This document shows, piece after piece, positions 1-55,263 of a stretch of DNA of 55,263 bases (the first letter of the stretch is position 1; each line of letters opens with the position of its first letter). The translations under genes and the position numbers were made by a program. Below the pieces are notes generated by a model, which was given only the letters and a program-made list of their open reading frames with translations, did no database searches and was not told the DNA's origin. Source of the DNA: an uncultured Bacilli bacterium (GTDB lineage Bacteria; Bacillota_I; Bacilli_A; RFN20; CAG-449); the NCBI GenBank assembly GCA_947591215.1, contig CANQCZ010000006.1:1-55263 (forward strand). Reading direction: 5' to 3'.

Positions 1-1
1 T

Positions 2-169
2 TTAAAAAGTTATCGATATAGTTTTTTAGTAGATGACACGAAATTGACTTATCACGTTATTACAAAAACCATCGCTTTGCGTCTTATTCATGAATTTCAT
101 CACTATTTGATTTCACGATTCGAGTGTGATGAGTTAAAAGGAATCGAATTATTCCTCGAAGTATGCTAA
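2..169 (+). CDS. Partial CDS, C-terminal end of an upstream gene (possibly recO)
   Basis: An open frame runs from the window edge to a TAA at 167-169, giving 55 residues that end in ELFLEVC. The start lies outside the window. In Bacilli recO commonly precedes glyS, and the helical, acidic tail is compatible with a RecO C-terminus, but no diagnostic motif is visible. The recO idea is an inference from gene order only, and the frame could be fortuitous. Confidence 0.35.
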   Translation, partial: LKSYRYSFLVDDTKLTYHVITKTIALRLIHEFHHYLISRFECDELKGIELFLEVC

Positions 170-185
170 ATACACTTATAATAGG

Positions 186-214
186 TTGACAAACATTTTT
201 CATTTACATATAAT
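186..214 (+). promoter_or_regulatory. Sigma-A promoter of glyS
   Basis: A perfect consensus vegetative promoter: TTGACA at 186-191, a 17-bp spacer, and TATAAT at 209-214. Transcription should start near 221, leaving a leader of about 40 nt before the glyS ATG at 261. This promoter probably drives the glyS-dnaG-rpoD-trmK-nif3 run, whose members overlap or nearly touch. Confidence 0.85.
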
Positions 215-260
215 GCCATAATGTTATTAGTTATGACATTTTTTAGTTGAGGGTACAAAT

Positions 261-1628
261 ATGAGTGAATTTAAATTTGAAGAAATCGTCTCGCATTTGC
301 AAGTGCAAGGTTTCATTTATCCAGGATCACAGATCTATGGTGGTTTAAGCAACTCTTGGGATTATGGTCCTCTCGGCGTGCTTTTCAAGAACAACGTCAA
401 AGCCGCTTGGTGGAAAAAATTTGTTCAGGAACAACCGATGAATGTCGGTCTTGATCCGGCGATAATCATGAATTCCAAAGTGTGGGAAGCCACCGGTCAT
501 ATCGGAAACTTTTCCGATCCGCTAATCGATTGCAAATCGTGTAAGACTCGTCATCGTGCCGATGATCTTATCGAAAGTCAAAGTGACGCTAAAGTCGCCG
601 GATGGACTAACGAAATGATGATGGACTACATTCGCGAACACAATATAAAATGTCCGCGATGCGGTAACTCCTCGTTCACGGACATCCGACAATTTCAAAT
701 GATGTTCAAGACCCATATCGGGGTTACCGAAGACCAAAAATCCGAGGTTTATCTTCGTCCTGAAACCGCGCAGGGCTTGTTTGTAAATTTTGCTAACGTC
801 GTGCGCTCGACGCGTAAAAGATTGCCGTTAGGACTTTGCGATATCGGAAAATCGTTCCGAAATGAGATCACTCCCGGCAATTTTATCTTCAGGACCCGTG
901 AATTTGAACAGATGGAAATGGAATTTTTCTGCAAACCAGGAGAGGATTTGAACTGGTTCGAGTATTGGAAAAAATATTGTTACGATTTCTTGATTTCACT
1001 TGGAATCAATCGTGAAAATTTGCGGTATCGCGATCATGAAAAAGCGGCGCTAGCCTTCTATTCGAAAGCGACGACCGATATCGAATATCGTTTTCCGTTT
1101 GGTTGGGGTGAATTATGGGGGATTGCCGACCGTACCGATTATGATTTGAAACGTCATATGGAATATTCTTCGGAAAATTTAAGTTACACTGACCCAGTTA
1201 CCAAAGAAAATTTTATTCCATATTGTGTCGAACCTGCGCTTGGGGTCGATCGTTTGGTTTTGACGCTTCTTTGCGATGCGATGAAAGAAGAACAACTTGA
1301 AAATGATACGAGAGTTGTGATGCATTTGCATCCGTTTGTCGCTCCTTATAAAGCCGCGATATTGCCTCTTTCCAAGCAATTGAAAGAACAAGCGGAAAAT
1401 CTATTAAACGATTTAGTCAAAGATTTTTCTTGCACTTATGATGAAACAGGGTCAATCGGCAAACGATATCGCCGTCAAGATGCGATTGGAACACCATATT
1501 GCATTACTGTCGATTTCGACACTGTAAATGACGGTTGTGTGACGATAAGAGATCGTGATACGATGCTACAAGAACGAATAAAAATCGAAGAGATTAAAGA
1601 CTACCTTAAAAAACGCGTATCTTTTTAA
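261..1628 (+). CDS. glyS: Glycyl-tRNA synthetase (class II, homodimeric type)
   Basis: This enzyme charges tRNA-Gly with glycine in the cytoplasm. The 455-residue protein is the single-chain alpha2 type (glyQS), not the alpha2beta2 type. Class II motif 2 is seen as FRNEITPG at residues 199-206 followed by FRTREF, and motif 3 as EPALGVDRL near residue 327. CxxC pairs at 91/94 and 131/134 may bind zinc. A GAGGG ribosome site lies just before the ATG. It heads a cluster followed 14 nt later by dnaG. Length and motifs fit the family well. Confidence 0.96.
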   Translation: MSEFKFEEIVSHLQVQGFIYPGSQIYGGLSNSWDYGPLGVLFKNNVKAAWWKKFVQEQPMNVGLDPAIIMNSKVWEATGHIGNFSDPLIDCKSCKTRHRADDLIESQSDAKVAGWTNEMMMDYIREHNIKCPRCGNSSFTDIRQFQMMFKTHIGVTEDQKSEVYLRPETAQGLFVNFANVVRSTRKRLPLGLCDIGKSFRNEITPGNFIFRTREFEQMEMEFFCKPGEDLNWFEYWKKYCYDFLISLGINRENLRYRDHEKAALAFYSKATTDIEYRFPFGWGELWGIADRTDYDLKRHMEYSSENLSYTDPVTKENFIPYCVEPALGVDRLVLTLLCDAMKEEQLENDTRVVMHLHPFVAPYKAAILPLSKQLKEQAENLLNDLVKDFSCTYDETGSIGKRYRRQDAIGTPYCITVDFDTVNDGCVTIRDRDTMLQERIKIEEIKDYLKKRVSF

Positions 1629-1642
1629 GATAAGGAGAAAGA

Positions 1643-3418
1643 ATGATTCCTTTAAATGTTATCGAAGAAATCAGAAAACAAGCCGATATCGTCAACATTA
1701 TTTCCACTTATATCAATGTCATTAAAAAAGGGAATAGTTACACGGCGATATGTCCTTTTCATGCTGATAAAAATCCTTCGTTAATGATTTCAAAGAGTAA
1801 ACAAATTTACAAATGTTTCTCTTGCGGTGCCGGTGGTAATGTTTTCACTTTCGTCCAAGAGTATGAAAAGATATCTTTTGTCGAAGCGGTAAAAAAGGTC
1901 GCTTCGATTATCGGTTTTCACGATAAATCTTTAGAAGAATCGACGCGTCAAGTAAGCGATGATGTTCGTGAAATTCTTGCGGCACTTAATGATGCTGCGT
2001 CAAATTTCCAATATGCCTTAAAATCGCAAAATGGCGAAAAAGCCTTGGAATATTTAAAAAATCGCGAGATTAGCCAAGAGATGATCGATTTTTTCAAACT
2101 CGGATATTGCTTTGAGGGCGGAATCAATATCAAGATGTTGCGGGCCAAAAATCATCGTGTCGACGTGCTTGATCGTGCCGGGTTATTAATTCGAGAAGGA
2201 TCCGGCAATTTCATCGATCGTTTCCAAGGTCGTTTGATGTTTCCGATTTTTAATGAGTATAACGAAGTTGTCGGTTTTTCAGGACGCATCATCGTAAAAA
2301 ATGGTGAAGCGAAGTATGTCAATTCCATCAATTCCCCGGTGTTCAATAAATCTCACGTTCTTTACAATTATCAAAATGCCAAAACTTATGCTAAACGCGA
2401 AGGCGCCGTCTACGTCGTGGAAGGCTTTATGGATGTCTTTGCGCTTTATCGGGTTGGAATCAAAGCTTCTATCGCCTTGATGGGCACGGCTTTTACGGAA
2501 TTCCACGCGCGACTGTTAAAGATGCTTCAAGTCGAGGTTAGAATCTTATTGGATGGCGATGATGCCGGGCGAAAAGGAACGTTAAATATGTGCTCGACGC
2601 TCGATAAGTTAAAAATTCCGTATGCGATTGTCGATTATCGCGATTGTCTTTTGGACCCCGATGAAATCTTAAAGCAATTCGGCGCTGAAAATTTGAAGAA
2701 GTTTACTACGCGTCTAATAAATAAATACGATTTTATCTTGCAATATTACGCTAAAAGAATCGATTTGAAAAGCGATGAAGGACGGCTGGAATATGTCGAC
2801 AAAGTAACAAAGTACGTCGCTGACATCGAAGATCCGGCCAAATTGGAAATATTTATCTCCAAAGTTTCAAAATTAGTCGATTTGAATTATCAAAATATTT
2901 TATCAAGAATTAAAAATGAGCGTGATAAGCAAGATAACCCCAATCAAAACTCGGTTAGTTTCAAGAAACCTACACCTAAAAGAATCACGCGTCTTGAACG
3001 AAGCGAACGCTTGTTGATCTATAACATTTTGAATAATGCTGCCGCGCTTGAATATTTTCAAACGCAACAAGGTTATTTTATAAATGATACCTACGCGGTC
3101 ATTTTAAATTATGTCTTGGATCTTTATAGCGAAAAGAAAGATTACACGATGAATGATGTCTTAGATTATTTAAATCTCAAAAGTAACGAAAATTTACCTT
3201 ATATCCAAGCGATTGCTAGTCTTGAATTAGAAGACTACAGCAATTATGATGTCGAAGAATTTCAAGAAGTGCTTGAAAGTCATCGCTTGGCAATCGAAAG
3301 CAAACAAGCGAAAGAGAAGGTTGAAAATATCGTCAATCGCGCCGATCCTCAATTAGCGGCCAAAAATTTAGATGAATTAAAAAAGCAACAAATAAATAGT
3401 GGAGGTACCAAAGAATGA
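1643..3418 (+). CDS. dnaG: DNA primase DnaG
   Basis: DnaG makes RNA primers for lagging-strand synthesis at the replication fork. The 591-residue protein has an N-terminal CHC2 zinc finger (C37, H40, C58, C61), a TOPRIM core with VVEGFMD around residue 258 and the acidic GDDAGRKG motif near 305, and a C-terminal helical helicase-binding region. AAGGAGAAAG precedes the ATG. The stop overlaps the rpoD start by 4 nt, as in the classic dnaG-sigA macromolecular-synthesis operon. Confidence 0.97.
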
Positions 3419-4704
3419 AAAAGAAAGCAAAAGAAACAAAGAATGACGAACTTGACGAATTCGAAGATGAACTCGACAACGAAACGATCATCGACGATGA
3501 AGAAGATCAAGGTGAAAGTCTCGATGAGATTAAAAAGCGCTTCGAAAAGAAAGGCAAAAGCTCCGGTTACATCAATCAAGAAGACATTTTGGAAGCTGTC
3601 GCTCATCTGGATTTGAAAGAAGAAGAAATTCAGATGCTTTTGGCTTATTTTAAAAGCAAAGGGATCGATGTAATCGCCGAAGAAAGCGATGGTCCCGAAC
3701 TTGACGATCTCGAAGTTGACGAAGAGCAGTTGAAAGCGATGAATCCGGATAGTTTCAACGATGACATCTTTGAAGATGACGAGTTCTATAATCCCGATGA
3801 AGCGGAAATCGAGGCCAAAGAAATCGATAGCGATTTAGAGTCGCTTGCGGTTGAGGGCGTAAAGATCAATGATCCAGTGAAAATGTATCTTAAAGAGATC
3901 GGACGGGTGAAGCTTTTGTCTTCTCAAGAAGAAATCGAATTGGCCAAAAGGATTCTCGAGGGCGATGAAGAAGCGAAAAACGAACTCACACAAGCTAATC
4001 TTCGTCTTGTGGTTTCAATTGCCAAACACTATGTGGGACGCGGAATGCTCTTTTTGGATTTGATTCAAGAAGGAAATTTAGGTCTTATCAAAGCGGTTGA
4101 AAAATTCGATTACACCAAAGGTTTTAAATTCTCGACTTATGCGACTTGGTGGATTCGTCAAGCAATCACTAGAGCGATCGCCGATCAAGCTAGAACGATT
4201 CGTATTCCGGTGCACATGGTGGAAACGATCAATCGCATCACGCGAGTGCAACGACAATTAGTGCAGGAGTTAGGACGGGAACCGACGGCTCAAGAAATAT
4301 CGGATCACCTCGACGGGCAACAAATAAGCGCCGAAAGAGTTCGTGAAATTCAACGAATCGCCTTAGATCCGGTGTCATTAGAGACGCCAATCGGCGAAGA
4401 AGATGACTCGCATTTAGGTGATTTTATCGAAGATAAAGACGCGACTTCGCCTAGTGAATATACGACTAAATCTTTACTTAAAGATCAACTTTACTCGGTG
4501 ATGAAAGATCTTACCGACCGTGAAGAACGGGTTTTGCGCTTACGTTACGGTCTCGATGATGGTCGTCCTCGCACCTTAGAAGAAGTCGGTAAAGAATTCG
4601 GCGTTACTCGTGAAAGAATTAGACAAATCGAAGCCAAGGCCATTCGCAAGTTACGCCATCCGACTCGCGCCAAGCGTTTCGGTGATTTTCGCGAAAAGCT
4701 ATGA
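3415..4704 (+). CDS. rpoD: Primary RNA polymerase sigma factor (sigma-70 / SigA)
   Basis: The housekeeping sigma factor that directs RNA polymerase to promoters such as the TTGACA/TATAAT elements in this window. The 429-residue protein has a very acidic N-terminal region 1.1 (about residues 1-130). It then has region 1.2 ([13 protein letters not shown]), region 2 ([29 protein letters not shown]), region 3, and a region 4 helix-turn-helix ([19 protein letters not shown]). It overlaps dnaG by 4 nt and trmK by 4 nt (ATGA), so the genes are probably translationally coupled. Its TGA stop shows that TGA is not reassigned here. Confidence 0.97.
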
Positions 4705-5360
4705 GTGTTTCTAAACGCATTCAAGCACTTGCAAGTCTTGTCGCGTTCGATTCGGTAGTGGCTGATATCGGTTCCGACCACGGCTTATTGCTTCAAGAGT
4801 TATATCAAAGAGGATATCCATTGGATTCGTATGGGAGTGAAAATAAATTAGGCCCATTTCTTCGCTTGGAACAAAGTCTTAAAGCTTATCCTAAGGCGCA
4901 TGTTTATCTTGAAGACGGACTTAATCATCTCCCTGAATCCGTGAAGACGGTAGTTATCGCCGGAATGGGTGGAGAATTGATATTAGAGATTTTAAAACGG
5001 GGAATAAAAGAACTTAGTCGTCTTAACTATGTGATTTTGGCACCACATGCGCAGGAACGGGAAATTCGTCGTTTTATGCTTGAACATGGCTTTATGATCG
5101 ATGAAGAGATCTTGGTGCACGAAACTCATTTTTATGAGATTATGCGCTTTAAAAAAGGGACGCAACTATTAAGTGAAAAGGAATATTATTTTGGTCCTGT
5201 TTTGTTAAAAAAACAACGCGATTTATTGAAAGAAAAATATCAAAAGATCATTGAAAATGATCGATACTTGATTGAAAATAAACCTTTGTCGTTAAAACGC
5301 AAACAGGAATTGCTGCAGGAAATAAAGGAGTGTGAAAGTTTATGGACACCAAGCGAATGA
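4701..5360 (+). CDS. trmK: tRNA (adenine-22-N1)-methyltransferase TrmK
   Basis: A SAM-dependent enzyme that methylates A22 in the D-arm region of some tRNAs (B. subtilis YqfN). The 219-residue protein opens with the Rossmann motif [10 protein letters not shown] near residue 21, followed by [14 protein letters not shown] near residue 85, typical of this family. The C-terminal third is a charged coiled coil. Its position directly after sigA and before the nif3-like gene is the conserved Bacillus order. The ATG overlaps the rpoD stop. Confidence 0.9.
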
Positions 5361-6109
5361 TTAGAAAACTATGGATGATGTTTCCACGAAAAATCGCACT
5401 CAAGTATCACGATTATGTGGGAATGATGCATAAAGGGTTGAAAGATGAAACCCATAGAGTGGTGCTTTGTCTTGATTGTGATGAAGCGGTGATTGATAAG
5501 GCGATTGAATGTCACGCCGACATCATCATCTCGCATCATCCTTTCATCTACGGCACGTTAAAAAAAGTGTTAAATAGCGATCCAATCAAACAAGAACTTT
5601 ATGAACGTCTTGATTTAGCTGACATACCTGTCTATTCTTTTCATACTAACTTCGATGAAGGGGCGCGCGGAATGAACGACGCGCTAGCGGAAAAACTTGA
5701 GTTAACCGCGATTCATCATGGCGAAGATTCTTCGTGCATGCGCATCGGAACCTTACCATGTGAAATGAATATTTACGATTTTGCTAAGTACGCTAAAGAA
5801 AAACTCAACGTTCCATACGGCCTATTGATCGATGAAGGCAAAAAGAATATTAAGACCGTGGCGATTATCGGTGGTGGAGGAGCGGGATATTACCTTTCGG
5901 CGATAAAAGATGATGCCGATATCTATATTTCAGGCGATGCTCCACATCACATTCGACGCGACATCGTGGCTAGACACTACAACTATCTTGATTTACCACA
6001 TGAAATCGAAAAGGTCTTTATGCCGCAAATGAAAAAGATCCTGCTTGAAATGGATCCTAGTCTTGAAATTATTATTGTTGACGACCAAAAATTGCCGAAA
6101 TTAATTTAG
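5342..6109 (+). CDS. Nif3-like dinuclear metal-centre protein
   Basis: A NIF3/YqfO family protein of 255 residues. Metal-ligand motifs are visible: SHHPFIYG near residue 62 and HTNFDEGARGMND near residue 100. B. subtilis YqfO carries an extra central PII-like domain (about 370 residues); this one is the short form. Members are reported to fold as hexamers with two metal ions per subunit, and GTP cyclohydrolase I type 2-like activity has been suggested for some; function here is unknown. AAGGAG precedes the ATG. The gene starts 19 nt inside trmK and its end overlaps convergent ispH by 9 nt. Confidence 0.88.
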   Translation: MDTKRMIRKLWMMFPRKIALKYHDYVGMMHKGLKDETHRVVLCLDCDEAVIDKAIECHADIIISHHPFIYGTLKKVLNSDPIKQELYERLDLADIPVYSFHTNFDEGARGMNDALAEKLELTAIHHGEDSSCMRIGTLPCEMNIYDFAKYAKEKLNVPYGLLIDEGKKNIKTVAIIGGGGAGYYLSAIKDDADIYISGDAPHHIRRDIVARHYNYLDLPHEIEKVFMPQMKKILLEMDPSLEIIIVDDQKLPKLI

Positions 6110-6967
6110 ATTTATCAAGTATTCATACACCCTATCGATGAGGTAAGACGGAGTTGAGGCTCCGGCGGTGAGGAATACTTTTTTTATGCCCTCAAGAGGG
6201 AGAAGTTTCACTTCATCGAAGTTTGAAACAAGGTAAGACGGAATAAGATGCTCGCGTTTAGCCACTTCCAGCAATCGTCTTGAATTAGACGAAGACGGAT
6301 CGCCTAAGACGATGATCGATTCGACGTCTTTATCGATTTCTTCAATCGCTTTTTGACGACGGAAAGTCGCATCGCAGATATCATTATAAAAATGTGGCTT
6401 TAAGACTTGGTTAGCAATCAGTTTATAAATATTGTCGAGTTCTTCTTTATTGAGCGTAGTTTGATTGAAGATATCGGCTTCGTCAAATTGAAAATGGGAA
6501 ATTTCTTTGGCTTTATAATCGATAAAGATGATTTTATCGCTAAGAGCTAAAGCCGCATCGCTTTCAGGATGTGACGCGATTCCAATATAGAATACTTGAT
6601 GAGCCATGGATAAGGAATTTTTTATCGCTTGAAGGTTAGCTAATACCCGCGGACAACTGGCATCGTAAATCTTAAGATTCTTCTTTTTAGCAAGTTCATC
6701 GAGTTTAAAATCGTGACCATGCGCCGAAAAGACGATGGTGCTAAAGGATGGAAGATTAGAAATTTTAGTCTCTAGCGAATTATTGTCATCGAGAACAATG
6801 ATACCGCGTTTTTTTAAATCGTCCATGATCATTTGATTGTGAACTAAACGCCCTAAAAGATAGACGTTACGATCTAAAGGGGTTTCTTCACGGGCTTTAA
6901 TTGCGATTTTAATCGCGTTTTCGACCCCGAAACAAACACCCATTACACTAGCTTTTTGTACTATCAT
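6101..6967 (-). CDS. ispH: 4-hydroxy-3-methylbut-2-enyl diphosphate reductase (MEP pathway)
   Basis: IspH makes IPP and DMAPP from HMBPP, the last step of the MEP pathway, using a [4Fe-4S] cluster. The 288-residue protein shows the three cluster cysteines in context: GVCFGVENAI near residue 12, DASCPRV near residue 103, and NDICDATFRRQ near residue 199. It also has the conserved SSSNSRRL segment. Together with ispG and dxs elsewhere in the window it indicates a working MEP route. It is convergent with the nif3-like gene and lies downstream of the yqfQ-like gene on the minus strand. Confidence 0.95.
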   Translation of the reverse strand: MIVQKASVMGVCFGVENAIKIAIKAREETPLDRNVYLLGRLVHNQMIMDDLKKRGIIVLDDNNSLETKISNLPSFSTIVFSAHGHDFKLDELAKKKNLKIYDASCPRVLANLQAIKNSLSMAHQVFYIGIASHPESDAALALSDKIIFIDYKAKEISHFQFDEADIFNQTTLNKEELDNIYKLIANQVLKPHFYNDICDATFRRQKAIEEIDKDVESIIVLGDPSSSNSRRLLEVAKREHLIPSYLVSNFDEVKLLPLEGIKKVFLTAGASTPSYLIDRVYEYLINLN

Positions 6968-7000
6968 TGTATCACCATTTCAATTATACACTATTTGATG

Positions 7001-7453
7001 CTAAAAAAATGGTTTATTGGGACTTTTTTCATCATTTGGGAAAGGATCAGATGCTTTTTCTTGACGAGGATTTACAATTTCAGGTTCGATTTTTTCTTTC
7101 GGTTCGACGATTTTTGTTTCGGGCTTTTTACGGACAAAAGCCCGTTTGATGACTTTGGTAAAATCCTTGGTGTTTTCAACGATCGGTTTTACTTGCTGAT
7201 AAATCGGAATGATCTGATTGATGGTGTTGATGCCCTTTTGAGTTGAGGTGATGATCTTGTTAAGATCGAGTTTGTTAGCCTTAGTTGCCGCGGCGGCGAT
7301 TTTGGCAGTCGGCGAAAAAGGATTGCCACGAGGAATATTGAAAGGATTTTGGATACCTCGATAATTTGGCATTACTGGCGGATAGATCGGTTGATTTAAT
7401 GGTTGCGTGTAGGGATTAATCGCGCGATACGGATCATAAAAATTTCTTCTCAT
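7001..7453 (-). CDS. YqfQ-like protein (Pro/Asn-rich N-terminus, basic C-terminus)
   Basis: A 150-residue protein of unknown function. The first 50 residues are rich in Pro, Asn and Tyr (repeated NP, QP and IPR turns). A predicted helical segment (NKIITSTQKGINTINQ, near residues 65-80) follows, and then a charged tail rich in Lys and Glu. In Bacillus, YqfQ (VrrA-like) has the same low-complexity head plus a helical segment with repeated Q/I/P, and sits between ispH (yqfP) and cshB (yqfR), which is the setting here. AAGGTGA precedes the ATG. The assignment rests mainly on gene order and composition. Confidence 0.6.
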   Translation of the reverse strand: MRRNFYDPYRAINPYTQPLNQPIYPPVMPNYRGIQNPFNIPRGNPFSPTAKIAAAATKANKLDLNKIITSTQKGINTINQIIPIYQQVKPIVENTKDFTKVIKRAFVRKKPETKIVEPKEKIEPEIVNPRQEKASDPFPNDEKSPNKPFF

Positions 7454-7558
7454 AGAATCACCTTAATTATTTTTATGAATTAAAACGATAAAAGTGACAT
7501 TCCTAAAAGTCGCTAAAACTCTCTAAACGCTAAACTTTCGGTAATTTATGATAAAAAC

Positions 7559-7587
7559 TTTATCAAAAAATGGCACTTAGATATAAT
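7559..7587 (+). promoter_or_regulatory. Probable promoter of apt-rel-rluD
   Basis: TATAAT at 7582-7587 is preceded, after 17 bp, by a weak -35 TTTATC at 7559-7564. The -35 lies in a short inverted repeat (GATAAA-AAC-TTTATC, 7550-7564). This is the only plausible promoter between the divergent yqfQ-like gene and apt. Confidence 0.55.
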
Positions 7588-7610
7588 AATTACATAAGGA
7601 AGGCTTAATT

Positions 7611-8123
7611 ATGAATTTAAAAGATTATATTGCGATTGTCGAAGGATTTCCAAAAGAAGGAATTTCGTTTAAAGATATTACACCTTTAATGGAAAACGGA
7701 GAGGCTTATCGTTATACTATCGACGAAATGGCTCGTTTAGCTGCAGAAATGGGAGCTCAAATTATCGTTTCGCCGGAATCGCGCGGATTTCTTTTTGGAT
7801 GTCCGGTTGCAACTAAACTGGGCTTAGGCTTTGTGCCGGTTCGTAAAAAGGGTAAATTACCGCGCGCGACTAAATCGATCAAGTACGATTTAGAGTACGG
7901 ACAAGATGAACTATTCATCCATGCCGATGCGATTAAACCGGGACAAAAAGTGGTGATTATCGACGATATCGTCGCTATCGGCGGTACGTTGAATGCCGCG
8001 GCAAAGCTTGTTCAATCGTTACAAGGCGAAGTGGTGGGCATGATTGCACTCATCGGTTTAAAAGATTTGCCAGGCATCAATTTATTAGCCAAATATAATC
8101 TTAAAGCCTTGATTGTTGATTAA
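7611..8123 (+). CDS. apt: Adenine phosphoribosyltransferase
   Basis: Apt salvages adenine by joining it to PRPP to give AMP. The 170-residue protein matches the family length and has the FPKEGISFKDITPLM opening, the SPESRGFLFG motif near residue 61, and the PRPP loop IIDDIVAIGGT near residue 119. Most family members read DDLLATGGT; here Ile replaces the first Thr of that loop, which is unusual but probably tolerated. AAGGAAGG precedes the ATG. It is followed 11 nt later by rel, the usual apt-relA pairing of Firmicutes. Confidence 0.94.
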   Translation: MNLKDYIAIVEGFPKEGISFKDITPLMENGEAYRYTIDEMARLAAEMGAQIIVSPESRGFLFGCPVATKLGLGFVPVRKKGKLPRATKSIKYDLEYGQDELFIHADAIKPGQKVVIIDDIVAIGGTLNAAAKLVQSLQGEVVGMIALIGLKDLPGINLLAKYNLKALIVD

Positions 8124-8134
8124 GAGGTGATCGC

Positions 8135-10327
8135 GTGATCATTCAAAATGTCGAACATACATATGAAGATGTCAAAGAGGTGTTTTCAAATTATATTCAT
8201 AATCCCGATGATGTTGCTGAGATTCATCGAGCATATTTATTCGCGGAAGAAAAGCATCGCGGACAACTTCGTAAAAGCGGAAAACCATACGTCAGTCACG
8301 TCATTGAAGTGGCGTATATTTTAGCGACGCTTCAAGCAGGACCTTCGACGATTATCGCCGGTTTTTTGCACGACACCATCGAAGATTGCGGAATTACCAA
8401 AGAAGAAATCGAAAAAGAGTTTTCAAGCGATATTGCTAATATTGTCGAAGCGCTGACGAAAATTAAAAAACTATCCAAAATCGAAGATCAAGATTTTCGT
8501 TATGAATCACATCGTAAAATTTTTATCGCGATGGCTAAAGACATTCGCGTGATTATCATTAAACTCGCCGATCGGTTGCATAACATGCGCACTTTGCAGT
8601 ATCAATCACCGGAAAAGCAGCAAAAGATCGCTAGCGAAACTTTAGAGGTGTACGCTCCGATCGCTCATCGTCTCGGTATCAATACTATCAAAAGCGAATT
8701 GGAAGATTTATGTCTTTATTATCTTCATCCCGATAAGTATCAAGAGATCGAAGATCTTTTAAACTCGCGGACTAAAAACCGCAAAGAGGCGATGCGGAAC
8801 TTAAAAAAGAAGATCGCTGATCTTTTAATTAAAACCGGGATTCCTTTTGAAATTGAATCGCGGGTCAAACAGGTTTATTCCATTTATAAAAAGATGTATT
8901 TCAAACATCGTCCGTTTGAACAGATTTATGACATTATGGCGCTTCGAATCATCACCGAAACAGAACTTAACTGTTATGAAATCTTAGGATATATTCACTC
9001 GGTTTACACGGCGATCCCAGGACGCTTTAAAGACTACATCACGATGCCAAAACCCAACATGTATCAATCTTTGCACACGACGATTATCGGTAAAGACGGC
9101 AACATTTTTGAAATTCAAATCCGAACCAAAGAAATGGATGAAATCGCAGAATCGGGGGTCGCAGCTCATTGGCGTTACAAAGAAAATTCCAAATACGATG
9201 CCCGTAAAGAACAACGGGAAATCGAAGAAAAACTCCACTGGTTTGCGGATTTTGTCTCGATGACCGGGGAACATGAAGACGATGCCAAAGAATATATGAA
9301 GACTTTGACCCACGATATTTTTGACGCCAACGTCTATGTTTTTACCCCAAAAGGAAAAGTAATCGACCTTCCAAGCGGCAGCACGCCGTTAGATTTTGCA
9401 TATCGTATTCACTCCGATGTCGGTGATTTTGCTACCGGGGCCGTCGTCAACAACACTTTAGTGCCGCTTTCTTATGAACTTAAAACCGGCGATGTGGTTG
9501 AAATTAAAACTTCGAAAAATTCCCAAGGTCCCAATGAAGGGTGGCTTAAAATCGTCAAGACGAACGTGGCTAAAAGCCGCATCAAAAAGTTCTTGCAACG
9601 GAAAAATGCGGATTTCATTCGCGACGATAACATTCAAAAAGGACACAATACGCTAATCGATGTCGCCCGTGAATATGAATTAGGCGAACGTCAAATATTA
9701 GAACGAATTGACGATGAAGTTTTGAAAAATTTCAATGTTACAAATCTCGATGAATTATATCTTGCTATCGCTAATCGCAAAGTTTCTCCAACGACCATCT
9801 TAGAATTCCTCGGCTTTAAAAAAGAAACCAAAGAAGAGATGATTAAAGCGATTGTCAAGCGTCCTAGAAAATACGATAGTTCCTCTGAAGCTATCCTAAT
9901 TAAAGGCGCTAGCAAAGTGATGATTAATCTTGCTTCGTGTTGCACACCGATTCCAGGCGATGAAATCGTCGGTTACATCACCAAAGGAAAAGGGATTAAA
10001 GTTCATCGTGCCGATTGTCCAAATATTGCGAAAAACAATCCGCGCTTAATCGATGTAAAGTGGAATCCCAATTTAAAAGAGGCGACATATCCAATCGATA
10101 TTGCACTCGATGCGACAGATCGTAATAATCTTTTGCTCGATGTGATGTCATGTCTTTCTTCCAATAAGATTTCTTGTACCCGTGTAAGCACAAAAAGCCA
10201 TCCTAACAAAATGACGGTGACGATTGAAACGACAATCTTGGTCAGCAATAACAAAAACTATCAGGCAATTCGTAATTCTTTGATTAATATCGATGGTATT
10301 TACGATGTAAGGCGGGTAACTCATTGA
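8135..10327 (+). CDS. rel: Bifunctional (p)ppGpp synthetase/hydrolase (Rel)
   Basis: The long RelA/SpoT homologue that makes and degrades the stringent-response alarmone (p)ppGpp. The 730 residues contain an HD hydrolase domain (SHVIEVA near 54, GFLHDTIEDC near 76-85) with intact HD and ED residues, and a synthetase domain with MYQSLHTTIIG near residue 309. They continue with a TGS domain (VFTPKGKVIDLPSGSTPLDFAYR near 400) and a C-terminal ACT domain. Both catalytic halves look complete. The start is GTG, preceded by GAGGTGAT. It is co-transcribed with apt and overlaps the following pseudouridine synthase region. Confidence 0.96.
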   Translation: MIIQNVEHTYEDVKEVFSNYIHNPDDVAEIHRAYLFAEEKHRGQLRKSGKPYVSHVIEVAYILATLQAGPSTIIAGFLHDTIEDCGITKEEIEKEFSSDIANIVEALTKIKKLSKIEDQDFRYESHRKIFIAMAKDIRVIIIKLADRLHNMRTLQYQSPEKQQKIASETLEVYAPIAHRLGINTIKSELEDLCLYYLHPDKYQEIEDLLNSRTKNRKEAMRNLKKKIADLLIKTGIPFEIESRVKQVYSIYKKMYFKHRPFEQIYDIMALRIITETELNCYEILGYIHSVYTAIPGRFKDYITMPKPNMYQSLHTTIIGKDGNIFEIQIRTKEMDEIAESGVAAHWRYKENSKYDARKEQREIEEKLHWFADFVSMTGEHEDDAKEYMKTLTHDIFDANVYVFTPKGKVIDLPSGSTPLDFAYRIHSDVGDFATGAVVNNTLVPLSYELKTGDVVEIKTSKNSQGPNEGWLKIVKTNVAKSRIKKFLQRKNADFIRDDNIQKGHNTLIDVAREYELGERQILERIDDEVLKNFNVTNLDELYLAIANRKVSPTTILEFLGFKKETKEEMIKAIVKRPRKYDSSSEAILIKGASKVMINLASCCTPIPGDEIVGYITKGKGIKVHRADCPNIAKNNPRLIDVKWNPNLKEATYPIDIALDATDRNNLLLDVMSCLSSNKISCTRVSTKSHPNKMTVTIETTILVSNNKNYQAIRNSLINIDGIYDVRRVTH

Positions 10328-10329
10328 TT

Positions 10330-11241
10330 ATGGAAACTAAGAAGCATTTTAAAAAGAGTGAGGAAAGAATTTTACATAGCTTTACGATTCGCCATGAAGA
10401 AGAATTGCTGAGTTTTTTATTGCGCCGTTTTCAAGAAATGTCGCGAAACAAAGTAAAGTCCTTTTTAATCCACAATCAAGTGTTGGTCAATGGTATTGTC
10501 ATTCGCCAATTCGATTACCATTTAGCCAAAGATGACGAACTTCAAATTTTAGCACACGGCCAAAAAGCAGGTGACAAAACCAAAACTAAACTTGAAATTA
10601 TCTACGAAGATGAAGAGTTTTTGGTGATCAATAAACCGAGCGGGTTACTTTCCATTGCGACTGATAATGAACGCGAAAATACCGCGTATCGTCTCGCCAA
10701 TGAATACGTCAGCCAAGAATCTAAAAAAAATCGGATCTTCATCTGTCATCGTATCGATAAAGAGACAAGTGGCGTCTTGATGTTTGTAAAAAACGAAAAG
10801 ACGCGCAATGCGTTACAAAGCAAGTGGAATTCATTAGTAACCAAACGCATCTATAAAGCGATTGTAGAGGGCACACCTAAACCTTTAAGTGGCCGGATAG
10901 TTTCATATTTATTGGAAACGAAGACCAATATCATGTATTCGGCGCATGAAAAGGGAAACGGACAAAAGGCGATTACTAATTACAAGACTTTAAAATCCAA
11001 TGGAACTTATTCGCTGGTGGAACTCAATCTTGAAACCGGACGCAAGAATCAAATTAGAGTGCACATGAAAGATTTAGGTACTCCGGTAGTCGGCGATGAC
11101 AAATATCATTCTTCAAGCGATCCGTTAAAACGATTAGGATTACACCATGAAACTTTGGAATTTATCCATCCGTTCACCGAAAAACGTTTTTGCTTTAAAA
11201 CGAAGATGCCATCATCTTTTTCGCGGATTTTCGAGAAATAA
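10330..11241 (+). CDS. RluA/RluD-family pseudouridine synthase
   Basis: Converts uridine to pseudouridine in rRNA (or tRNA). An N-terminal S4 RNA-binding domain (about residues 30-75) precedes the catalytic domain, whose active-site motif CHRIDKETSGVL carries the catalytic Asp near residue 143. YEDEEFLVINKPSGLL is also typical. A TTG at 10324 could add two residues, but the ATG at 10330 is the more likely start. About 303 residues, a normal RluD length. It ends the apt-rel operon; the stop is followed by a TTAGTAGATA motif and then the hisS leader. Confidence 0.9.
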   Translation: METKKHFKKSEERILHSFTIRHEEELLSFLLRRFQEMSRNKVKSFLIHNQVLVNGIVIRQFDYHLAKDDELQILAHGQKAGDKTKTKLEIIYEDEEFLVINKPSGLLSIATDNERENTAYRLANEYVSQESKKNRIFICHRIDKETSGVLMFVKNEKTRNALQSKWNSLVTKRIYKAIVEGTPKPLSGRIVSYLLETKTNIMYSAHEKGNGQKAITNYKTLKSNGTYSLVELNLETGRKNQIRVHMKDLGTPVVGDDKYHSSSDPLKRLGLHHETLEFIHPFTEKRFCFKTKMPSSFSRIFEK

Positions 11242-11260
11242 GTTGCATTTTAGCATAAAA

Positions 11261-11286
11261 TTAGTAAAATATTAGTAGATATAGTC
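11261..11286 (+). repeat. TTAGTAGATA 3'-flanking motif, copy 1 (after rluD-like gene)
   Basis: The 10-mer TTAGTAGATA at 11272-11281 is preceded by another TTAGTA at 11261-11266, 20 nt after the rluD-like stop codon. The same 10-mer occurs in the sense orientation just after plsY, the ABC permease gene and xseB. Function unknown. Confidence 0.5.
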
Positions 11287-11361
11287 TTTTTATTATCATT
11301 TTTAGACTTAAATTTAAGATATCAATTTCATGATTATCTTCCATATGATGACGTGAAGTGG

Positions 11362-11389
11362 TTGAAACGCACTCTAAAAATGATATAAT
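11362..11389 (+). promoter_or_regulatory. Sigma-A promoter of hisS-aspS
   Basis: TTGAAA at 11362-11367, a 16-bp spacer and TATAAT at 11384-11389, with an extended -10 TG at 11381-11382. The predicted transcript starts near 11396, exactly at the first base of the T-box stem I. Confidence 0.8.
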
Positions 11390-11395
11390 AAGACT

Positions 11396-11608
11396 ATCCG
11401 AAGAAGCAGAGGTTTGCTTAGATGGGTCTAGAGAGGGATCGTGTCGGTGAAAGATCTTCCCAAACAAGTACAATTGACACTGTGGAGGATGATACCTGAA
11501 CTACAGTAGGGATCCGTCGATCGCGTTAAGATCGGTTAAGAGGGCATCGAAAGATGAACTAAGGTGGTACCACGCTTTAAGCGTCCTTAGAGGTACTTTT
11601 TTATTTTT
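11396..11608 (+). promoter_or_regulatory. T-box riboswitch controlling hisS-aspS
   Basis: A tRNA-sensing leader. Stem I opens with ATCC (11396-11399) pairing with GGAT (11487-11490). The conserved T-box AAGGTGGTACCACG is at 11561-11574. The terminator stem is CTAAGG (559-564) with CCTTAG (585-590), an inner ACGCTT/AAGCGT stem, and then a T-rich run at 11597-11608. The specifier region near the 3' side of stem I reads GACAC (11476-11480), which holds GAC (Asp) followed by A and an overlapping CAC (His). The UGGU bulge fits a tRNA discriminator A or G; tRNA-Asp has G73 whereas bacterial tRNA-His has C73, so Asp is the better-supported ligand. Confidence 0.93.
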
Positions 11609-11622
11609 AAAGGAGGAATTTT

Positions 11623-12912
11623 ATGCCGACATATCAATTACAACGTGGCACATACGATGCTTATGATGATGACGCATTGAATCTTGATAAGTTGCAAGAA
11701 ATCTTAAAAGCAACGGTGTCTTTATACGGATTTAATCCGATTATTACGCCCATTTATGAGCAAACTGAATTGTTTACCCGTTCGGTTGGAGAAAGTTCAG
11801 ACATCGTCAATAAAGAGATGTTTTCGTTTGTCGATAAAGGTGGACGCAACATTTCCTTAAGACCGGAACTTACGGCGGGAGTGATGCGTGCCGTTGTCAC
11901 CAATAAATTGTACGCTACGCGCGATTTACCGCTTAAATATTACTATTGCGGACCGGCATTTCGTTATGAAAGACCGCAACAAGGAAGATATCGTCAATTT
12001 ACGCAATTCGGAGTTGAAAGAGTCGGAGTAACTTCGCCTCTTGACGATGCTGAAACGATTATCATGGGTTACAGCGCCTTGTTGATGATCGGTTTTCCGC
12101 GGGTCACGTTAAAAATTAACACTTTAGGCGATGAAAAAACGCGCGATAACTATCGTGCGGCCTTAAAGGAATACTTCGCACCTCACATCGCTTCGATGTG
12201 TGAGGATTGCAAAAGACGATTTGAAACCAATCCACTACGAATTCTTGATTGCAAGGATCCTCAAGATCGAGAAATAATCGCCAAAGCACCATCTATGAGT
12301 GAATATCTTAGCGATGAAGAAAAGGCCTATTTTAAGGTCATTACCGACGCTTTAGAACGCTTTGAGATTCCTTATGAACTCGATACTACATTAGTTCGTG
12401 GCCTTGATTATTATTCACATGTGGTCTTTGAATATCACTATACAAGTGATGACGGTACGAATCTCGGAGCTATCGGCGCGGGTGGTCATTACGATAATCT
12501 AGTTAGTGAAGTAGGCGGTCCGATGCTTTCTTCCGTGGGCTTTGCTTTAGGACTTGAAAGGCTCAATTCACTGTTAAAAGAGATCAAGCCAGAAGAGTAT
12601 GAAAAATCTTTCCTCGATTGTTTTTTAATTTATCAAGGAGAAGAATGTCAAACTGTCGCTTTCGATCTAGCGATGATGCTTCGTTTTAATGGCTTTAAAT
12701 GCGATTTGCTATATCAAAATAAGAACTATGGCGCACAATTGAAGGTCGCTACTCGCAAGATGGCAAGTTTTGCGATTTTTGTGGGCGAAGAGGAAGTTAA
12801 AAATCATCGTTTCAATATTAAAAATCTTGAAACTCAAGAGCAAGAAGCGGTGGCGTATGATGATTTAGTTGCGTATTTAGATGAACATTTGGAGGTACAT
12901 CATCATGATTAG
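11623..12912 (+). CDS. hisS: Histidyl-tRNA synthetase
   Basis: Charges tRNA-His. The 429-residue class IIa synthetase shows motif 1 (PIITPIYEQTELFTRSVGE near 45), motif 2 (FRYERPQQGRYRQFTQFGVE near 115) and the HisRS-specific histidine-binding signature LVRGLDYYSHVVFEY near residue 258. The C-terminal anticodon-binding domain follows. AAAGGAGG sits 7 nt before the ATG. Expression is controlled by the T-box immediately upstream; aspS starts inside its last codons. Confidence 0.97.
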   Translation: MPTYQLQRGTYDAYDDDALNLDKLQEILKATVSLYGFNPIITPIYEQTELFTRSVGESSDIVNKEMFSFVDKGGRNISLRPELTAGVMRAVVTNKLYATRDLPLKYYYCGPAFRYERPQQGRYRQFTQFGVERVGVTSPLDDAETIIMGYSALLMIGFPRVTLKINTLGDEKTRDNYRAALKEYFAPHIASMCEDCKRRFETNPLRILDCKDPQDREIIAKAPSMSEYLSDEEKAYFKVITDALERFEIPYELDTTLVRGLDYYSHVVFEYHYTSDDGTNLGAIGAGGHYDNLVSEVGGPMLSSVGFALGLERLNSLLKEIKPEEYEKSFLDCFLIYQGEECQTVAFDLAMMLRFNGFKCDLLYQNKNYGAQLKVATRKMASFAIFVGEEEVKNHRFNIKNLETQEQEAVAYDDLVAYLDEHLEVHHHD

Positions 12913-14644
12913 AACACATAATAACGGCGAATTACGCCTTAAAAATGTCGGTGAACGGGTGACATTAATCGGTTGGGTTGCCAAAAAGAGAAATCTCGGC
13001 TCACTGGTTTTTATCGATCTTCGTGATCGTTACGGCTATACCCAAGTCATCGCCAAGGAAGAAGATTTTGAAAATTTAAATCAGATCAAAAACGAGTATC
13101 TCCTTCAAGTCACGGGTCTTGTGCAAAAGAAAGACACGCCGAATCCTAAATTGGCGACCGGTGAAATCGAAGTGGCGGCCGAAAAAATCGAAATAGTCAA
13201 TACAAGCGAGCAACCGCCTTTTATCATCGCCGATGAAACCGATGCTTTGGAAGATACGCGTTTAAAGTATCGTTATTTGGATTTAAGACGTCCAAAAATG
13301 CAAAAATTCTTGATGAAACGGGCCGCGATCTGCCGTTCGGTAAGAAAATATCTCGATAATCTCGATTTTATCGAAGTGGAAACTCCGGTTTTGACGCTTT
13401 CAACGCCGGAAGGAGCACGCGATTATCTAGTTCCGTCGCGGGTTAAAAAGGGTTCTTTTTACGCTTTGCCACAATCGCCGCAGCTTTTCAAACAACTATT
13501 GATGGTCGGCGGTATGGAACGCTATTACCAAATCGCTCGTTGCTTCCGCGATGAGGATTTAAGAGCGGATCGGCAACCCGATTTTACGCAAATCGATATC
13601 GAAACTTCGTTTTTGGATCAAGATCAGATCTTTGAAATCCTTGAAGGGCTCGTCAAGCAGATGTTTGAGGATGTAAACGGGGTAAAGATTGAAACACCAT
13701 TTAAAAGATTGCCGTACGTTGATGCCATCGATCGTTATGGTTCGGATAAACCCGACACCCGTTTTGGCTTTGAACTTCAAGATTTAAAAAAATACGTCGC
13801 TCAAATCGATGTCGCGGCGTTAAAACAAGCCGCGGCTTTTAAAGCCATCGTCGTTAATGGTATCGCTAATTCGATGAGTCGTAAAAATCTTGATGGACTC
13901 AACGAAATTTCAAGCAAATTCGGGATCAAGTCATTAATCGCTTTAAAATATCTAAATGGAACTTTAGAAGGATCGTTTACCAAATTTTTCTCTGAATCGC
14001 TTAAAAAACAATTAGTCAGTGATTTAAAACTTCAAGAAAATGATTTGATTTTGATGGCTTTTGGACCATATGAAGCGGTGACTTCAAGTTTAGGCGCGGT
14101 TCGTTCTTATTTTGGAAAAACTTTAGGTTTAATAAAAGAAGGAACTTACGATTTGCTTTGGATCGTCGATTTCCCGTTATTCCATTATGATGAACAAACG
14201 CAAAGTTACACTTCAGAACATCATCCGTTTACCCGTCCTCGTGACGAAGATTTAAAGTATTTGGATAGTGATCCGACCAAAGTGTATGGTTATTGCTTTG
14301 ATTTAGTGTTAAATGGTTATGAAACATTATCGGGTTCGTTACGTATCTACGATCAAAAAGTACAACGTAAGATCTTTAAAATTTTAGGCCTCAGTGAAGC
14401 GGACATCAATCGTAAATTCGGTTGGTTTATCGGGGCTTTGAAATATGGAACTCCGCCTCATGGCGGGGCGGCTTTCGGCCTTGACCGTTTGACGATGATC
14501 TTATCGGGCACTGAAAACATCCGCGATGTGATCGCTTTCCCCAAAAATTTATCGGCTACCTGTCCGATGACACAAGCGCCGATGCCGGTTGATGAAGCGC
14601 AACTTGACGATTTAGGAATCGCCGTTAAAAAAAGCGAGGAATAA
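12905..14644 (+). CDS. aspS: Aspartyl-tRNA synthetase
   Basis: Charges tRNA-Asp. The ATG at 12905 is chosen because GGAGGT lies 8 nt upstream and the family-typical MIRTHNNGEL start follows; an upstream in-frame ATG at 12881 adds eight unrelated residues within hisS. The product (579 residues) has an N-terminal OB-fold anticodon domain, class II motif 2 (CFRDEDLRADRQPDFTQID), a bacterial GAD insertion, and motif 3 (GGAAFGLDRL). It overlaps hisS by 8 nt, giving the usual Firmicute hisS-aspS operon under one T-box. Confidence 0.97.
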   Translation: MIRTHNNGELRLKNVGERVTLIGWVAKKRNLGSLVFIDLRDRYGYTQVIAKEEDFENLNQIKNEYLLQVTGLVQKKDTPNPKLATGEIEVAAEKIEIVNTSEQPPFIIADETDALEDTRLKYRYLDLRRPKMQKFLMKRAAICRSVRKYLDNLDFIEVETPVLTLSTPEGARDYLVPSRVKKGSFYALPQSPQLFKQLLMVGGMERYYQIARCFRDEDLRADRQPDFTQIDIETSFLDQDQIFEILEGLVKQMFEDVNGVKIETPFKRLPYVDAIDRYGSDKPDTRFGFELQDLKKYVAQIDVAALKQAAAFKAIVVNGIANSMSRKNLDGLNEISSKFGIKSLIALKYLNGTLEGSFTKFFSESLKKQLVSDLKLQENDLILMAFGPYEAVTSSLGAVRSYFGKTLGLIKEGTYDLLWIVDFPLFHYDEQTQSYTSEHHPFTRPRDEDLKYLDSDPTKVYGYCFDLVLNGYETLSGSLRIYDQKVQRKIFKILGLSEADINRKFGWFIGALKYGTPPHGGAAFGLDRLTMILSGTENIRDVIAFPKNLSATCPMTQAPMPVDEAQLDDLGIAVKKSEE

Positions 14645-14646
14645 CG

Positions 14647-15993
14647 ATGAAATTTTCTTCCTTTAATCTTAAGAAAGAATTGTTGCAAGTCTTGAATGAA
14701 AAGGGATATGTTGAAGCGACTCCGGTTCAAGAAAAAGTGATTCCCAAAGCCCTTAAAGGGCATTCACTGCTGGTTAAAAGCGAAACCGGTTCAGGCAAAA
14801 CTCACGCCTTTTTGATTCCACTTCTTAACAATCTCGACTATGAAGAGAATAAAACGCAAGTCATCATTGTTTCACCGACCGCTGAATTGGCACTTCAAAC
14901 GGCGCGTTTTGCCCGTCAGTTGACTGACTGCTTTAAAGAAGGCGTCGTAAAGCTTCTCAATCCTAGCATTTCTTCGAAAATCGAAGGAGAAAGTCTCAAT
15001 CATCAAAATGCGACGCAACCTTTGATGATTGTGGGCACTCCCGGTAGAATCATCGAAGTATTGATTAAAAACCGCAATTTCGATCGGAGCCGAGTAAAGA
15101 CTTTGGTTCTCGATGAAGCGGATATGTTGCTTGATCACAATTATTTGGAAGATGTGAGTTTGATCAACGATTTCTTTAAAGCCAAACAACGCTTGATTTT
15201 CACAGCGACGATGAAGGAACACCTTTTGAAACAGACTCAAAAGTACATTCAAGTCGATGAAGTGATCGATGTCGATGGTAATCATAAAACCAATCACAAG
15301 GTTCGTCATCATTTGCTTGACATCAAACATCGAGAACCGCTTGAAGCGTTGATGCTTTTTTTGAAAGTCGCTAAGCCGTATTTTACCTTAGTCTTTTCTT
15401 CGAAAAAGGAACAAGTGAAAAAAATTTACGAAGGGCTTAACAAAAATGGTATCGAATGCGGTATTTTAAATGGCGATCTCGATTCAAGAGAACGCAAGAC
15501 GATGCTTAAAAGAGCGAATTTGAATGAATTCAATCTCATCGTGTGCTCAGATGTCGCCTCGCGCGGCCTTGATTTAAAAGATGTTACCTGCATCGTTTCG
15601 CTCGATTTACCGTCGGACTTAGATTATTACTATCATCGGGCCGGACGAAGCGGAAGATATGATCGTGATGGCGATAGCTACATCTTTTACGATGATGACA
15701 ACAAGTATAAATTAGAGAACCTCAAGAAGACAAAACTGACGTTTGATGAGTTAGTGCTTCGCGAAGAAGGAATTAAACCGCAACGAAAAAAAGGGCAAGC
15801 ACGCCGTCAAGTCAATGAGGTTTTAGAAGCAAAAATCAAGCGTGAAGTGAGCAAAGTGCGATCCTATAAAGTCAAGCCCAACTATAAGAAGAAAGTCAAA
15901 TTAGCGGTTATGAAAGCCAAACGCGATCATAAAAAGCAGATTATTCGCGATAATATCATCGCCGCGAAAAAGGCCAAACGCGCTAAGAAGTGA
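14647..15993 (+). CDS. cshB: DEAD-box RNA helicase (CshB-like)
   Basis: An ATP-dependent RNA helicase, probably for ribosome assembly or cold-shock RNA remodelling. The 448 residues show the Q motif, Walker A SETGSGKT near 39, PTAELALQ, GTPGR, DEAD (VLDEADMLLD), TAT in place of the usual SAT motif III, and HRAGRSGRYDRDG motif VI. The last 60 residues are very Lys/Arg-rich, probably an RNA-binding tail. In Bacillus, cshB (yqfR) lies between yqfQ and yqfT/ispG; the same neighbours occur here, which is the reason for the symbol. Its end overlaps the convergent yqfT-like gene by 11 nt. Confidence 0.9.
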   Translation: MKFSSFNLKKELLQVLNEKGYVEATPVQEKVIPKALKGHSLLVKSETGSGKTHAFLIPLLNNLDYEENKTQVIIVSPTAELALQTARFARQLTDCFKEGVVKLLNPSISSKIEGESLNHQNATQPLMIVGTPGRIIEVLIKNRNFDRSRVKTLVLDEADMLLDHNYLEDVSLINDFFKAKQRLIFTATMKEHLLKQTQKYIQVDEVIDVDGNHKTNHKVRHHLLDIKHREPLEALMLFLKVAKPYFTLVFSSKKEQVKKIYEGLNKNGIECGILNGDLDSRERKTMLKRANLNEFNLIVCSDVASRGLDLKDVTCIVSLDLPSDLDYYYHRAGRSGRYDRDGDSYIFYDDDNKYKLENLKKTKLTFDELVLREEGIKPQRKKGQARRQVNEVLEAKIKREVSKVRSYKVKPNYKKKVKLAVMKAKRDHKKQIIRDNIIAAKKAKRAKK

Positions 15994-16231
15994 GATCTTC
16001 AATGATCGTTTCGACCTTTTTTAAGGTTTCAGGAGCGACTAAAGGTCGCGCCAATTCGATTAAACTATCTTTATTTTCTAGTGTCAGTTCGTAGCGATGT
16101 TGTTTTAAAAAGGGCAAGATGACTTTCGCTTCTTCAAGCGTAAACTCATAGCCGTAACGATGAGCAAGTTCGATTCCTTGCTCTAAAGTCAAAGAGTTAA
16201 TATACATCGCCACCAAGGCTTTTGAAATCAT
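15983..16231 (-). CDS. DUF2624-like (YqfT-like) small protein
   Basis: An 82-residue helical protein beginning MISKALVAMYINSLT. The in-frame region upstream (to 16282) runs through an ispG terminator hairpin and into the ispG end, so the ATG at 16231 is preferred; GGTGA in the 3' arm of that hairpin could be its ribosome site. The pattern of short helices (LTLEQGIELAHRYGYEFTLEE) and the position between cshB and ispG match B. subtilis YqfT (DUF2624). Molecular function is unknown. Family assignment rests on gene order and general pattern. Confidence 0.6.
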   Translation of the reverse strand: MISKALVAMYINSLTLEQGIELAHRYGYEFTLEEAKVILPFLKQHRYELTLENKDSLIELARPLVAPETLKKVETIIEDLTS

Positions 16232-16233
16232 AT

Positions 16234-16270
16234 AAAAAATCACCCAAAGTATTATATGGGTGATTTTTTT
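16234..16270 (-). terminator. Intrinsic terminator after ispG, bidirectional
   Basis: AAAAAATCACCC at 16234-16245 pairs with GGGTGATTTTTTT at 16258-16270 (loop of 12 nt), giving U-runs on both strands. On the minus strand it ends ispG. The hairpin also covers the ribosome-binding region of the yqfT-like gene; on the plus strand it could stop read-through from cshB. Confidence 0.8.
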
Positions 16271-16272
16271 AC

Positions 16273-17328
16273 TTATTGACACTTATCGATTTCATCGAGT
16301 AGGACTTTTAACGCTTCATCGGCTTTGATTTTTCTAACGATTTGACCTTTTTTAAAGAGAACGAACTCATTTTTACCACCAGCTAAACCAAGATCGGCTT
16401 GATGTGCTTCGCCGGGTCCATTTACAATGCAACCCATAATGGCGACGGTGATCGGTTTATTGATCTTTTCAAGTTCTTCAGTCACTCGATCGACTAGCGG
16501 TTTTAAATCGACCGCAGTCCTTCCGCAAGTGGGACAAGAGATAAGACGCGGAAAATTGGTAAAGAGGTTTAAATCGGTCAAAAGCCGTTTGCAGGCGATT
16601 ATTTCTTCTTCCGGTTCTTCAGTCAAAGAGATTCTTATCGTATTCCCGATACCTTCTAACAATAAGGGGCTGAGTCCGGCAGCCGAACGCAACAAACCGG
16701 TCTTACTGTTGCCGGCTTCTGTGATTCCTAGATGAAGAGGGTAAGGAAAGAGTTTACTAGCTTCTCTATAAGCTTCAATCGTCGTCAATACCGAACTGGC
16801 TTTTAAGGAAATGACGATATCGAAAAATTCTTGTTTTTCAAAAAATTTTACGTATTTTTCACAAAGGGACACCAAGGCGTGAGCCGTCACTTTATCATCG
16901 TTTAAAAGCAAAGTTTCGCGATCCAAAGATCCTGAATTGACCCCGATACGAATCGGCACATGATGTTTTTTGGCACATTCAATCACTAACTTGGTTTTTT
17001 CAAAGCCACCGATATTGCCGGGATTGATTCGAATTTTGTCGATGCCGTTTTCAATCGCTTTGATGGCGAGACGATAGTCAAAGTGAATGTCACCGACAAG
17101 GGGAATTTTGATCTGTTTCACGATTTCTTTAATCGCCAAAGCATCTTCTTCATCCATGATTGAAACTCGCATCAAATCCGCGCCTAAAGCAGCGAGACGA
17201 TTGATTTGTGCGACCACTTCAGCGACTTTTGAAGTCTTGATATTGCACATTGATTGAATTAAAACTTGGTTAGAACCACCCATAACGATATTTCTTAAAT
17301 GAATCGCGCGCGTTTGTTCTCTTAACAT
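16273..17328 (-). CDS. ispG: 4-hydroxy-3-methylbut-2-en-1-yl diphosphate synthase (MEP pathway)
   Basis: IspG makes HMBPP from ME-cPP with a [4Fe-4S] cluster and feeds IspH, encoded 10 kb away. The 351-residue protein shows a TIM-barrel N-terminal half (PLVGDIHFDYRLA, RINPGNIG) and the cluster cysteines in CPTCGRT near residue 264 and MGCIVNGPGEA near 298. GGTGAT precedes the ATG. A minus-strand extended -10 (TGTTATAAT, 17347-17355) lies a few bases upstream, so the gene is probably transcribed alone or with the yqfT-like gene. Confidence 0.95.
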   Translation of the reverse strand: MLREQTRAIHLRNIVMGGSNQVLIQSMCNIKTSKVAEVVAQINRLAALGADLMRVSIMDEEDALAIKEIVKQIKIPLVGDIHFDYRLAIKAIENGIDKIRINPGNIGGFEKTKLVIECAKKHHVPIRIGVNSGSLDRETLLLNDDKVTAHALVSLCEKYVKFFEKQEFFDIVISLKASSVLTTIEAYREASKLFPYPLHLGITEAGNSKTGLLRSAAGLSPLLLEGIGNTIRISLTEEPEEEIIACKRLLTDLNLFTNFPRLISCPTCGRTAVDLKPLVDRVTEELEKINKPITVAIMGCIVNGPGEAHQADLGLAGGKNEFVLFKKGQIVRKIKADEALKVLLDEIDKCQ

Positions 17329-17346
17329 AGTTTATCACCGCTTTTG

Positions 17347-17355
17347 ATTATAACA
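17347..17355 (-). promoter_or_regulatory. Probable extended -10 promoter of ispG
   Basis: On the minus strand the sequence reads TGTTATAAT, a perfect -10 hexamer with an upstream TGn. No good -35 hexamer is present at 17 bp. The start of transcription would be about 12 nt before the ispG ATG. Confidence 0.5.
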
Positions 17356-17484
17356 TAGTTTTGAAAATGCGCCATCAACAAGGTGAATTTATCGAAAATC
17401 GTGAAATAAAATACTAAAGTTTCAGCAAAATTCACCTATTGAAAAGAAAGGAGACTGAAAAATATTAAGTTTTAAGATAGGGCT

Positions 17485-17904
17485 ATGAGTAAGAAAAAGA
17501 ATCGTAAACGATTAACGGGTTGGGCGCGAACAAAAGAATATCCTCATAAAAAACATCCCGCCACATATCATCGCAAAGGCAGTAATGAAATCGAATATAT
17601 TACTTTTACGCATTCTAAAGAAGTTGATTTTGGTAAAAAAGGAAAGGTTCGTACTATTCCGTTGTTAGATAATATCAGTCCTTTAGAGCGAGAAAAAAAT
17701 AAAAAGTATGGCAAAAATCGTTCTTATGCCTATCCTAGAGTGTTTATAGGAAAACGTTCGGCTTTAGGGAAAGAAACTGATGAGTTTAATCCAGTAGATT
17801 CCGATAAAGAATATATCAAAAAGATGTTTGAAGTTTTTCCTCGTGAGCAAGTCCCACTTACGGGTGGTAAAGGAAAATATCGAAAGAAAAAGTCTAAAAA
17901 ATAA
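17485..17904 (+). CDS. Small basic protein of unknown function beside the sRNA array
   Basis: I do not recognise a characterised family. The 139-residue protein is strongly basic: the first 12 and last 12 residues are mostly Lys/Arg, and the middle contains ITFTHSKEVDFGKKGK, IPLLDNIS and SYAYPRVFIGKRSALG. No signal peptide or membrane segment is seen. Composition suggests nucleic-acid or RNA binding (inference). Only a weak AGGG lies 2 nt before the ATG; a better GGAG is 34 nt further upstream. The stop codon is 8 nt from the 3' end of a convergent small RNA gene, and a broken copy of the last 40 codons recurs at 18372-18502 next to another copy of that RNA. Confidence 0.75.
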   Translation: MSKKKNRKRLTGWARTKEYPHKKHPATYHRKGSNEIEYITFTHSKEVDFGKKGKVRTIPLLDNISPLEREKNKKYGKNRSYAYPRVFIGKRSALGKETDEFNPVDSDKEYIKKMFEVFPREQVPLTGGKGKYRKKKSKK

Positions 17905-17911
17905 ATGCATT

Positions 17912-18004
17912 AAAAAAAGAAAGTGCCACGAGCAATTAAGCCTCTTTGCGTGGGGGCTACAAGGACGAAAGCGGTAAAACGCTAACACCGAGCCAAACAC
18001 TTTC
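17912..18004 (-). ncRNA. Candidate structured small RNA, copy 1
   Basis: Predicted transcript from +1 at 18004 (7 nt past the -10) to a seven-U tail at 17918-17912. P1 pairs GAAAGUG at the 5' end with CACUUUC next to the U-run. Inside P1 are two hairpin domains: GGCU/AGCC (containing CGGU/ACCG, with an alternative AGCG/CGCU pairing) and CCACG/CGUGG. The RNA converges on the 3' end of the small basic-protein gene. I match it to no RNA family that I know; I considered hammerhead, twister, pistol, HDV-like, T-box and the common riboswitches. Confidence 0.7.
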
Positions 18005-18011
18005 TGCACTT

Positions 18012-18041
18012 ATTGTATACGAGATTTCGAATATAAGTCAA
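18012..18041 (-). promoter_or_regulatory. Sigma-A promoter of sRNA copy 1
   Basis: Minus strand: TTGACT (18041-18036), an 18-bp spacer, TACAAT (18017-18012). The layout is identical in all three copies and places +1 at the first G of the RNA P1 stem. Confidence 0.75.
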
Positions 18042-18102
18042 TAAATATATTCACACATAAAGGAAAACAAAGGAGCTGATAACACTCTAAAAAATAAATA
18101 AC

Positions 18103-18198
18103 AAAAAAAGAAAGTGCCCGCAAATCGTATTAACGATTCCATTGTACGGGGCTCAAGGACGAAAGCGATAAAACGCTAACACCGAGCCAAACACTTTC
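18103..18198 (-). ncRNA. Candidate structured small RNA, copy 2 (divergent hairpin)
   Basis: The same architecture as copy 1: GAAAGUG/CACUUUC closing stem, GGCU/AGCC domain, U-tail at 18109-18103. The second hairpin is replaced: CCCG/CGGG instead of CCACG/CGUGG, and its loop now contains an extra AAUCGU/ACGAUU stem. Inside the first domain CGGU faces AUCG, keeping pairing through a G-U wobble where copies 1 and 3 have ACCG. These compensating changes support selection on RNA structure. Confidence 0.7.
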
Positions 18199-18205
18199 TG
18201 CACCT

Positions 18206-18235
18206 ATTGTACTCGAAATTTCAAATATAAGTCAA
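18206..18235 (-). promoter_or_regulatory. Sigma-A promoter of sRNA copy 2
   Basis: Minus strand: TTGACT (18235-18230), 18-bp spacer, TACAAT (18211-18206); +1 falls at 18198. The spacer sequence differs from copy 1 while both hexamers and the spacing are kept. Confidence 0.75.
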
Positions 18236-18371
18236 TAAATTTGTTAACATATAAAGGAAAACAAAGATGATTTATAACATTTCAAATATATGTGTGGCAT
18301 TGTGATTGGTAATAATAATGGACATAAATATGACATTTTGGTTATTTTTAAGATTTCATTGATAAATCAAA

Positions 18372-18502
18372 GAAGCATATGAGTTTGATTCAGTAAATCC
18401 GATAAGAAATATATCAAAAAGATGTTTGAAGTTTTTCATCGTGAGCAAGTTCCACTTATGGTTGGCAAAGGACAATATCGAAAGAAAAGGCCTAAAAAAT
18501 AA
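18372..18502 (+). pseudogene. Broken 3' duplicate of the small basic-protein gene
   Basis: Matches the last roughly 43 codons of the gene at 17485-17904, but one base is missing near 18397 (GTAAATCC versus GTAGATTCC), shifting the frame. After the shift about 34 codons remain in register (KKMFEVFHREQVPL then a Lys/Arg-rich tail and TAA at 18500-18502). There is no start or N-terminal part. It is followed at once by sRNA copy 3, as the intact gene is by copy 1. Confidence 0.8.
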
Positions 18503-18509
18503 ATAACAT

Positions 18510-18602
18510 AAAAAAAGAAAGTGCCACGAGCAATTAAGCCTCTTTCCGTGGGGGCTACAAGGACGAAAGCGGTAATACGCTAACACCGAGCCAAACACTT
18601 TC
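18510..18602 (-). ncRNA. Candidate structured small RNA, copy 3
   Basis: Nearly identical to copy 1, with the GAAAGUG/CACUUUC, GGCU/AGCC and CCACG/CGUGG stems all intact; the few substitutions seen fall in loops. The U-tail is at 18516-18510 and predicted +1 at 18602. Confidence 0.7.
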
Positions 18603-18609
18603 TAGACTT

Positions 18610-18639
18610 ATTGTATACGAGATTTCGAATCTAAGTCAA
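18610..18639 (-). promoter_or_regulatory. Sigma-A promoter of sRNA copy 3
   Basis: Minus strand: TTGACT (18639-18634), 18-bp spacer, TACAAT (18615-18610), the same geometry as copies 1 and 2. Confidence 0.75.
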
Positions 18640-18775
18640 TAAATTTGTTAATGCATGAAGGAAACAAATCAATATAGGATGAATTTATAGAAAATTGTCC
18701 TTTTAGAAAAATATTATAGAATTTAAAAGATACCTATGTTAAGATAACTAACGGAAACAAGAAAGAGGTGTTAAG

Positions 18776-18928
18776 ATGCCACGCGAAAATATTATCTTGC
18801 GTTGTACTGAATGCGGTGATGAAAATTATATCGGCACTAAGAATAAGCGCACTCATCCTGATAGAAGAGAGATAAAGAAATACTGCCCTAAATGCAATAA
18901 AATGACAGTACATAAGGAAAAGAAATAG
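18776..18928 (+). CDS. rpmG: Ribosomal protein bL33 (zinc-binding form)
   Basis: A 50-residue large-subunit ribosomal protein. The sequence begins [18 protein letters not shown] and carries two CxxC pairs (CTEC near residue 10, CPKC near residue 38), so it is the zinc-containing form of L33, and NKRTHPDR is also typical. GAAAGAGGTG precedes the ATG. It is followed at once by a strong terminator, so it is probably a single-gene transcript. Confidence 0.92.
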
Positions 18929-18948
18929 AGCTGCGGCTCTTTTTTTTA
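18927..18948 (+). terminator. rpmG terminator
   Basis: AGAGC (18927-18931) pairs with GCTCT (18936-18940) around a TGCG loop, followed by eight T. It overlaps the last base of the rpmG stop codon. Confidence 0.85.
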
Positions 18949-18957
18949 TTTAAGGCT

Positions 18958-19575
18958 ATGTATCGATTATTTGAAAAAAATGATGATTTTGCTTCCAATA
19001 TGTATCTACTAAAAGGAAGTGAAGGAACGATTCTAATCGATCCGAGTTCTATAAGTCAACATCTTCTGGAATTATGCAAATCTTGGGGCTCGATTAAAGC
19101 GATCATCATCACTCACGGGCATTATGATCATTTTAAAGCTTTGGAAGCTTATTTAAAAATATTTCCAGAAGCGATTGTTTATCTTTTTAAACAAGAGCGA
19201 ATCTTTTTTAATCCGCATCAAAATTGTTCTTGTCTTTTTAATGAGCCGTATTTTTATGATGGCGATGTGACTTTTCTCGATGAAGGAACGATAACTATGG
19301 CGGGATTGAAATTAGAAATCATCGCTTTTAGTGGTCATAGCGAAGGGTCAATGGCGATTTTCAATAAAGAAGAACGTGAACTTTTTGTCGGCGATTTCAT
19401 CTTTAAGGATAGTATCGGGCGCTGCGATTTAAAAAGCGGGTCATGGCCGAAGATGCAAGAATCATTAAAGCGATTCAAGATGATGAATTTAGATCCACGG
19501 ACTTTGATTTTACCAGGTCATGGACCGACCACCACTTATGATTATTTAATGAAAAATAATCCTTTTTTGCGTTAA
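18958..19575 (+). CDS. Metallo-beta-lactamase-fold hydrolase (glyoxalase II-like)
   Basis: A 205-residue MBL-fold enzyme with the metal ligands in place: THGHYDHF near residue 58, GHSEGSM near 124, VGDFIF near 141 (bridging Asp) and LPGHGPTT near 190. The set resembles B. subtilis YqgX and small hydroxyacylglutathione-hydrolase-like proteins; the true substrate cannot be read from sequence. AAGG lies a few bases before the ATG, which is only 10 nt after the rpmG terminator. Confidence 0.85.
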   Translation: MYRLFEKNDDFASNMYLLKGSEGTILIDPSSISQHLLELCKSWGSIKAIIITHGHYDHFKALEAYLKIFPEAIVYLFKQERIFFNPHQNCSCLFNEPYFYDGDVTFLDEGTITMAGLKLEIIAFSGHSEGSMAIFNKEERELFVGDFIFKDSIGRCDLKSGSWPKMQESLKRFKMMNLDPRTLILPGHGPTTTYDYLMKNNPFLR

Positions 19576-19615
19576 AAACCGAATTTCTTCTCATACTAAA
19601 AGCGGTGATTAAACG

Positions 19616-20029
19616 ATGAAAAAGGGTGAAATTATTTTAATTGCATTATTGAGTACGATTGTCTTTGGCGGAATGAATGAAGTATATTATCTCTTTAATT
19701 TTTCGCCGTTATCTTTAGGACATCTTCATCGAAGCATCGACAGTTACGAATGGTCGTTGCTTTTAAGCGGTGTGGTGATCTTTGTCATATGGTCGCTGAT
19801 TGGTCTTTTTTTTAAACGCCTCATAATGTGCTTTAATAAAATGCGATACTATTTTATTACTTCGATGATTATTTTTGTGATCATCAATTTTTACTTACGG
19901 TATATGTGGGACGATTTTTTGATGATGAACTTACAAGGCGAAGTGTGTTTGATGTCGAGCATAATTTTTTCGACATATCTTTTTTTCTATTCCATATATT
20001 ATGGAAATGAAGTAAAATATAGGCGTTAG
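19616..20029 (+). CDS. Small integral membrane protein, four predicted TM helices
   Basis: Unrecognised 137-residue protein. Hydrophobic segments lie at about residues 4-24, 47-67, 81-101 and 115-130, separated by short polar turns, so it probably sits in the cytoplasmic membrane. No catalytic motif is seen. It lies 13 nt before efp and may share its transcript. Confidence 0.6.
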   Translation: MKKGEIILIALLSTIVFGGMNEVYYLFNFSPLSLGHLHRSIDSYEWSLLLSGVVIFVIWSLIGLFFKRLIMCFNKMRYYFITSMIIFVIINFYLRYMWDDFLMMNLQGEVCLMSSIIFSTYLFFYSIYYGNEVKYRR

Positions 20030-20041
20030 GAGATTTAATAA

Positions 20042-20599
20042 ATGATTATTGTCAATGATTTTAAACCCGGTAATACTTTTATTTACGAGAACCAATTGTA
20101 CACGGTTCTTGACATTCAACACAACAAGACGGCGATGCGCCAAATGATCGTTAAAGTGAAAGCCAAAAATTGTCGTACCGGGGCAATTACCGATATTTCT
20201 TTTACCGGTGGCGATAAAGTTGAATTAGCACATCTTGAAAAGAAAAAAATGTCTTATCTTTACGATGAAGGCGATGCGTTATGTTTCATGGATCAAGATA
20301 CTTACGATCAAGTGTCGATTCCTAAAGAGCGGTTACAATGGGAATTGAACTTTATTAAAGAAGGCGAAGTCTTGGAAATCGTCGATTATGAAGGAGAAAT
20401 TCTTGGTATCAACTTGCCGGCGAAAGTAACTTTGAAGATCACTAAATGTGAACCGGCCGTTCGTGGCGATACGGTTAACAAGGCGATGAAAGACGCTTAT
20501 CTTGAAACCGGCTTGAAAGTCAGAGTCCCTTTATTCGTTGAAGAGGGCGATGATATCATCGTCTTTACCGCTGACGGGACTTATGATTCAAGAGCTTAA
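20042..20599 (+). CDS. efp: Translation elongation factor P
   Basis: EF-P rescues ribosomes stalled at polyproline stretches. The 185-residue protein has the three-domain EF-P layout (KPGNTF opening, RTGAITD near residue 53, GLKVRVPLFVEEGD near the C-terminus). The domain I loop that normally carries Lys (B. subtilis K32) or Arg reads NKTAMRQM: gap-free alignment puts Met at position 32 and Arg at 33. The usual modified lysine is therefore absent. AGGAG precedes the ATG; a terminator follows. Confidence 0.95.
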   Translation: MIIVNDFKPGNTFIYENQLYTVLDIQHNKTAMRQMIVKVKAKNCRTGAITDISFTGGDKVELAHLEKKKMSYLYDEGDALCFMDQDTYDQVSIPKERLQWELNFIKEGEVLEIVDYEGEILGINLPAKVTLKITKCEPAVRGDTVNKAMKDAYLETGLKVRVPLFVEEGDDIIVFTADGTYDSRA

Positions 20600-20639
20600 T
20601 ATAGCATTTTTAAAACTTACATTAAATAATAATTTGAAT

Positions 20640-20664
20640 GCGTCCTTAAGGGACGCATTTATTT
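20640..20664 (+). terminator. efp terminator
   Basis: TGCGTCC (20640-20646) pairs with GGGACGCA (20650-20657) around a short TTAA-type loop, followed by TTTATTTT. Confidence 0.85.
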
Positions 20665-20696
20665 TAGAAAGGGATGTATGCGCTCCTTGAGTGTAG

Positions 20697-20725
20697 TTGT
20701 AATTTCAGGCTAATTATGTTATATT
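20697..20725 (+). promoter_or_regulatory. Promoter of the ATP-grasp operon
   Basis: TTGTAA (20697-20702), a 17-bp spacer, TATATT (20720-20725), with an extended -10 TG at 20717-20718. It lies between the efp terminator and the first gene of the four-gene operon, so that operon is a separate unit. Confidence 0.65.
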
Positions 20726-20743
20726 TTTTCAAGGAGAAAAGAT

Positions 20744-21382
20744 ATGTTTAAGTTAGAGATGGCTAAGCAATATGAAGACTTTTTTCATCGGCCACATGAT
20801 CGATCGTTTGAATTATTGGACGGAGAAAGAAAGATCATGATTTCTGCCCCACATAGCGTGGAACAGACAAGAAACGGCAACATCAAATATGCTGAGCCAC
20901 AGACTGGAGTTTTAGCTAAATTACTACATGACGAACTTGATTGTCCGGTGATTTTTAAAACGCGAAATTGCTTTGACGATGCTAATTTTGATAAAACAAG
21001 TCCCTATAAAGATGCTTTAAAAGAATATATCCTAACTCATAATATTGTTTTTCTCATTGATTTGCACCAATTGGCTCCATATAGAGAAGTCAAGATAAAT
21101 ATCGGAACCGGCAATTTTAAGAATATCAGCGACTTAAAATACATTAATTTTGCATTGGAAGCTTTTACGAAGCACCGTCTTGGAGTGGTTCAAATCGGAA
21201 CGCCATTTGACGCCTCATATCCATATACGATTTCATCGTATATCGCTTCAAATTGCCATATTCCGTGTATGCAGATTGAATTAAATTCGAAAATGTTATG
21301 GATGGAAAGTGAAGAGTGTGAATTAGAGTCGGTTTTTGAAGCCTTAAAAGAATTCGTGCTTGCGATTGAAAGTGGTAAATAA
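20744..21382 (+). CDS. N-formylglutamate amidohydrolase-like zinc hydrolase
   Basis: A 212-residue protein resembling the FGase/HutG-type amidohydrolase fold. Candidate zinc ligands are H37 in ISAPHSVEQTR, E51 in YAEPQTG, and H108 in LIDLHQLA; these resemble the family pattern SxPHxG/E ... DxHS. The family hydrolyses N-formylglutamate and includes poly-gamma-glutamate hydrolases. No histidine-degradation genes are nearby. It is the first gene of an operon with two RimK-like ligases, which suggests opposing making and breaking of an amide-linked product (inference). AAGGAG precedes the ATG. Confidence 0.65.
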   Translation: MFKLEMAKQYEDFFHRPHDRSFELLDGERKIMISAPHSVEQTRNGNIKYAEPQTGVLAKLLHDELDCPVIFKTRNCFDDANFDKTSPYKDALKEYILTHNIVFLIDLHQLAPYREVKINIGTGNFKNISDLKYINFALEAFTKHRLGVVQIGTPFDASYPYTISSYIASNCHIPCMQIELNSKMLWMESEECELESVFEALKEFVLAIESGK

Positions 21383-21383
21383 A

Positions 21384-22703
21384 ATGGAAAAAATGGATAT
21401 AGCGATGATCGATAATCACATCGAATTGACATTCGACAAGAAAAAAGTCACTGATGCTTTTGATGATTGTTTTCAAGTGCAATGCGATAATATTAAATAC
21501 GTAAGCGCCGATTTGGCGACTATATGTGTGAGTGAAGAAATCTATCAAAAATATTCAGGCGAAAAAATGGCCTTGATTAATGTCAAAGACCATAAGTATA
21601 TCAACGTGATTCTCAAACCGAAGAAGGAACTTGTATCTAACTCGATTCGAATTACAAGCTACATCAAAGAAGCGTTAAACGTCGCTAATGGCAGTGAAAT
21701 ATTTTTATGTCATTATAAAACTAGGGTGTACAATCGCTTTTATTTGCAAAAAATCGATCATATTCGTGAAAACAATATCGTCATTTCACAAGCGGATTTA
21801 AATGATCTTGAAATGGACGTTTCGCATTCTAAATGTGAACTTTATGAAGTTTTTAACTCCGTGACCAAGGAAAGTATGATCGTGAAAAAGAGTCATATTT
21901 TTGTTGATCCGACTTTAAAAAAAGGTTCGATAAAGTTAAATCGAAAACAAAGGATATTTTTGGGTCTTGAACTACCATTATATCTTAGCGAGATTCGTCG
22001 CGCGATTATCGAAAAAAAGTGCACTGAGGAAGAAAAAGCCCTTATATATAACATCTATACGAAAGATGATTATTTTTTGATAGACGATACAACTTACGAC
22101 GAGCGCGAGCAAGTCAAGAAAATCCTTCTTGAAAAAATCGCATATGAAATTCGCGTGATTCCGGTCATCGAGGCCTTTTATCGTCCTGAAAAACGAAGTT
22201 TAAGGCAGAAGTTGACGGACTTTTATGTCGGTAAAAGTACGATGTCGCTTATCTGTTGTCGACCTTATGAAAATGATGAAGGCATCAATGTCGTAAGAAT
22301 GACTAAATCCAATATGAAATTGCTCGGCGTCGAAGAGATGGATATGGTGCGTCTTCAATATAAAAAGACCCAAATTCATTGTCGGGTTTTAGGTTTTGAC
22401 GATGAACAATTATTTTTAAAGACCAATCTTCCGCTTCCGATGGAACTGGTGATTGGAATTCCAACTCACATTCGCAAAAAACTTCATATTACGGAATTAA
22501 ATACTACCATCAAAGTCGATCGGGACACCGGTTTTATTTTTAAGCGGAGTATAAATGAGCAGATTGTGCCGATTTTATTGACGTTTTTTTCGTCAACTAT
22601 CTTTAGCAGTGTTTCGGAACTGCTTCCGATTTTACTTTCGATCGTGCTGGTGCCGCTAGTATTGTATCTTAACTTGTCATCAAAACGAAATATGCGCGGA
22701 TAA
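21384..22703 (+). CDS. Membrane-anchored multi-barrel-like protein of unknown function
   Basis: Unrecognised; 439 residues from the ATG at 21384 (a TTG at 21360 inside the previous gene is less likely). Several stretches share one pattern, hydrophobic strand plus 'xxxx-LG/LN-V': IRITSYIKEALNVANGSE, IKLNRKQRIFLGLE, VVRMTKSNMKLLGVEEMD and IPTHIRKKLHI. They recall double-psi or swapped-hairpin barrels such as the N-terminal parts of spore-coat-associated YheC/YheD ATP-grasp proteins (weak resemblance, inference). The last 50 residues hold two adjacent hydrophobic segments, so it is probably membrane-anchored at its C-terminus. It sits between the hydrolase and the two ligases. Confidence 0.6.
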   Translation: MEKMDIAMIDNHIELTFDKKKVTDAFDDCFQVQCDNIKYVSADLATICVSEEIYQKYSGEKMALINVKDHKYINVILKPKKELVSNSIRITSYIKEALNVANGSEIFLCHYKTRVYNRFYLQKIDHIRENNIVISQADLNDLEMDVSHSKCELYEVFNSVTKESMIVKKSHIFVDPTLKKGSIKLNRKQRIFLGLELPLYLSEIRRAIIEKKCTEEEKALIYNIYTKDDYFLIDDTTYDEREQVKKILLEKIAYEIRVIPVIEAFYRPEKRSLRQKLTDFYVGKSTMSLICCRPYENDEGINVVRMTKSNMKLLGVEEMDMVRLQYKKTQIHCRVLGFDDEQLFLKTNLPLPMELVIGIPTHIRKKLHITELNTTIKVDRDTGFIFKRSINEQIVPILLTFFSSTIFSSVSELLPILLSIVLVPLVLYLNLSSKRNMRG

Positions 22704-22712
22704 GGAGCAAAA

Positions 22713-23585
22713 ATGATGCGTGGTTGGTTAGTGGTAAATCACTATCTTGATTCAAAGAAATTTTCAGAACTTTACGCGATGCTTTGTGAATCCGCGACAA
22801 AACTGAACGTAAGTTTAGAAATCAAAACTACTGGCGAAATCATCTGTGAGGTTTCGTCTCGTTTTGCCATGTATTCATTGCCCGATTTTGTGATATTTTG
22901 GGATAAAGATATTTATGTGGCTCAAAGGCTAGAAAAAGCCGGTATCAAAGTGTTTAATTCTTCGAAAGCGATTGAACTTTGCGATAATAAAATTTTAACT
23001 GCCATCAACCTTGAAAATAAGGTTAAAACACCAAAGACCATCATCGCTCCGCGAACTTTTGAAGGAATCGACTATCCTAAATTGGATTTTCTCGAATATG
23101 CTAGAAAAACACTACATTTTCCACTTGTCATCAAAGAAGCGTATGGATCGTTTGGGAAGCAAGTGTATTTAGCTAATGATATGGATGAAGCAAGTGCTAT
23201 CATTAAAAGCCTTCATCATAAGGAATTTTTAATTCAAGAATTCATCGCGACCAGTCAAGGACGCGACGTACGCGTCAATGTGGTAGGGCAAAAGGTAGTT
23301 TCATCGATGTTACGATATAATCCCGATGATTTCCGCTCCAACATCACAAATGGCGGTAAGATGAAGCCTTATAAATTAAATGAACAACAAAAAAACATGG
23401 CTCTTAAAGCGTGTGAAACTTTAGGACTTGATTTTGCCGGCGTGGATCTTCTTTTTGGTGAACACGATGAACCGCTTGTGTGTGAAGTCAACTCTAATCC
23501 GCATTTTAAAAGTAGCTATATTTGCACCGGCATCGACATGAGCTTTTATGTGATTGAATATATCATTGAAAAATTAAAAGGGTAA
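22713..23585 (+). CDS. RimK-like ATP-grasp ligase 1
   Basis: A 290-residue ATP-grasp enzyme expected to join a carboxylate to an amine with ATP through an acyl phosphate. Visible residues: K141 in FPLVIKEAYGSFGKQ, E176 in IQEFI, R184 and R187 in GRDVRVNV, RSNITNGG near 208-215, D245 in GVDLLF, and the Mg-binding E258-x-N260 in CEVNSNPHF. The overall pattern is that of RimK/LysX-type ligases. AAGGAG is 5 nt before the first of two consecutive ATGs. The substrate is unknown. Confidence 0.85.
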   Translation: MMRGWLVVNHYLDSKKFSELYAMLCESATKLNVSLEIKTTGEIICEVSSRFAMYSLPDFVIFWDKDIYVAQRLEKAGIKVFNSSKAIELCDNKILTAINLENKVKTPKTIIAPRTFEGIDYPKLDFLEYARKTLHFPLVIKEAYGSFGKQVYLANDMDEASAIIKSLHHKEFLIQEFIATSQGRDVRVNVVGQKVVSSMLRYNPDDFRSNITNGGKMKPYKLNEQQKNMALKACETLGLDFAGVDLLFGEHDEPLVCEVNSNPHFKSSYICTGIDMSFYVIEYIIEKLKG

Positions 23586-23607
23586 ACGATAAGTCAGGTT
23601 AAAGATT

Positions 23608-24414
23608 ATGGACGGATGGCTAATTTACGATGAAATAGGGGCTAAACGTAATCGATGGTTCATCGATCGATTGATAATGCTTGCTAAGCAAAAAGGAATC
23701 AACTTGAAACTCATATTAACCACTGATAATTGGAAGAATAATGATGATTTCAATAAGATTGATTTCGCTATTGTAAGAACCATTGATCCAACGATAAATA
23801 AGTTTTTTGAAGATTTTGGTATTAGAACTTTCAACAATTACGCTACTTCGTCAATCGCTAACGATAAATGGAAAACATTTCAGGTGGCTAAAGAACTTTC
23901 GATACCCACTATGGACACGATATTGATCAGTGAAGAATTTAAACCATCAGCTTATCCGTTTGTACTAAAAAGTCGCAATGGACATGGCGGTAGTGAAGTG
24001 TTTTTGATAAATGATGCATCTGAATATCGAAAAAGGCTTCAAAATATTGACCCGCAAAACTATATTGCCCAAAAAATGTGCACAAAGATTGGCTTCGATA
24101 TGCGAGTGTATGCTCTAAAAAATGAGATTTTAGCGGCGATTTTAAGGCATTCATCCACCGATTTTCGCAGTAACTATTCATTGGGTGGCGAAGTTAGCGT
24201 CGCTCAAGTAGATACGATTCAAACCCAAATCGTTCAAAAGATAGTTTCTACACTAAATTGCGATTTTGTCGGTATCGATTTTATAATGAATGAAGGAACT
24301 TGGGTATTGAATGAAATCGAAGATGTCGTGGGGACAAGAATGCTTTATAAATGCACGGACATCGATGCGGGACAATTTTATATCGATTATATTTATGATG
24401 AAATGAGAAAATAA
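23608..24414 (+). CDS. RimK-like ATP-grasp ligase 2 with altered metal site
   Basis: A 268-residue paralogue-like ATP-grasp protein 22 nt after ligase 1. Shared features include K121 in FPFVLKSRNGHGGSE, DMRVYAL near 164-170, STDFRSNYSLGG near 183-194 and D224 in VGIDF. At the Mg-binding site the first Glu is kept (E236 in NEIED), but the position matching Asn260 of ligase 1 is Glu238 and the following Asn is lost. It may bind metal differently, act on another substrate, or be inactive. Function is unknown; it is the last gene of the operon. Confidence 0.78.
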   Translation: MDGWLIYDEIGAKRNRWFIDRLIMLAKQKGINLKLILTTDNWKNNDDFNKIDFAIVRTIDPTINKFFEDFGIRTFNNYATSSIANDKWKTFQVAKELSIPTMDTILISEEFKPSAYPFVLKSRNGHGGSEVFLINDASEYRKRLQNIDPQNYIAQKMCTKIGFDMRVYALKNEILAAILRHSSTDFRSNYSLGGEVSVAQVDTIQTQIVQKIVSTLNCDFVGIDFIMNEGTWVLNEIEDVVGTRMLYKCTDIDAGQFYIDYIYDEMRK

Positions 24415-24599
24415 GGCGAAAAAATAATAGAAACTAAATATTTAAGTTAATCTATATGATTTATTTAATCGACATTTTGCAATTGTAATTTTTTTTGATG
24501 TCTTCAAAAATCGACATCTTATTTCTTTTGAAATTCTTATGATAAGAGTGTTCTTTTTCTGACGGAGAGAACGTATATCTAATGTGAGGAGGAGATATT

Positions 24600-25094
24600 A
24601 TGAATCGTCAAATTGTTGCATTCTTATCATTGTTTTCCTTGGCTTTAGTACTTTCAATTTACTATGTGATGATTCCAAGTGGTATTTCAAATGATCAACC
24701 GGTCGAAAATCCGATAACCGAAGTGGCTGATGCTTCAAGCTTATTCTTTGAGGCCTTAATTCTAGAACGCGATCAACGTCACGAAGAAACGATTGAAGGA
24801 CATACCGCGATTTTGACATCAACCGAGTACACTAATGCCGAAAAAGCTACGGCTTTAGAAGCGATTGAAAACGAAAAATACATTCAAGAAACCGAAAATA
24901 AATTACAAGATGAGATAAAAGAGCTCGGATATCCGGCATGTTTTGTCGAAATGAGAGGCGATATGATCAATGTTTTGGCATATATGAAAGACGCTACGAA
25001 GCAAGAGCAAAAACGTTCGGCCAGTCAAATCATTTTTACCGTTCAAAGTATCCTAGAAACTGAATGTGATTTAGTCGTTGAATTCCAAAGTTAA
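24600..25094 (+). CDS. spoIIIAH: SpoIIIAH-like sporulation protein
   Basis: In Bacillus SpoIIIAH is made in the mother cell and binds forespore SpoIIQ to form a channel between the two cells. This 164-residue protein has one N-terminal membrane helix (residues 5-25), an acidic alpha-helical linker with many Glu, and a C-terminal domain with ACFVEMRGDMINVLAYM and QIIFTVQSILETECDLVVEF, as expected for the ring-building motif. The remaining spoIIIA genes are not adjacent, so in this lineage the gene is separate. GGAGGAG precedes the ATG. Confidence 0.8.
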   Translation: MNRQIVAFLSLFSLALVLSIYYVMIPSGISNDQPVENPITEVADASSLFFEALILERDQRHEETIEGHTAILTSTEYTNAEKATALEAIENEKYIQETENKLQDEIKELGYPACFVEMRGDMINVLAYMKDATKQEQKRSASQIIFTVQSILETECDLVVEFQS

Positions 25095-25150
25095 ACTTGA
25101 TATAAACGTTGAAATAATATATCATAATGAATATTAAGGAGACGTTATAA

Positions 25151-25357
25151 ATGGAGTGGTTATTATATTTGGTTTTAGGTCTAATCGGTGGACTTGCTAT
25201 CGGATTTTTCGGAGCTAGGGCGCTTTTTAAAAAGCAATTGCGCGACAATCCGCCGATCAACGAAAAAATGATTAGAGCGATGTACATGCAGATGGGACGT
25301 AAACCTTCAGAAGCGCAGATACGCGCGACGATCAAAGCGATGAATGACGCTAAATAA
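25151..25357 (+). CDS. UPF0154 (YneF) family membrane protein
   Basis: A 68-residue protein with an N-terminal membrane helix (residues 3-23) and the conserved tail DNPPINEKMIRAMYMQMGRKPSE, which is the signature of the UPF0154/YneF family. The function of the family is unknown. AAGGAG precedes the ATG and a strong terminator follows the stop. Confidence 0.9.
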   Translation: MEWLLYLVLGLIGGLAIGFFGARALFKKQLRDNPPINEKMIRAMYMQMGRKPSEAQIRATIKAMNDAK

Positions 25358-25379
25358 AAGCCTTAAATGGCTTTTTTTT
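25356..25379 (+). terminator. yneF terminator
   Basis: AAAAGCC (25356-25362) pairs with GGCTTTT (25369-25375), continuing into a run of T to 25379. Confidence 0.85.
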
Positions 25380-25384
25380 AGCAT

Positions 25385-25427
25385 AAAAAAAGGGTAAAGT
25401 GAAATTTTAATGTGTACCCTTTTTTTA
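25385..25427 (-). terminator. plsY terminator (bidirectional)
   Basis: AAAAAAAGGGTA (25385-25396) pairs with TACCCTTTTTTT (25415-25426). On the minus strand it ends plsY, about 60 nt beyond its stop; on the plus strand it backs up the yneF terminator. Confidence 0.8.
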
Positions 25428-25464
25428 TTGATTAACTTTTTATAAGATATACCAAAATACAACT

Positions 25465-25490
25465 AAATATCTACTAAAATAATACTATTT
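25465..25490 (-). repeat. TTAGTAGATA 3'-flanking motif, copy 2 (after plsY)
   Basis: On the coding (minus) strand TTAGTAGATA occupies 25477-25468, 7 nt after the plsY TAG stop, with TAGTA upstream (overlapping the stop) and TTAGT downstream. Confidence 0.5.
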
Positions 25491-26141
25491 CATCCAAGTT
25501 ATCTTTCTTTCTTCGTGGTGGATGAGGCGGATGATGTTTTGATGATGACGAATCACAATATAGAAAGCAATCGCGACGATACAAAGGGCATAGGAAATAT
25601 CATAACCCATTCCGAAGTTCATACCGTATGCGACATAGGGAATAAAGGAGATGGCCGCTATTGCCAATGAGGCTAAAATCGAAGCGAGGGAGACATATTT
25701 TTTTAATTTTAAAACAATCATAAAAATGGTGATACCGATGAGCGACAACATCCAATTGGTACCAAGAAGAAATCCCCCAAAAGAAGACACTGCTTTGCCG
25801 CCTTTAAAGCCGGCAAAAATCGGAAAAGTGTGTCCGATGATCGCTCCGATTCCCGCGATATAGTAGGTAAGAGGTAAAATCGCCGTTTCTTTTAAAGGAG
25901 TCAGAGTCAAAACAAAGAAGGCAATCCACATCGGCAGAATGCATTTAAATACATCTAAAGCAATCACGATTAAACCGACTTTTTTACCGAGTACACGTCC
26001 GGCATTGGTGCCTCCTGCATTATGAGAGCCTTGTTCACGAACATCGACTCCGAAAAAGGTTTTTCCAATCACGACAGCACTTGGAAAAGATCCAAATAAA
26101 TAGCCCATCAATAACGCGGCAAATAAAATTAAATAATTCAC
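25485..26141 (-). CDS. plsY: Glycerol-3-phosphate acyltransferase PlsY
   Basis: PlsY acylates glycerol-3-phosphate from acyl-phosphate, the first step of phospholipid synthesis, in the cytoplasmic membrane. The 218-residue protein has several transmembrane helices and the three family motifs: GSFPSAVVIGK near residue 17, GSHNAGGTNAGRVLGKK near 38-54, and HTFPIFAGFKGGKAV near 103. The ATG is followed by a typical membrane start. It is divergent from parE. Confidence 0.93.
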   Translation of the reverse strand: MNYLILFAALLMGYLFGSFPSAVVIGKTFFGVDVREQGSHNAGGTNAGRVLGKKVGLIVIALDVFKCILPMWIAFFVLTLTPLKETAILPLTYYIAGIGAIIGHTFPIFAGFKGGKAVSSFGGFLLGTNWMLSLIGITIFMIVLKLKKYVSLASILASLAIAAISFIPYVAYGMNFGMGYDISYALCIVAIAFYIVIRHHQNIIRLIHHEERKITWMK

Positions 26142-26214
26142 TTAGTAAAACCTCATTTCTAATAAAATTACATCTACATTCTATATAAATAATGTGGAAA
26201 TATAAAGCCTTTTT

Positions 26215-26223
26215 TGATATAAT
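26215..26223 (+). promoter_or_regulatory. Extended -10 promoter of parE-parC
   Basis: TGATATAAT (TG at 26215-26216, TATAAT 26218-26223) with no clear -35 hexamer. Transcription would start near 26230, about 30 nt before the parE ATG. Confidence 0.55.
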
Positions 26224-26258
26224 CAAAAAGTGTGTGTAACGTGCGATTGGAGGTTTCA

Positions 26259-28223
26259 ATGAGTAGTAATATACAAAGTAAATACGATAAGACATCGATC
26301 AAAAAACTCAAAGGATTAGATCCTGTTAGAATGCGTCCCGGTATGTATATCGGTTCGACAGACTACATGGGTACGCACCATTTAGTTTGGGAAGTAGTCG
26401 ACAACGCAGTCGACGAAGCGATGGTCGGTTATGGTAATAAAATTTATGTCACTTTACATGACGATGGATCATGTTCGGTTCGCGATGAAGGAAGAGGAAT
26501 TCCTTGCGGTTACAATGAAGAAGAGAAAATGGAAGCTTTGGATTTGGTATTTCGCGAACTTCATGCCGGCGGAAAATTCGACGATTCTAACTACAAAGAA
26601 TCCGCGGGTTTACATGGTGTCGGCGCGGCATGTACCAACGCTTTATCCGAATATGTCGAAATTAAAATTTATCGCGATGGACGCGAATATTATTGCAAAT
26701 ATAGCGATGGTGGTCGCAAAAGTACCGGAGTTAAAGAAGTAGGTCCGACCACCAAAAGAGGGACTTATATCCGTTTTAAACCGAGCACCGAAGTGTTGAC
26801 CGATGTGACATTTCGCTATGAATTAATCGCGGAACATCTTAATAATTCGGCGTGTCAGGTGCCGGGCGTTCACTTTTATTTATCCGATGAACGAACTAAA
26901 ACCAAGGAAGAATTTTTCTATCAAAACGGCATCAGCGAATATCTTGCTAAAATCAATGAAGGAAAAGAGCAAATCACGCCGGTAATCACTTTCAAAGACG
27001 ATTCGCAAGAAATCAAAGTTGAGATCGCTTTTCAATTTTTAGAAAACGATTATAGCGAACATTTATATTCCTTCGCCAACACCGTTTTTACTCCAAATGA
27101 GGGCAGTCACGTCAGAGGGTATCGTTCAGGTTTAACCAAAGCTTTCAACGATTACGCTAGTGCCAATGGCATAATCAAAGGCGAAAATAAATTGGACGGA
27201 GGCGACATTCGCGAAGGACTTTCGATAGTGGTATCGGTTAAAGTTCCTGAAAAACTCATTCAATTTGAAGGTCAAACCAAGGGAAAACTTGGAACCCCGA
27301 GCGCTGCTTTTGCCGTTGAAAATGTGATGTGCGATAAAATGCGCTCTTTCCTAGATGAAAATAAGACATATGCCACCAAGATTATGGCAAAAATTTTAAA
27401 CGCTCAAAAAACGCGACTTGCCGCGAGAACCGTGCGCGATGAAATGCGCGGCAAAGGAACCAAAAACAACGAAAAAACCACCTTGCTTTTATCGGGTAAA
27501 CTGGTGCCACCGCAATCGAAAGATTATCGCCATTGTGAACTATTCATCGTCGAAGGGGACTCCGCTGGCGGTTCAGCTAAAAAGTGCCGCGATCGGCGCT
27601 ATCAAGGACTTTTGCCACTTCGCGGCAAACCGAAAAATATCTCAAATGAGGCAGAAGATGCCTTTATGAAGAACGAAGAATTGTCGACTTTGGCGTATAC
27701 GATCGGGACCGGTGTCGATAAGAATTTCAATATTAAAGATTTGCATTACGATAAAATTATCATTATGACCGATGCTGATACTGATGGCGCTCACATTCAA
27801 AACTTGCTCATTAATTTCTTCTTTCTGAAGATGCTTCCGTTAATTGAAACGGGACATATATATATCGCTTGTCCGCCGTTATATCGGGTTTCTAAAATGG
27901 TCGGCAAAAAAACGATCGAAGAGTTTGTTTGGACCGACGATGAATTGGCTGCGGCCAAAAAGAAAATCGGCGCCAATGCCGTCGTTTCGCGTTACAAAGG
28001 ATTAGGTGAAATGGATGCCGATCAATTGTGGCGAACGACGATGGATCCTAAAACCCGCAAATTGATTCGCGTTTCGATTCCCGATTTTGAATCAGCCCGC
28101 AGCAAAGTCAATCTTTTCATGGGCAAAGATGCGGCACCGCGTTCAAGATGGATCAATGAAAACGTCGATTTTTCGAATAAAGATGATAATTTCAAATTGG
28201 AGGTAAACATCGATGAGCAGTAA
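26259..28223 (+). CDS. parE: DNA topoisomerase IV subunit B (ParE)
   Basis: The ATPase subunit of topoisomerase IV, which unlinks replicated chromosomes. The ATG at 26259 has TTGGAGG 5 nt upstream and gives 654 residues; an in-frame GTG at 26232 is unlikely. GHKL ATPase motifs (EVVDNAVDEA, DEGRGIPCG, GLHGVGAACTNAL), a GyrB-type domain 2 and the TOPRIM motifs EGDSAGGSAK and MTDADTDGAHI are all present. RDRRYQGLLPLRGK and a single parC partner directly downstream favour ParE over GyrB. It overlaps parC by 11 nt. Confidence 0.9.
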   Translation: MSSNIQSKYDKTSIKKLKGLDPVRMRPGMYIGSTDYMGTHHLVWEVVDNAVDEAMVGYGNKIYVTLHDDGSCSVRDEGRGIPCGYNEEEKMEALDLVFRELHAGGKFDDSNYKESAGLHGVGAACTNALSEYVEIKIYRDGREYYCKYSDGGRKSTGVKEVGPTTKRGTYIRFKPSTEVLTDVTFRYELIAEHLNNSACQVPGVHFYLSDERTKTKEEFFYQNGISEYLAKINEGKEQITPVITFKDDSQEIKVEIAFQFLENDYSEHLYSFANTVFTPNEGSHVRGYRSGLTKAFNDYASANGIIKGENKLDGGDIREGLSIVVSVKVPEKLIQFEGQTKGKLGTPSAAFAVENVMCDKMRSFLDENKTYATKIMAKILNAQKTRLAARTVRDEMRGKGTKNNEKTTLLLSGKLVPPQSKDYRHCELFIVEGDSAGGSAKKCRDRRYQGLLPLRGKPKNISNEAEDAFMKNEELSTLAYTIGTGVDKNFNIKDLHYDKIIIMTDADTDGAHIQNLLINFFFLKMLPLIETGHIYIACPPLYRVSKMVGKKTIEEFVWTDDELAAAKKKIGANAVVSRYKGLGEMDADQLWRTTMDPKTRKLIRVSIPDFESARSKVNLFMGKDAAPRSRWINENVDFSNKDDNFKLEVNIDEQ

Positions 28224-30798
28224 AGCAAAAAAGAGTGAACAACCATCATTCACCGAAAATATTTTCGTCTCTACTATCGACGATGTTTTATCACAAGGAT
28301 TCGGTCGTTATTCTAAATATGTTCTTCAAGAAAGAGCGGTACCTGATGTTCGCGATGGTTTAAAACCAGTTCAAAGAAGAATATTGTATACGATGTATCT
28401 TGAAGGAAATACATCAAATAAACCGACACGTAAATGTGCGCGAACTGTCGGTCAAGTCATCGGGCGTTTTCATCCTCATGGCGACACGTCCGTCTATGAA
28501 GCGATGGTGCGCCTGTCGCAAGATTGGAAAATGCGCATCCCTTTGATTGACTTTCAAGGAAATAACGGTTCTATCGACGGCGATTCGGCCGCGGCTTATC
28601 GTTATACCGAAGCACGTTTAAGTGAAATTTCCGATAAATTAGTGCTCGATTTAAACAAGAACACCGTCGATATGGAACTCAATTTCGACGATCAAGAGTT
28701 AGAACCGGTCGTATTGCCGGCCCGTTTTCCTAATTTATTAGTCAATGGTTCTTCAGGCGTGGCTGTCGGTGCGTCGACGGATATTCCCCCACACAACCTT
28801 AATGAAGTCGTCAAGGCCATAAATTATCGAATCAAACATCCGGATTGTCGTATCGAAGACCTTTTGAAGTTTATTAAAGGTCCCGATTTTCCAACCGGTG
28901 GCGTTATTTTAAATCAAAGTGATTTTTTAAATATGTACAAAAGCGGCAAAGGCCTCATCAAATTGATGTCCAAAGCCGAAGTGGTCGAAGACAAGAATAT
29001 CAACCAAATCATCATCACTGAAATTCCTTATGGACGCGATAAATCCGATTTGGTGTCCTCGATCGATAAATTTCGCTTTGCCAATAATTTAGACGCTATC
29101 ATCGAAGTTCGCGATGAGACGGGGCAAGATGGTTTAAGAATCGCAATCGACGTCAAAAAAGAGGCCGATCCTTACAATTTGTTGCGTTTTATTAAAAGCA
29201 AAGGCGTCTTATCGACCACGATTAAATATAATATGCTCGTCATCGATCACAATCGTCCGCGGACTTTAAACCTCGCAGAAGTGATCGATTGCTACGTCGA
29301 ACACCAAATTGACGTCATTACTAGACGTTCCAAATACGACCTTGATAAAATGTCGACGCGAGTCCATATCGTCGAAGGGTTAATCAAGGCGATCTCGATT
29401 CTCGATCAAGTGATAGAATTGATCCGTAAGAGCAAAGATAAAGCCGATGCCAAAGAAGGTTTGATTCATAAATTTGATTTTACCCCCGAACAAGCCGAAG
29501 CTTTATTGATGTTGCAACTTTATCGGTTATCGAATACCGATGTGACGACCCTTATCGAGGAAGCGAAAAATTTGCATGCGTCGATCGATGATTTAAACGA
29601 TCTTTTAAACAATCCGACGCGAATGGACAATTTAATCATCGACGATTTGACAAAGATCGCCGAATCTTACAAAGATCCACGGCGCACCAGCTTTGAAGAA
29701 TTGACCTCGGAGGATACTTCAATCGATCACCGAGCCTTGGTCTTAAAAGAAGAGACAGTTATCGTTTTTACGCGCAACGGATATTTCAAACGTTGTCAAA
29801 TGCGTTCTTATAACGCGGTGAGCGACCAATTGCCGGGCATCAAGGACGGGGATGTGATCGTCGGTAGCGTCAAATGCTTTACGACCGATTATCTCCTTGC
29901 TTTCACTTCGCTTGGAAATTATCTCTTAATCCCGGTTTACAAACTTTTCGACAATAAATGGAAAGAAGAGGGCAAACACATCAATGAGATTTCCTCTTTG
30001 GCCAATCAAGAAAAGATCGTCGGCGGTTTTGTTGTAAGCGAGTTTATCGATGGAATCAATGTGGTGATGCTTTCAAAAAATAATCAAATCAAACGGTCTT
30101 CACTCAAAGAATTCGAAGGAACGCGAATTTCTAAACCGGTCCGTTGCTTTAAGCTCGCCCAAGACGATGAAATGGTCGCGGTGGTATCCACTTCCGGTAA
30201 CAGCGATGTATTAGTGCTAAATGCCGCCGGAACCGGCAGTTTCTTCAATGAGAATGAAATTCCTAAAGTCTCGCTTAAAGCTGGTGGGGTGAAGGCAATG
30301 AATCTAGGCAAAGATCAAGCTCCTTTAGCGGCCTTAATTTCATATTTACCAGAAGAGCGCTCTAAGTTGATGATCATCACCGATCGTCACGGGGCTAGAA
30401 TCGTCGATCAATCTTCGATGGTGCGCACCATTAGACCTGGCACTAAGCAGGTGCTCTTTAAAACTTTCAACAGCGATCCGCAATCGGCGATTTATGCGAC
30501 CAAGTGGTCTAAAAATCAAGAATCCAAGAATTTAAGCGTCGTTCTTGACAACAATGTAGTGGTCAATCTTAATCTCGAAGAGTTGAAGCCACAACCTTTA
30601 GGCGGTTATTTAAAGACCAATCTTCAACTCGATGAAAAGAATCCGCTTGTCGGAGTTCATAATTTCAAAGTCGATATCATCGACGAAAACACCAAGCCGT
30701 TAACGCCGGTAAGCGTCAAAAAAGTTAAAGAAGTAAAGCCTCAGGAAGAAGATTTTGAGCAAATAAGACTTTTTGATTTTGTCGACGATGACGATTAA
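28213..30798 (+). CDS. parC: DNA topoisomerase IV subunit A (ParC)
   Basis: The DNA-cleaving subunit that partners ParE. The 861 residues include RAVPDVRDGLKPVQRRIL near residue 40, the active-site tyrosine in AAAYRYTEARLS near residue 127, the coiled-coil tower, and a C-terminal beta-pinwheel DNA-wrapping domain with degenerate blades. A GyrA-box was not seen, supporting ParC. GGAGG lies 8-12 nt before the ATG, inside parE, and the overlap suggests coupled translation. Its end overlaps convergent sigK by 4 nt. Confidence 0.9.
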   Translation: MSSKAKKSEQPSFTENIFVSTIDDVLSQGFGRYSKYVLQERAVPDVRDGLKPVQRRILYTMYLEGNTSNKPTRKCARTVGQVIGRFHPHGDTSVYEAMVRLSQDWKMRIPLIDFQGNNGSIDGDSAAAYRYTEARLSEISDKLVLDLNKNTVDMELNFDDQELEPVVLPARFPNLLVNGSSGVAVGASTDIPPHNLNEVVKAINYRIKHPDCRIEDLLKFIKGPDFPTGGVILNQSDFLNMYKSGKGLIKLMSKAEVVEDKNINQIIITEIPYGRDKSDLVSSIDKFRFANNLDAIIEVRDETGQDGLRIAIDVKKEADPYNLLRFIKSKGVLSTTIKYNMLVIDHNRPRTLNLAEVIDCYVEHQIDVITRRSKYDLDKMSTRVHIVEGLIKAISILDQVIELIRKSKDKADAKEGLIHKFDFTPEQAEALLMLQLYRLSNTDVTTLIEEAKNLHASIDDLNDLLNNPTRMDNLIIDDLTKIAESYKDPRRTSFEELTSEDTSIDHRALVLKEETVIVFTRNGYFKRCQMRSYNAVSDQLPGIKDGDVIVGSVKCFTTDYLLAFTSLGNYLLIPVYKLFDNKWKEEGKHINEISSLANQEKIVGGFVVSEFIDGINVVMLSKNNQIKRSSLKEFEGTRISKPVRCFKLAQDDEMVAVVSTSGNSDVLVLNAAGTGSFFNENEIPKVSLKAGGVKAMNLGKDQAPLAALISYLPEERSKLMIITDRHGARIVDQSSMVRTIRPGTKQVLFKTFNSDPQSAIYATKWSKNQESKNLSVVLDNNVVVNLNLEELKPQPLGGYLKTNLQLDEKNPLVGVHNFKVDIIDENTKPLTPVSVKKVKEVKPQEEDFEQIRLFDFVDDDD

Positions 30799-31493
30799 TG
30801 AGTATCTTGATGTTTCTTAAATTCTTGCAACAATTTGACTAAAGCGCGCTTTTCAATACGCGATACGTACGAACGAGAGATGTGATATTTTTTCGCAATC
30901 TCCTTTTGTGTATGTTCTTCAAATCCTTGCAATCCGTAACGAAGCGAGATGATTTCCAATTCCCGATCATCGAGAACATCGATATATTGATTCAGTGAAT
31001 CGAGCATGTGACGATGATCTAACTCTTCGTTAATCGGTGTCTCGTTTGAAGGAATGACATCCATCAAGGTAATTTCACTGCCATCTTTATCGGTGCCAAT
31101 CGCTTCGAAAAACGAGACATCTTTAGAACGCTTTTTGCCGTTTCTTAGCGTCATCAAAATTTCGTTTTCGATGCATTTTGCGGCATAGGTTGCCAATTTT
31201 ACTTTTTTATCGAGCGAATAAGTGTCGATCGCTTTGATTAAACCGATGGTTCCAATCGAAATCAAATCGTCGCTATCTTCATCGGTTTTATCGTATTTTT
31301 TGGCGATGTGTGCCACTAAACGGAGATTGTGCGAGATCAATTTGTCGCGCGCCTCATCGTGGGTTCTTTCATCGAATAATTCGTTGATGCAGCGTTCTTC
31401 TTCGCTTTGAGAAAGCTTTAACGGAAAGATGCCGTTGCGCAAAAAACCGACTAAAAACCGGAGATTGAAAATTCCAAGTAAATCGAAAAACAT
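30795..31493 (-). CDS. sigK: Sporulation sigma factor K (pro-sigma-K)
   Basis: The late mother-cell sigma factor of sporulation. The 232-residue protein closely follows Bacillus SigK: NLRLVAHIAKKYDKTDEDSDDLISIGTIGLIKAI in region 2, KLATYAAKCIENEILMTLR, KDVSFFEAIGTDKDGSEITLMDV, and ISRSYVSRIEKRAL in region 4. A hydrophobic N-terminus (about residues 1-20) resembles the pro-peptide removed by SpoIVFB, so it is probably made inactive. The gene is continuous, with no skin-type interruption. SpoIVB, which triggers that processing, is also encoded in this window. Confidence 0.88.
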   Translation of the reverse strand: MFFDLLGIFNLRFLVGFLRNGIFPLKLSQSEEERCINELFDERTHDEARDKLISHNLRLVAHIAKKYDKTDEDSDDLISIGTIGLIKAIDTYSLDKKVKLATYAAKCIENEILMTLRNGKKRSKDVSFFEAIGTDKDGSEITLMDVIPSNETPINEELDHRHMLDSLNQYIDVLDDRELEIISLRYGLQGFEEHTQKEIAKKYHISRSYVSRIEKRALVKLLQEFKKHQDTH

Positions 31494-31636
31494 AATATCA
31501 CCCAGTTAAATTTTAGAAATAAGTTGGGAAAGATATGTCATAAATCGACACTTTCAATAGTTATTTGACATCTAAATATCATCAATTATCTTTAAATTAT
31601 AAACGATTTATACTATGATATGTAAAGAGGTAAATT

Positions 31637-32167
31637 ATGGCACGATTACTACCGGATTACTACGCTAAATCGATCTTCGACGTCCCGATGTCGTTTTACA
31701 AAGAACAGGGAATCACTCACGTGATTTCCGATCTTGATAACACTCTCGACGCTTTCGATGTTTTACTTCCTTCCAAAAGAGTGGTAGAATTGGCAAAAAA
31801 GTTTTCCGACCATGGTATTACTCTTATCATAATTACCAATAATACGGAAAAGAGAGTAAAAAATTATGCGACAGCTTTAAATGTCGCTTATCTTTACTCG
31901 GCACGAAAACCTTTTCCCAAAAAGATCATCCGGTTTTTAAACGAGAACCAGATTGATAGATCAAAACTTTTGCTTGTTGGCGACCAACTGATGACGGACG
32001 TCAAATGCGCCAAAAAGGGAAATTTCAAGGTGATGCTTACCGAACCAATTGTAAAAAAGGATCAATGGACAACTAAATTTAATCGTCTTTTTGACCGCCC
32101 GATACGAAAAAGATATTTAAAACGAGGACTATTACAAAAATTGGAGGTGCCTTATGGAAAACGATAA
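31637..32167 (+). CDS. yqeG: YqeG family HAD IIIA-type phosphatase
   Basis: A 176-residue HAD phosphatase with motif I VISDLDNTLD near residue 31, motif II IITNN near 67, and GDQLMTDVKCAKKGNF near 119. The natural substrate of the family is unknown. It heads the conserved yqeG-yqeH-yhbY-nadD-yqeK-rsfS run, in which most neighbours serve ribosome assembly or NAD synthesis. Its end overlaps yqeH by 14 nt; AGAGG precedes the ATG. Confidence 0.9.
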   Translation: MARLLPDYYAKSIFDVPMSFYKEQGITHVISDLDNTLDAFDVLLPSKRVVELAKKFSDHGITLIIITNNTEKRVKNYATALNVAYLYSARKPFPKKIIRFLNENQIDRSKLLLVGDQLMTDVKCAKKGNFKVMLTEPIVKKDQWTTKFNRLFDRPIRKRYLKRGLLQKLEVPYGKR

Positions 32168-33275
32168 CATGATGAAATTGCATTGCTATGGCTGCGGTGC
32201 GGAATTACAAAATACTGCGCCGGATCAAACCGGATATATTCCTAAAGCCGATATGCATTCGGGAGATCTTTTGCTTTGTCAAAGATGTTATCGATTACAG
32301 CATTACGGGGTGCAACGCGAAGTGGCGACCTATAATGGTGAATTTAAAAAGATTCTCGCTCACGCCAAAAAGAGTAAAAGTCTAATCGTATACGTCATCG
32401 ATCTTTTCGCTTTTTCTTCTTCGATAGTGAGTGAGATCCACGAATTGATCAAAGACAACAAAGTGTTAATTATCGCCAATAAACGCGATGTTTTACCGCG
32501 TGAAATCAACGATGAAAAATTAAAGCAGCACGTCAAAGCTCGCCTTTTGGAAACCGGGCTTGACGTTAAGGATATTATCATCGCTTCGGCACATAAAAAT
32601 TATAATATCGACGAATTTATGCAATATATCGATGATTTTAAAGACGGACGCGACGTTTATGTAGTCGGTGCTTCCTCGGTAGGGAAATCGTCGATCATCA
32701 ATTCGTTTTTGAAAGTCTATAAAAACGAAACCAAAAATGTGATCACCACTTCACCATATCCGGGAACGACTTTAGATGTGATTAAAATACCATTGAACAA
32801 TAAGAGTTACATCTACGATACGCCAGGCATTATCGTCGATAAATCGATATATTCCCATATCGAAAACAAGATTTTAAAATATATCGCTCCACGTCGTGAA
32901 ATCAAGCCGCGGACCTTCCAAATAAACGACAATCAATCGATTTTTATCGGTGGCCTCGCGCGCTTGGATTTCTTAAAAGGACATCGAAGTGGCGTTACTT
33001 TCTATATTTCCAATGAAATTGATTTGCATCGGACAAAACTCGAACGCGCCGATCAAATTTTCGATTCGGTAATCGCCAATCATAAAATCAAACCGACTTC
33101 TTTGATGATTACCGGCGTTGAAAGTCTTGAAGCGCATACCGTCGATTTGCCATATCAAGACGTCGACATCATCATCAGCGGCCTTTGCACGATCAAGATC
33201 AACGGAAAAGGGCAAAAATTTCGAATTATGGCCCCACGCGGCGTCGAAGTGATGGTCGCCGAAAGTAAGATTTAG
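32154..33275 (+). CDS. yqeH: Ribosome-biogenesis GTPase YqeH
   Basis: A circularly permuted GTPase needed for 30S subunit assembly in Bacillus. The 373 residues open with a zinc finger (C11, C14 and a CQRC pair near 43). The GTPase motifs come in permuted order: NKRD near residue 101, then the P-loop GASSVGKSS near 172, then DTPG near 223. A C-terminal domain follows. TTGGAGGTG precedes the ATG inside yqeG. Confidence 0.94.
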   Translation: MENDNMMKLHCYGCGAELQNTAPDQTGYIPKADMHSGDLLLCQRCYRLQHYGVQREVATYNGEFKKILAHAKKSKSLIVYVIDLFAFSSSIVSEIHELIKDNKVLIIANKRDVLPREINDEKLKQHVKARLLETGLDVKDIIIASAHKNYNIDEFMQYIDDFKDGRDVYVVGASSVGKSSIINSFLKVYKNETKNVITTSPYPGTTLDVIKIPLNNKSYIYDTPGIIVDKSIYSHIENKILKYIAPRREIKPRTFQINDNQSIFIGGLARLDFLKGHRSGVTFYISNEIDLHRTKLERADQIFDSVIANHKIKPTSLMITGVESLEAHTVDLPYQDVDIIISGLCTIKINGKGQKFRIMAPRGVEVMVAESKI

Positions 33276-33286
33276 GAAGTAGTATT

Positions 33287-33580
33287 ATGCTCAGTAAAAA
33301 ACAATTGGCTCAACTTCGTTCATTAGCCCAAACCACTAAAGCGATGTATAACGTCGGCAAAAACGAAATCAACGAAAATGTGCTTTCGATGCTCGATAAA
33401 GCGCTCACGAAGCACGAGTTAATCAAAATCAGCGTCAATAAGGCGATGAGCGATGAAAAAGAGGAATTCGCTAATGAATTATCGATGCTTCTCCACGCGG
33501 AATTAGTAACCATAATCGGACGAGTGATCGTCTTATATCGCAAAAATTTAAAAAACCCGCGCATTGAATTGGTAATGTGA
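33287..33580 (+). CDS. yhbY: YhbY/CRS1 family RNA-binding protein (ribosome assembly)
   Basis: A 97-residue CRM-domain protein (YqeI in Bacillus). Its start, LSKKQLAQLRSLAQT, and the GxxxxN-type region YNVGKNEINENVLSMLDKAL, which leads into HELIKISV, fit the family, which associates with pre-50S particles. The usual GLS and GKxG forms are only partly kept. It lies 11 nt after yqeH and its stop overlaps the GTG start of nadD-yqeK. Confidence 0.88.
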   Translation: MLSKKQLAQLRSLAQTTKAMYNVGKNEINENVLSMLDKALTKHELIKISVNKAMSDEKEEFANELSMLLHAELVTIIGRVIVLYRKNLKNPRIELVM

Positions 33581-34689
33581 AAAAGACGATCTTATTCGGA
33601 GGCAGCTTTGATCCGATCCACGAGGGACATCTCGCTATCGCCTACGCGGCACTTAATGAGCTTCAAGCTTATCAAGTGCTTTTTGTCTTGGCACCGCTTG
33701 CTAGGTGGAAAGATCCCGAATCGTCGGTTTTTCATCGCCTTGAGATGATGAAAATCGCTTTGAAAGATGAACCGCGTTTTAAAATATCGACGATAGAACT
33801 CGCTCAAGAGGGCGAATTGCATACGATCGATACCGTCAAACAGTACCTCGAGACGGCTAAAGATGAAGAGTTGTATCTTCTTATCGGAGCTGATCAAGTC
33901 GCAAAGTTTCCGTCTTGGTATCAAAGCGAAGAATTAGCTTCGTTGGTCCACGTGATATATTCGTCACGCAATGGATATGAAATCGATGAAAAGATCGTAA
34001 ATAAATATCAAATGCAAAAAATTTCTAGTCCGTTAATCGACGTATCAAGCACCGATATTCGAAGGTTAGAAATCAATTACATGCCAAAAGAAATTCTCGA
34101 TTATATCGGTGTTCATCGCCTTTATTACGTTGAAGATTTATTGAATCTAATCGGGGAAAAGCGTCTCAATCATTCCTTAAGCGTCGCATCTTTGGCTTTT
34201 GACCTTGCTAAAGCTAACGATATCGATCCCTATAAAGCGTATATTGCCGGATTGTTGCACGATTGTGCCAAACGTTTATCGTTAGATGAACATTTGCGAC
34301 TGATAGAAAAAAAGTTTTCCAAAGAGATTTTAAAAAACGTCGAAGCGCCGCTTTATCATCAATTTTCCGGGGCCGCTTTTGCTGAAGAACATTTTAAAAT
34401 CAAAGATTTAGAAATTCTCGATGCAATCGCCTATCACGCGACCGGAAAGGCGAATATGAGCCGTTTAGGACGTCTTTTATACGCCGCAGATAAGATTGAG
34501 CCGACACGCGATTTCGATTCAAGCGAGCTCATTATGGCGTGTATGCGCGATCTTGAAACAGGATTTATCGAAGTCTTGAAGGATAACATCAAGTATTTTC
34601 GGACCAAGGGCATCAAATATCAAAATTACTTAACTTTAGAATGTATCGATTATTATTTAAAGGAGTATAAAGAAAATGGAAGAAATTAA
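33577..34689 (+). CDS. nadD: Fusion of NadD (NaMN adenylyltransferase) and YqeK HD hydrolase
   Basis: A 370-residue two-domain protein. Residues 1 to about 190 are NadD: GGSFDPIHEGHLAIA near 8 (HxGH), LIGADQVAKFPSWY near 104, and SSTDIRR near 154, for making NaAD from NaMN and ATP. Residues from about 195 are YqeK: NHSLSVASLAFDLA, LLHDCAKRL (HD) and AIAYHATGK, an HD hydrolase that in YqeK cleaves symmetrical Ap4A-type dinucleotides. In Bacillus these are separate adjacent genes. The start is GTG, overlapping the yhbY stop. The end overlaps rsfS by 14 nt. No stop or frame break is seen at the joint. Confidence 0.93.
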   Translation: MKKTILFGGSFDPIHEGHLAIAYAALNELQAYQVLFVLAPLARWKDPESSVFHRLEMMKIALKDEPRFKISTIELAQEGELHTIDTVKQYLETAKDEELYLLIGADQVAKFPSWYQSEELASLVHVIYSSRNGYEIDEKIVNKYQMQKISSPLIDVSSTDIRRLEINYMPKEILDYIGVHRLYYVEDLLNLIGEKRLNHSLSVASLAFDLAKANDIDPYKAYIAGLLHDCAKRLSLDEHLRLIEKKFSKEILKNVEAPLYHQFSGAAFAEEHFKIKDLEILDAIAYHATGKANMSRLGRLLYAADKIEPTRDFDSSELIMACMRDLETGFIEVLKDNIKYFRTKGIKYQNYLTLECIDYYLKEYKENGRN

Positions 34690-35017
34690 ATTAAAAGCGA
34701 TTTTGAAAGCAATCAGTGACAAAAAGGGTGAAGATATCAAAGTGATCGATGTCTCTAATAGGTCTCCGTTTTGCCATTATTACGTGATTACAAGCATCAA
34801 CACAACTCGTCAAGCTGACGCGATCGTGACGGCGATAGAAGAAAGTCTATCGACTTTAAAACAAGCGGTTCATCATATCGAAGGTAATAATAAATCGGAT
34901 TGGATTTTAATCGATTGTAACGATATTGTAATTCACGTTTTTACCCCTGAAGAACGGGAAAGAATCGATTTGGAAACCCTGCTTAAGGGCGAAAAGACGA
35001 TCCATTACGAGGAATAG
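34676..35017 (+). CDS. rsfS: Ribosome silencing factor RsfS
   Basis: RsfS binds ribosomal protein uL14 and blocks subunit joining in starvation. The 113-residue protein has the family core: IKVIDVSNRSPFCHYYVITS near residue 21, HHIEGNNKSDWILIDCNDIVIHVF near 66, and a tail before the stop. AAGGAG lies about 14 nt before the ATG, inside nadD-yqeK. It belongs to the yqeG operon. Confidence 0.94.
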   Translation: MEEIKLKAILKAISDKKGEDIKVIDVSNRSPFCHYYVITSINTTRQADAIVTAIEESLSTLKQAVHHIEGNNKSDWILIDCNDIVIHVFTPEERERIDLETLLKGEKTIHYEE

Positions 35018-35019
35018 TC

Positions 35020-35694
35020 ATGAAAAGGGAGATTTATTTAATCGTCGCTGCGATGAGTGAAGAAAAAGACGCCATAATCGATAAATTAAAGCAGCAAAAG
35101 ATCGATTTATTCGAAGAAGAAGACGGAGTATCTTTCAAAAAGGGCGAAAAATCATATCTAGTCGTGAGAGGAAAAATCGGTAAAGTTCACACCGCATTCA
35201 TGCTTGGAAAACTGTACCAAAAGTACGATATTAAGCATATTTACAATACCGGAACCGCCGGAACGATCGCTCATGATGTTAAAATTCTCGACGTTGTAGT
35301 CGCCACTGGAGTCGCATATCATGATGTCGATGTCACAGGATTCAATTACGCATACGGCCAATTGCCGGAATGTCCCTTGATATTTGATACGATAGCGCCA
35401 AAATTAGAAGAAAGGAAAAGGGAGAAATATCAAATTCATTATGGTCTCATTCTAAGCGGCGATAGTTTCATTACCAAAAATAATATTACAAAGCGAATGC
35501 TTGATTCTAAAGCCTTAGCGATTGAAATGGAATCGGGTAGCGTTGCTCAATGTGCGTATATCATGAAAGTTCCTTGTACCATCGTGCGTTCGATAAGCGA
35601 TAAGATAGGCGAAGAGGATAACGGAAAAACTTTCGATGATATGTTGATTCGTTCTGCACAAAATGCCGTCGACGTTCTATTTGAAATAATTTAG
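35020..35694 (+). CDS. mtnN: 5'-methylthioadenosine/S-adenosylhomocysteine nucleosidase
   Basis: Hydrolyses MTA and SAH to adenine plus the sugar-thioether, recycling SAM by-products. The 224-residue protein has the NP-1 nucleosidase fold with MSEEKDAI near residue 13, YNTGTAGTI near 79, ALAIEMESGSVAQCA near 166, and VRSISDKIGEE near 189 (catalytic Asp). It is 2 nt after rsfS and is followed by a terminator, so it closes the operon. Confidence 0.92.
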   Translation: MKREIYLIVAAMSEEKDAIIDKLKQQKIDLFEEEDGVSFKKGEKSYLVVRGKIGKVHTAFMLGKLYQKYDIKHIYNTGTAGTIAHDVKILDVVVATGVAYHDVDVTGFNYAYGQLPECPLIFDTIAPKLEERKREKYQIHYGLILSGDSFITKNNITKRMLDSKALAIEMESGSVAQCAYIMKVPCTIVRSISDKIGEEDNGKTFDDMLIRSAQNAVDVLFEII

Positions 35695-35709
35695 TAAAAT
35701 CATTAATAG

Positions 35710-35754
35710 GGAGCATCTTTATACGAAAAACAATGAAGATGTTCCTTTTATTTT
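35710..35754 (+). terminator. Terminator of the yqeG-mtnN operon
   Basis: GGAGCATCTT (35710-35719) pairs with AAGATGTTCC (35736-35745), including one G-U pair, followed by TTTTATTTT. Confidence 0.8.
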
Positions 35755-35904
35755 GACTAATTTAGGTCATAAATGGTAAAAGACGGATTTCGACGGCGTT
35801 TTTAATTGTTTCGCATAATTACCATTATGTTAACCAATTTAAAAATAAATATTTATTTCTAGGCATTTTTAAACAATTAAAATCATTAATAAAATGCAAT
35901 TTAA

Positions 35905-35958
35905 AAGCTCTTTTAATTTATTGTGAAAGTTTTCCACATACCTTAAAAGAGCTTATTT
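35905..35958. terminator. 12-bp inverted repeat, probable bidirectional terminator
   Basis: AAGCTCTTTTAA (35905-35916) is a perfect inverted match to TTAAAAGAGCTT (35943-35954), with a 26-nt loop. T-rich tracts follow on both strands. It lies beyond the ABC permease stop on the minus strand. The loop contains TTTTCCACA, one base off a DnaA box, which I do not consider meaningful alone. Confidence 0.55.
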
Positions 35959-35968
35959 TAACTAATTA

Positions 35969-35997
35969 AATACTAAATATCTACTAATCTATTACTA
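35969..35997 (-). repeat. TTAGTAGATA 3'-flanking motif, copy 3 (after ABC permease)
   Basis: On the coding (minus) strand TTAGTAGATA occupies 35987-35978, 7 nt after the permease TAG stop. Further TTAGTA/TTTAGTA copies lie directly before (overlapping the stop) and after it. Confidence 0.5.
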
Positions 35998-36774
35998 AAT
36001 AGATTTTTCAAGATTCTTTTTTAATAAAAATATCAAACTTTCGATTGCGGCGATGATACCGATGATGATAAGACAATTAGCAATCAAATCACTCATTTCA
36101 AAATCTCGAAACGCTTTATAGATATTGACTCCAATACCATTCATCTTGGTATTGCCGATTACGATTTCCGCCATTACTTCGACTTTCATCGCTAAGCCGA
36201 TCGACTGCACGATACCTAATGTAATATATCGTAGCGATAACGGCAAAATGATTTTAACAATCGATTTGAAACTATAAAGTCCTTCAAGCTTCAACGGATC
36301 GCGATATTCTTTTTTTATCGCTTCAGCGCCGCTTTGTGATGCTTCATACATCAATGGGAAAATCATCAAAGCCACCATGATCATCGCGGTCGTTTCATTT
36401 TTAGTATATATGATAAGAATCAGCACTACCGCGCTTGTAGGAAGGCTTCTTAGAATGGTAATGGTCGGACGCATAAAATATCGTATCGGTTCGAAAACAC
36501 CGCTCAAAACGCCTAAAATGATGCCAAGAAGCGAAGATACGATTAAAGCTAGTAAAATTCTAAGCAAAGAATGGTAAAGGGCAAAGTAAGTTTCACCATC
36601 ACCTAAAAGCATAATGGCCCGATAAAAGCATTGATGAGGATACGGAATGATGACTGACGAGGTCGTCAATGAAAGAAGATACCAAATGCCGCAAAAAAAG
36701 AGGAAACCTAAAAGAGAAAAAAGGACGATTTGCCCTTTTTTTTGTTTAAAAAACGCCCTTTTCTCTCTTTCCAT
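35995..36774 (-). CDS. ABC transporter permease (SsuC/TauC family)
   Basis: A 259-residue inner-membrane permease with about six transmembrane helices and the BPD-type loop EAIKKEYRDPLKLEG...IVKIILPLSLRYI (near residues 160-185), which docks the ATPase. The family imports sulfonates, nitrate, taurine or thiamine precursors. It follows the binding lipoprotein by 18 nt on the minus strand. No ATP-binding subunit lies nearby, so it must share one encoded elsewhere or be incomplete. Confidence 0.85.
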   Translation of the reverse strand: MEREKRAFFKQKKGQIVLFSLLGFLFFCGIWYLLSLTTSSVIIPYPHQCFYRAIMLLGDGETYFALYHSLLRILLALIVSSLLGIILGVLSGVFEPIRYFMRPTITILRSLPTSAVVLILIIYTKNETTAMIMVALMIFPLMYEASQSGAEAIKKEYRDPLKLEGLYSFKSIVKIILPLSLRYITLGIVQSIGLAMKVEVMAEIVIGNTKMNGIGVNIYKAFRDFEMSDLIANCLIIIGIIAAIESLIFLLKKNLEKSI

Positions 36775-36792
36775 ACTGCTTATTATTCCTTT

Positions 36793-37866
36793 TTATTTTG
36801 AAAAATAACCATCGATAAACAGCGTTTCATCGACTTCGCCTAAATCCATTATTTCGTAATATTGTTTGATATCCGGTTCATTTTTAGCGTATCCGATTAA
36901 ATTTTTACCCTCTTTTTGGGTGTAGGTAAGATCGCTATAAGAAAGACCGAGTTTTTCCGCCTGTTTGGATTGATCGCCGAAATTTTGATAATACGATTCC
37001 GCATTGGTGTAATCGGAAACTAAATAATCTAGCGTCATTTCAATATCGTTTAAAAACGCGTCGACTTTGGTAGGATTAGTGGTATAAAGTTCATCGCTGA
37101 TAAATAATCCAGCTTGAGGAAAGCCCTCCATTCCGGTCGTTTCATACCATTTTTCCTGAAGATTGTATTTATAATTCATTAAACTTGGATTATAGTCTTT
37201 TGAAGTGGTATTTTCCATGATTCTTGAGACGTAAGGTTCCGCTAAAAGGACGTAATCGATCTGTTTGCCTTGATACATATGTTCATTGCTCAAAACCAAA
37301 TCGTAAACCATTTCGACGCCGCTAACATAATCGATTTGTTCCGTTAATTCAGGATAAAGCTTTTTAAATATTTTATCAGGAGTTCCGCCCTCACCAAAGC
37401 TTAAAATATTGGAAGAAGCACTGATCGGGGCATCGCTATCATTATCGCCATTTAACGACATCAAAAAGAAATTACCTTTGGTTAAAAGACGGGCTAATTT
37501 GTATTTTGCACCTTTATTTTTGATTAAATTCATGCCATTTAAGGAATCGAAAACCAATACGTCATACTCCTTATTGGGGTTTAAAAATTGAGCGCTGACT
37601 AAGGTTGGTTGATCGACCGATTCGAATTTATCGTTATCGAAATATGGATAAAAGACACCGGTAGGGGCCCCATTTGGCGAAAGAATCTTAAAATCAATAT
37701 CACTGAAAGCATATTCCGATGTCGATGATTGATTTTCACTTTCAAAACTAGTGCTATTGCTTAAAACGGAGTTATTGCTACTGCTACTATTTTCATTTCC
37801 GGTAGAGCAGGCGACTAAAGGAGCGATGACTCCTAAAGTTAAAAAAGGTATTAATTTTTTATTCAT
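36793..37866 (-). CDS. ABC transporter substrate-binding lipoprotein (SsuA/NMT1-like)
   Basis: A 357-residue lipoprotein: signal peptide with lipobox PLVAC and the lipidated Cys at residue 20, a Ser/Asn-rich linker (about 25-60), then a two-lobed binding domain with [13 protein letters not shown] near 60, [15 protein letters not shown] near 100 and [19 protein letters not shown] near 155. The pattern suits the NMT1/SsuA superfamily (nitrate, sulfonate or pyrimidine ligands); the ligand cannot be read. Its start overlaps the deoB end, so it is translated from the same message as deoB and the permease. Confidence 0.8.
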
Positions 37867-39053
37867 AATAAATCCTCAATTATACTTCCTATTTGTCCCT
37901 CTTCGGGTTTTAAGTCAAAATTTTCGATGATGGTTCTTCCAATATCGGCGAACGAATCGCGTTCTTGAAGCAGTTTACCATCGTTAATTTTTTTAGAATA
38001 AGCGATAAACGGTACTTTTTCTCGCGTGTGATCGGAACCTTTAGCGGTTGGATCATTTCCGTGATCGGCCGTGATTATTAGCAAGTCATCTTCATGAAGG
38101 ACTTCGATAAGTTCTCCAAGGCGAATGTCGAAATCTTCGATGGCCTTTCCATAGCCAAGGGGATTGCGTCGATGGCCGTATTCGGAATCGAATTCCACGA
38201 GATTAACAAAGCATAAACCGGTAAAATCGTTGTTTTTTACAAAATCAATCGTCTTATCCATACCATCTTCGTTGGATTTGGTTTTCGTGGTTGTCGTGAC
38301 CCCGACACCATTAAATATATCGCCGATTTTACCGATACACGGCACATCGTAACCATGATCTTGCAACAATTGCATATAGGTGTAGTGAGTCGGCGAAAGC
38401 GCGATATCGTGACGATTGGGGGTCCTTTTAAATGAATCACGATCTTTGCCGATAAAGGGTCGCGCGATAATTCTTCCGACCATGTATTCGGGTTTCATGC
38501 AAATTTCACGAGCGATATTGCAGTATTCGTAAAGCTGTTTAACCGGAATCACTTCTTCGTGAGCCGCGATTTGTAAGACGGAATCAGCAGAGGTATAGAC
38601 GATTAACTCGCCGGTTTTTAATTGACGTTCTCCAAGTTCCTTGATGATTTCCGTTCCGCTCGCGGCGACGTTACCGATCACTTTACGCCCGGTTTTTTGC
38701 TCTAATTCTTCAATTAACGAAGCCGGGAAACCATGTTCGGTGAAGGTTAGAAATGGTTTGGTGGTCAATACTCCCATCATTTCCCAGTGTCCAGTCATCG
38801 TATCCTTACCATTGCTAGCTTCTTTCAAGATGGCAACGTAAGAATGTGGATGTTCTACTTTCGTAGTTCCCTTAATCGGACATAAATCATATAAACCTAG
38901 CGCATTTAAATTTGGCACCTTTAACCCATCGCAATGTTCGCTAATATGAAGCAAGGTATTGGCACCTTGATCGTTAAAACGCTTAGCATCCGGCATTTCT
39001 CCGATACCAAGACTATCCATAACTATTAGAAAAATTCGCTTAAATTTTTTCAT
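37863..39053 (-). CDS. deoB: Phosphopentomutase
   Basis: DeoB interconverts ribose-1-phosphate (or deoxyribose-1-phosphate) and the 5-phosphate in nucleoside breakdown. The ATG at 39053 is chosen because AAGGAAA lies 8 nt upstream; an in-frame ATG at 39071 would bury that site. The 396-residue alkaline-phosphatase-fold enzyme shows [13 protein letters not shown] near residue 9, [12 protein letters not shown] near 85 (phosphorylated Thr), and [10 protein letters not shown]...DHTREKVP near 330-350 (metal ligands). It follows xerD in the minus-strand block. Confidence 0.94.
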
Positions 39054-39085
39054 ATCAAAGTTTCCTTTCAAAGATAAATTATACG

Positions 39086-39979
39086 CTATTTTTTATTCAT
39101 ATACAAATCATAAGCATCGAGAATTCGTCTTCCGGATGTATGGAGATAAATCTGAGTGGTGGCGATATTTGAATGTCCAAGCATCGCTTGAACCGCGCGC
39201 AGTTCCGCGCCGTTTTCGAGGAGATGCGTAGCAAAACTATGACGCAAAGTATGCGGTGAGATGTTTTTATCAATGCCGGCTTTAACGGCGTATTTTTTTA
39301 CTTGCTTAAAAAAATATTGACGCGATAATGGTTTCCCTTTTTGATTTAAAAAGATGTATTTGCTGTTGCGTCCGACATTTTTGCTTCGCACTTTCAAAAT
39401 ATAGCGATTTAGATAGTCTTTAGCATAATCTCCTAGAGGAACGATGCGCTCTTTAGCTCCTTTTCCTTTTAATTTAATGATCCCGAGATCGATATTGACA
39501 CTGTTTTTTTCAAGCATCAGCAATTCGCTGACTCTTAATCCCGAAGCGTACATAATTTCAAGCATCGCTCGATCACGAACTCCCGCGGCAGTCTTAAGAT
39601 TAGGCATTTCAAGCAGATCTTCGACTTCTTCTAACGTCAAAACACTAGGCAGATGTTTAGGAAGCCGCGGTAAATCAACCATCCCGGTTTTATTGACTAG
39701 AACCCCTTCGTTTTGAAGAAAATTATAGAATAGTCTCACCGTTGAAATGCGGCGCAAAATCGTTGAAATCGAGCGATTTTTGCTAGACATCGAAATGATA
39801 AAGGTTTCCACGTCTTCGTTATTAAGTTCATTGGCATATTTCTTTTTCGTCAAGGAAGCCTCAAACATTTTTAAATCGTCCATATAATTTAGGATCGTAT
39901 TTTTAGCGAGCCCTTTTTCAACGACCAAATACTGATTGAAGAGATCTAATGCATCGATCATTTCCATCATTTTTTCCAT
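39086..39979 (-). CDS. xerD: Tyrosine recombinase XerD-like
   Basis: A site-specific recombinase, probably for resolving chromosome dimers at dif. The 297-residue protein has the N-terminal SAM-like core-binding domain and a catalytic domain with Arg in [10 protein letters not shown] near 149, Lys in [13 protein letters not shown] near 248, LGHSN and the tyrosine in TTQIYLH near 283. GAGGTGG precedes the ATG. It overlaps the end of dinB by 13 nt. Chromosomal setting without nearby phage genes favours a housekeeping role. Confidence 0.9.
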
Positions 39980-41154
39980 TGATTACCACCTCTTTTTAAA
40001 TCGCTAGCAACCATAATTTTGGGAATTTTAAGTTTTTGATTCAATTCATTGACCAGTTGCCGCACCATCTGTTTGCTTTGATGGTCAGAAACGTCAAATA
40101 AAGTCGTCTGCACATAAAATTCGCGCGGATCGCAAAGGTTCGATAACGTCACTCCGATAAGACGGATCGCTTGTTGATCGTAGTTGCTTTCAAAGATCTT
40201 CAAAGCATTAATGTAGATCTCTTCTTCCCCATTGAACGGGTGATCAAAACTTTTCGAGCGATGAAAACTACGAAATTCCGTATCTTTATAAGTGACGCTA
40301 AGCGTGGTGCCGACCTTATTCTCTGCTTTCGCGCGCTTTGAAACTTCTAAGCATTTCTTTTTAAGCAAAGCTTTGATTTCATCGTAATCATTAGTGTCAA
40401 ACAAAAAAGTTGAAGAACTGCCGATCGATTTAGGATCAGCCTGTTCCACTATCACTTCATCGCTACCATAGCCGTTAGCCCAATCGTGCAAGACGTCAAA
40501 AAATTTCCCGAGAAGCTTTTTGACTTCTTGAGAATCGGTATGGGCGATATCATAAATTGTATATATTCCGAGTTTTTCGAGTTTAGGCGCCGTTTTTTTG
40601 CCGACACCATACATATCTTTGATCGGTAAAGGCCAAAGTAATTTAGGAAGATCGCGGCGACGGAGAATGGTAATTCCCAAAGGTTTTTTCATATCGGAAG
40701 CCATCTTTGCCAAAAATTTTGTGGGAGCAATACCGATCGAACATGGCAATTGATATTTGGAAAATAGTCCTTTTTGCAGCTTTTCCAAATAGTTTTTCGG
40801 CTCGGTTACCTTTTTCATCGCCGCGGTCATATCGACATAGCATTCATCAATCGAGGCGACTTCGATAAGATCGCTATAATGATGAAGATACTCGAAAAAT
40901 TTGTTGCTCAAATCATGATAAAATTCAAAATCCGGTTGGCAAACGATTAAGTTCGGGCAGAGCTTTTTGGCTTGATACATCGGCATTGCGGAATGAATCC
41001 CATATTTTCGCGCTTCGTATGACGCGGTTGAGACGATCCCTCTTCTTGAAGTTCCACCCACCACTAAAGGTTTGCCTTTATAAGCCGGATTTTTGATTGT
41101 TTCACAAGTGGCAAAAAAAGCATTCAAATCGATGTGCATAATAATTTTTGCCAT
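39967..41154 (-). CDS. dinB: DNA polymerase IV (Y-family, lesion bypass)
   Basis: An error-prone polymerase that bypasses damaged bases. The 395 residues begin MHIDLNAFFATCE (catalytic D), with YEARKYGIHSAMPMYQAK near 48-65, SIDECYVDMT near 103 (catalytic DE), the HhH motif YGVGKKTAPKLEKLGI near 180, and the little-finger domain. The C-terminal residues do not show an obvious beta-clamp motif beyond TLFDV near 360. GAGGTGG precedes the ATG. Confidence 0.94.
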   Translation of the reverse strand: MAKIIMHIDLNAFFATCETIKNPAYKGKPLVVGGTSRRGIVSTASYEARKYGIHSAMPMYQAKKLCPNLIVCQPDFEFYHDLSNKFFEYLHHYSDLIEVASIDECYVDMTAAMKKVTEPKNYLEKLQKGLFSKYQLPCSIGIAPTKFLAKMASDMKKPLGITILRRRDLPKLLWPLPIKDMYGVGKKTAPKLEKLGIYTIYDIAHTDSQEVKKLLGKFFDVLHDWANGYGSDEVIVEQADPKSIGSSSTFLFDTNDYDEIKALLKKKCLEVSKRAKAENKVGTTLSVTYKDTEFRSFHRSKSFDHPFNGEEEIYINALKIFESNYDQQAIRLIGVTLSNLCDPREFYVQTTLFDVSDHQSKQMVRQLVNELNQKLKIPKIMVASDLKRGGNQWKK

Positions 41155-41229
41155 ATGAAACCACCTCTTAATGACATTTTAACATAAGTTTCATTAAGAA
41201 TGTTAATAGTTAGCAAAACGCAAAACAAA

Positions 41230-41994
41230 TTAATGTGTCAGTTGTTTTTTATACTGAACTTGGAGATGATCGGCGATCATCGCGATGAATTCGCTATTAG
41301 TCGGCTTGGCCTTGGTCGCCGAGATGGTATAACCGAATATTTCATCGATGGTGTCGATGTTTCCCCGACTCCAAGCGACTTCAATTGCATGTCTTATCGC
41401 CCTTTCCACTCTGGAACCGGTAGTCTTGTAGCGACGTGCAATTTCCGGATATAGAACTTTCGTCACTTGTCCGATGTATTCTTGGGAATTGTACGAATAT
41501 GCAATCGCTGTTCTCAAATAGGAATAGCCCTTGATATGTGCCGGGATTCCCACTTCGTGGAGCAATGACGTGATGCATCGCTCGAGATCGAATTCATGGT
41601 CGCTAGTTGTCACTACGTTCAAAGAGCTGATGCGCGCGATCAAAGCATCGAGTTCGTAAGGCTTTAATAGAAAATGATGCACTCCATAAGAAGACATCAT
41701 GTCGAAGATTTGCTGATTGACTAATCCGGATTGACAAATGATCATTCCGATTTTCGGATATAAGGTACGGTGATCGTTAAGTTCTCGCAAAACTTCAAGT
41801 CCGTCTAAAATCGGCATGACTAAATCGAGAACCAAAACATCGATTTCATGATATCCGCGCAATCTTTGCAACGCTTCTTGCCCATTAGAAGCGGTATTGA
41901 TAACATACATGTCTTCGCGCATTGAAATACCTTTTACTGCTTGTGACAAAAATTCTTCGTTGTCATCGACAACAAAAACCGTCTTTTTCTTCAT
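41230..41994 (-). CDS. spo0A: Sporulation master regulator Spo0A
   Basis: The response regulator that starts sporulation once phosphorylated. The 254-residue protein has a receiver domain with D10, D11 and phosphoacceptor D57 ([16 protein letters not shown]), K in [10 protein letters not shown] near 108, and the Spo0A effector domain with [30 protein letters not shown], the DNA-recognition helix highly conserved in spore formers. It follows spoIVB after a terminator, so it has its own promoter in the 216-bp gap. The gene order recN-spoIVB-spo0A is classical. Confidence 0.96.
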
Positions 41995-42125
41995 ATAGTT
42001 ATTTCTCTTTCTATTAACAATACTTCTACATATTACAAATTAATCTGTCTTTTTAAAAGGAAAATTTTCACTATTTTTCAATTTGTTAAAAAAAAATTTT
42101 TTATTCGCGCGATAAAAAAAGAAAT

Positions 42126-42153
42126 AAAATACATTTTGTATTTTCATGTCGAA
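42126..42153 (-). promoter_or_regulatory. Possible Spo0A box and palindrome upstream of spo0A
   Basis: A perfect 8-bp inverted repeat, AAAATACA/TGTATTTT, at 42126-42144 lies next to TGTCGAA at 42147-42153, which is the core of a Spo0A box. The site is about 150 bp upstream of the spo0A start. Autoregulation of spo0A is known in Bacillus; the role here is an inference. Confidence 0.4.
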
Positions 42154-42182
42154 TATTCTTGGTGCGATAGGGAAATTAGTCG

Positions 42183-42212
42183 AAAAAAAGGAGACTTTTC
42201 CGTCTCCTTTTT
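42183..42212 (-). terminator. spoIVB terminator
   Basis: On the minus strand AAAAAGGAGAC pairs with GTCTCCTTTTTTT (plus positions 42202-42212 and 42183-42195), with a T-rich tail. It begins at the spoIVB stop codon and isolates spoIVB from spo0A. Confidence 0.85.
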
Positions 42213-43209
42213 AGAAATATTGTAAGGCATTTTGATACATGTATTCCATGTAAACACCATAGCCCATTTGAATATCATCGACAATGACATGAGTCACCGC
42301 GCCGACTAGCATGTTGTTTTGAATGATCGGGGAACCCGACATTCCCGAGTAAATTCCGTTTGAAATCGCCAAGAGTTTAGGATCAGTGACTTTAAATGTG
42401 ATTCCTTTAGTCGCTGATGTTTCCTGCTTTTTTAAATTGGTGATCTCGATTTGATAGGTCTCGACTTTACTCCCTTTTGTCACGGTTTGAATTTCCGCCT
42501 TACCTAATTTCACTTCGTCGTGAGTGGCCATTTTAATCGGTACGTAAGTGGAAGGAATTTCCTCGATGCTTCCAAAAATGCCAAAAGAAGTGTTGGCTTC
42601 AATGGTGCCGATAGCGTCCTCTAATGACACTTCAGACATTTTATCACCCGGAGCGCCATTTTGTCCTTTATTGATTCCGATAACATTCCCGTTATAGATA
42701 GCTCCGCTTTTGATTTCGACGATTTCTTTGGTGCTAGAATCGGTCACTTCGTGACCTAGGGCGCCATAAATTTTATTGATGGGATCATAAAACGACATCG
42801 TTCCGATTCCAAGTACCCGTTCTTTGACATACAATCCGGTTTTGATATCGCCGTTGACGCTAATTAACCTCAATTTTTTATGATCGGTCTTGCCTTTTCT
42901 AGTGATGGTTATTTCCACTTCTTGATTATTCGTGAATTCGTTAAAATGCGAAATAAAATCATATAAATTGCTGACGCGATAGTTTTCTATCCCGATTATC
43001 ATATCTCCTTCGTTGATATCGGAATGTTTGCTAGGATTATAGATCGAATTGCCGGTTTTGACATCGTAGGTTCCAGTGACGATAATTCCGTTGGTCTTCA
43101 TTTCAAAGACAACATTTTCTCCACCCGGAACTAGTTCGATGGCTTCGCAAAGTTTCGGAGCTCCAAAAGCGAAGAAAAAGACCGAGGATAAAAGTAAAAC
43201 TTTCCTCAT
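42211..43209 (-). CDS. spoIVB: SpoIVB peptidase (sporulation signalling protease)
   Basis: SpoIVB is secreted from the forespore and cleaves SpoIVFA to trigger pro-sigma-K processing. The ATG at 43209 has AAAGGAG upstream; an in-frame start at 43257 would begin inside the recN terminator. The 332-residue protein has an N-terminal membrane/signal segment, a PDZ domain (SDINEGDMIIGIENYRV near 64) and the S55 peptidase domain with His in YGALGHEVTD and the catalytic Ser in YSGMSGSPII. Its target sigma factor K is encoded at 30.8-31.5 kb. Confidence 0.93.
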   Translation of the reverse strand: MRKVLLLSSVFFFAFGAPKLCEAIELVPGGENVVFEMKTNGIIVTGTYDVKTGNSIYNPSKHSDINEGDMIIGIENYRVSNLYDFISHFNEFTNNQEVEITITRKGKTDHKKLRLISVNGDIKTGLYVKERVLGIGTMSFYDPINKIYGALGHEVTDSSTKEIVEIKSGAIYNGNVIGINKGQNGAPGDKMSEVSLEDAIGTIEANTSFGIFGSIEEIPSTYVPIKMATHDEVKLGKAEIQTVTKGSKVETYQIEITNLKKQETSATKGITFKVTDPKLLAISNGIYSGMSGSPIIQNNMLVGAVTHVIVDDIQMGYGVYMEYMYQNALQYF

Positions 43210-43242
43210 ATAAGATTCTCCTTTCACCCTTATTATGCGCAT

Positions 43243-43270
43243 AAAAAAAGTCTCCACAGTGGAAACTTTT
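43243..43270 (-). terminator. recN terminator
   Basis: Minus strand: AAGTTTCCA pairs with TGGAGACTT (one G-U pair) followed by a run of T (plus 43243-43249). It lies within 30 nt of the recN stop and excludes the long spoIVB start. Confidence 0.75.
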
Positions 43271-43271
43271 G

Positions 43272-44924
43272 TTAATTCTCGAGCATTTTTCGCGCTAAAT
43301 CGAGCGCAGTTTTATCGATGGTACCGTTTGATAATAAACCGGCGATTTCTTTTACCCTTTCTTCATCGTCAAGTGGAGTTATAAGGGTTCGTGTCGTTTG
43401 TGCGTCGCTTGTTTTTATCACCCGATAATGATGTTCGGCCTTTGAAGCCACTTGGGCTAGGTGGGTAATCACTATCGCTTGCGAATGAAGGGACAATTGA
43501 TGAATTTTTTCGCCGATACAAGAAGCGACTTTACCGGAAACTCCGGTATCGATTTCGTCAAAGACGATCGTTTCCACCGGATTTAAAGCGTTGAAGACGG
43601 TCTTTAAAGCGAGGTTTAAGCGACTGGCTTCACCCAATGAAGCGGTCTCTTCAAGCGGTAAGAATCGCCCGCCTAAATTTGCCCGTAAAGTAAAGACGAC
43701 CTTTTCGTTGCCGCTTTCAAAAAGTTCGGTTTCACTAAATGAGACTTTAAAAAGCGCATTGTTAAGAAGCAGATCTTTTAGTTCACGATTGACTTTTTCT
43801 TCTAGAAGCGGCGCGTATTTATGACGTAAGGCCTGCAATTTTAAGGCGGTATCGAGCAATTTTGCTTTCTTTTCGTTCAATTCTTTTTCTAGCTTATTTA
43901 AATTGTAATCGTAATTAGAATAAGTGTTCAAATCCTCTTCGATTTGCGCCAAACGATTTAACATTTCTGCGGTTGAAGAGCCGTATTTTCGCATCAATCC
44001 TTTAAGAAAGAACAGACGATTTTTCATCTCTTCGATCTCGTAAGGATTGAAATTGAGTTTTTCAAATGTCGCTAGAAGTTCATGATAGGCATCTTCAAGT
44101 TCAAAATAGCTTTCATCGAAGCGTTTAAGCGACGAATCGAAGGTTTCATCCTTCAATTGTCCTAAGATCTTTTTCGACGAATATAATTCATCGAAAGCTT
44201 GCTCCAAGGGCTCTTTGATAGTTTGAAATATTTCCAGTGTTTTAGAGTAAGAAGCGACGCTACGAAGCTTATCTTCAAGTTCTTCGACTTCATTATCTTG
44301 TATCGCAGCATCTTTCAATTCTTGATATTGATATTGCAAGTACTCAAGATCGGCATCGCTTAGGCGCGAAGCTTTCATGGTTTGATACCGCTTTAAGGTC
44401 AAAGAATAGTCTTCAAATTGTTCCCTATATCGACGATAAACCTCGTTTTCACCCTCATCAAGAAGCGACGAAAGAAAACGGTCGTATATTTCAAGATGAC
44501 ACGAACTATCCAAATACGAGCGATCTTTATGCTGTGAATGAATGTCGATAAGCGAATTCATCAATTCTTTGCCGAGCGATAAAGGAACGCTACGTCCGTT
44601 GAGTTTCATCGTCGTTTTCATCGAAGCATCGAGCGTTCTAGAAACGATTAAAACGTCGCTTTCCAGTTCAAAATCATATTTTTGATTGAAAGTTTCAATT
44701 ATTTGAGGATTATCGATACGGAAAGTGCCCTCGATAAAGGCTTTTTCACAACCATTACGAATTTTATCATAACTGGAGCGATTGCCACATAAAAGACCTA
44801 AAGCTTCGATGATTATCGATTTACCGGCACCGGTTTCACCGGTTAAAACATTCATCCTATTGTCGAAGATGACCTCGATATCCTCAATGATCGCAAAATT
44901 TTTGATCTGTAATCGTTCCAGCAT
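43272..44924 (-). CDS. recN: DNA repair protein RecN
   Basis: An SMC-like ATPase acting early in double-strand-break repair. The 550 residues have Walker A GETGAGKSIIIEALG near 30, a long central coiled coil (about 150-350), the signature TASLGEASRLNLALK near 424 and Walker B ETIVFDEIDTGVSG near 452. It begins MLERLQIKNFAIIEDIEV, typical of RecN. It lies between dxs and spoIVB; argR and the tlyA-like gene, usually found here in Bacillus, are missing. Confidence 0.95.
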   Translation of the reverse strand: MLERLQIKNFAIIEDIEVIFDNRMNVLTGETGAGKSIIIEALGLLCGNRSSYDKIRNGCEKAFIEGTFRIDNPQIIETFNQKYDFELESDVLIVSRTLDASMKTTMKLNGRSVPLSLGKELMNSLIDIHSQHKDRSYLDSSCHLEIYDRFLSSLLDEGENEVYRRYREQFEDYSLTLKRYQTMKASRLSDADLEYLQYQYQELKDAAIQDNEVEELEDKLRSVASYSKTLEIFQTIKEPLEQAFDELYSSKKILGQLKDETFDSSLKRFDESYFELEDAYHELLATFEKLNFNPYEIEEMKNRLFFLKGLMRKYGSSTAEMLNRLAQIEEDLNTYSNYDYNLNKLEKELNEKKAKLLDTALKLQALRHKYAPLLEEKVNRELKDLLLNNALFKVSFSETELFESGNEKVVFTLRANLGGRFLPLEETASLGEASRLNLALKTVFNALNPVETIVFDEIDTGVSGKVASCIGEKIHQLSLHSQAIVITHLAQVASKAEHHYRVIKTSDAQTTRTLITPLDDEERVKEIAGLLSNGTIDKTALDLARKMLEN

Positions 44925-44976
44925 GTTTTCACCTACTTAATAATAGTGGATTTTCTTTATTGAAAAAAATATAACA

Positions 44977-46692
44977 CTATAAATATTTTTTAATTTCACT
45001 CATCAAATAGACGTAATCGACTTTATTGTCCGCCAACTGTTCCTTAATCGAGGCTTGTTTCACAAAAGAATCGGGAACATAGTAAGTGTGGATTTGTCCT
45101 TGATATCCCTCTTTTATTAAATAATCCTCAATCTCTTGAACAAAGCCGTGGCGCGTCGCCATCGAGTTCATGATGAAGATGTGTTTTTTATCGAGCATCT
45201 GATGTAATGCCTCGGTATCATATGGCTTTAAAAACACCGCATTGTACAAAGTGACCTTTAAATTTTCTTTTTTTATTTCATCGACCAAAAGATCGACTAA
45301 AGATCCGTAAGTGATAAGCGCGATTTGGGCATCGTCTTTAGAATACGGACACAGCCACTTACCGAATTCAAGCGAAAGATGACCATCTTTGTCATCGCCT
45401 CTAAAGTATGACCGCGGATAGCGAATGGCAAAAGGTCCGTGATATTTTTTCGATAATTCGAAAAGCGCACGCGAGGTTTTCATGTCGCTTGGCGCCGTCA
45501 AAACGATATTCGGGGTATTGAAAATGAAGCCTTCATCGTAAAGTCCTTGATGAGTTTCCCCATCTTCGCCGACTAATCCCGCGCGATCGATGAGCAATAA
45601 TACGTCGAGATTCATACGACAGACGTCGTGAGACAACTGATCGAAGGCCCGTTGTAAAAATGTCGAGTAAATCGAAACGATCGGTTTAATGCCGTTCAAG
45701 GCCATTCCAGCGGCTAAAGTTACAGCGTGTTCTTCGGCGATTCCGACATCGAAACAGCGCGAAGGAAAATGATTGTAGACGTTAATTAAACCACTTCCAA
45801 GAACCATCGCGGGACAGATTAAAGTGACGCGATCGTTTTCTTCCATGTATTCTTCAACCAAAGAGCCGAAAAACGATGAATACGAAGTTTGCATCGGATG
45901 GGTATCGATCTGTTCCCCGGTTTGGACTTTAAAAGGTTTTATGCCGTGAAAGACACCTAGGGTATCTTCTCTTGCAAAGGAATAACCTTTGCCCTTTTCG
46001 GTATAGGCGTGAATAACCACGCTTTTTTCTCGCTTACACGCTTCTTCAAAAGCCGATTCCAATTTTTTAATGTTGTGACCATTGACCGGTCCGATATAAT
46101 CTAATCCAAAGCGTTCGTATACACTTGAAAAATTGCGCGAATGATTTTGAATCGCACCGACGGTTTTAGATACCGACATATCGTTATCGTTTAACACGAT
46201 GATGATTTTATGATTTTGTTGCCCGATATCGTTTAATGCTTCTAGCGCCATCCCATTGACGATCGATGCATCACCGATTAAAGCGATAATATTATACTTT
46301 TCTTTCTTTAAATCGCGAGCAATCGCCATGCCAAGAGCCGCCGAAAGCGAAGTGGAAGAATGGCCGGCTTCAAAGACGTCATAAGGCGATTCGTCGCGTT
46401 TTTGAAATCCGGAAATGCCGTTTTTCTTGCGTAAAGTATCGAGACGACGCCCGCTTAATAATTTATACGTGTACGATTGATGTCCAACGTCGATCAATAA
46501 TTTATCGTGCGGAAAATCGAAGTATCGCATCAAAGCCATTTCAAGCTCAACGACCCCTAAATTCGCGGATAAATGACCACCGTTTAAAGATACCACCCGG
46601 ATGATTTCTTCGCGAATGCGGTATGCTAAAACGTTCAATTCATCGTAATCCATCTGTTTTAACGTTTTGATGTCAAATTGTACTTTTTTCAT
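44977..46692 (-). CDS. dxs: 1-deoxy-D-xylulose-5-phosphate synthase (short form)
   Basis: Dxs joins pyruvate and glyceraldehyde-3-phosphate, the first step of the MEP pathway, using thiamine diphosphate. The 571-residue protein is some 50-60 residues shorter than the common form. It keeps GHLSANLGVVELE near 40, GDASIVNGMALEALN...NDNDMSVS (ThDP/Mg site) near 140-170, GIAEEHAVTLAAGMA near 320 and DRAGLVGEDGETHQG near 372. No clear Shine-Dalgarno precedes the ATG; the gap to xseB instead holds a TTAGTAGATA motif. IspA is not adjacent. Confidence 0.92.
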   Translation of the reverse strand: MKKVQFDIKTLKQMDYDELNVLAYRIREEIIRVVSLNGGHLSANLGVVELEMALMRYFDFPHDKLLIDVGHQSYTYKLLSGRRLDTLRKKNGISGFQKRDESPYDVFEAGHSSTSLSAALGMAIARDLKKEKYNIIALIGDASIVNGMALEALNDIGQQNHKIIIVLNDNDMSVSKTVGAIQNHSRNFSSVYERFGLDYIGPVNGHNIKKLESAFEEACKREKSVVIHAYTEKGKGYSFAREDTLGVFHGIKPFKVQTGEQIDTHPMQTSYSSFFGSLVEEYMEENDRVTLICPAMVLGSGLINVYNHFPSRCFDVGIAEEHAVTLAAGMALNGIKPIVSIYSTFLQRAFDQLSHDVCRMNLDVLLLIDRAGLVGEDGETHQGLYDEGFIFNTPNIVLTAPSDMKTSRALFELSKKYHGPFAIRYPRSYFRGDDKDGHLSLEFGKWLCPYSKDDAQIALITYGSLVDLLVDEIKKENLKVTLYNAVFLKPYDTEALHQMLDKKHIFIMNSMATRHGFVQEIEDYLIKEGYQGQIHTYYVPDSFVKQASIKEQLADNKVDYVYLMSEIKKYL

Positions 46693-46708
46693 TCGTTATT
46701 ACCAATTA

Positions 46709-46738
46709 ATTACTAATTATCTACTAATTTACTACTTA
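46709..46738 (-). repeat. TTAGTAGATA 3'-flanking motif, copy 4 (after xseB, before dxs)
   Basis: On the coding (minus) strand TTAGTAGATA occupies 46727-46718, 8 nt after the xseB TAA stop. TAGTA precedes it and TTAGTA follows. The motif lies within a probable transcript rather than at its end. Confidence 0.5.
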
Positions 46739-46945
46739 TTCGTCCAAATTGCCGATTTTGCCGTCTTCAACCACTTGAACGACCTTTTTATTGACCTTAT
46801 CGAGTTCTTTAGTTAACTCTTTTCCCAAAGCATTAGCCTCTTCGTATAACTTTACACTTTCCTCTAACGGAAGTTTCTTATTTTCTAAAAGATCGAGTAT
46901 TTCATTTAACCTATCGAGTTTTTCTTCAAAAGACTTGTTTTCCAT
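46736..46945 (-). CDS. xseB: Exodeoxyribonuclease VII small subunit
   Basis: A 69-residue helical protein that binds XseA to form exonuclease VII. It has the family core FEEKLDRLNEILDLLENKKLPLEESVKLYEEANAL near residues 5-40. AAAGGTATGG surrounds the ATG; AAGGAG lies about 10 nt before it within the end of xseA. It starts 4 nt after xseA. Confidence 0.93.
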   Translation of the reverse strand: MENKSFEEKLDRLNEILDLLENKKLPLEESVKLYEEANALGKELTKELDKVNKKVVQVVEDGKIGNLDE

Positions 46946-46949
46946 ACCT

Positions 46950-48212
46950 TTACTCCTTTATCTCTTTAACTAATGCAGCGACGGTGCCGTCTTTTAGTTT
47001 AATCGTGATCGTTTCTCCAACATTAAGTTCAGCTTTCGAGGAAACGATTTGATTGTTCCTATTATACACCATTCCGTACCCTTTTGATAGCAATTTATAC
47101 GGATTTAAACTTTCATTTTTCTCGATTAGAAAGCGTAGTTTTTCACTATTTTGAAGCAAAATCGTCTGAATCGCTTTTTTCAATCGTTCTTGAAGATGCG
47201 TCACCATCATATAATTGGTTTCAATATATTTTCTTATTTCTAAATAACGTGAATTGATTCGATTGTTGATATCGTCTTTAATCGTACGATAACGATTCTT
47301 AAAGTCCCGTAACACTTCTTTGTTTAAAGCGTTAACGACTTCCAATTGGGCTTGTTTGATTTTACTATTGATCATCTGATACAAGTTTTTATCGATTGTC
47401 GTCAATTGTTCTTTTAAAAGATAGGCTTTTTCCGTGGCTTTTTCCGCCGCGGCGGTTGGAGTAATCGAAGAATAGTCGCATACCAAATCAAGAAGCGTCG
47501 AATTGATATCGTGACCGACGGCCGCAATCGTCGGTATTTTGATGTCATAGACGCGACGGATAAGCGCTTCGTCGTTATAGGCGATAAGATCTTCAAAGGA
47601 TCCTCCGCCTCGACCGATGATTAATAAATCAAGAGGGTATTTTTCACTTTCATCGATCGCTTTAATGATCGACTTCGGCGCTTCTTTTCCTTGTACTAAG
47701 GACGGAAAAAGATAGATTGTAGTCGCAAAGCGACGCGATATCGTGCTTATGATATCGTGTATCGCTGCACCACTTTTTGAAGTGATGACTCCGATGGTTT
47801 TAGGAATTAATGGTAAAGGTTTTTTTTGACGTGAAAAAATCCCTTCTTCGAGCAATCGCTTTTTTAAAAGTTCGAGCTCCACCAGATACTTACCAAGACC
47901 ATAGGCCTCCATTTCGTAGCAATTTAATTGATATTCGCCACCACGCGTATAAAGCGTAACACTCGCAATCACTATCACTTCATCGCCTTCTTTGGGATCG
48001 AATTTCAAACGATGCACGTAACTGTTAAACATCACGCATCGTATGCGGCTCGAAGAATCTTTAAGCGTAAAATAAAAATGTCCACTTTGATGTTTGGTCA
48101 AATTGGAGATTTCACCTTTTACGAAAACACGTTGAAATTCAAGATGTTCATCGAGAGCATCTTTGATTAATTGATTGATTTCTTGTACAGAAAGCAAATC
48201 TGAATCAATCAT
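46950..48212 (-). CDS. xseA: Exodeoxyribonuclease VII large subunit
   Basis: The catalytic subunit of exonuclease VII, which trims single-stranded DNA in mismatch and damage repair. The ATG at 48212 overlaps the nusB stop (ATGA), giving 420 residues starting MIDSDLLSVQEINQLIK; an in-frame start at 48248 lies inside nusB. It has an OB-fold (VFVKGEISNLTKHQSGHFYFTLKD), the catalytic region IGVITSKSGAAIHDI and GRGGGSFEDLIAYNDE, and a C-terminal coiled coil. Translation is probably coupled to nusB. Confidence 0.94.
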   Translation of the reverse strand: MIDSDLLSVQEINQLIKDALDEHLEFQRVFVKGEISNLTKHQSGHFYFTLKDSSSRIRCVMFNSYVHRLKFDPKEGDEVIVIASVTLYTRGGEYQLNCYEMEAYGLGKYLVELELLKKRLLEEGIFSRQKKPLPLIPKTIGVITSKSGAAIHDIISTISRRFATTIYLFPSLVQGKEAPKSIIKAIDESEKYPLDLLIIGRGGGSFEDLIAYNDEALIRRVYDIKIPTIAAVGHDINSTLLDLVCDYSSITPTAAAEKATEKAYLLKEQLTTIDKNLYQMINSKIKQAQLEVVNALNKEVLRDFKNRYRTIKDDINNRINSRYLEIRKYIETNYMMVTHLQERLKKAIQTILLQNSEKLRFLIEKNESLNPYKLLSKGYGMVYNRNNQIVSSKAELNVGETITIKLKDGTVAALVKEIKE

Positions 48213-48613
48213 AATACGTTGTCCAAAATTGCATTTACAAATCGGCACTGTTTTCTTTCGATATATTTTTTAGAGAGATTCATCGCAATATCGATAGTAA
48301 TCGCTTTTTCAACGGTCTCCACATACTGATTTTCGGCGATTGCAACAACTAATATCGCTTTTAAAACATTATTTAAGCGCTCAAAACTCCAATCTTCGAG
48401 ATTTTTAGAAATTAGGTCGACTATTTTGTCAATATTTAATAACGCTTTAACCGCGACTTCGCGCGAAAAAAGCGGAATTTCTTCATATGAAGTATCGTAT
48501 GTATTTTCCAAAGAATTGACAAGATCAAAATCAAAATTGTATTCACGACAAAAAAAGTATTGATAAAGAACGATCATCAGTTTTTCGTGTTCTTTGTTTC
48601 TTGTTAACTCCAT
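48209..48613 (-). CDS. nusB: Transcription antitermination factor NusB
   Basis: A helical RNA-binding protein that works with NusE/NusA on rRNA transcription. The 134-residue protein fits NusB with MIVLYQYFF near residue 13, a middle region carrying Asp/Glu, and the conserved C-terminal AINIAVELAKKY...RFVNAVLD pattern (ITIDIAMNLSKKYIE...CRFVNAILDNVL). AGGTGATATAA precedes the ATG. It leads the xseA-xseB-dxs-recN run as in Bacillus; folD is missing from the usual order. Confidence 0.9.
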   Translation of the reverse strand: MELTRNKEHEKLMIVLYQYFFCREYNFDFDLVNSLENTYDTSYEEIPLFSREVAVKALLNIDKIVDLISKNLEDWSFERLNNVLKAILVVAIAENQYVETVEKAITIDIAMNLSKKYIERKQCRFVNAILDNVL

Positions 48614-48751
48614 TTATATCACCTCACAGACTATATTATAACTCACATATTTACAATAAACAAATTAATCGTGCAAATTAGCGTAAATTTCGGCATTTTT
48701 TGCATGTATCCTAAGGTATTTTTAATCATTATATTAATTTATTGCTTTTAA

Positions 48752-48817
48752 TTATCTTATTTCAATTATCGTCTTTCCGATATTCTTTAGCTTATCTTTT
48801 AATTGTATATTATTCAT
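48752..48817 (-). pseudogene. Truncated AbiEii-type toxin gene (21-codon stub)
   Basis: Downstream of and overlapping the AbiEi gene stop is an ATG with GGAGG 6 nt upstream. It encodes MNNIQLKDKLKNIGK and a few more residues, then a TAA at 48754-48752. This start resembles the N-terminus usual for AbiEii nucleotidyltransferase toxins, and the overlap is the standard abiEi-abiEii arrangement. No nucleotidyltransferase motif remains in the 200 bp up to nusB, so the toxin appears deleted. Confidence 0.6.
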
Positions 48818-49436
48818 AGAAGACCTCCATAAAATTTATAACCTTATCTTTAATTCCTAGCTTTTCGGCATAGTTGGATAGTTTTACTAAATCCTTATCT
48901 CTTCTTTTTATATATTCTCTAACGCTAAACTTAACAAGTTCAAAATCCATTCTCTTTTTGGAACGGATAATATCACATATGCATCTTTCTATATCATAAA
49001 CCCTAACCATATTGCCCATAGGTGTTTTAACTTCACTGAGACCTAATTCATAAATATCATTAGAGACATAAAATACTTCATGTTCTTTTAAATGTTCGTT
49101 ATTATAAGTCTTTTTTATAGTTATATCATATCTGCCATTGGGTGCTTTTAATGATAAACCATAGAAATAAAGTGCTGTCATATGAGAAAAAATAGCATGG
49201 GACATGGTTAAATTAAAGATATAATAAGGGTCATCTATTTTAGAAGAATCGATATAAATGCCATTACCAACCCTTTCTATGATACCTTTTTTCCACATAG
49301 AATTGAGATACATTCTATGAATGCCACAATTGTCTAATTCTTTTGAAGTGATATATCCATTATTTTTTTCCATTATCATTTCAATAATTTCAACCTTACT
49401 TTTTCCTTTAAAATCGCTTTGATATATTTTTTCCAT
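48810..49436 (-). CDS. AbiEi-family antitoxin / transcriptional regulator (orphan)
   Basis: A type IV toxin-antitoxin antitoxin of the AbiEi family. The start at 49436 has GGAGAG 4 nt upstream, giving 208 residues. An N-terminal winged-helix (GYITSKELDNCGIHRMYLNSMWKKGIIERVGNGIYI) is followed by the C-terminal antitoxin domain (SHMTALYFYGLS, VRVYDIERCICDIIR...DFELVKFSVREY). Codon use is much more AT-rich than in the flanking housekeeping genes (many ATA and AGA), suggesting transfer. The toxin partner is only a stub, so the protein may now be just a DNA-binding regulator. Confidence 0.82.
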   Translation of the reverse strand: MEKIYQSDFKGKSKVEIIEMIMEKNNGYITSKELDNCGIHRMYLNSMWKKGIIERVGNGIYIDSSKIDDPYYIFNLTMSHAIFSHMTALYFYGLSLKAPNGRYDITIKKTYNNEHLKEHEVFYVSNDIYELGLSEVKTPMGNMVRVYDIERCICDIIRSKKRMDFELVKFSVREYIKRRDKDLVKLSNYAEKLGIKDKVINFMEVFYE

Positions 49437-49610
49437 ATTACTCTCCATGACAAATCTACTTATATAATAATATTTATCAGTAGTTTTGTCAAAATTATTC
49501 AATAAAATGATAATAATTACTCAAATAATGACAGACACAAGTTTAAAAATATGACTATAAATATAAAGTAAAAAATAAAATTTTTTTATTAAGGTGCTAA
49601 ATGATAATGT

Positions 49611-49646
49611 ATTAAAAAAAAGAATGATAAGAAACATATCATTCTT
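49611..49646 (-). terminator. Terminator of the large lipoprotein gene
   Basis: On the minus strand AAGAATGATA (49646-49637) pairs with TATCATTCTT (49629-49620) around a 7-nt loop, followed by a run of seven further T. It starts at the gene's stop codon. Confidence 0.85.
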
Positions 49647-51649
49647 CAATCATAAATCAATTTGGTGTTATTAATAACGATATCGGCACTGAAAGGCGCT
49701 ATAACCCGTCGATTATCGTTTGTACTTATCACTCTAAAATGCAAGATTATACCATTTTCACACTCTACTTTGCTAAGTTCACTAAGATTAGGATACAACA
49801 AGGATTGCGATAAATTATTTAGTGTTAAGTTTTGTGTGCTCTTCTGTAGCGTATATTTCTTATATCCTTCTACATTGCCACCTCTTACGAAGTCTATATA
49901 CATCTCGACTTTCATATCATCTTCTATATCAAGAGAAATAGTGATCGCATAGTCGTTGATATTTTCAATCTCTTTTGACGCATGTATAGCAATGGTATCG
50001 TAGCAATTTTTATTCGATGAAATATCGCTTAGATGTGTTGCACTATCAGCACTACTACGCGTAGAAACTAGATATACACTATCATCTGTATTCAAATTTC
50101 CCTCTATATCGGTATCAAATTTTTCATTTGCGACCGCGTCGACTACCGCATTTACAGTTTGAGCATAATTGTATATATTTCGCATACCCACCTGTTCATT
50201 TGGTGTAAACGGAGCACGCATATCCTTAAAAGCTTCGACCCCGTCTGTGATATATCCTGAATTATTTTCGCCGTAATACATCAAATGAGCAGTTTCATAA
50301 CGATCACCATAAAAACCCTCAGTAACAAATTTTGATAGATAAGCCATAGAAGATGTATAACTTTCGTCATGCACAAGTTTATAGAATTCATCTGCGAAAG
50401 TACGATACGCAGTATTTTGCATAATATAAAGGTTTTCTGTATCCATATTGTTATCTATTTCTGTATAGACATCACCCAAACTATAACAATTACCATGGTT
50501 ATCTGTAATAAATTCTGAGTCAATAAGTTGACAGGTCATCATTCCGCTAAGTTCAGCAATACTATAGCAATACTCACACGTATTAATAAACTCTTCATAA
50601 CGCTCTTTAACGTCAGCAAATGTCTCTTTGCTACGCACGTCATCTTGGAGTAAATTGTCACCAACTACATATTTTGTGACAAATTCTTTGATATTATCAG
50701 CAAAGTCTTGTGCATAATTTCCAAGATAGTATATTTTGTCTAATAGTTCATTGTATTCAATATTTACCTGAGATATATCCGCGCTATAGGACGTGCACTC
50801 ATTTGGCGCGTAACCCACTACAAGCTGTGCTATGACCAGTTTCATACGCTCTATCGCTGTGCCATCTGCGAAGTAGTCTGCCCATAACCATTTATAGTTA
50901 TCAAGCGTGGTAGGTCCGATCTTATTTACATCGCGGAGAATATCATAACGATTTTCTCCATATATCGCACCCGATGGGATGGTGTAGTGCGAAGTGATAT
51001 AATCGTTTTTCTCACTATAAGTGTCACTAGCGCTACGATTATTTGCAAGGAATGCGGTAAGCACCATTGTGGACAGGTCACACTCGAATTGGTCGATATT
51101 GTTGTAAGACGCACTCTGATAAAATACTACGCTACCCCACTTTTGTGTAATCTCATCAAAACGTGTGACACCTGAGGATGAAATATTCTTGCCGTCTTCG
51201 TCATAAAGGAAGACGTAGTACATACTGCCGTCTTGATGTACGGCATATTTTTCGCCAAGCGATGTACCTTCCTTCCAACTATTGAATATCTTACCGTCGT
51301 ATTCATAGGTGTAATTATTGCCATGACCGTAGATATTGTCTAGTCGACTGATGATGCCATTTGCAATGCTTCCTATCTGTCGATCGAGCAAATATTCAAA
51401 AGAACGATAGGTGCCATCAAAATCCACGAAGGTTTGTTCACTGATACGGCGTACTACAGTTGCCGATACTTCATCGGTAAAATAATTCTCGGCATAATGC
51501 GATGTAGCGCTGCTACTATCGCTTGAATGCGGTTCAAAACTAGAATTATCAGTTGATAAATCGTTAGTTGGGTCATCGTTTGCTCCGCTACAACCGACCA
51601 ATGTTGCAAGCATCATGATCGTCAAAAAATTTAAAGTCGTTTTTTTCAT
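49646..51649 (-). CDS. Large lipoprotein of unknown function
   Basis: Unrecognised. From the ATG at 51649 (AAAGGAA 9 nt upstream) the protein has 667 residues. It begins with a lipoprotein signal and lipobox LVGC (Cys near residue 20), followed by a Ser/Asp/Asn-rich linker to about residue 55. The rest is a mixed soluble domain rich in Tyr, Asp and Asn, with no catalytic motif that I can name. The last 130 residues look beta-rich (ITISLDIEDDMKVEMYIDF). It is expected on the outer face of the membrane. Codon use differs from neighbours (fewer GATCG-type words), which could mean transfer. Confidence 0.6.
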   Translation of the reverse strand: MKKTTLNFLTIMMLATLVGCSGANDDPTNDLSTDNSSFEPHSSDSSSATSHYAENYFTDEVSATVVRRISEQTFVDFDGTYRSFEYLLDRQIGSIANGIISRLDNIYGHGNNYTYEYDGKIFNSWKEGTSLGEKYAVHQDGSMYYVFLYDEDGKNISSSGVTRFDEITQKWGSVVFYQSASYNNIDQFECDLSTMVLTAFLANNRSASDTYSEKNDYITSHYTIPSGAIYGENRYDILRDVNKIGPTTLDNYKWLWADYFADGTAIERMKLVIAQLVVGYAPNECTSYSADISQVNIEYNELLDKIYYLGNYAQDFADNIKEFVTKYVVGDNLLQDDVRSKETFADVKERYEEFINTCEYCYSIAELSGMMTCQLIDSEFITDNHGNCYSLGDVYTEIDNNMDTENLYIMQNTAYRTFADEFYKLVHDESYTSSMAYLSKFVTEGFYGDRYETAHLMYYGENNSGYITDGVEAFKDMRAPFTPNEQVGMRNIYNYAQTVNAVVDAVANEKFDTDIEGNLNTDDSVYLVSTRSSADSATHLSDISSNKNCYDTIAIHASKEIENINDYAITISLDIEDDMKVEMYIDFVRGGNVEGYKKYTLQKSTQNLTLNNLSQSLLYPNLSELSKVECENGIILHFRVISTNDNRRVIAPFSADIVINNTKLIYD

Positions 51650-51681
51650 CACTAACAATTCCTTTCTACACCACAAGCGAT

Positions 51682-52170
51682 CTATCGATGCTTTTGCACC
51701 AAGTTATTGATTTTTAAATAAAGAAACAGCGCAATAACTGACATTATAAGGACTCCAAAACGAAAAGAAAGCCCGAAAATATAATCGTATATTCCACTAT
51801 TCAAATATTCAAAATCGAGATAAAAATAAGCTATGGTATCGAATAGATAATAAATAAGCGAAGCGATAAGTCCATATAAGCGTCCCTTAAAGGCCAAATA
51901 ACCCGCAAAAGCCACGATAAGATTGATAACTAATCCGCACGCTAAAGTTAATAGATAGTTGATTTCTCCGCTAATCCCGTTATTCGCGGCAAGAAGCGAA
52001 ATAAAACCGATCGGCGAAAAAGCGATGGTGTACGAGCGTGGTCCATTGATAAAAACAAAAAATAAGGCGACGGTCGACAAAATAGCTCCCCACATCGGGA
52101 GCCGAGCAAAACGTTTATATCGCGTATATTTAAGTTTGATTTCTTCCTTTAAAGCATGGATTTTATCCAT
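51682..52170 (-). CDS. Four-helix integral membrane protein
   Basis: Unrecognised 162-residue protein. A charged N-terminus (about 25 residues) is followed by hydrophobic segments near 28-48, 70-95, 99-120 and 130-155. It starts at the last base of the Asp23 gene, so it is probably co-translated with it. The following lipoprotein is 33 nt away. No function can be read. Confidence 0.6.
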   Translation of the reverse strand: MDKIHALKEEIKLKYTRYKRFARLPMWGAILSTVALFFVFINGPRSYTIAFSPIGFISLLAANNGISGEINYLLTLACGLVINLIVAFAGYLAFKGRLYGLIASLIYYLFDTIAYFYLDFEYLNSGIYDYIFGLSFRFGVLIMSVIALFLYLKINNLVQKHR

Positions 52171-52505
52171 TATTGAACACCCATAACTTTGATATCCACC
52201 GAAAATGGAACCATTTCAATCATCTGGGTAAAAGCGGAAGCGACTTCTTCTTGAATCTGAGTGCATACGTCATTGACATTGACGTTGCTACCAACGCAGA
52301 TTTCGATTTTAACCATCACTTTCCCGTTTCGGATTTCACAATGAACGGGTTTATGGAAAGTAAAGAAAAATTTATCGGAATTCGGTTTAATTTTAACCCC
52401 TTGTATTCTATTGGTGACATCGGTGGCAATCTGATCGAAAACGACTCTTGAAATGCCTAAAGCCCCGCGATTATTATAGTTTTGAATATAAACATATTCA
52501 GCCAT
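52170..52505 (-). CDS. Asp23/Gls24 family envelope stress protein
   Basis: A 111-residue member of the Asp23/Gls24 (YqhY-type) family: ISRVVFDQIATDVTNRIQGV near residue 18, VMVKIEICVGSNVNVNDVCTQIQEEVASAFTQM near 62, and the closing VDIKVMGVQ. Members are membrane-associated or lipid-metabolism-linked proteins, often encoded just before nusB. Here the pair is split by the lipoprotein, AbiEi and other genes, so about 3.5 kb appears to have been inserted. GGAGG precedes the ATG. Confidence 0.9.
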   Translation of the reverse strand: MAEYVYIQNYNNRGALGISRVVFDQIATDVTNRIQGVKIKPNSDKFFFTFHKPVHCEIRNGKVMVKIEICVGSNVNVNDVCTQIQEEVASAFTQMIEMVPFSVDIKVMGVQ

Positions 52506-52528
52506 AACGTACCTCCTATAATACTCTT

Positions 52529-54049
52529 TTATTTAAGGCGATAAATAACCGAAGAATTCGGTTTTAAAGCCATTTGATCGAGATCTAAGCAACAATGTTC
52601 GCAACCATTGATCGCTAAGATTTCTTTGACGTCTTGAAGTTTATAATCGACAGAAGAAAGATTGATCACTACGCGAATCGTCCCTCTTCTATAAGCGATG
52701 ATTTTACTAGCATCGTCGCAAATTTCAAGTTGAAAATCGCGCGAGCGAAGCTCTTCATTATTGTTTCTAATGGCGATTAAGCGGCGAATGTAATTTAATA
52801 GTGATTTTGGATTCTGTTCTTGTGAAGCCACCGAAGCTTCGTCATCGCCAACTGGTAAATAAAGCTCTTTAGAAGTTGAAAAACCACGTTGCGGTTCATC
52901 GCTCCATTGCATCGGTGTTCGATCTCCGGTGCGTTGGTAACCGCCGTCTTTACTCGGTAAATCGCGATGGACCATCCCGATTTCATCGCCATAGTATAAA
53001 AACGGCGTTCCGGGTAAAGTATAAAGCATCATATAAAAGATTCTTAATGGTTTTTTATCTAAGAAAGAAGCGATACGCGGCGTATCGTGATTGCCGGAGA
53101 TAAAAGCCAAATAGCCATTATTTTGATTGGCATCGTCGATCCTTTCAAGTAGGTCTTTCTTGAAGAAAGAAAAGTCACCGCCATTTAAAACCGCTTTACC
53201 GCGCGTACTTTCAGTAGAACGAACGAGACGATGGAAACAATTGTCCCAATGATCCAAAACAAAATCGGCATCGAATCCGCAAGCTAATGAGCGCTTGGGG
53301 TTTGACCATTCCGAAACCAAAACGGCTTCAGGATAGTCCTTTTCAAAGACGTCGCGTTTAAATTCACGCCACAACTCCATCGTCTTTGTCTTATCGTCGT
53401 CGCCTTTAACCAAGGAATCGGCCATGTCGACTCTAAAACCATCGACGCCCTTTTGTAACCAAAAGCGCATCACTGACTTCAAAAAGTTTTTCGCGGGCTC
53501 TGTTCTTTTATCGCCGAAGGGGATCTGCCATTCGGGATATTCGATTTTATTCCACCCGTAATTAAACGCCGGTTGCGTAAAAAAGAAATTTACCATATAA
53601 CAGCCGAAACGATCATAGCGTCCGGCGATCATTCGATAGTAAGGCGGCAATTCCCAAACGTTGTTATTCCAAATGAAAAGATCGGAATATTCGTTGCGTT
53701 CGGCTTTGCCACTTTCAATAAAATACTTGTTCTCTTCACTGGCGTGTCCAGCCACCAAATCGATAATGATTCTAATATTGCGTTTATGGGCAGTTTCAAG
53801 CAAATCTTCGAAATCTTTCATCGTTCCGAAACGTGGATCGACATCTTTAAAGTCACTCACGTCGTATCCGCCGTCTTTAAACGGCGATTTAAAGAACGGA
53901 TTCAGCCATATCGCGTTAACTCCTAGAGATTCAACATAATCCAATTTTTGTTGAATACCTTTTAAATCACCGATTCCATCGCCATTAGAATCGTAAAATG
54001 AGGTCGGATATATTTCGTAAAAAATCGCATCTTTCAACCATTTAGCCAT
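52529..54049 (-). CDS. GH13 alpha-glucosidase / oligo-1,6-glucosidase-like enzyme
   Basis: A 506-residue cytoplasmic alpha-amylase-superfamily enzyme. The four conserved regions are visible: DLVAGH (97-102), GFRVDMAD (204-211, nucleophile D208), VLVSEW (243-248, acid/base E247) and ISGNHDT (317-323). FYEIYPTSFYDSNGDGIGDLKGI is typical of the oligo-1,6-glucosidase and trehalose-6-phosphate-hydrolase group. Region I has Gly where Asn usually precedes His. Exact substrate (isomaltose, trehalose-P, sucrose) is uncertain. No signal peptide is seen. It starts 2 nt after the upstream exported-protein gene. Confidence 0.88.
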   Translation of the reverse strand: MAKWLKDAIFYEIYPTSFYDSNGDGIGDLKGIQQKLDYVESLGVNAIWLNPFFKSPFKDGGYDVSDFKDVDPRFGTMKDFEDLLETAHKRNIRIIIDLVAGHASEENKYFIESGKAERNEYSDLFIWNNNVWELPPYYRMIAGRYDRFGCYMVNFFFTQPAFNYGWNKIEYPEWQIPFGDKRTEPAKNFLKSVMRFWLQKGVDGFRVDMADSLVKGDDDKTKTMELWREFKRDVFEKDYPEAVLVSEWSNPKRSLACGFDADFVLDHWDNCFHRLVRSTESTRGKAVLNGGDFSFFKKDLLERIDDANQNNGYLAFISGNHDTPRIASFLDKKPLRIFYMMLYTLPGTPFLYYGDEIGMVHRDLPSKDGGYQRTGDRTPMQWSDEPQRGFSTSKELYLPVGDDEASVASQEQNPKSLLNYIRRLIAIRNNNEELRSRDFQLEICDDASKIIAYRRGTIRVVINLSSVDYKLQDVKEILAINGCEHCCLDLDQMALKPNSSVIYRLK

Positions 54050-54051
54050 AA

Positions 54052-54942
54052 TTATTTTTTCTCCTCTTCATCGGTAAAGTTCATATATGAGTATTCCCCG
54101 ATTTCTTCATCAAATTGTAAATCGGTGCTTTGGACGTTGACTGGGGCCTTTAAGTAGCGTTCGGTTTTGATTTCAACCGTGGATAAAAACGAAATAAAGG
54201 TCATATCTTCGTAATTTCTCTTTTCAAAATCCTCGTCTTCTAAAAGCGAGAAAGTATTGCTTTCTTCTTCTAAAAGATTTAAATCGGCTAACCAATCGTC
54301 ATTTTTCTCGGTATCGAAGTTAAAATTTTCATTGTCGTTTGAAGCCATTAAGGTGTTGAGATTTAATCCTTTGTCGAGAATATCGGGACTTATTCCTAAG
54401 GAAAATTTGATATAATCGCCATCGCGACTGGCGCTGAAATTATATTTGTCGGCGATATCTCGAGCGTTTAATTCGCCATAATCGATCTCATCTAAAAGTC
54501 CTTGATTTGTTTTGAAAAAACTTTCAAGATACCATCCCTTAAATACCATAGCATTATTTTCATCGTGTCGAGTATCGTTATTGTTAGCTAACAAAGACCC
54601 TAACAAAAGCTTTTGAGCACTATAATTGTCAATGTCATCGTTTAATTTATAACTGCGGGCAAAAGCCGGAATAAAATTATTGGTTTCAAATAAAATCGGA
54701 GCTTCAAAGGTAAAACTTAAAGAAGGTGAAACTTCACTCAAGGCGTGAATATCGAATTTGACTACCAAGTTTTTGTCGTTATTCACGGTAAGTTTCTTCG
54801 CTTTATCATCAGTTACCAAAAAACTCGTAGTATCCCATACTTTGATGGAAGCACTATCGATTTGCGAGGTCGAATCATTGCTATAGGAACTGAATCCTAA
54901 AGCGGTGACGCCTGATATTAAAAGCAAATTGAGTTTGATCAC
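54052..54942 (-). CDS. Exported acidic protein of unknown function
   Basis: Unrecognised 296-residue protein with a probable N-terminal signal sequence (MIKLNLLLISGVTALGFSSY) and a hydrophilic, Asn/Asp/Glu-rich remainder. Segments such as ISLGISPDILDKGLNLNTL suggest a folded domain. There is no lipobox Cys and no other membrane helix. AAGGAG precedes the ATG. It is co-directional with the GH13 gene 2 nt downstream, so they probably form an operon. Confidence 0.6.
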   Translation of the reverse strand: MIKLNLLLISGVTALGFSSYSNDSTSQIDSASIKVWDTTSFLVTDDKAKKLTVNNDKNLVVKFDIHALSEVSPSLSFTFEAPILFETNNFIPAFARSYKLNDDIDNYSAQKLLLGSLLANNNDTRHDENNAMVFKGWYLESFFKTNQGLLDEIDYGELNARDIADKYNFSASRDGDYIKFSLGISPDILDKGLNLNTLMASNDNENFNFDTEKNDDWLADLNLLEEESNTFSLLEDEDFEKRNYEDMTFISFLSTVEIKTERYLKAPVNVQSTDLQFDEEIGEYSYMNFTDEEEKK

Positions 54943-54962
54943 CCTGCGCTCCTTTCTAATCT

Positions 54963-54986
54963 AAATATAGATTTATATCTATATTT
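54963..54986 (-). promoter_or_regulatory. Perfect palindrome upstream of the exported-protein operon
   Basis: AAATATAGAT (54963-54972) and ATCTATATTT (54977-54986) form a perfect 10-bp inverted repeat with a 4-nt centre, about 20 bp upstream of the gene start. It could be an operator; no regulator is identified. Confidence 0.4.
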
Positions 54987-55040
54987 TAAATTTTGAAGGC
55001 AAGATTTGCAATCAAATATATTTAAAGTGTCGGAAATATT

Positions 55041-55075
55041 AAAAAAAGTTCCCCATTTTGTAATGAGAAACCTTT
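55041..55075 (-). terminator. Probable minus-strand terminator
   Basis: An imperfect hairpin (about 55045-55075) followed on the minus strand by a run of seven T (plus 55041-55047). It would end transcription arriving from beyond the right edge of the window. Confidence 0.5.
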
Positions 55076-55160
55076 AAATTTAGACATCGCGAATTGAAAG
55101 ACTGATCTTTTTATTGGTACGGGAGTTTGACAGTTTGAAGTAAAAAAACAAAGGAAAAAG

Positions 55161-55198
55161 AGAAGAGTTTATACTACGTATAAATCTTCTTTTTATTT
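55161..55198. terminator. Hairpin with T-run, probably bidirectional terminator
   Basis: AGAAGA and TTTATAC (55161-55174) pair with GTATAAA and TCTTCT (55178-55190), followed by TTTTATTTTT on the plus strand. No plus-strand gene lies directly upstream, so its use is unclear. Confidence 0.5.
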
Positions 55199-55244
55199 TT
55201 GTCAAATTTATGTTATTTTTTAGTAGCCATTTATAGTACTATTA

Positions 55245-55253
55245 TGCTATAAT
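55245..55253 (+). promoter_or_regulatory. Extended -10 promoter at the window edge
   Basis: TGCTATAAT (TATAAT at 55248-55253 with upstream TG) points rightward, so a plus-strand gene probably begins just outside the window. Confidence 0.5.
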
Positions 55254-55263
55254 ATTATTAGGT

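What the first reader, a model, noticed from the sequence alone, without database searches (positions are those of the whole stretch)
17485..18670. Triple array of an unclassified ~93-nt structured RNA with its own promoters, convergent on a small basic protein gene
Seen directly: three copies of a unit that on the minus strand reads TTGACT, 18 bp, TACAAT, 7 bp, then a G-started RNA closed by GAAAGUG/CACUUUC and ending in seven U. Promoter hexamers, spacing and the closing stem are kept in all copies. One internal hairpin covaries (CCACG/CGUGG in copies 1 and 3, CCCG/CGGG in copy 2), and another uses a G-U wobble. The gene 8 nt away encodes a Lys/Arg-rich 139-residue protein, and its 3' end was duplicated with the RNA. 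Inference: an RNA-protein pair, for example an antitoxin-like RNA, a decoy or regulator RNA bound by the protein, or a mobile RNP cassette. I know of no described system with this layout.
Basis: partly seen in the sequence, partly recalled or inferred. Interest (0 to 1): 0.85.

Follow-up and report, generated by a model that had tools for sequence, protein, structure and literature searches.

The report
Filamentous-phage protein with partner RNA
The window holds the remains of a filamentous-phage-like prophage whose small basic protein is almost always found next to a structured RNA made from the opposite strand, and some bacteria keep that RNA alone; the pair looks like a new kind of RNA-neutralised toxin, which would mean gut bacteria hold RNA antidotes against phages.

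Summary
Three minus-strand RNA genes (promoter, 86-89 nt body with a 7-bp closing stem, U7) sit beside a basic 139-aa protein gene. Rfam has no match.

A covariance model found the RNA in nine further genomes outside the genus: once in a prophage beside a homologous protein, otherwise as stand-alone chromosomal genes. The two intact prophages that carry this RNA are inovirus-like (N-terminally membrane-anchored Zot/pI-like ATPase).

Related prophages carry other RNAs of the same layout, each convergent with a diverged relative of the same protein. Of 21 loci found by protein homology alone, 16 have a promoter-driven, stem-closed RNA aimed at the protein's 3' end; control genes give 22 of 414. 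RNA class tracks protein subfamily, and a second pair in the window's own genome fits.

Several loci keep the RNA while the protein gene is broken. Seven genomes have RNA without any family protein, one as an array of six different RNA genes.

The predicted protein fold weakly resembles MazF/PemK endoribonucleases, the fold of type III toxins. Best reading: an RNA-neutralised toxin module, type III-like but convergent, with orphan RNAs as host antidotes. Toxicity, binding and expression are untested.

The parts
17485..17904 (+). Small basic protein (139 aa) of a new family with HP...Y...THS...N motifs; candidate toxin / RNA partner
   Evidence: no Pfam, NCBIfam, PHROG or PADLOC family above cut-off; fold model of a relative is MazF-like
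17912..18004 (-). RNA copy 1 (type A arm), starts 18004, closing stem 17998-18004 / 17919-17925, U tract 17912-17918
18012..18041 (-). Promoter of RNA copy 1: TTGACT (18036-18041), 18 bp, TACAAT (18012-18017)
18103..18198 (-). RNA copy 2 (type B arm), starts 18198
18206..18235 (-). Promoter of RNA copy 2
18510..18602 (-). RNA copy 3 (type A arm), starts 18602
18610..18639 (-). Promoter of RNA copy 3
18305..18499 (+). Decayed second copy of the protein's 3' part (residues 75-139, 51% identity, two stops)

Best explanation
This is a two-part module of inovirus-like (filamentous) prophages. One part is a small basic protein, probably a MazF/PemK-fold ribonuclease-type toxin. The other is a cognate structured RNA from its own strong promoter, convergent with the protein gene and ending at its stop codon. 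The RNA most likely binds and neutralises the protein (type III-like). An added antisense effect on the protein mRNA is possible, because the RNA gene lies over that mRNA's 3' end. Loss of the prophage or its RNA would leave the toxin free, which stabilises the prophage or excludes rivals. Host chromosomes that carry the RNA alone, singly or as an array, would hold antidotes. In the window a prophage has decayed to the protein gene plus three RNA genes of two types. Shown: RNA gene anatomy, pairing, RNA class following protein subfamily, orphan RNAs, survival of RNA over protein. Inferred: fold (from a predicted model), toxicity, binding, antidote role.
For: RNA gene with conserved promoter and terminator although flanks diverge and structure-keeping changes. 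Pairing: all 9 discovery loci, and 16 of 21 loci found by protein homology alone, have the RNA, against 22 of 414 control genes (stricter earlier rule 9 of 20 against 8 of 261). Leave-group-out profile recovers the window's family (L011 E=0.0011, L010 0.0027). RNA class follows protein subfamily, and the second pair of the window's own genome carries the RNA class expected from its protein subfamily. The RNA outlives the protein in L009 and L131, less clearly in L132 and L133. Seven RNA-positive genomes have no family protein at E<=0.01. G617 carries six different RNA genes in tandem, three of them of classes that elsewhere pair with the protein. Fold model pLDDT 82, pTM 0.72; MazF entries from several species at probability up to 0.96, TM about 0.5; viral 'Endoribonuclease' and 'PemK-like' hits. 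Type III toxins share the MazF/Kid fold (PMC5086642).
Against: Fold matches are weak (best PDB E about 0.1, viral 0.03; none below 0.001). No toxicity, binding or expression data. The gene order differs from type III systems as described in the review read. The relaxed detection rule was written after some test loci had been looked at. At L125 the protein is intact but the RNA lacks a clear terminator. The window protein itself scores only E=0.15 in the leave-group-out test.
Confidence: 0.55

Rival explanations
1. Type I-like control: the RNA is a counter-transcribed antisense RNA that pairs with the 3' untranslated part of the protein's mRNA and silences it; the protein may be a toxin or a phage gene. 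Orphan RNAs silence incoming phage transcripts in trans.
For: Convergent layout with the RNA gene directly after or over the stop codon; terminator-like hairpins beyond the RNA promoter in L011, L103 and L112 suggest the mRNA reads through it; type I systems are well known in Clostridia (PMC6563280).
Against: A pure antisense RNA needs no conserved sequence or structure, yet large parts are nearly invariant between prophages and orphan genes in distant bacteria and change with compensation. The protein is basic and hydrophilic, unlike type I toxins.
Confidence: 0.2
2. RNP cofactor: the protein and RNA form a working particle (phage regulator, packaging aid or superinfection-exclusion device) in which the RNA is required rather than inhibitory.
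For: Close pairing and co-diversification of RNA and protein.
Against: Orphan RNAs persist without any protein, and RNAs outlive broken proteins, the reverse of what a cofactor predicts.
Confidence: 0.13
3. Host small RNA of its own function, captured by phages; pairing with the protein is secondary.
For: Stand-alone chromosomal copies in seven or more genomes with no conserved neighbour.
Against: Several unrelated RNA classes show the same pairing with the same protein family; the RNA is sporadic even inside one family, 3 of 74 genomes.
Confidence: 0.07
4. Cis-acting DNA element of the single-stranded phage genome (complementary-strand origin or packaging hairpin).
For: From general knowledge, filamentous phages keep such hairpins in the intergenic region after gene IV, and the RNA gene is antisense to the phage genes as a complementary-strand primer would be.
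Against: Its place in the prophage varies (before, after or far from Zot) while its place next to the protein does not; it carries a normal promoter and terminator; it persists alone in chromosomes and in a six-gene array.
Confidence: 0.05

Closest known systems
Type III toxin-antitoxin systems (ToxIN, CptIN, TenpIN, AbiQ)
   Same: Small protein of probable MazF/Kid-like fold paired with a structured RNA; several RNA classes matched to protein subfamilies; found on mobile elements
   Different: RNA convergent and downstream with its own promoter and terminator, not upstream in one operon; usually one closed RNA instead of repeats cut from a precursor; no sequence match to known toxins; orphan RNAs and an RNA array
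Type I toxin-antitoxin systems of Bacillota (txpA/RatA, bsrG/SR4, fst-RNAII, C. difficile prophage pairs)
   Same: Protein gene convergent with a small RNA gene at or over its 3' region; prophage-borne
   Different: Protein basic, mostly 95-150 aa, not a short hydrophobic peptide; RNA conserved in structure and sequence beyond what antisense pairing needs
AbiF / RCd22 of C. difficile prophages (abiF motif RF03085)
   Same: Phage-borne protein with structured regulatory RNA in Clostridia (PMC12373285)
   Different: RCd22 lies upstream of abiF and carries the Rfam RF03085 motif; these RNAs match no Rfam family
Inoviruses with atypical morphogenesis protein
   Same: About a third of catalogued inovirus species encode a pI-like ATPase with an N-terminal instead of a C-terminal membrane domain (PMC6813254), as in L010, L011 and L103
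   Different: The toxin-antitoxin pairs listed in that catalogue are predicted type II, with one type IV; no RNA partner of this kind appears in the passages read

Membership tests
Type III toxin-antitoxin | Toxin is an endoribonuclease of the ToxN/CptN/TenpN families | tested here: inconclusive
   No Pfam, NCBIfam or PADLOC match; fold model resembles MazF at TM about 0.5, E above 0.1
Type III toxin-antitoxin | Antitoxin RNA upstream of the toxin in one operon | tested here: not met
   RNA is downstream, convergent, with its own promoter in every located pair
Type III toxin-antitoxin | RNA made of repeats processed into pseudoknots | tested here: not met
   Single closed RNA in most classes; only L111 shows two tandem hairpins; pseudoknots were not searched for
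Type III toxin-antitoxin | RNA neutralises the protein directly | not testable with these tools
   Needs binding and toxicity assays
Type I toxin-antitoxin | Short hydrophobic toxin | tested here: not met
   Protein is Lys/Arg-rich, mostly 95-147 aa, without a hydrophobic segment in most members; L127 and L136 have an added hydrophobic N-terminus
Type I toxin-antitoxin | Antitoxin RNA antisense to the toxin mRNA | tested here: inconclusive
   Convergent and adjacent or overlapping; mRNA ends are unknown
Rfam RNA families | Match to a curated covariance model | tested here: not met
   No match at gathering score; lax search gave only unrelated sub-threshold hits
Inovirus prophage (source element) | pI/Zot-like morphogenesis ATPase | tested here: met
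   743- and 754-aa proteins with Walker A-like motif and N-terminal hydrophobic segments, 34% identical to each other; relatives in L072 and L073 lie next to a gene with a rolling-circle (HUH-type) Rep motif; identification rests on these features, as no Pfam family matched
Transposon end or terminator | Repeat explained by a mobile DNA end or simple terminator | tested here: not met
   Promoter, 81-100 nt body and U tract kept in unrelated contexts without transposase

The most novel reading that the evidence does not exclude
Bacteria collect stand-alone copies of the RNA halves of prophage-borne RNA-protein modules, up to an array of six different RNA genes, as heritable RNA antidotes that let them lose, resist or tolerate filamentous phages: an RNA-based immunity that grows by adding cassettes.
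Probability: 0.3. Interest if true: 0.93.

Novelty: new variant of a known kind. Interest (0 to 1): 0.83.

Why it matters
It adds an undescribed protein family with several matched, undescribed RNA classes to a little-studied group of gut filamentous phages. It gives a small, clonable candidate for a new RNA-neutralised toxin arrangement. The orphan RNAs and the six-RNA array make a general question testable: do hosts disarm phage addiction modules by keeping the antidote RNA?

Tried and rejected
Rfam at gathering and lax thresholds: nothing. Protein in Pfam, NCBIfam, PHROGs, PADLOC: only sub-threshold noise such as PET domain. Protein or RNA in IMG/VR viral contigs, phage and plasmid records: none; five pattern hits in viral contigs were chance matches in other DNA. 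Fold of the window protein with 4 close sequences: useless, pLDDT 36; a relative with 10 diverse sequences: 82. MazF profile comparison: no match. Shared chromosomal neighbour gene of the orphan RNAs: none apart from an antiporter at two loci. RNA model in 295 genomes drawn from the phylum: no copy outside the genus at E<=0.001. Transposon end, packaging signal and complementary-strand origin were considered and set aside because the position in the prophage varies while the position next to the protein does not.

Full report
What was checked. The three minus-strand units are present as described: TTGACT, 18 bp, TACAAT, 7 nt, a G-started body closed by GAAAGUG/CACUUUC and seven T, starting at 18004, 18198 and 18602. 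The 139-aa basic protein ends 8 nt from the first RNA's U tract. A decayed copy of the protein's 3' part accompanies the third RNA. The RNA folds as a closing stem P1 with two arms; copies 1 and 3 carry one form of the second arm (type A), copy 2 another (type B).

The RNA is a real, unlisted family. Rfam has no match. A covariance model built from nine copies found strong hits in Bacilli and Clostridia genomes. Each strong copy has its own promoter 7-9 nt before the same G-start and a T-run after the same stem, although the flanks are unrelated. On 16 copies 95% of structure cells pair, four pairs change on both sides against 0.4 in shuffles, and sliding the partners destroys pairing. The 5' half is nearly invariant between prophage and most chromosomal copies.

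Two settings. In L010 and L011 the RNA lies convergent with a homologue of the basic protein (89% and 78% identical) inside prophages. Both prophages encode a 743-754 aa protein with a Walker A-like motif and N-terminal hydrophobic segments, 34% identical to each other. Relatives in a viral contig and a phage record lie next to a gene with a rolling-circle Rep motif, and 'atypical' inovirus morphogenesis proteins with an N-terminal membrane domain are described (PMC6813254), so I call the elements inovirus-like. In L058, L059, L060, L061, L062, L063, L064 and L117 the RNA stands alone between chromosomal genes with no consistent neighbour.

The window as remnant. The window copy lies between ispG and rpmG, and the same insertion is seen in two sister genomes. 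In L009 the protein has an internal stop while both RNAs are intact, and the window's second protein copy is decayed while its RNA is intact. The sequence just before the protein resembles the end of the L010 gene that precedes the protein there.

Generalisation. A search for the Zot-like protein in one Clostridia family found it in 15 of 74 genomes. Four of these prophages carry other promoter-driven, stem-closed RNAs, five of which are convergent with a small basic protein gene, the RNA body ending 5-25 nt from its stop. These proteins form one family with the window protein: a profile built without the window's group recovers L011 at E=0.0011 and L010 at 0.0027, and finds further members in L110 and L111, which also have the RNA. 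A weaker member in L102 has a less certain one. A ten-sequence profile then found the protein in 16 of 171 genomes of the order.

Test of pairing. Of 21 loci found by protein similarity only, 16 have a promoter plus stem-closed RNA aimed at the gene's 3' end, against 22 of 414 control genes. Caveats: this relaxed rule was written after part of the test set had been inspected, and the control list counts two loci twice and one true pair (L069) as a control. A stricter rule written before that inspection gave 9 of 20 against 8 of 261; two of the nine are one pseudogene locus counted twice. By eye, two of the five misses (L110, L127) do have an RNA with a weaker promoter; L132 and L133 are pseudogenes with a partly decayed RNA gene; L125 has an intact protein and a promoter but no clear terminator, and is a possible exception.

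Co-diversification. RNA class follows protein subfamily. The L103/L112 proteins (63% identical) share the UGAAUUG class, whose closing stem changes with compensation. L110/L111 share another class; L115, L135 and L132 the GAGUU class; L119-L122 a GAAUUAAGUUUC class. A late check was not planned: the window's own genome holds a second family protein (G000:C62) resembling the L115 protein, and right after it, convergent, lie a promoter and an RNA of the GAGUU class.

RNA without protein. Seven RNA-positive genomes (G174, G345, G617, G584, G572, G549, G040) have no family protein at E<=0.01; some are incomplete, and the G040 copy is degraded. G617 has six RNA genes in tandem between a phosphotransfer-protein region and uvrB, each with its own promoter. 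One is the window's family, and two resemble the GAGUU class that pairs with the protein in L115 and L135. Where one half is broken it is usually the protein: L009 and L131, and less clearly L132 and L133.

Mechanism. RNA persisting without protein, and protein rarely without RNA, is the pattern expected if the RNA is the antidote and the protein the harmful half. A model of a family member (pLDDT 82, pTM 0.72) resembles MazF from several species (probability up to 0.96, TM about 0.5, E above 0.1) and viral proteins annotated as endoribonuclease or PemK-like. Type III toxins share that fold (PMC5086642). The conserved His-Pro and Thr-His positions look like the Arg-Pro and Thr-Thr/Ser of MazF-like proteins; that comparison is from memory, and a profile comparison with one MazF sequence failed. 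I therefore commit to a type III-like RNA-neutralised toxin with a convergent layout at 0.55, with antisense control, an RNP cofactor, a host RNA and a cis DNA element as rivals.

Membership. It is not filed as a type III system: the operon order and repeat structure were tested and not met. It is not filed as type I: the toxin type does not fit. It may well work like a toxin-antitoxin module; whether it does needs the growth assay.

Limits. All evidence is from sequence. The genomes are largely metagenome assemblies, so absence and taxon labels carry risk. There are no transcripts, no toxicity data and no binding data. The literature search covered open-access papers only.

Noticed in passing
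L061 (G617:C14) 8600-9260, minus strand: Three further RNA genes of the six-gene array (GATAGTC..., GGAACGACG..., GAAACGAG...) belong to no class yet seen with a protein.
   Followed up: partly
window 17384-17402 and 18680-18698: 19-bp direct repeat (89% identical) flanks the prophage remnant; possible target or attachment duplication.
   Followed up: no
L015 / L016 (G029): The remnant in a sister genome is split at contig ends sharing an inverted sequence (TGAATTGAAAAAGTAAATTCCAGTTTC), probably an insertion element between the RNA copies.
   Followed up: no
L114 14053-14547: A control gene (164 aa, downstream of the Zot-like gene) also has a promoter and stem convergent with its 3' end; may be a further pair of another protein type.
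   Followed up: no
L121, L122, L129, L136: The RNA gene overlaps the 3' end of the protein's reading frame, so both would be constrained in the same bases.
   Followed up: partly
L072 about 13150-13240: GC-rich hairpin (GGAATGGGTGTTCGCCGCTGAACC...GCACCC) after the Rep gene of the viral contig; candidate replication origin.
   Followed up: no
L058 3118-4134 and L062 2608-3657: A calcium/sodium antiporter gene lies within 2.5 kb of two orphan RNAs; the only shared chromosomal neighbour seen, likely coincidence.
   Followed up: no
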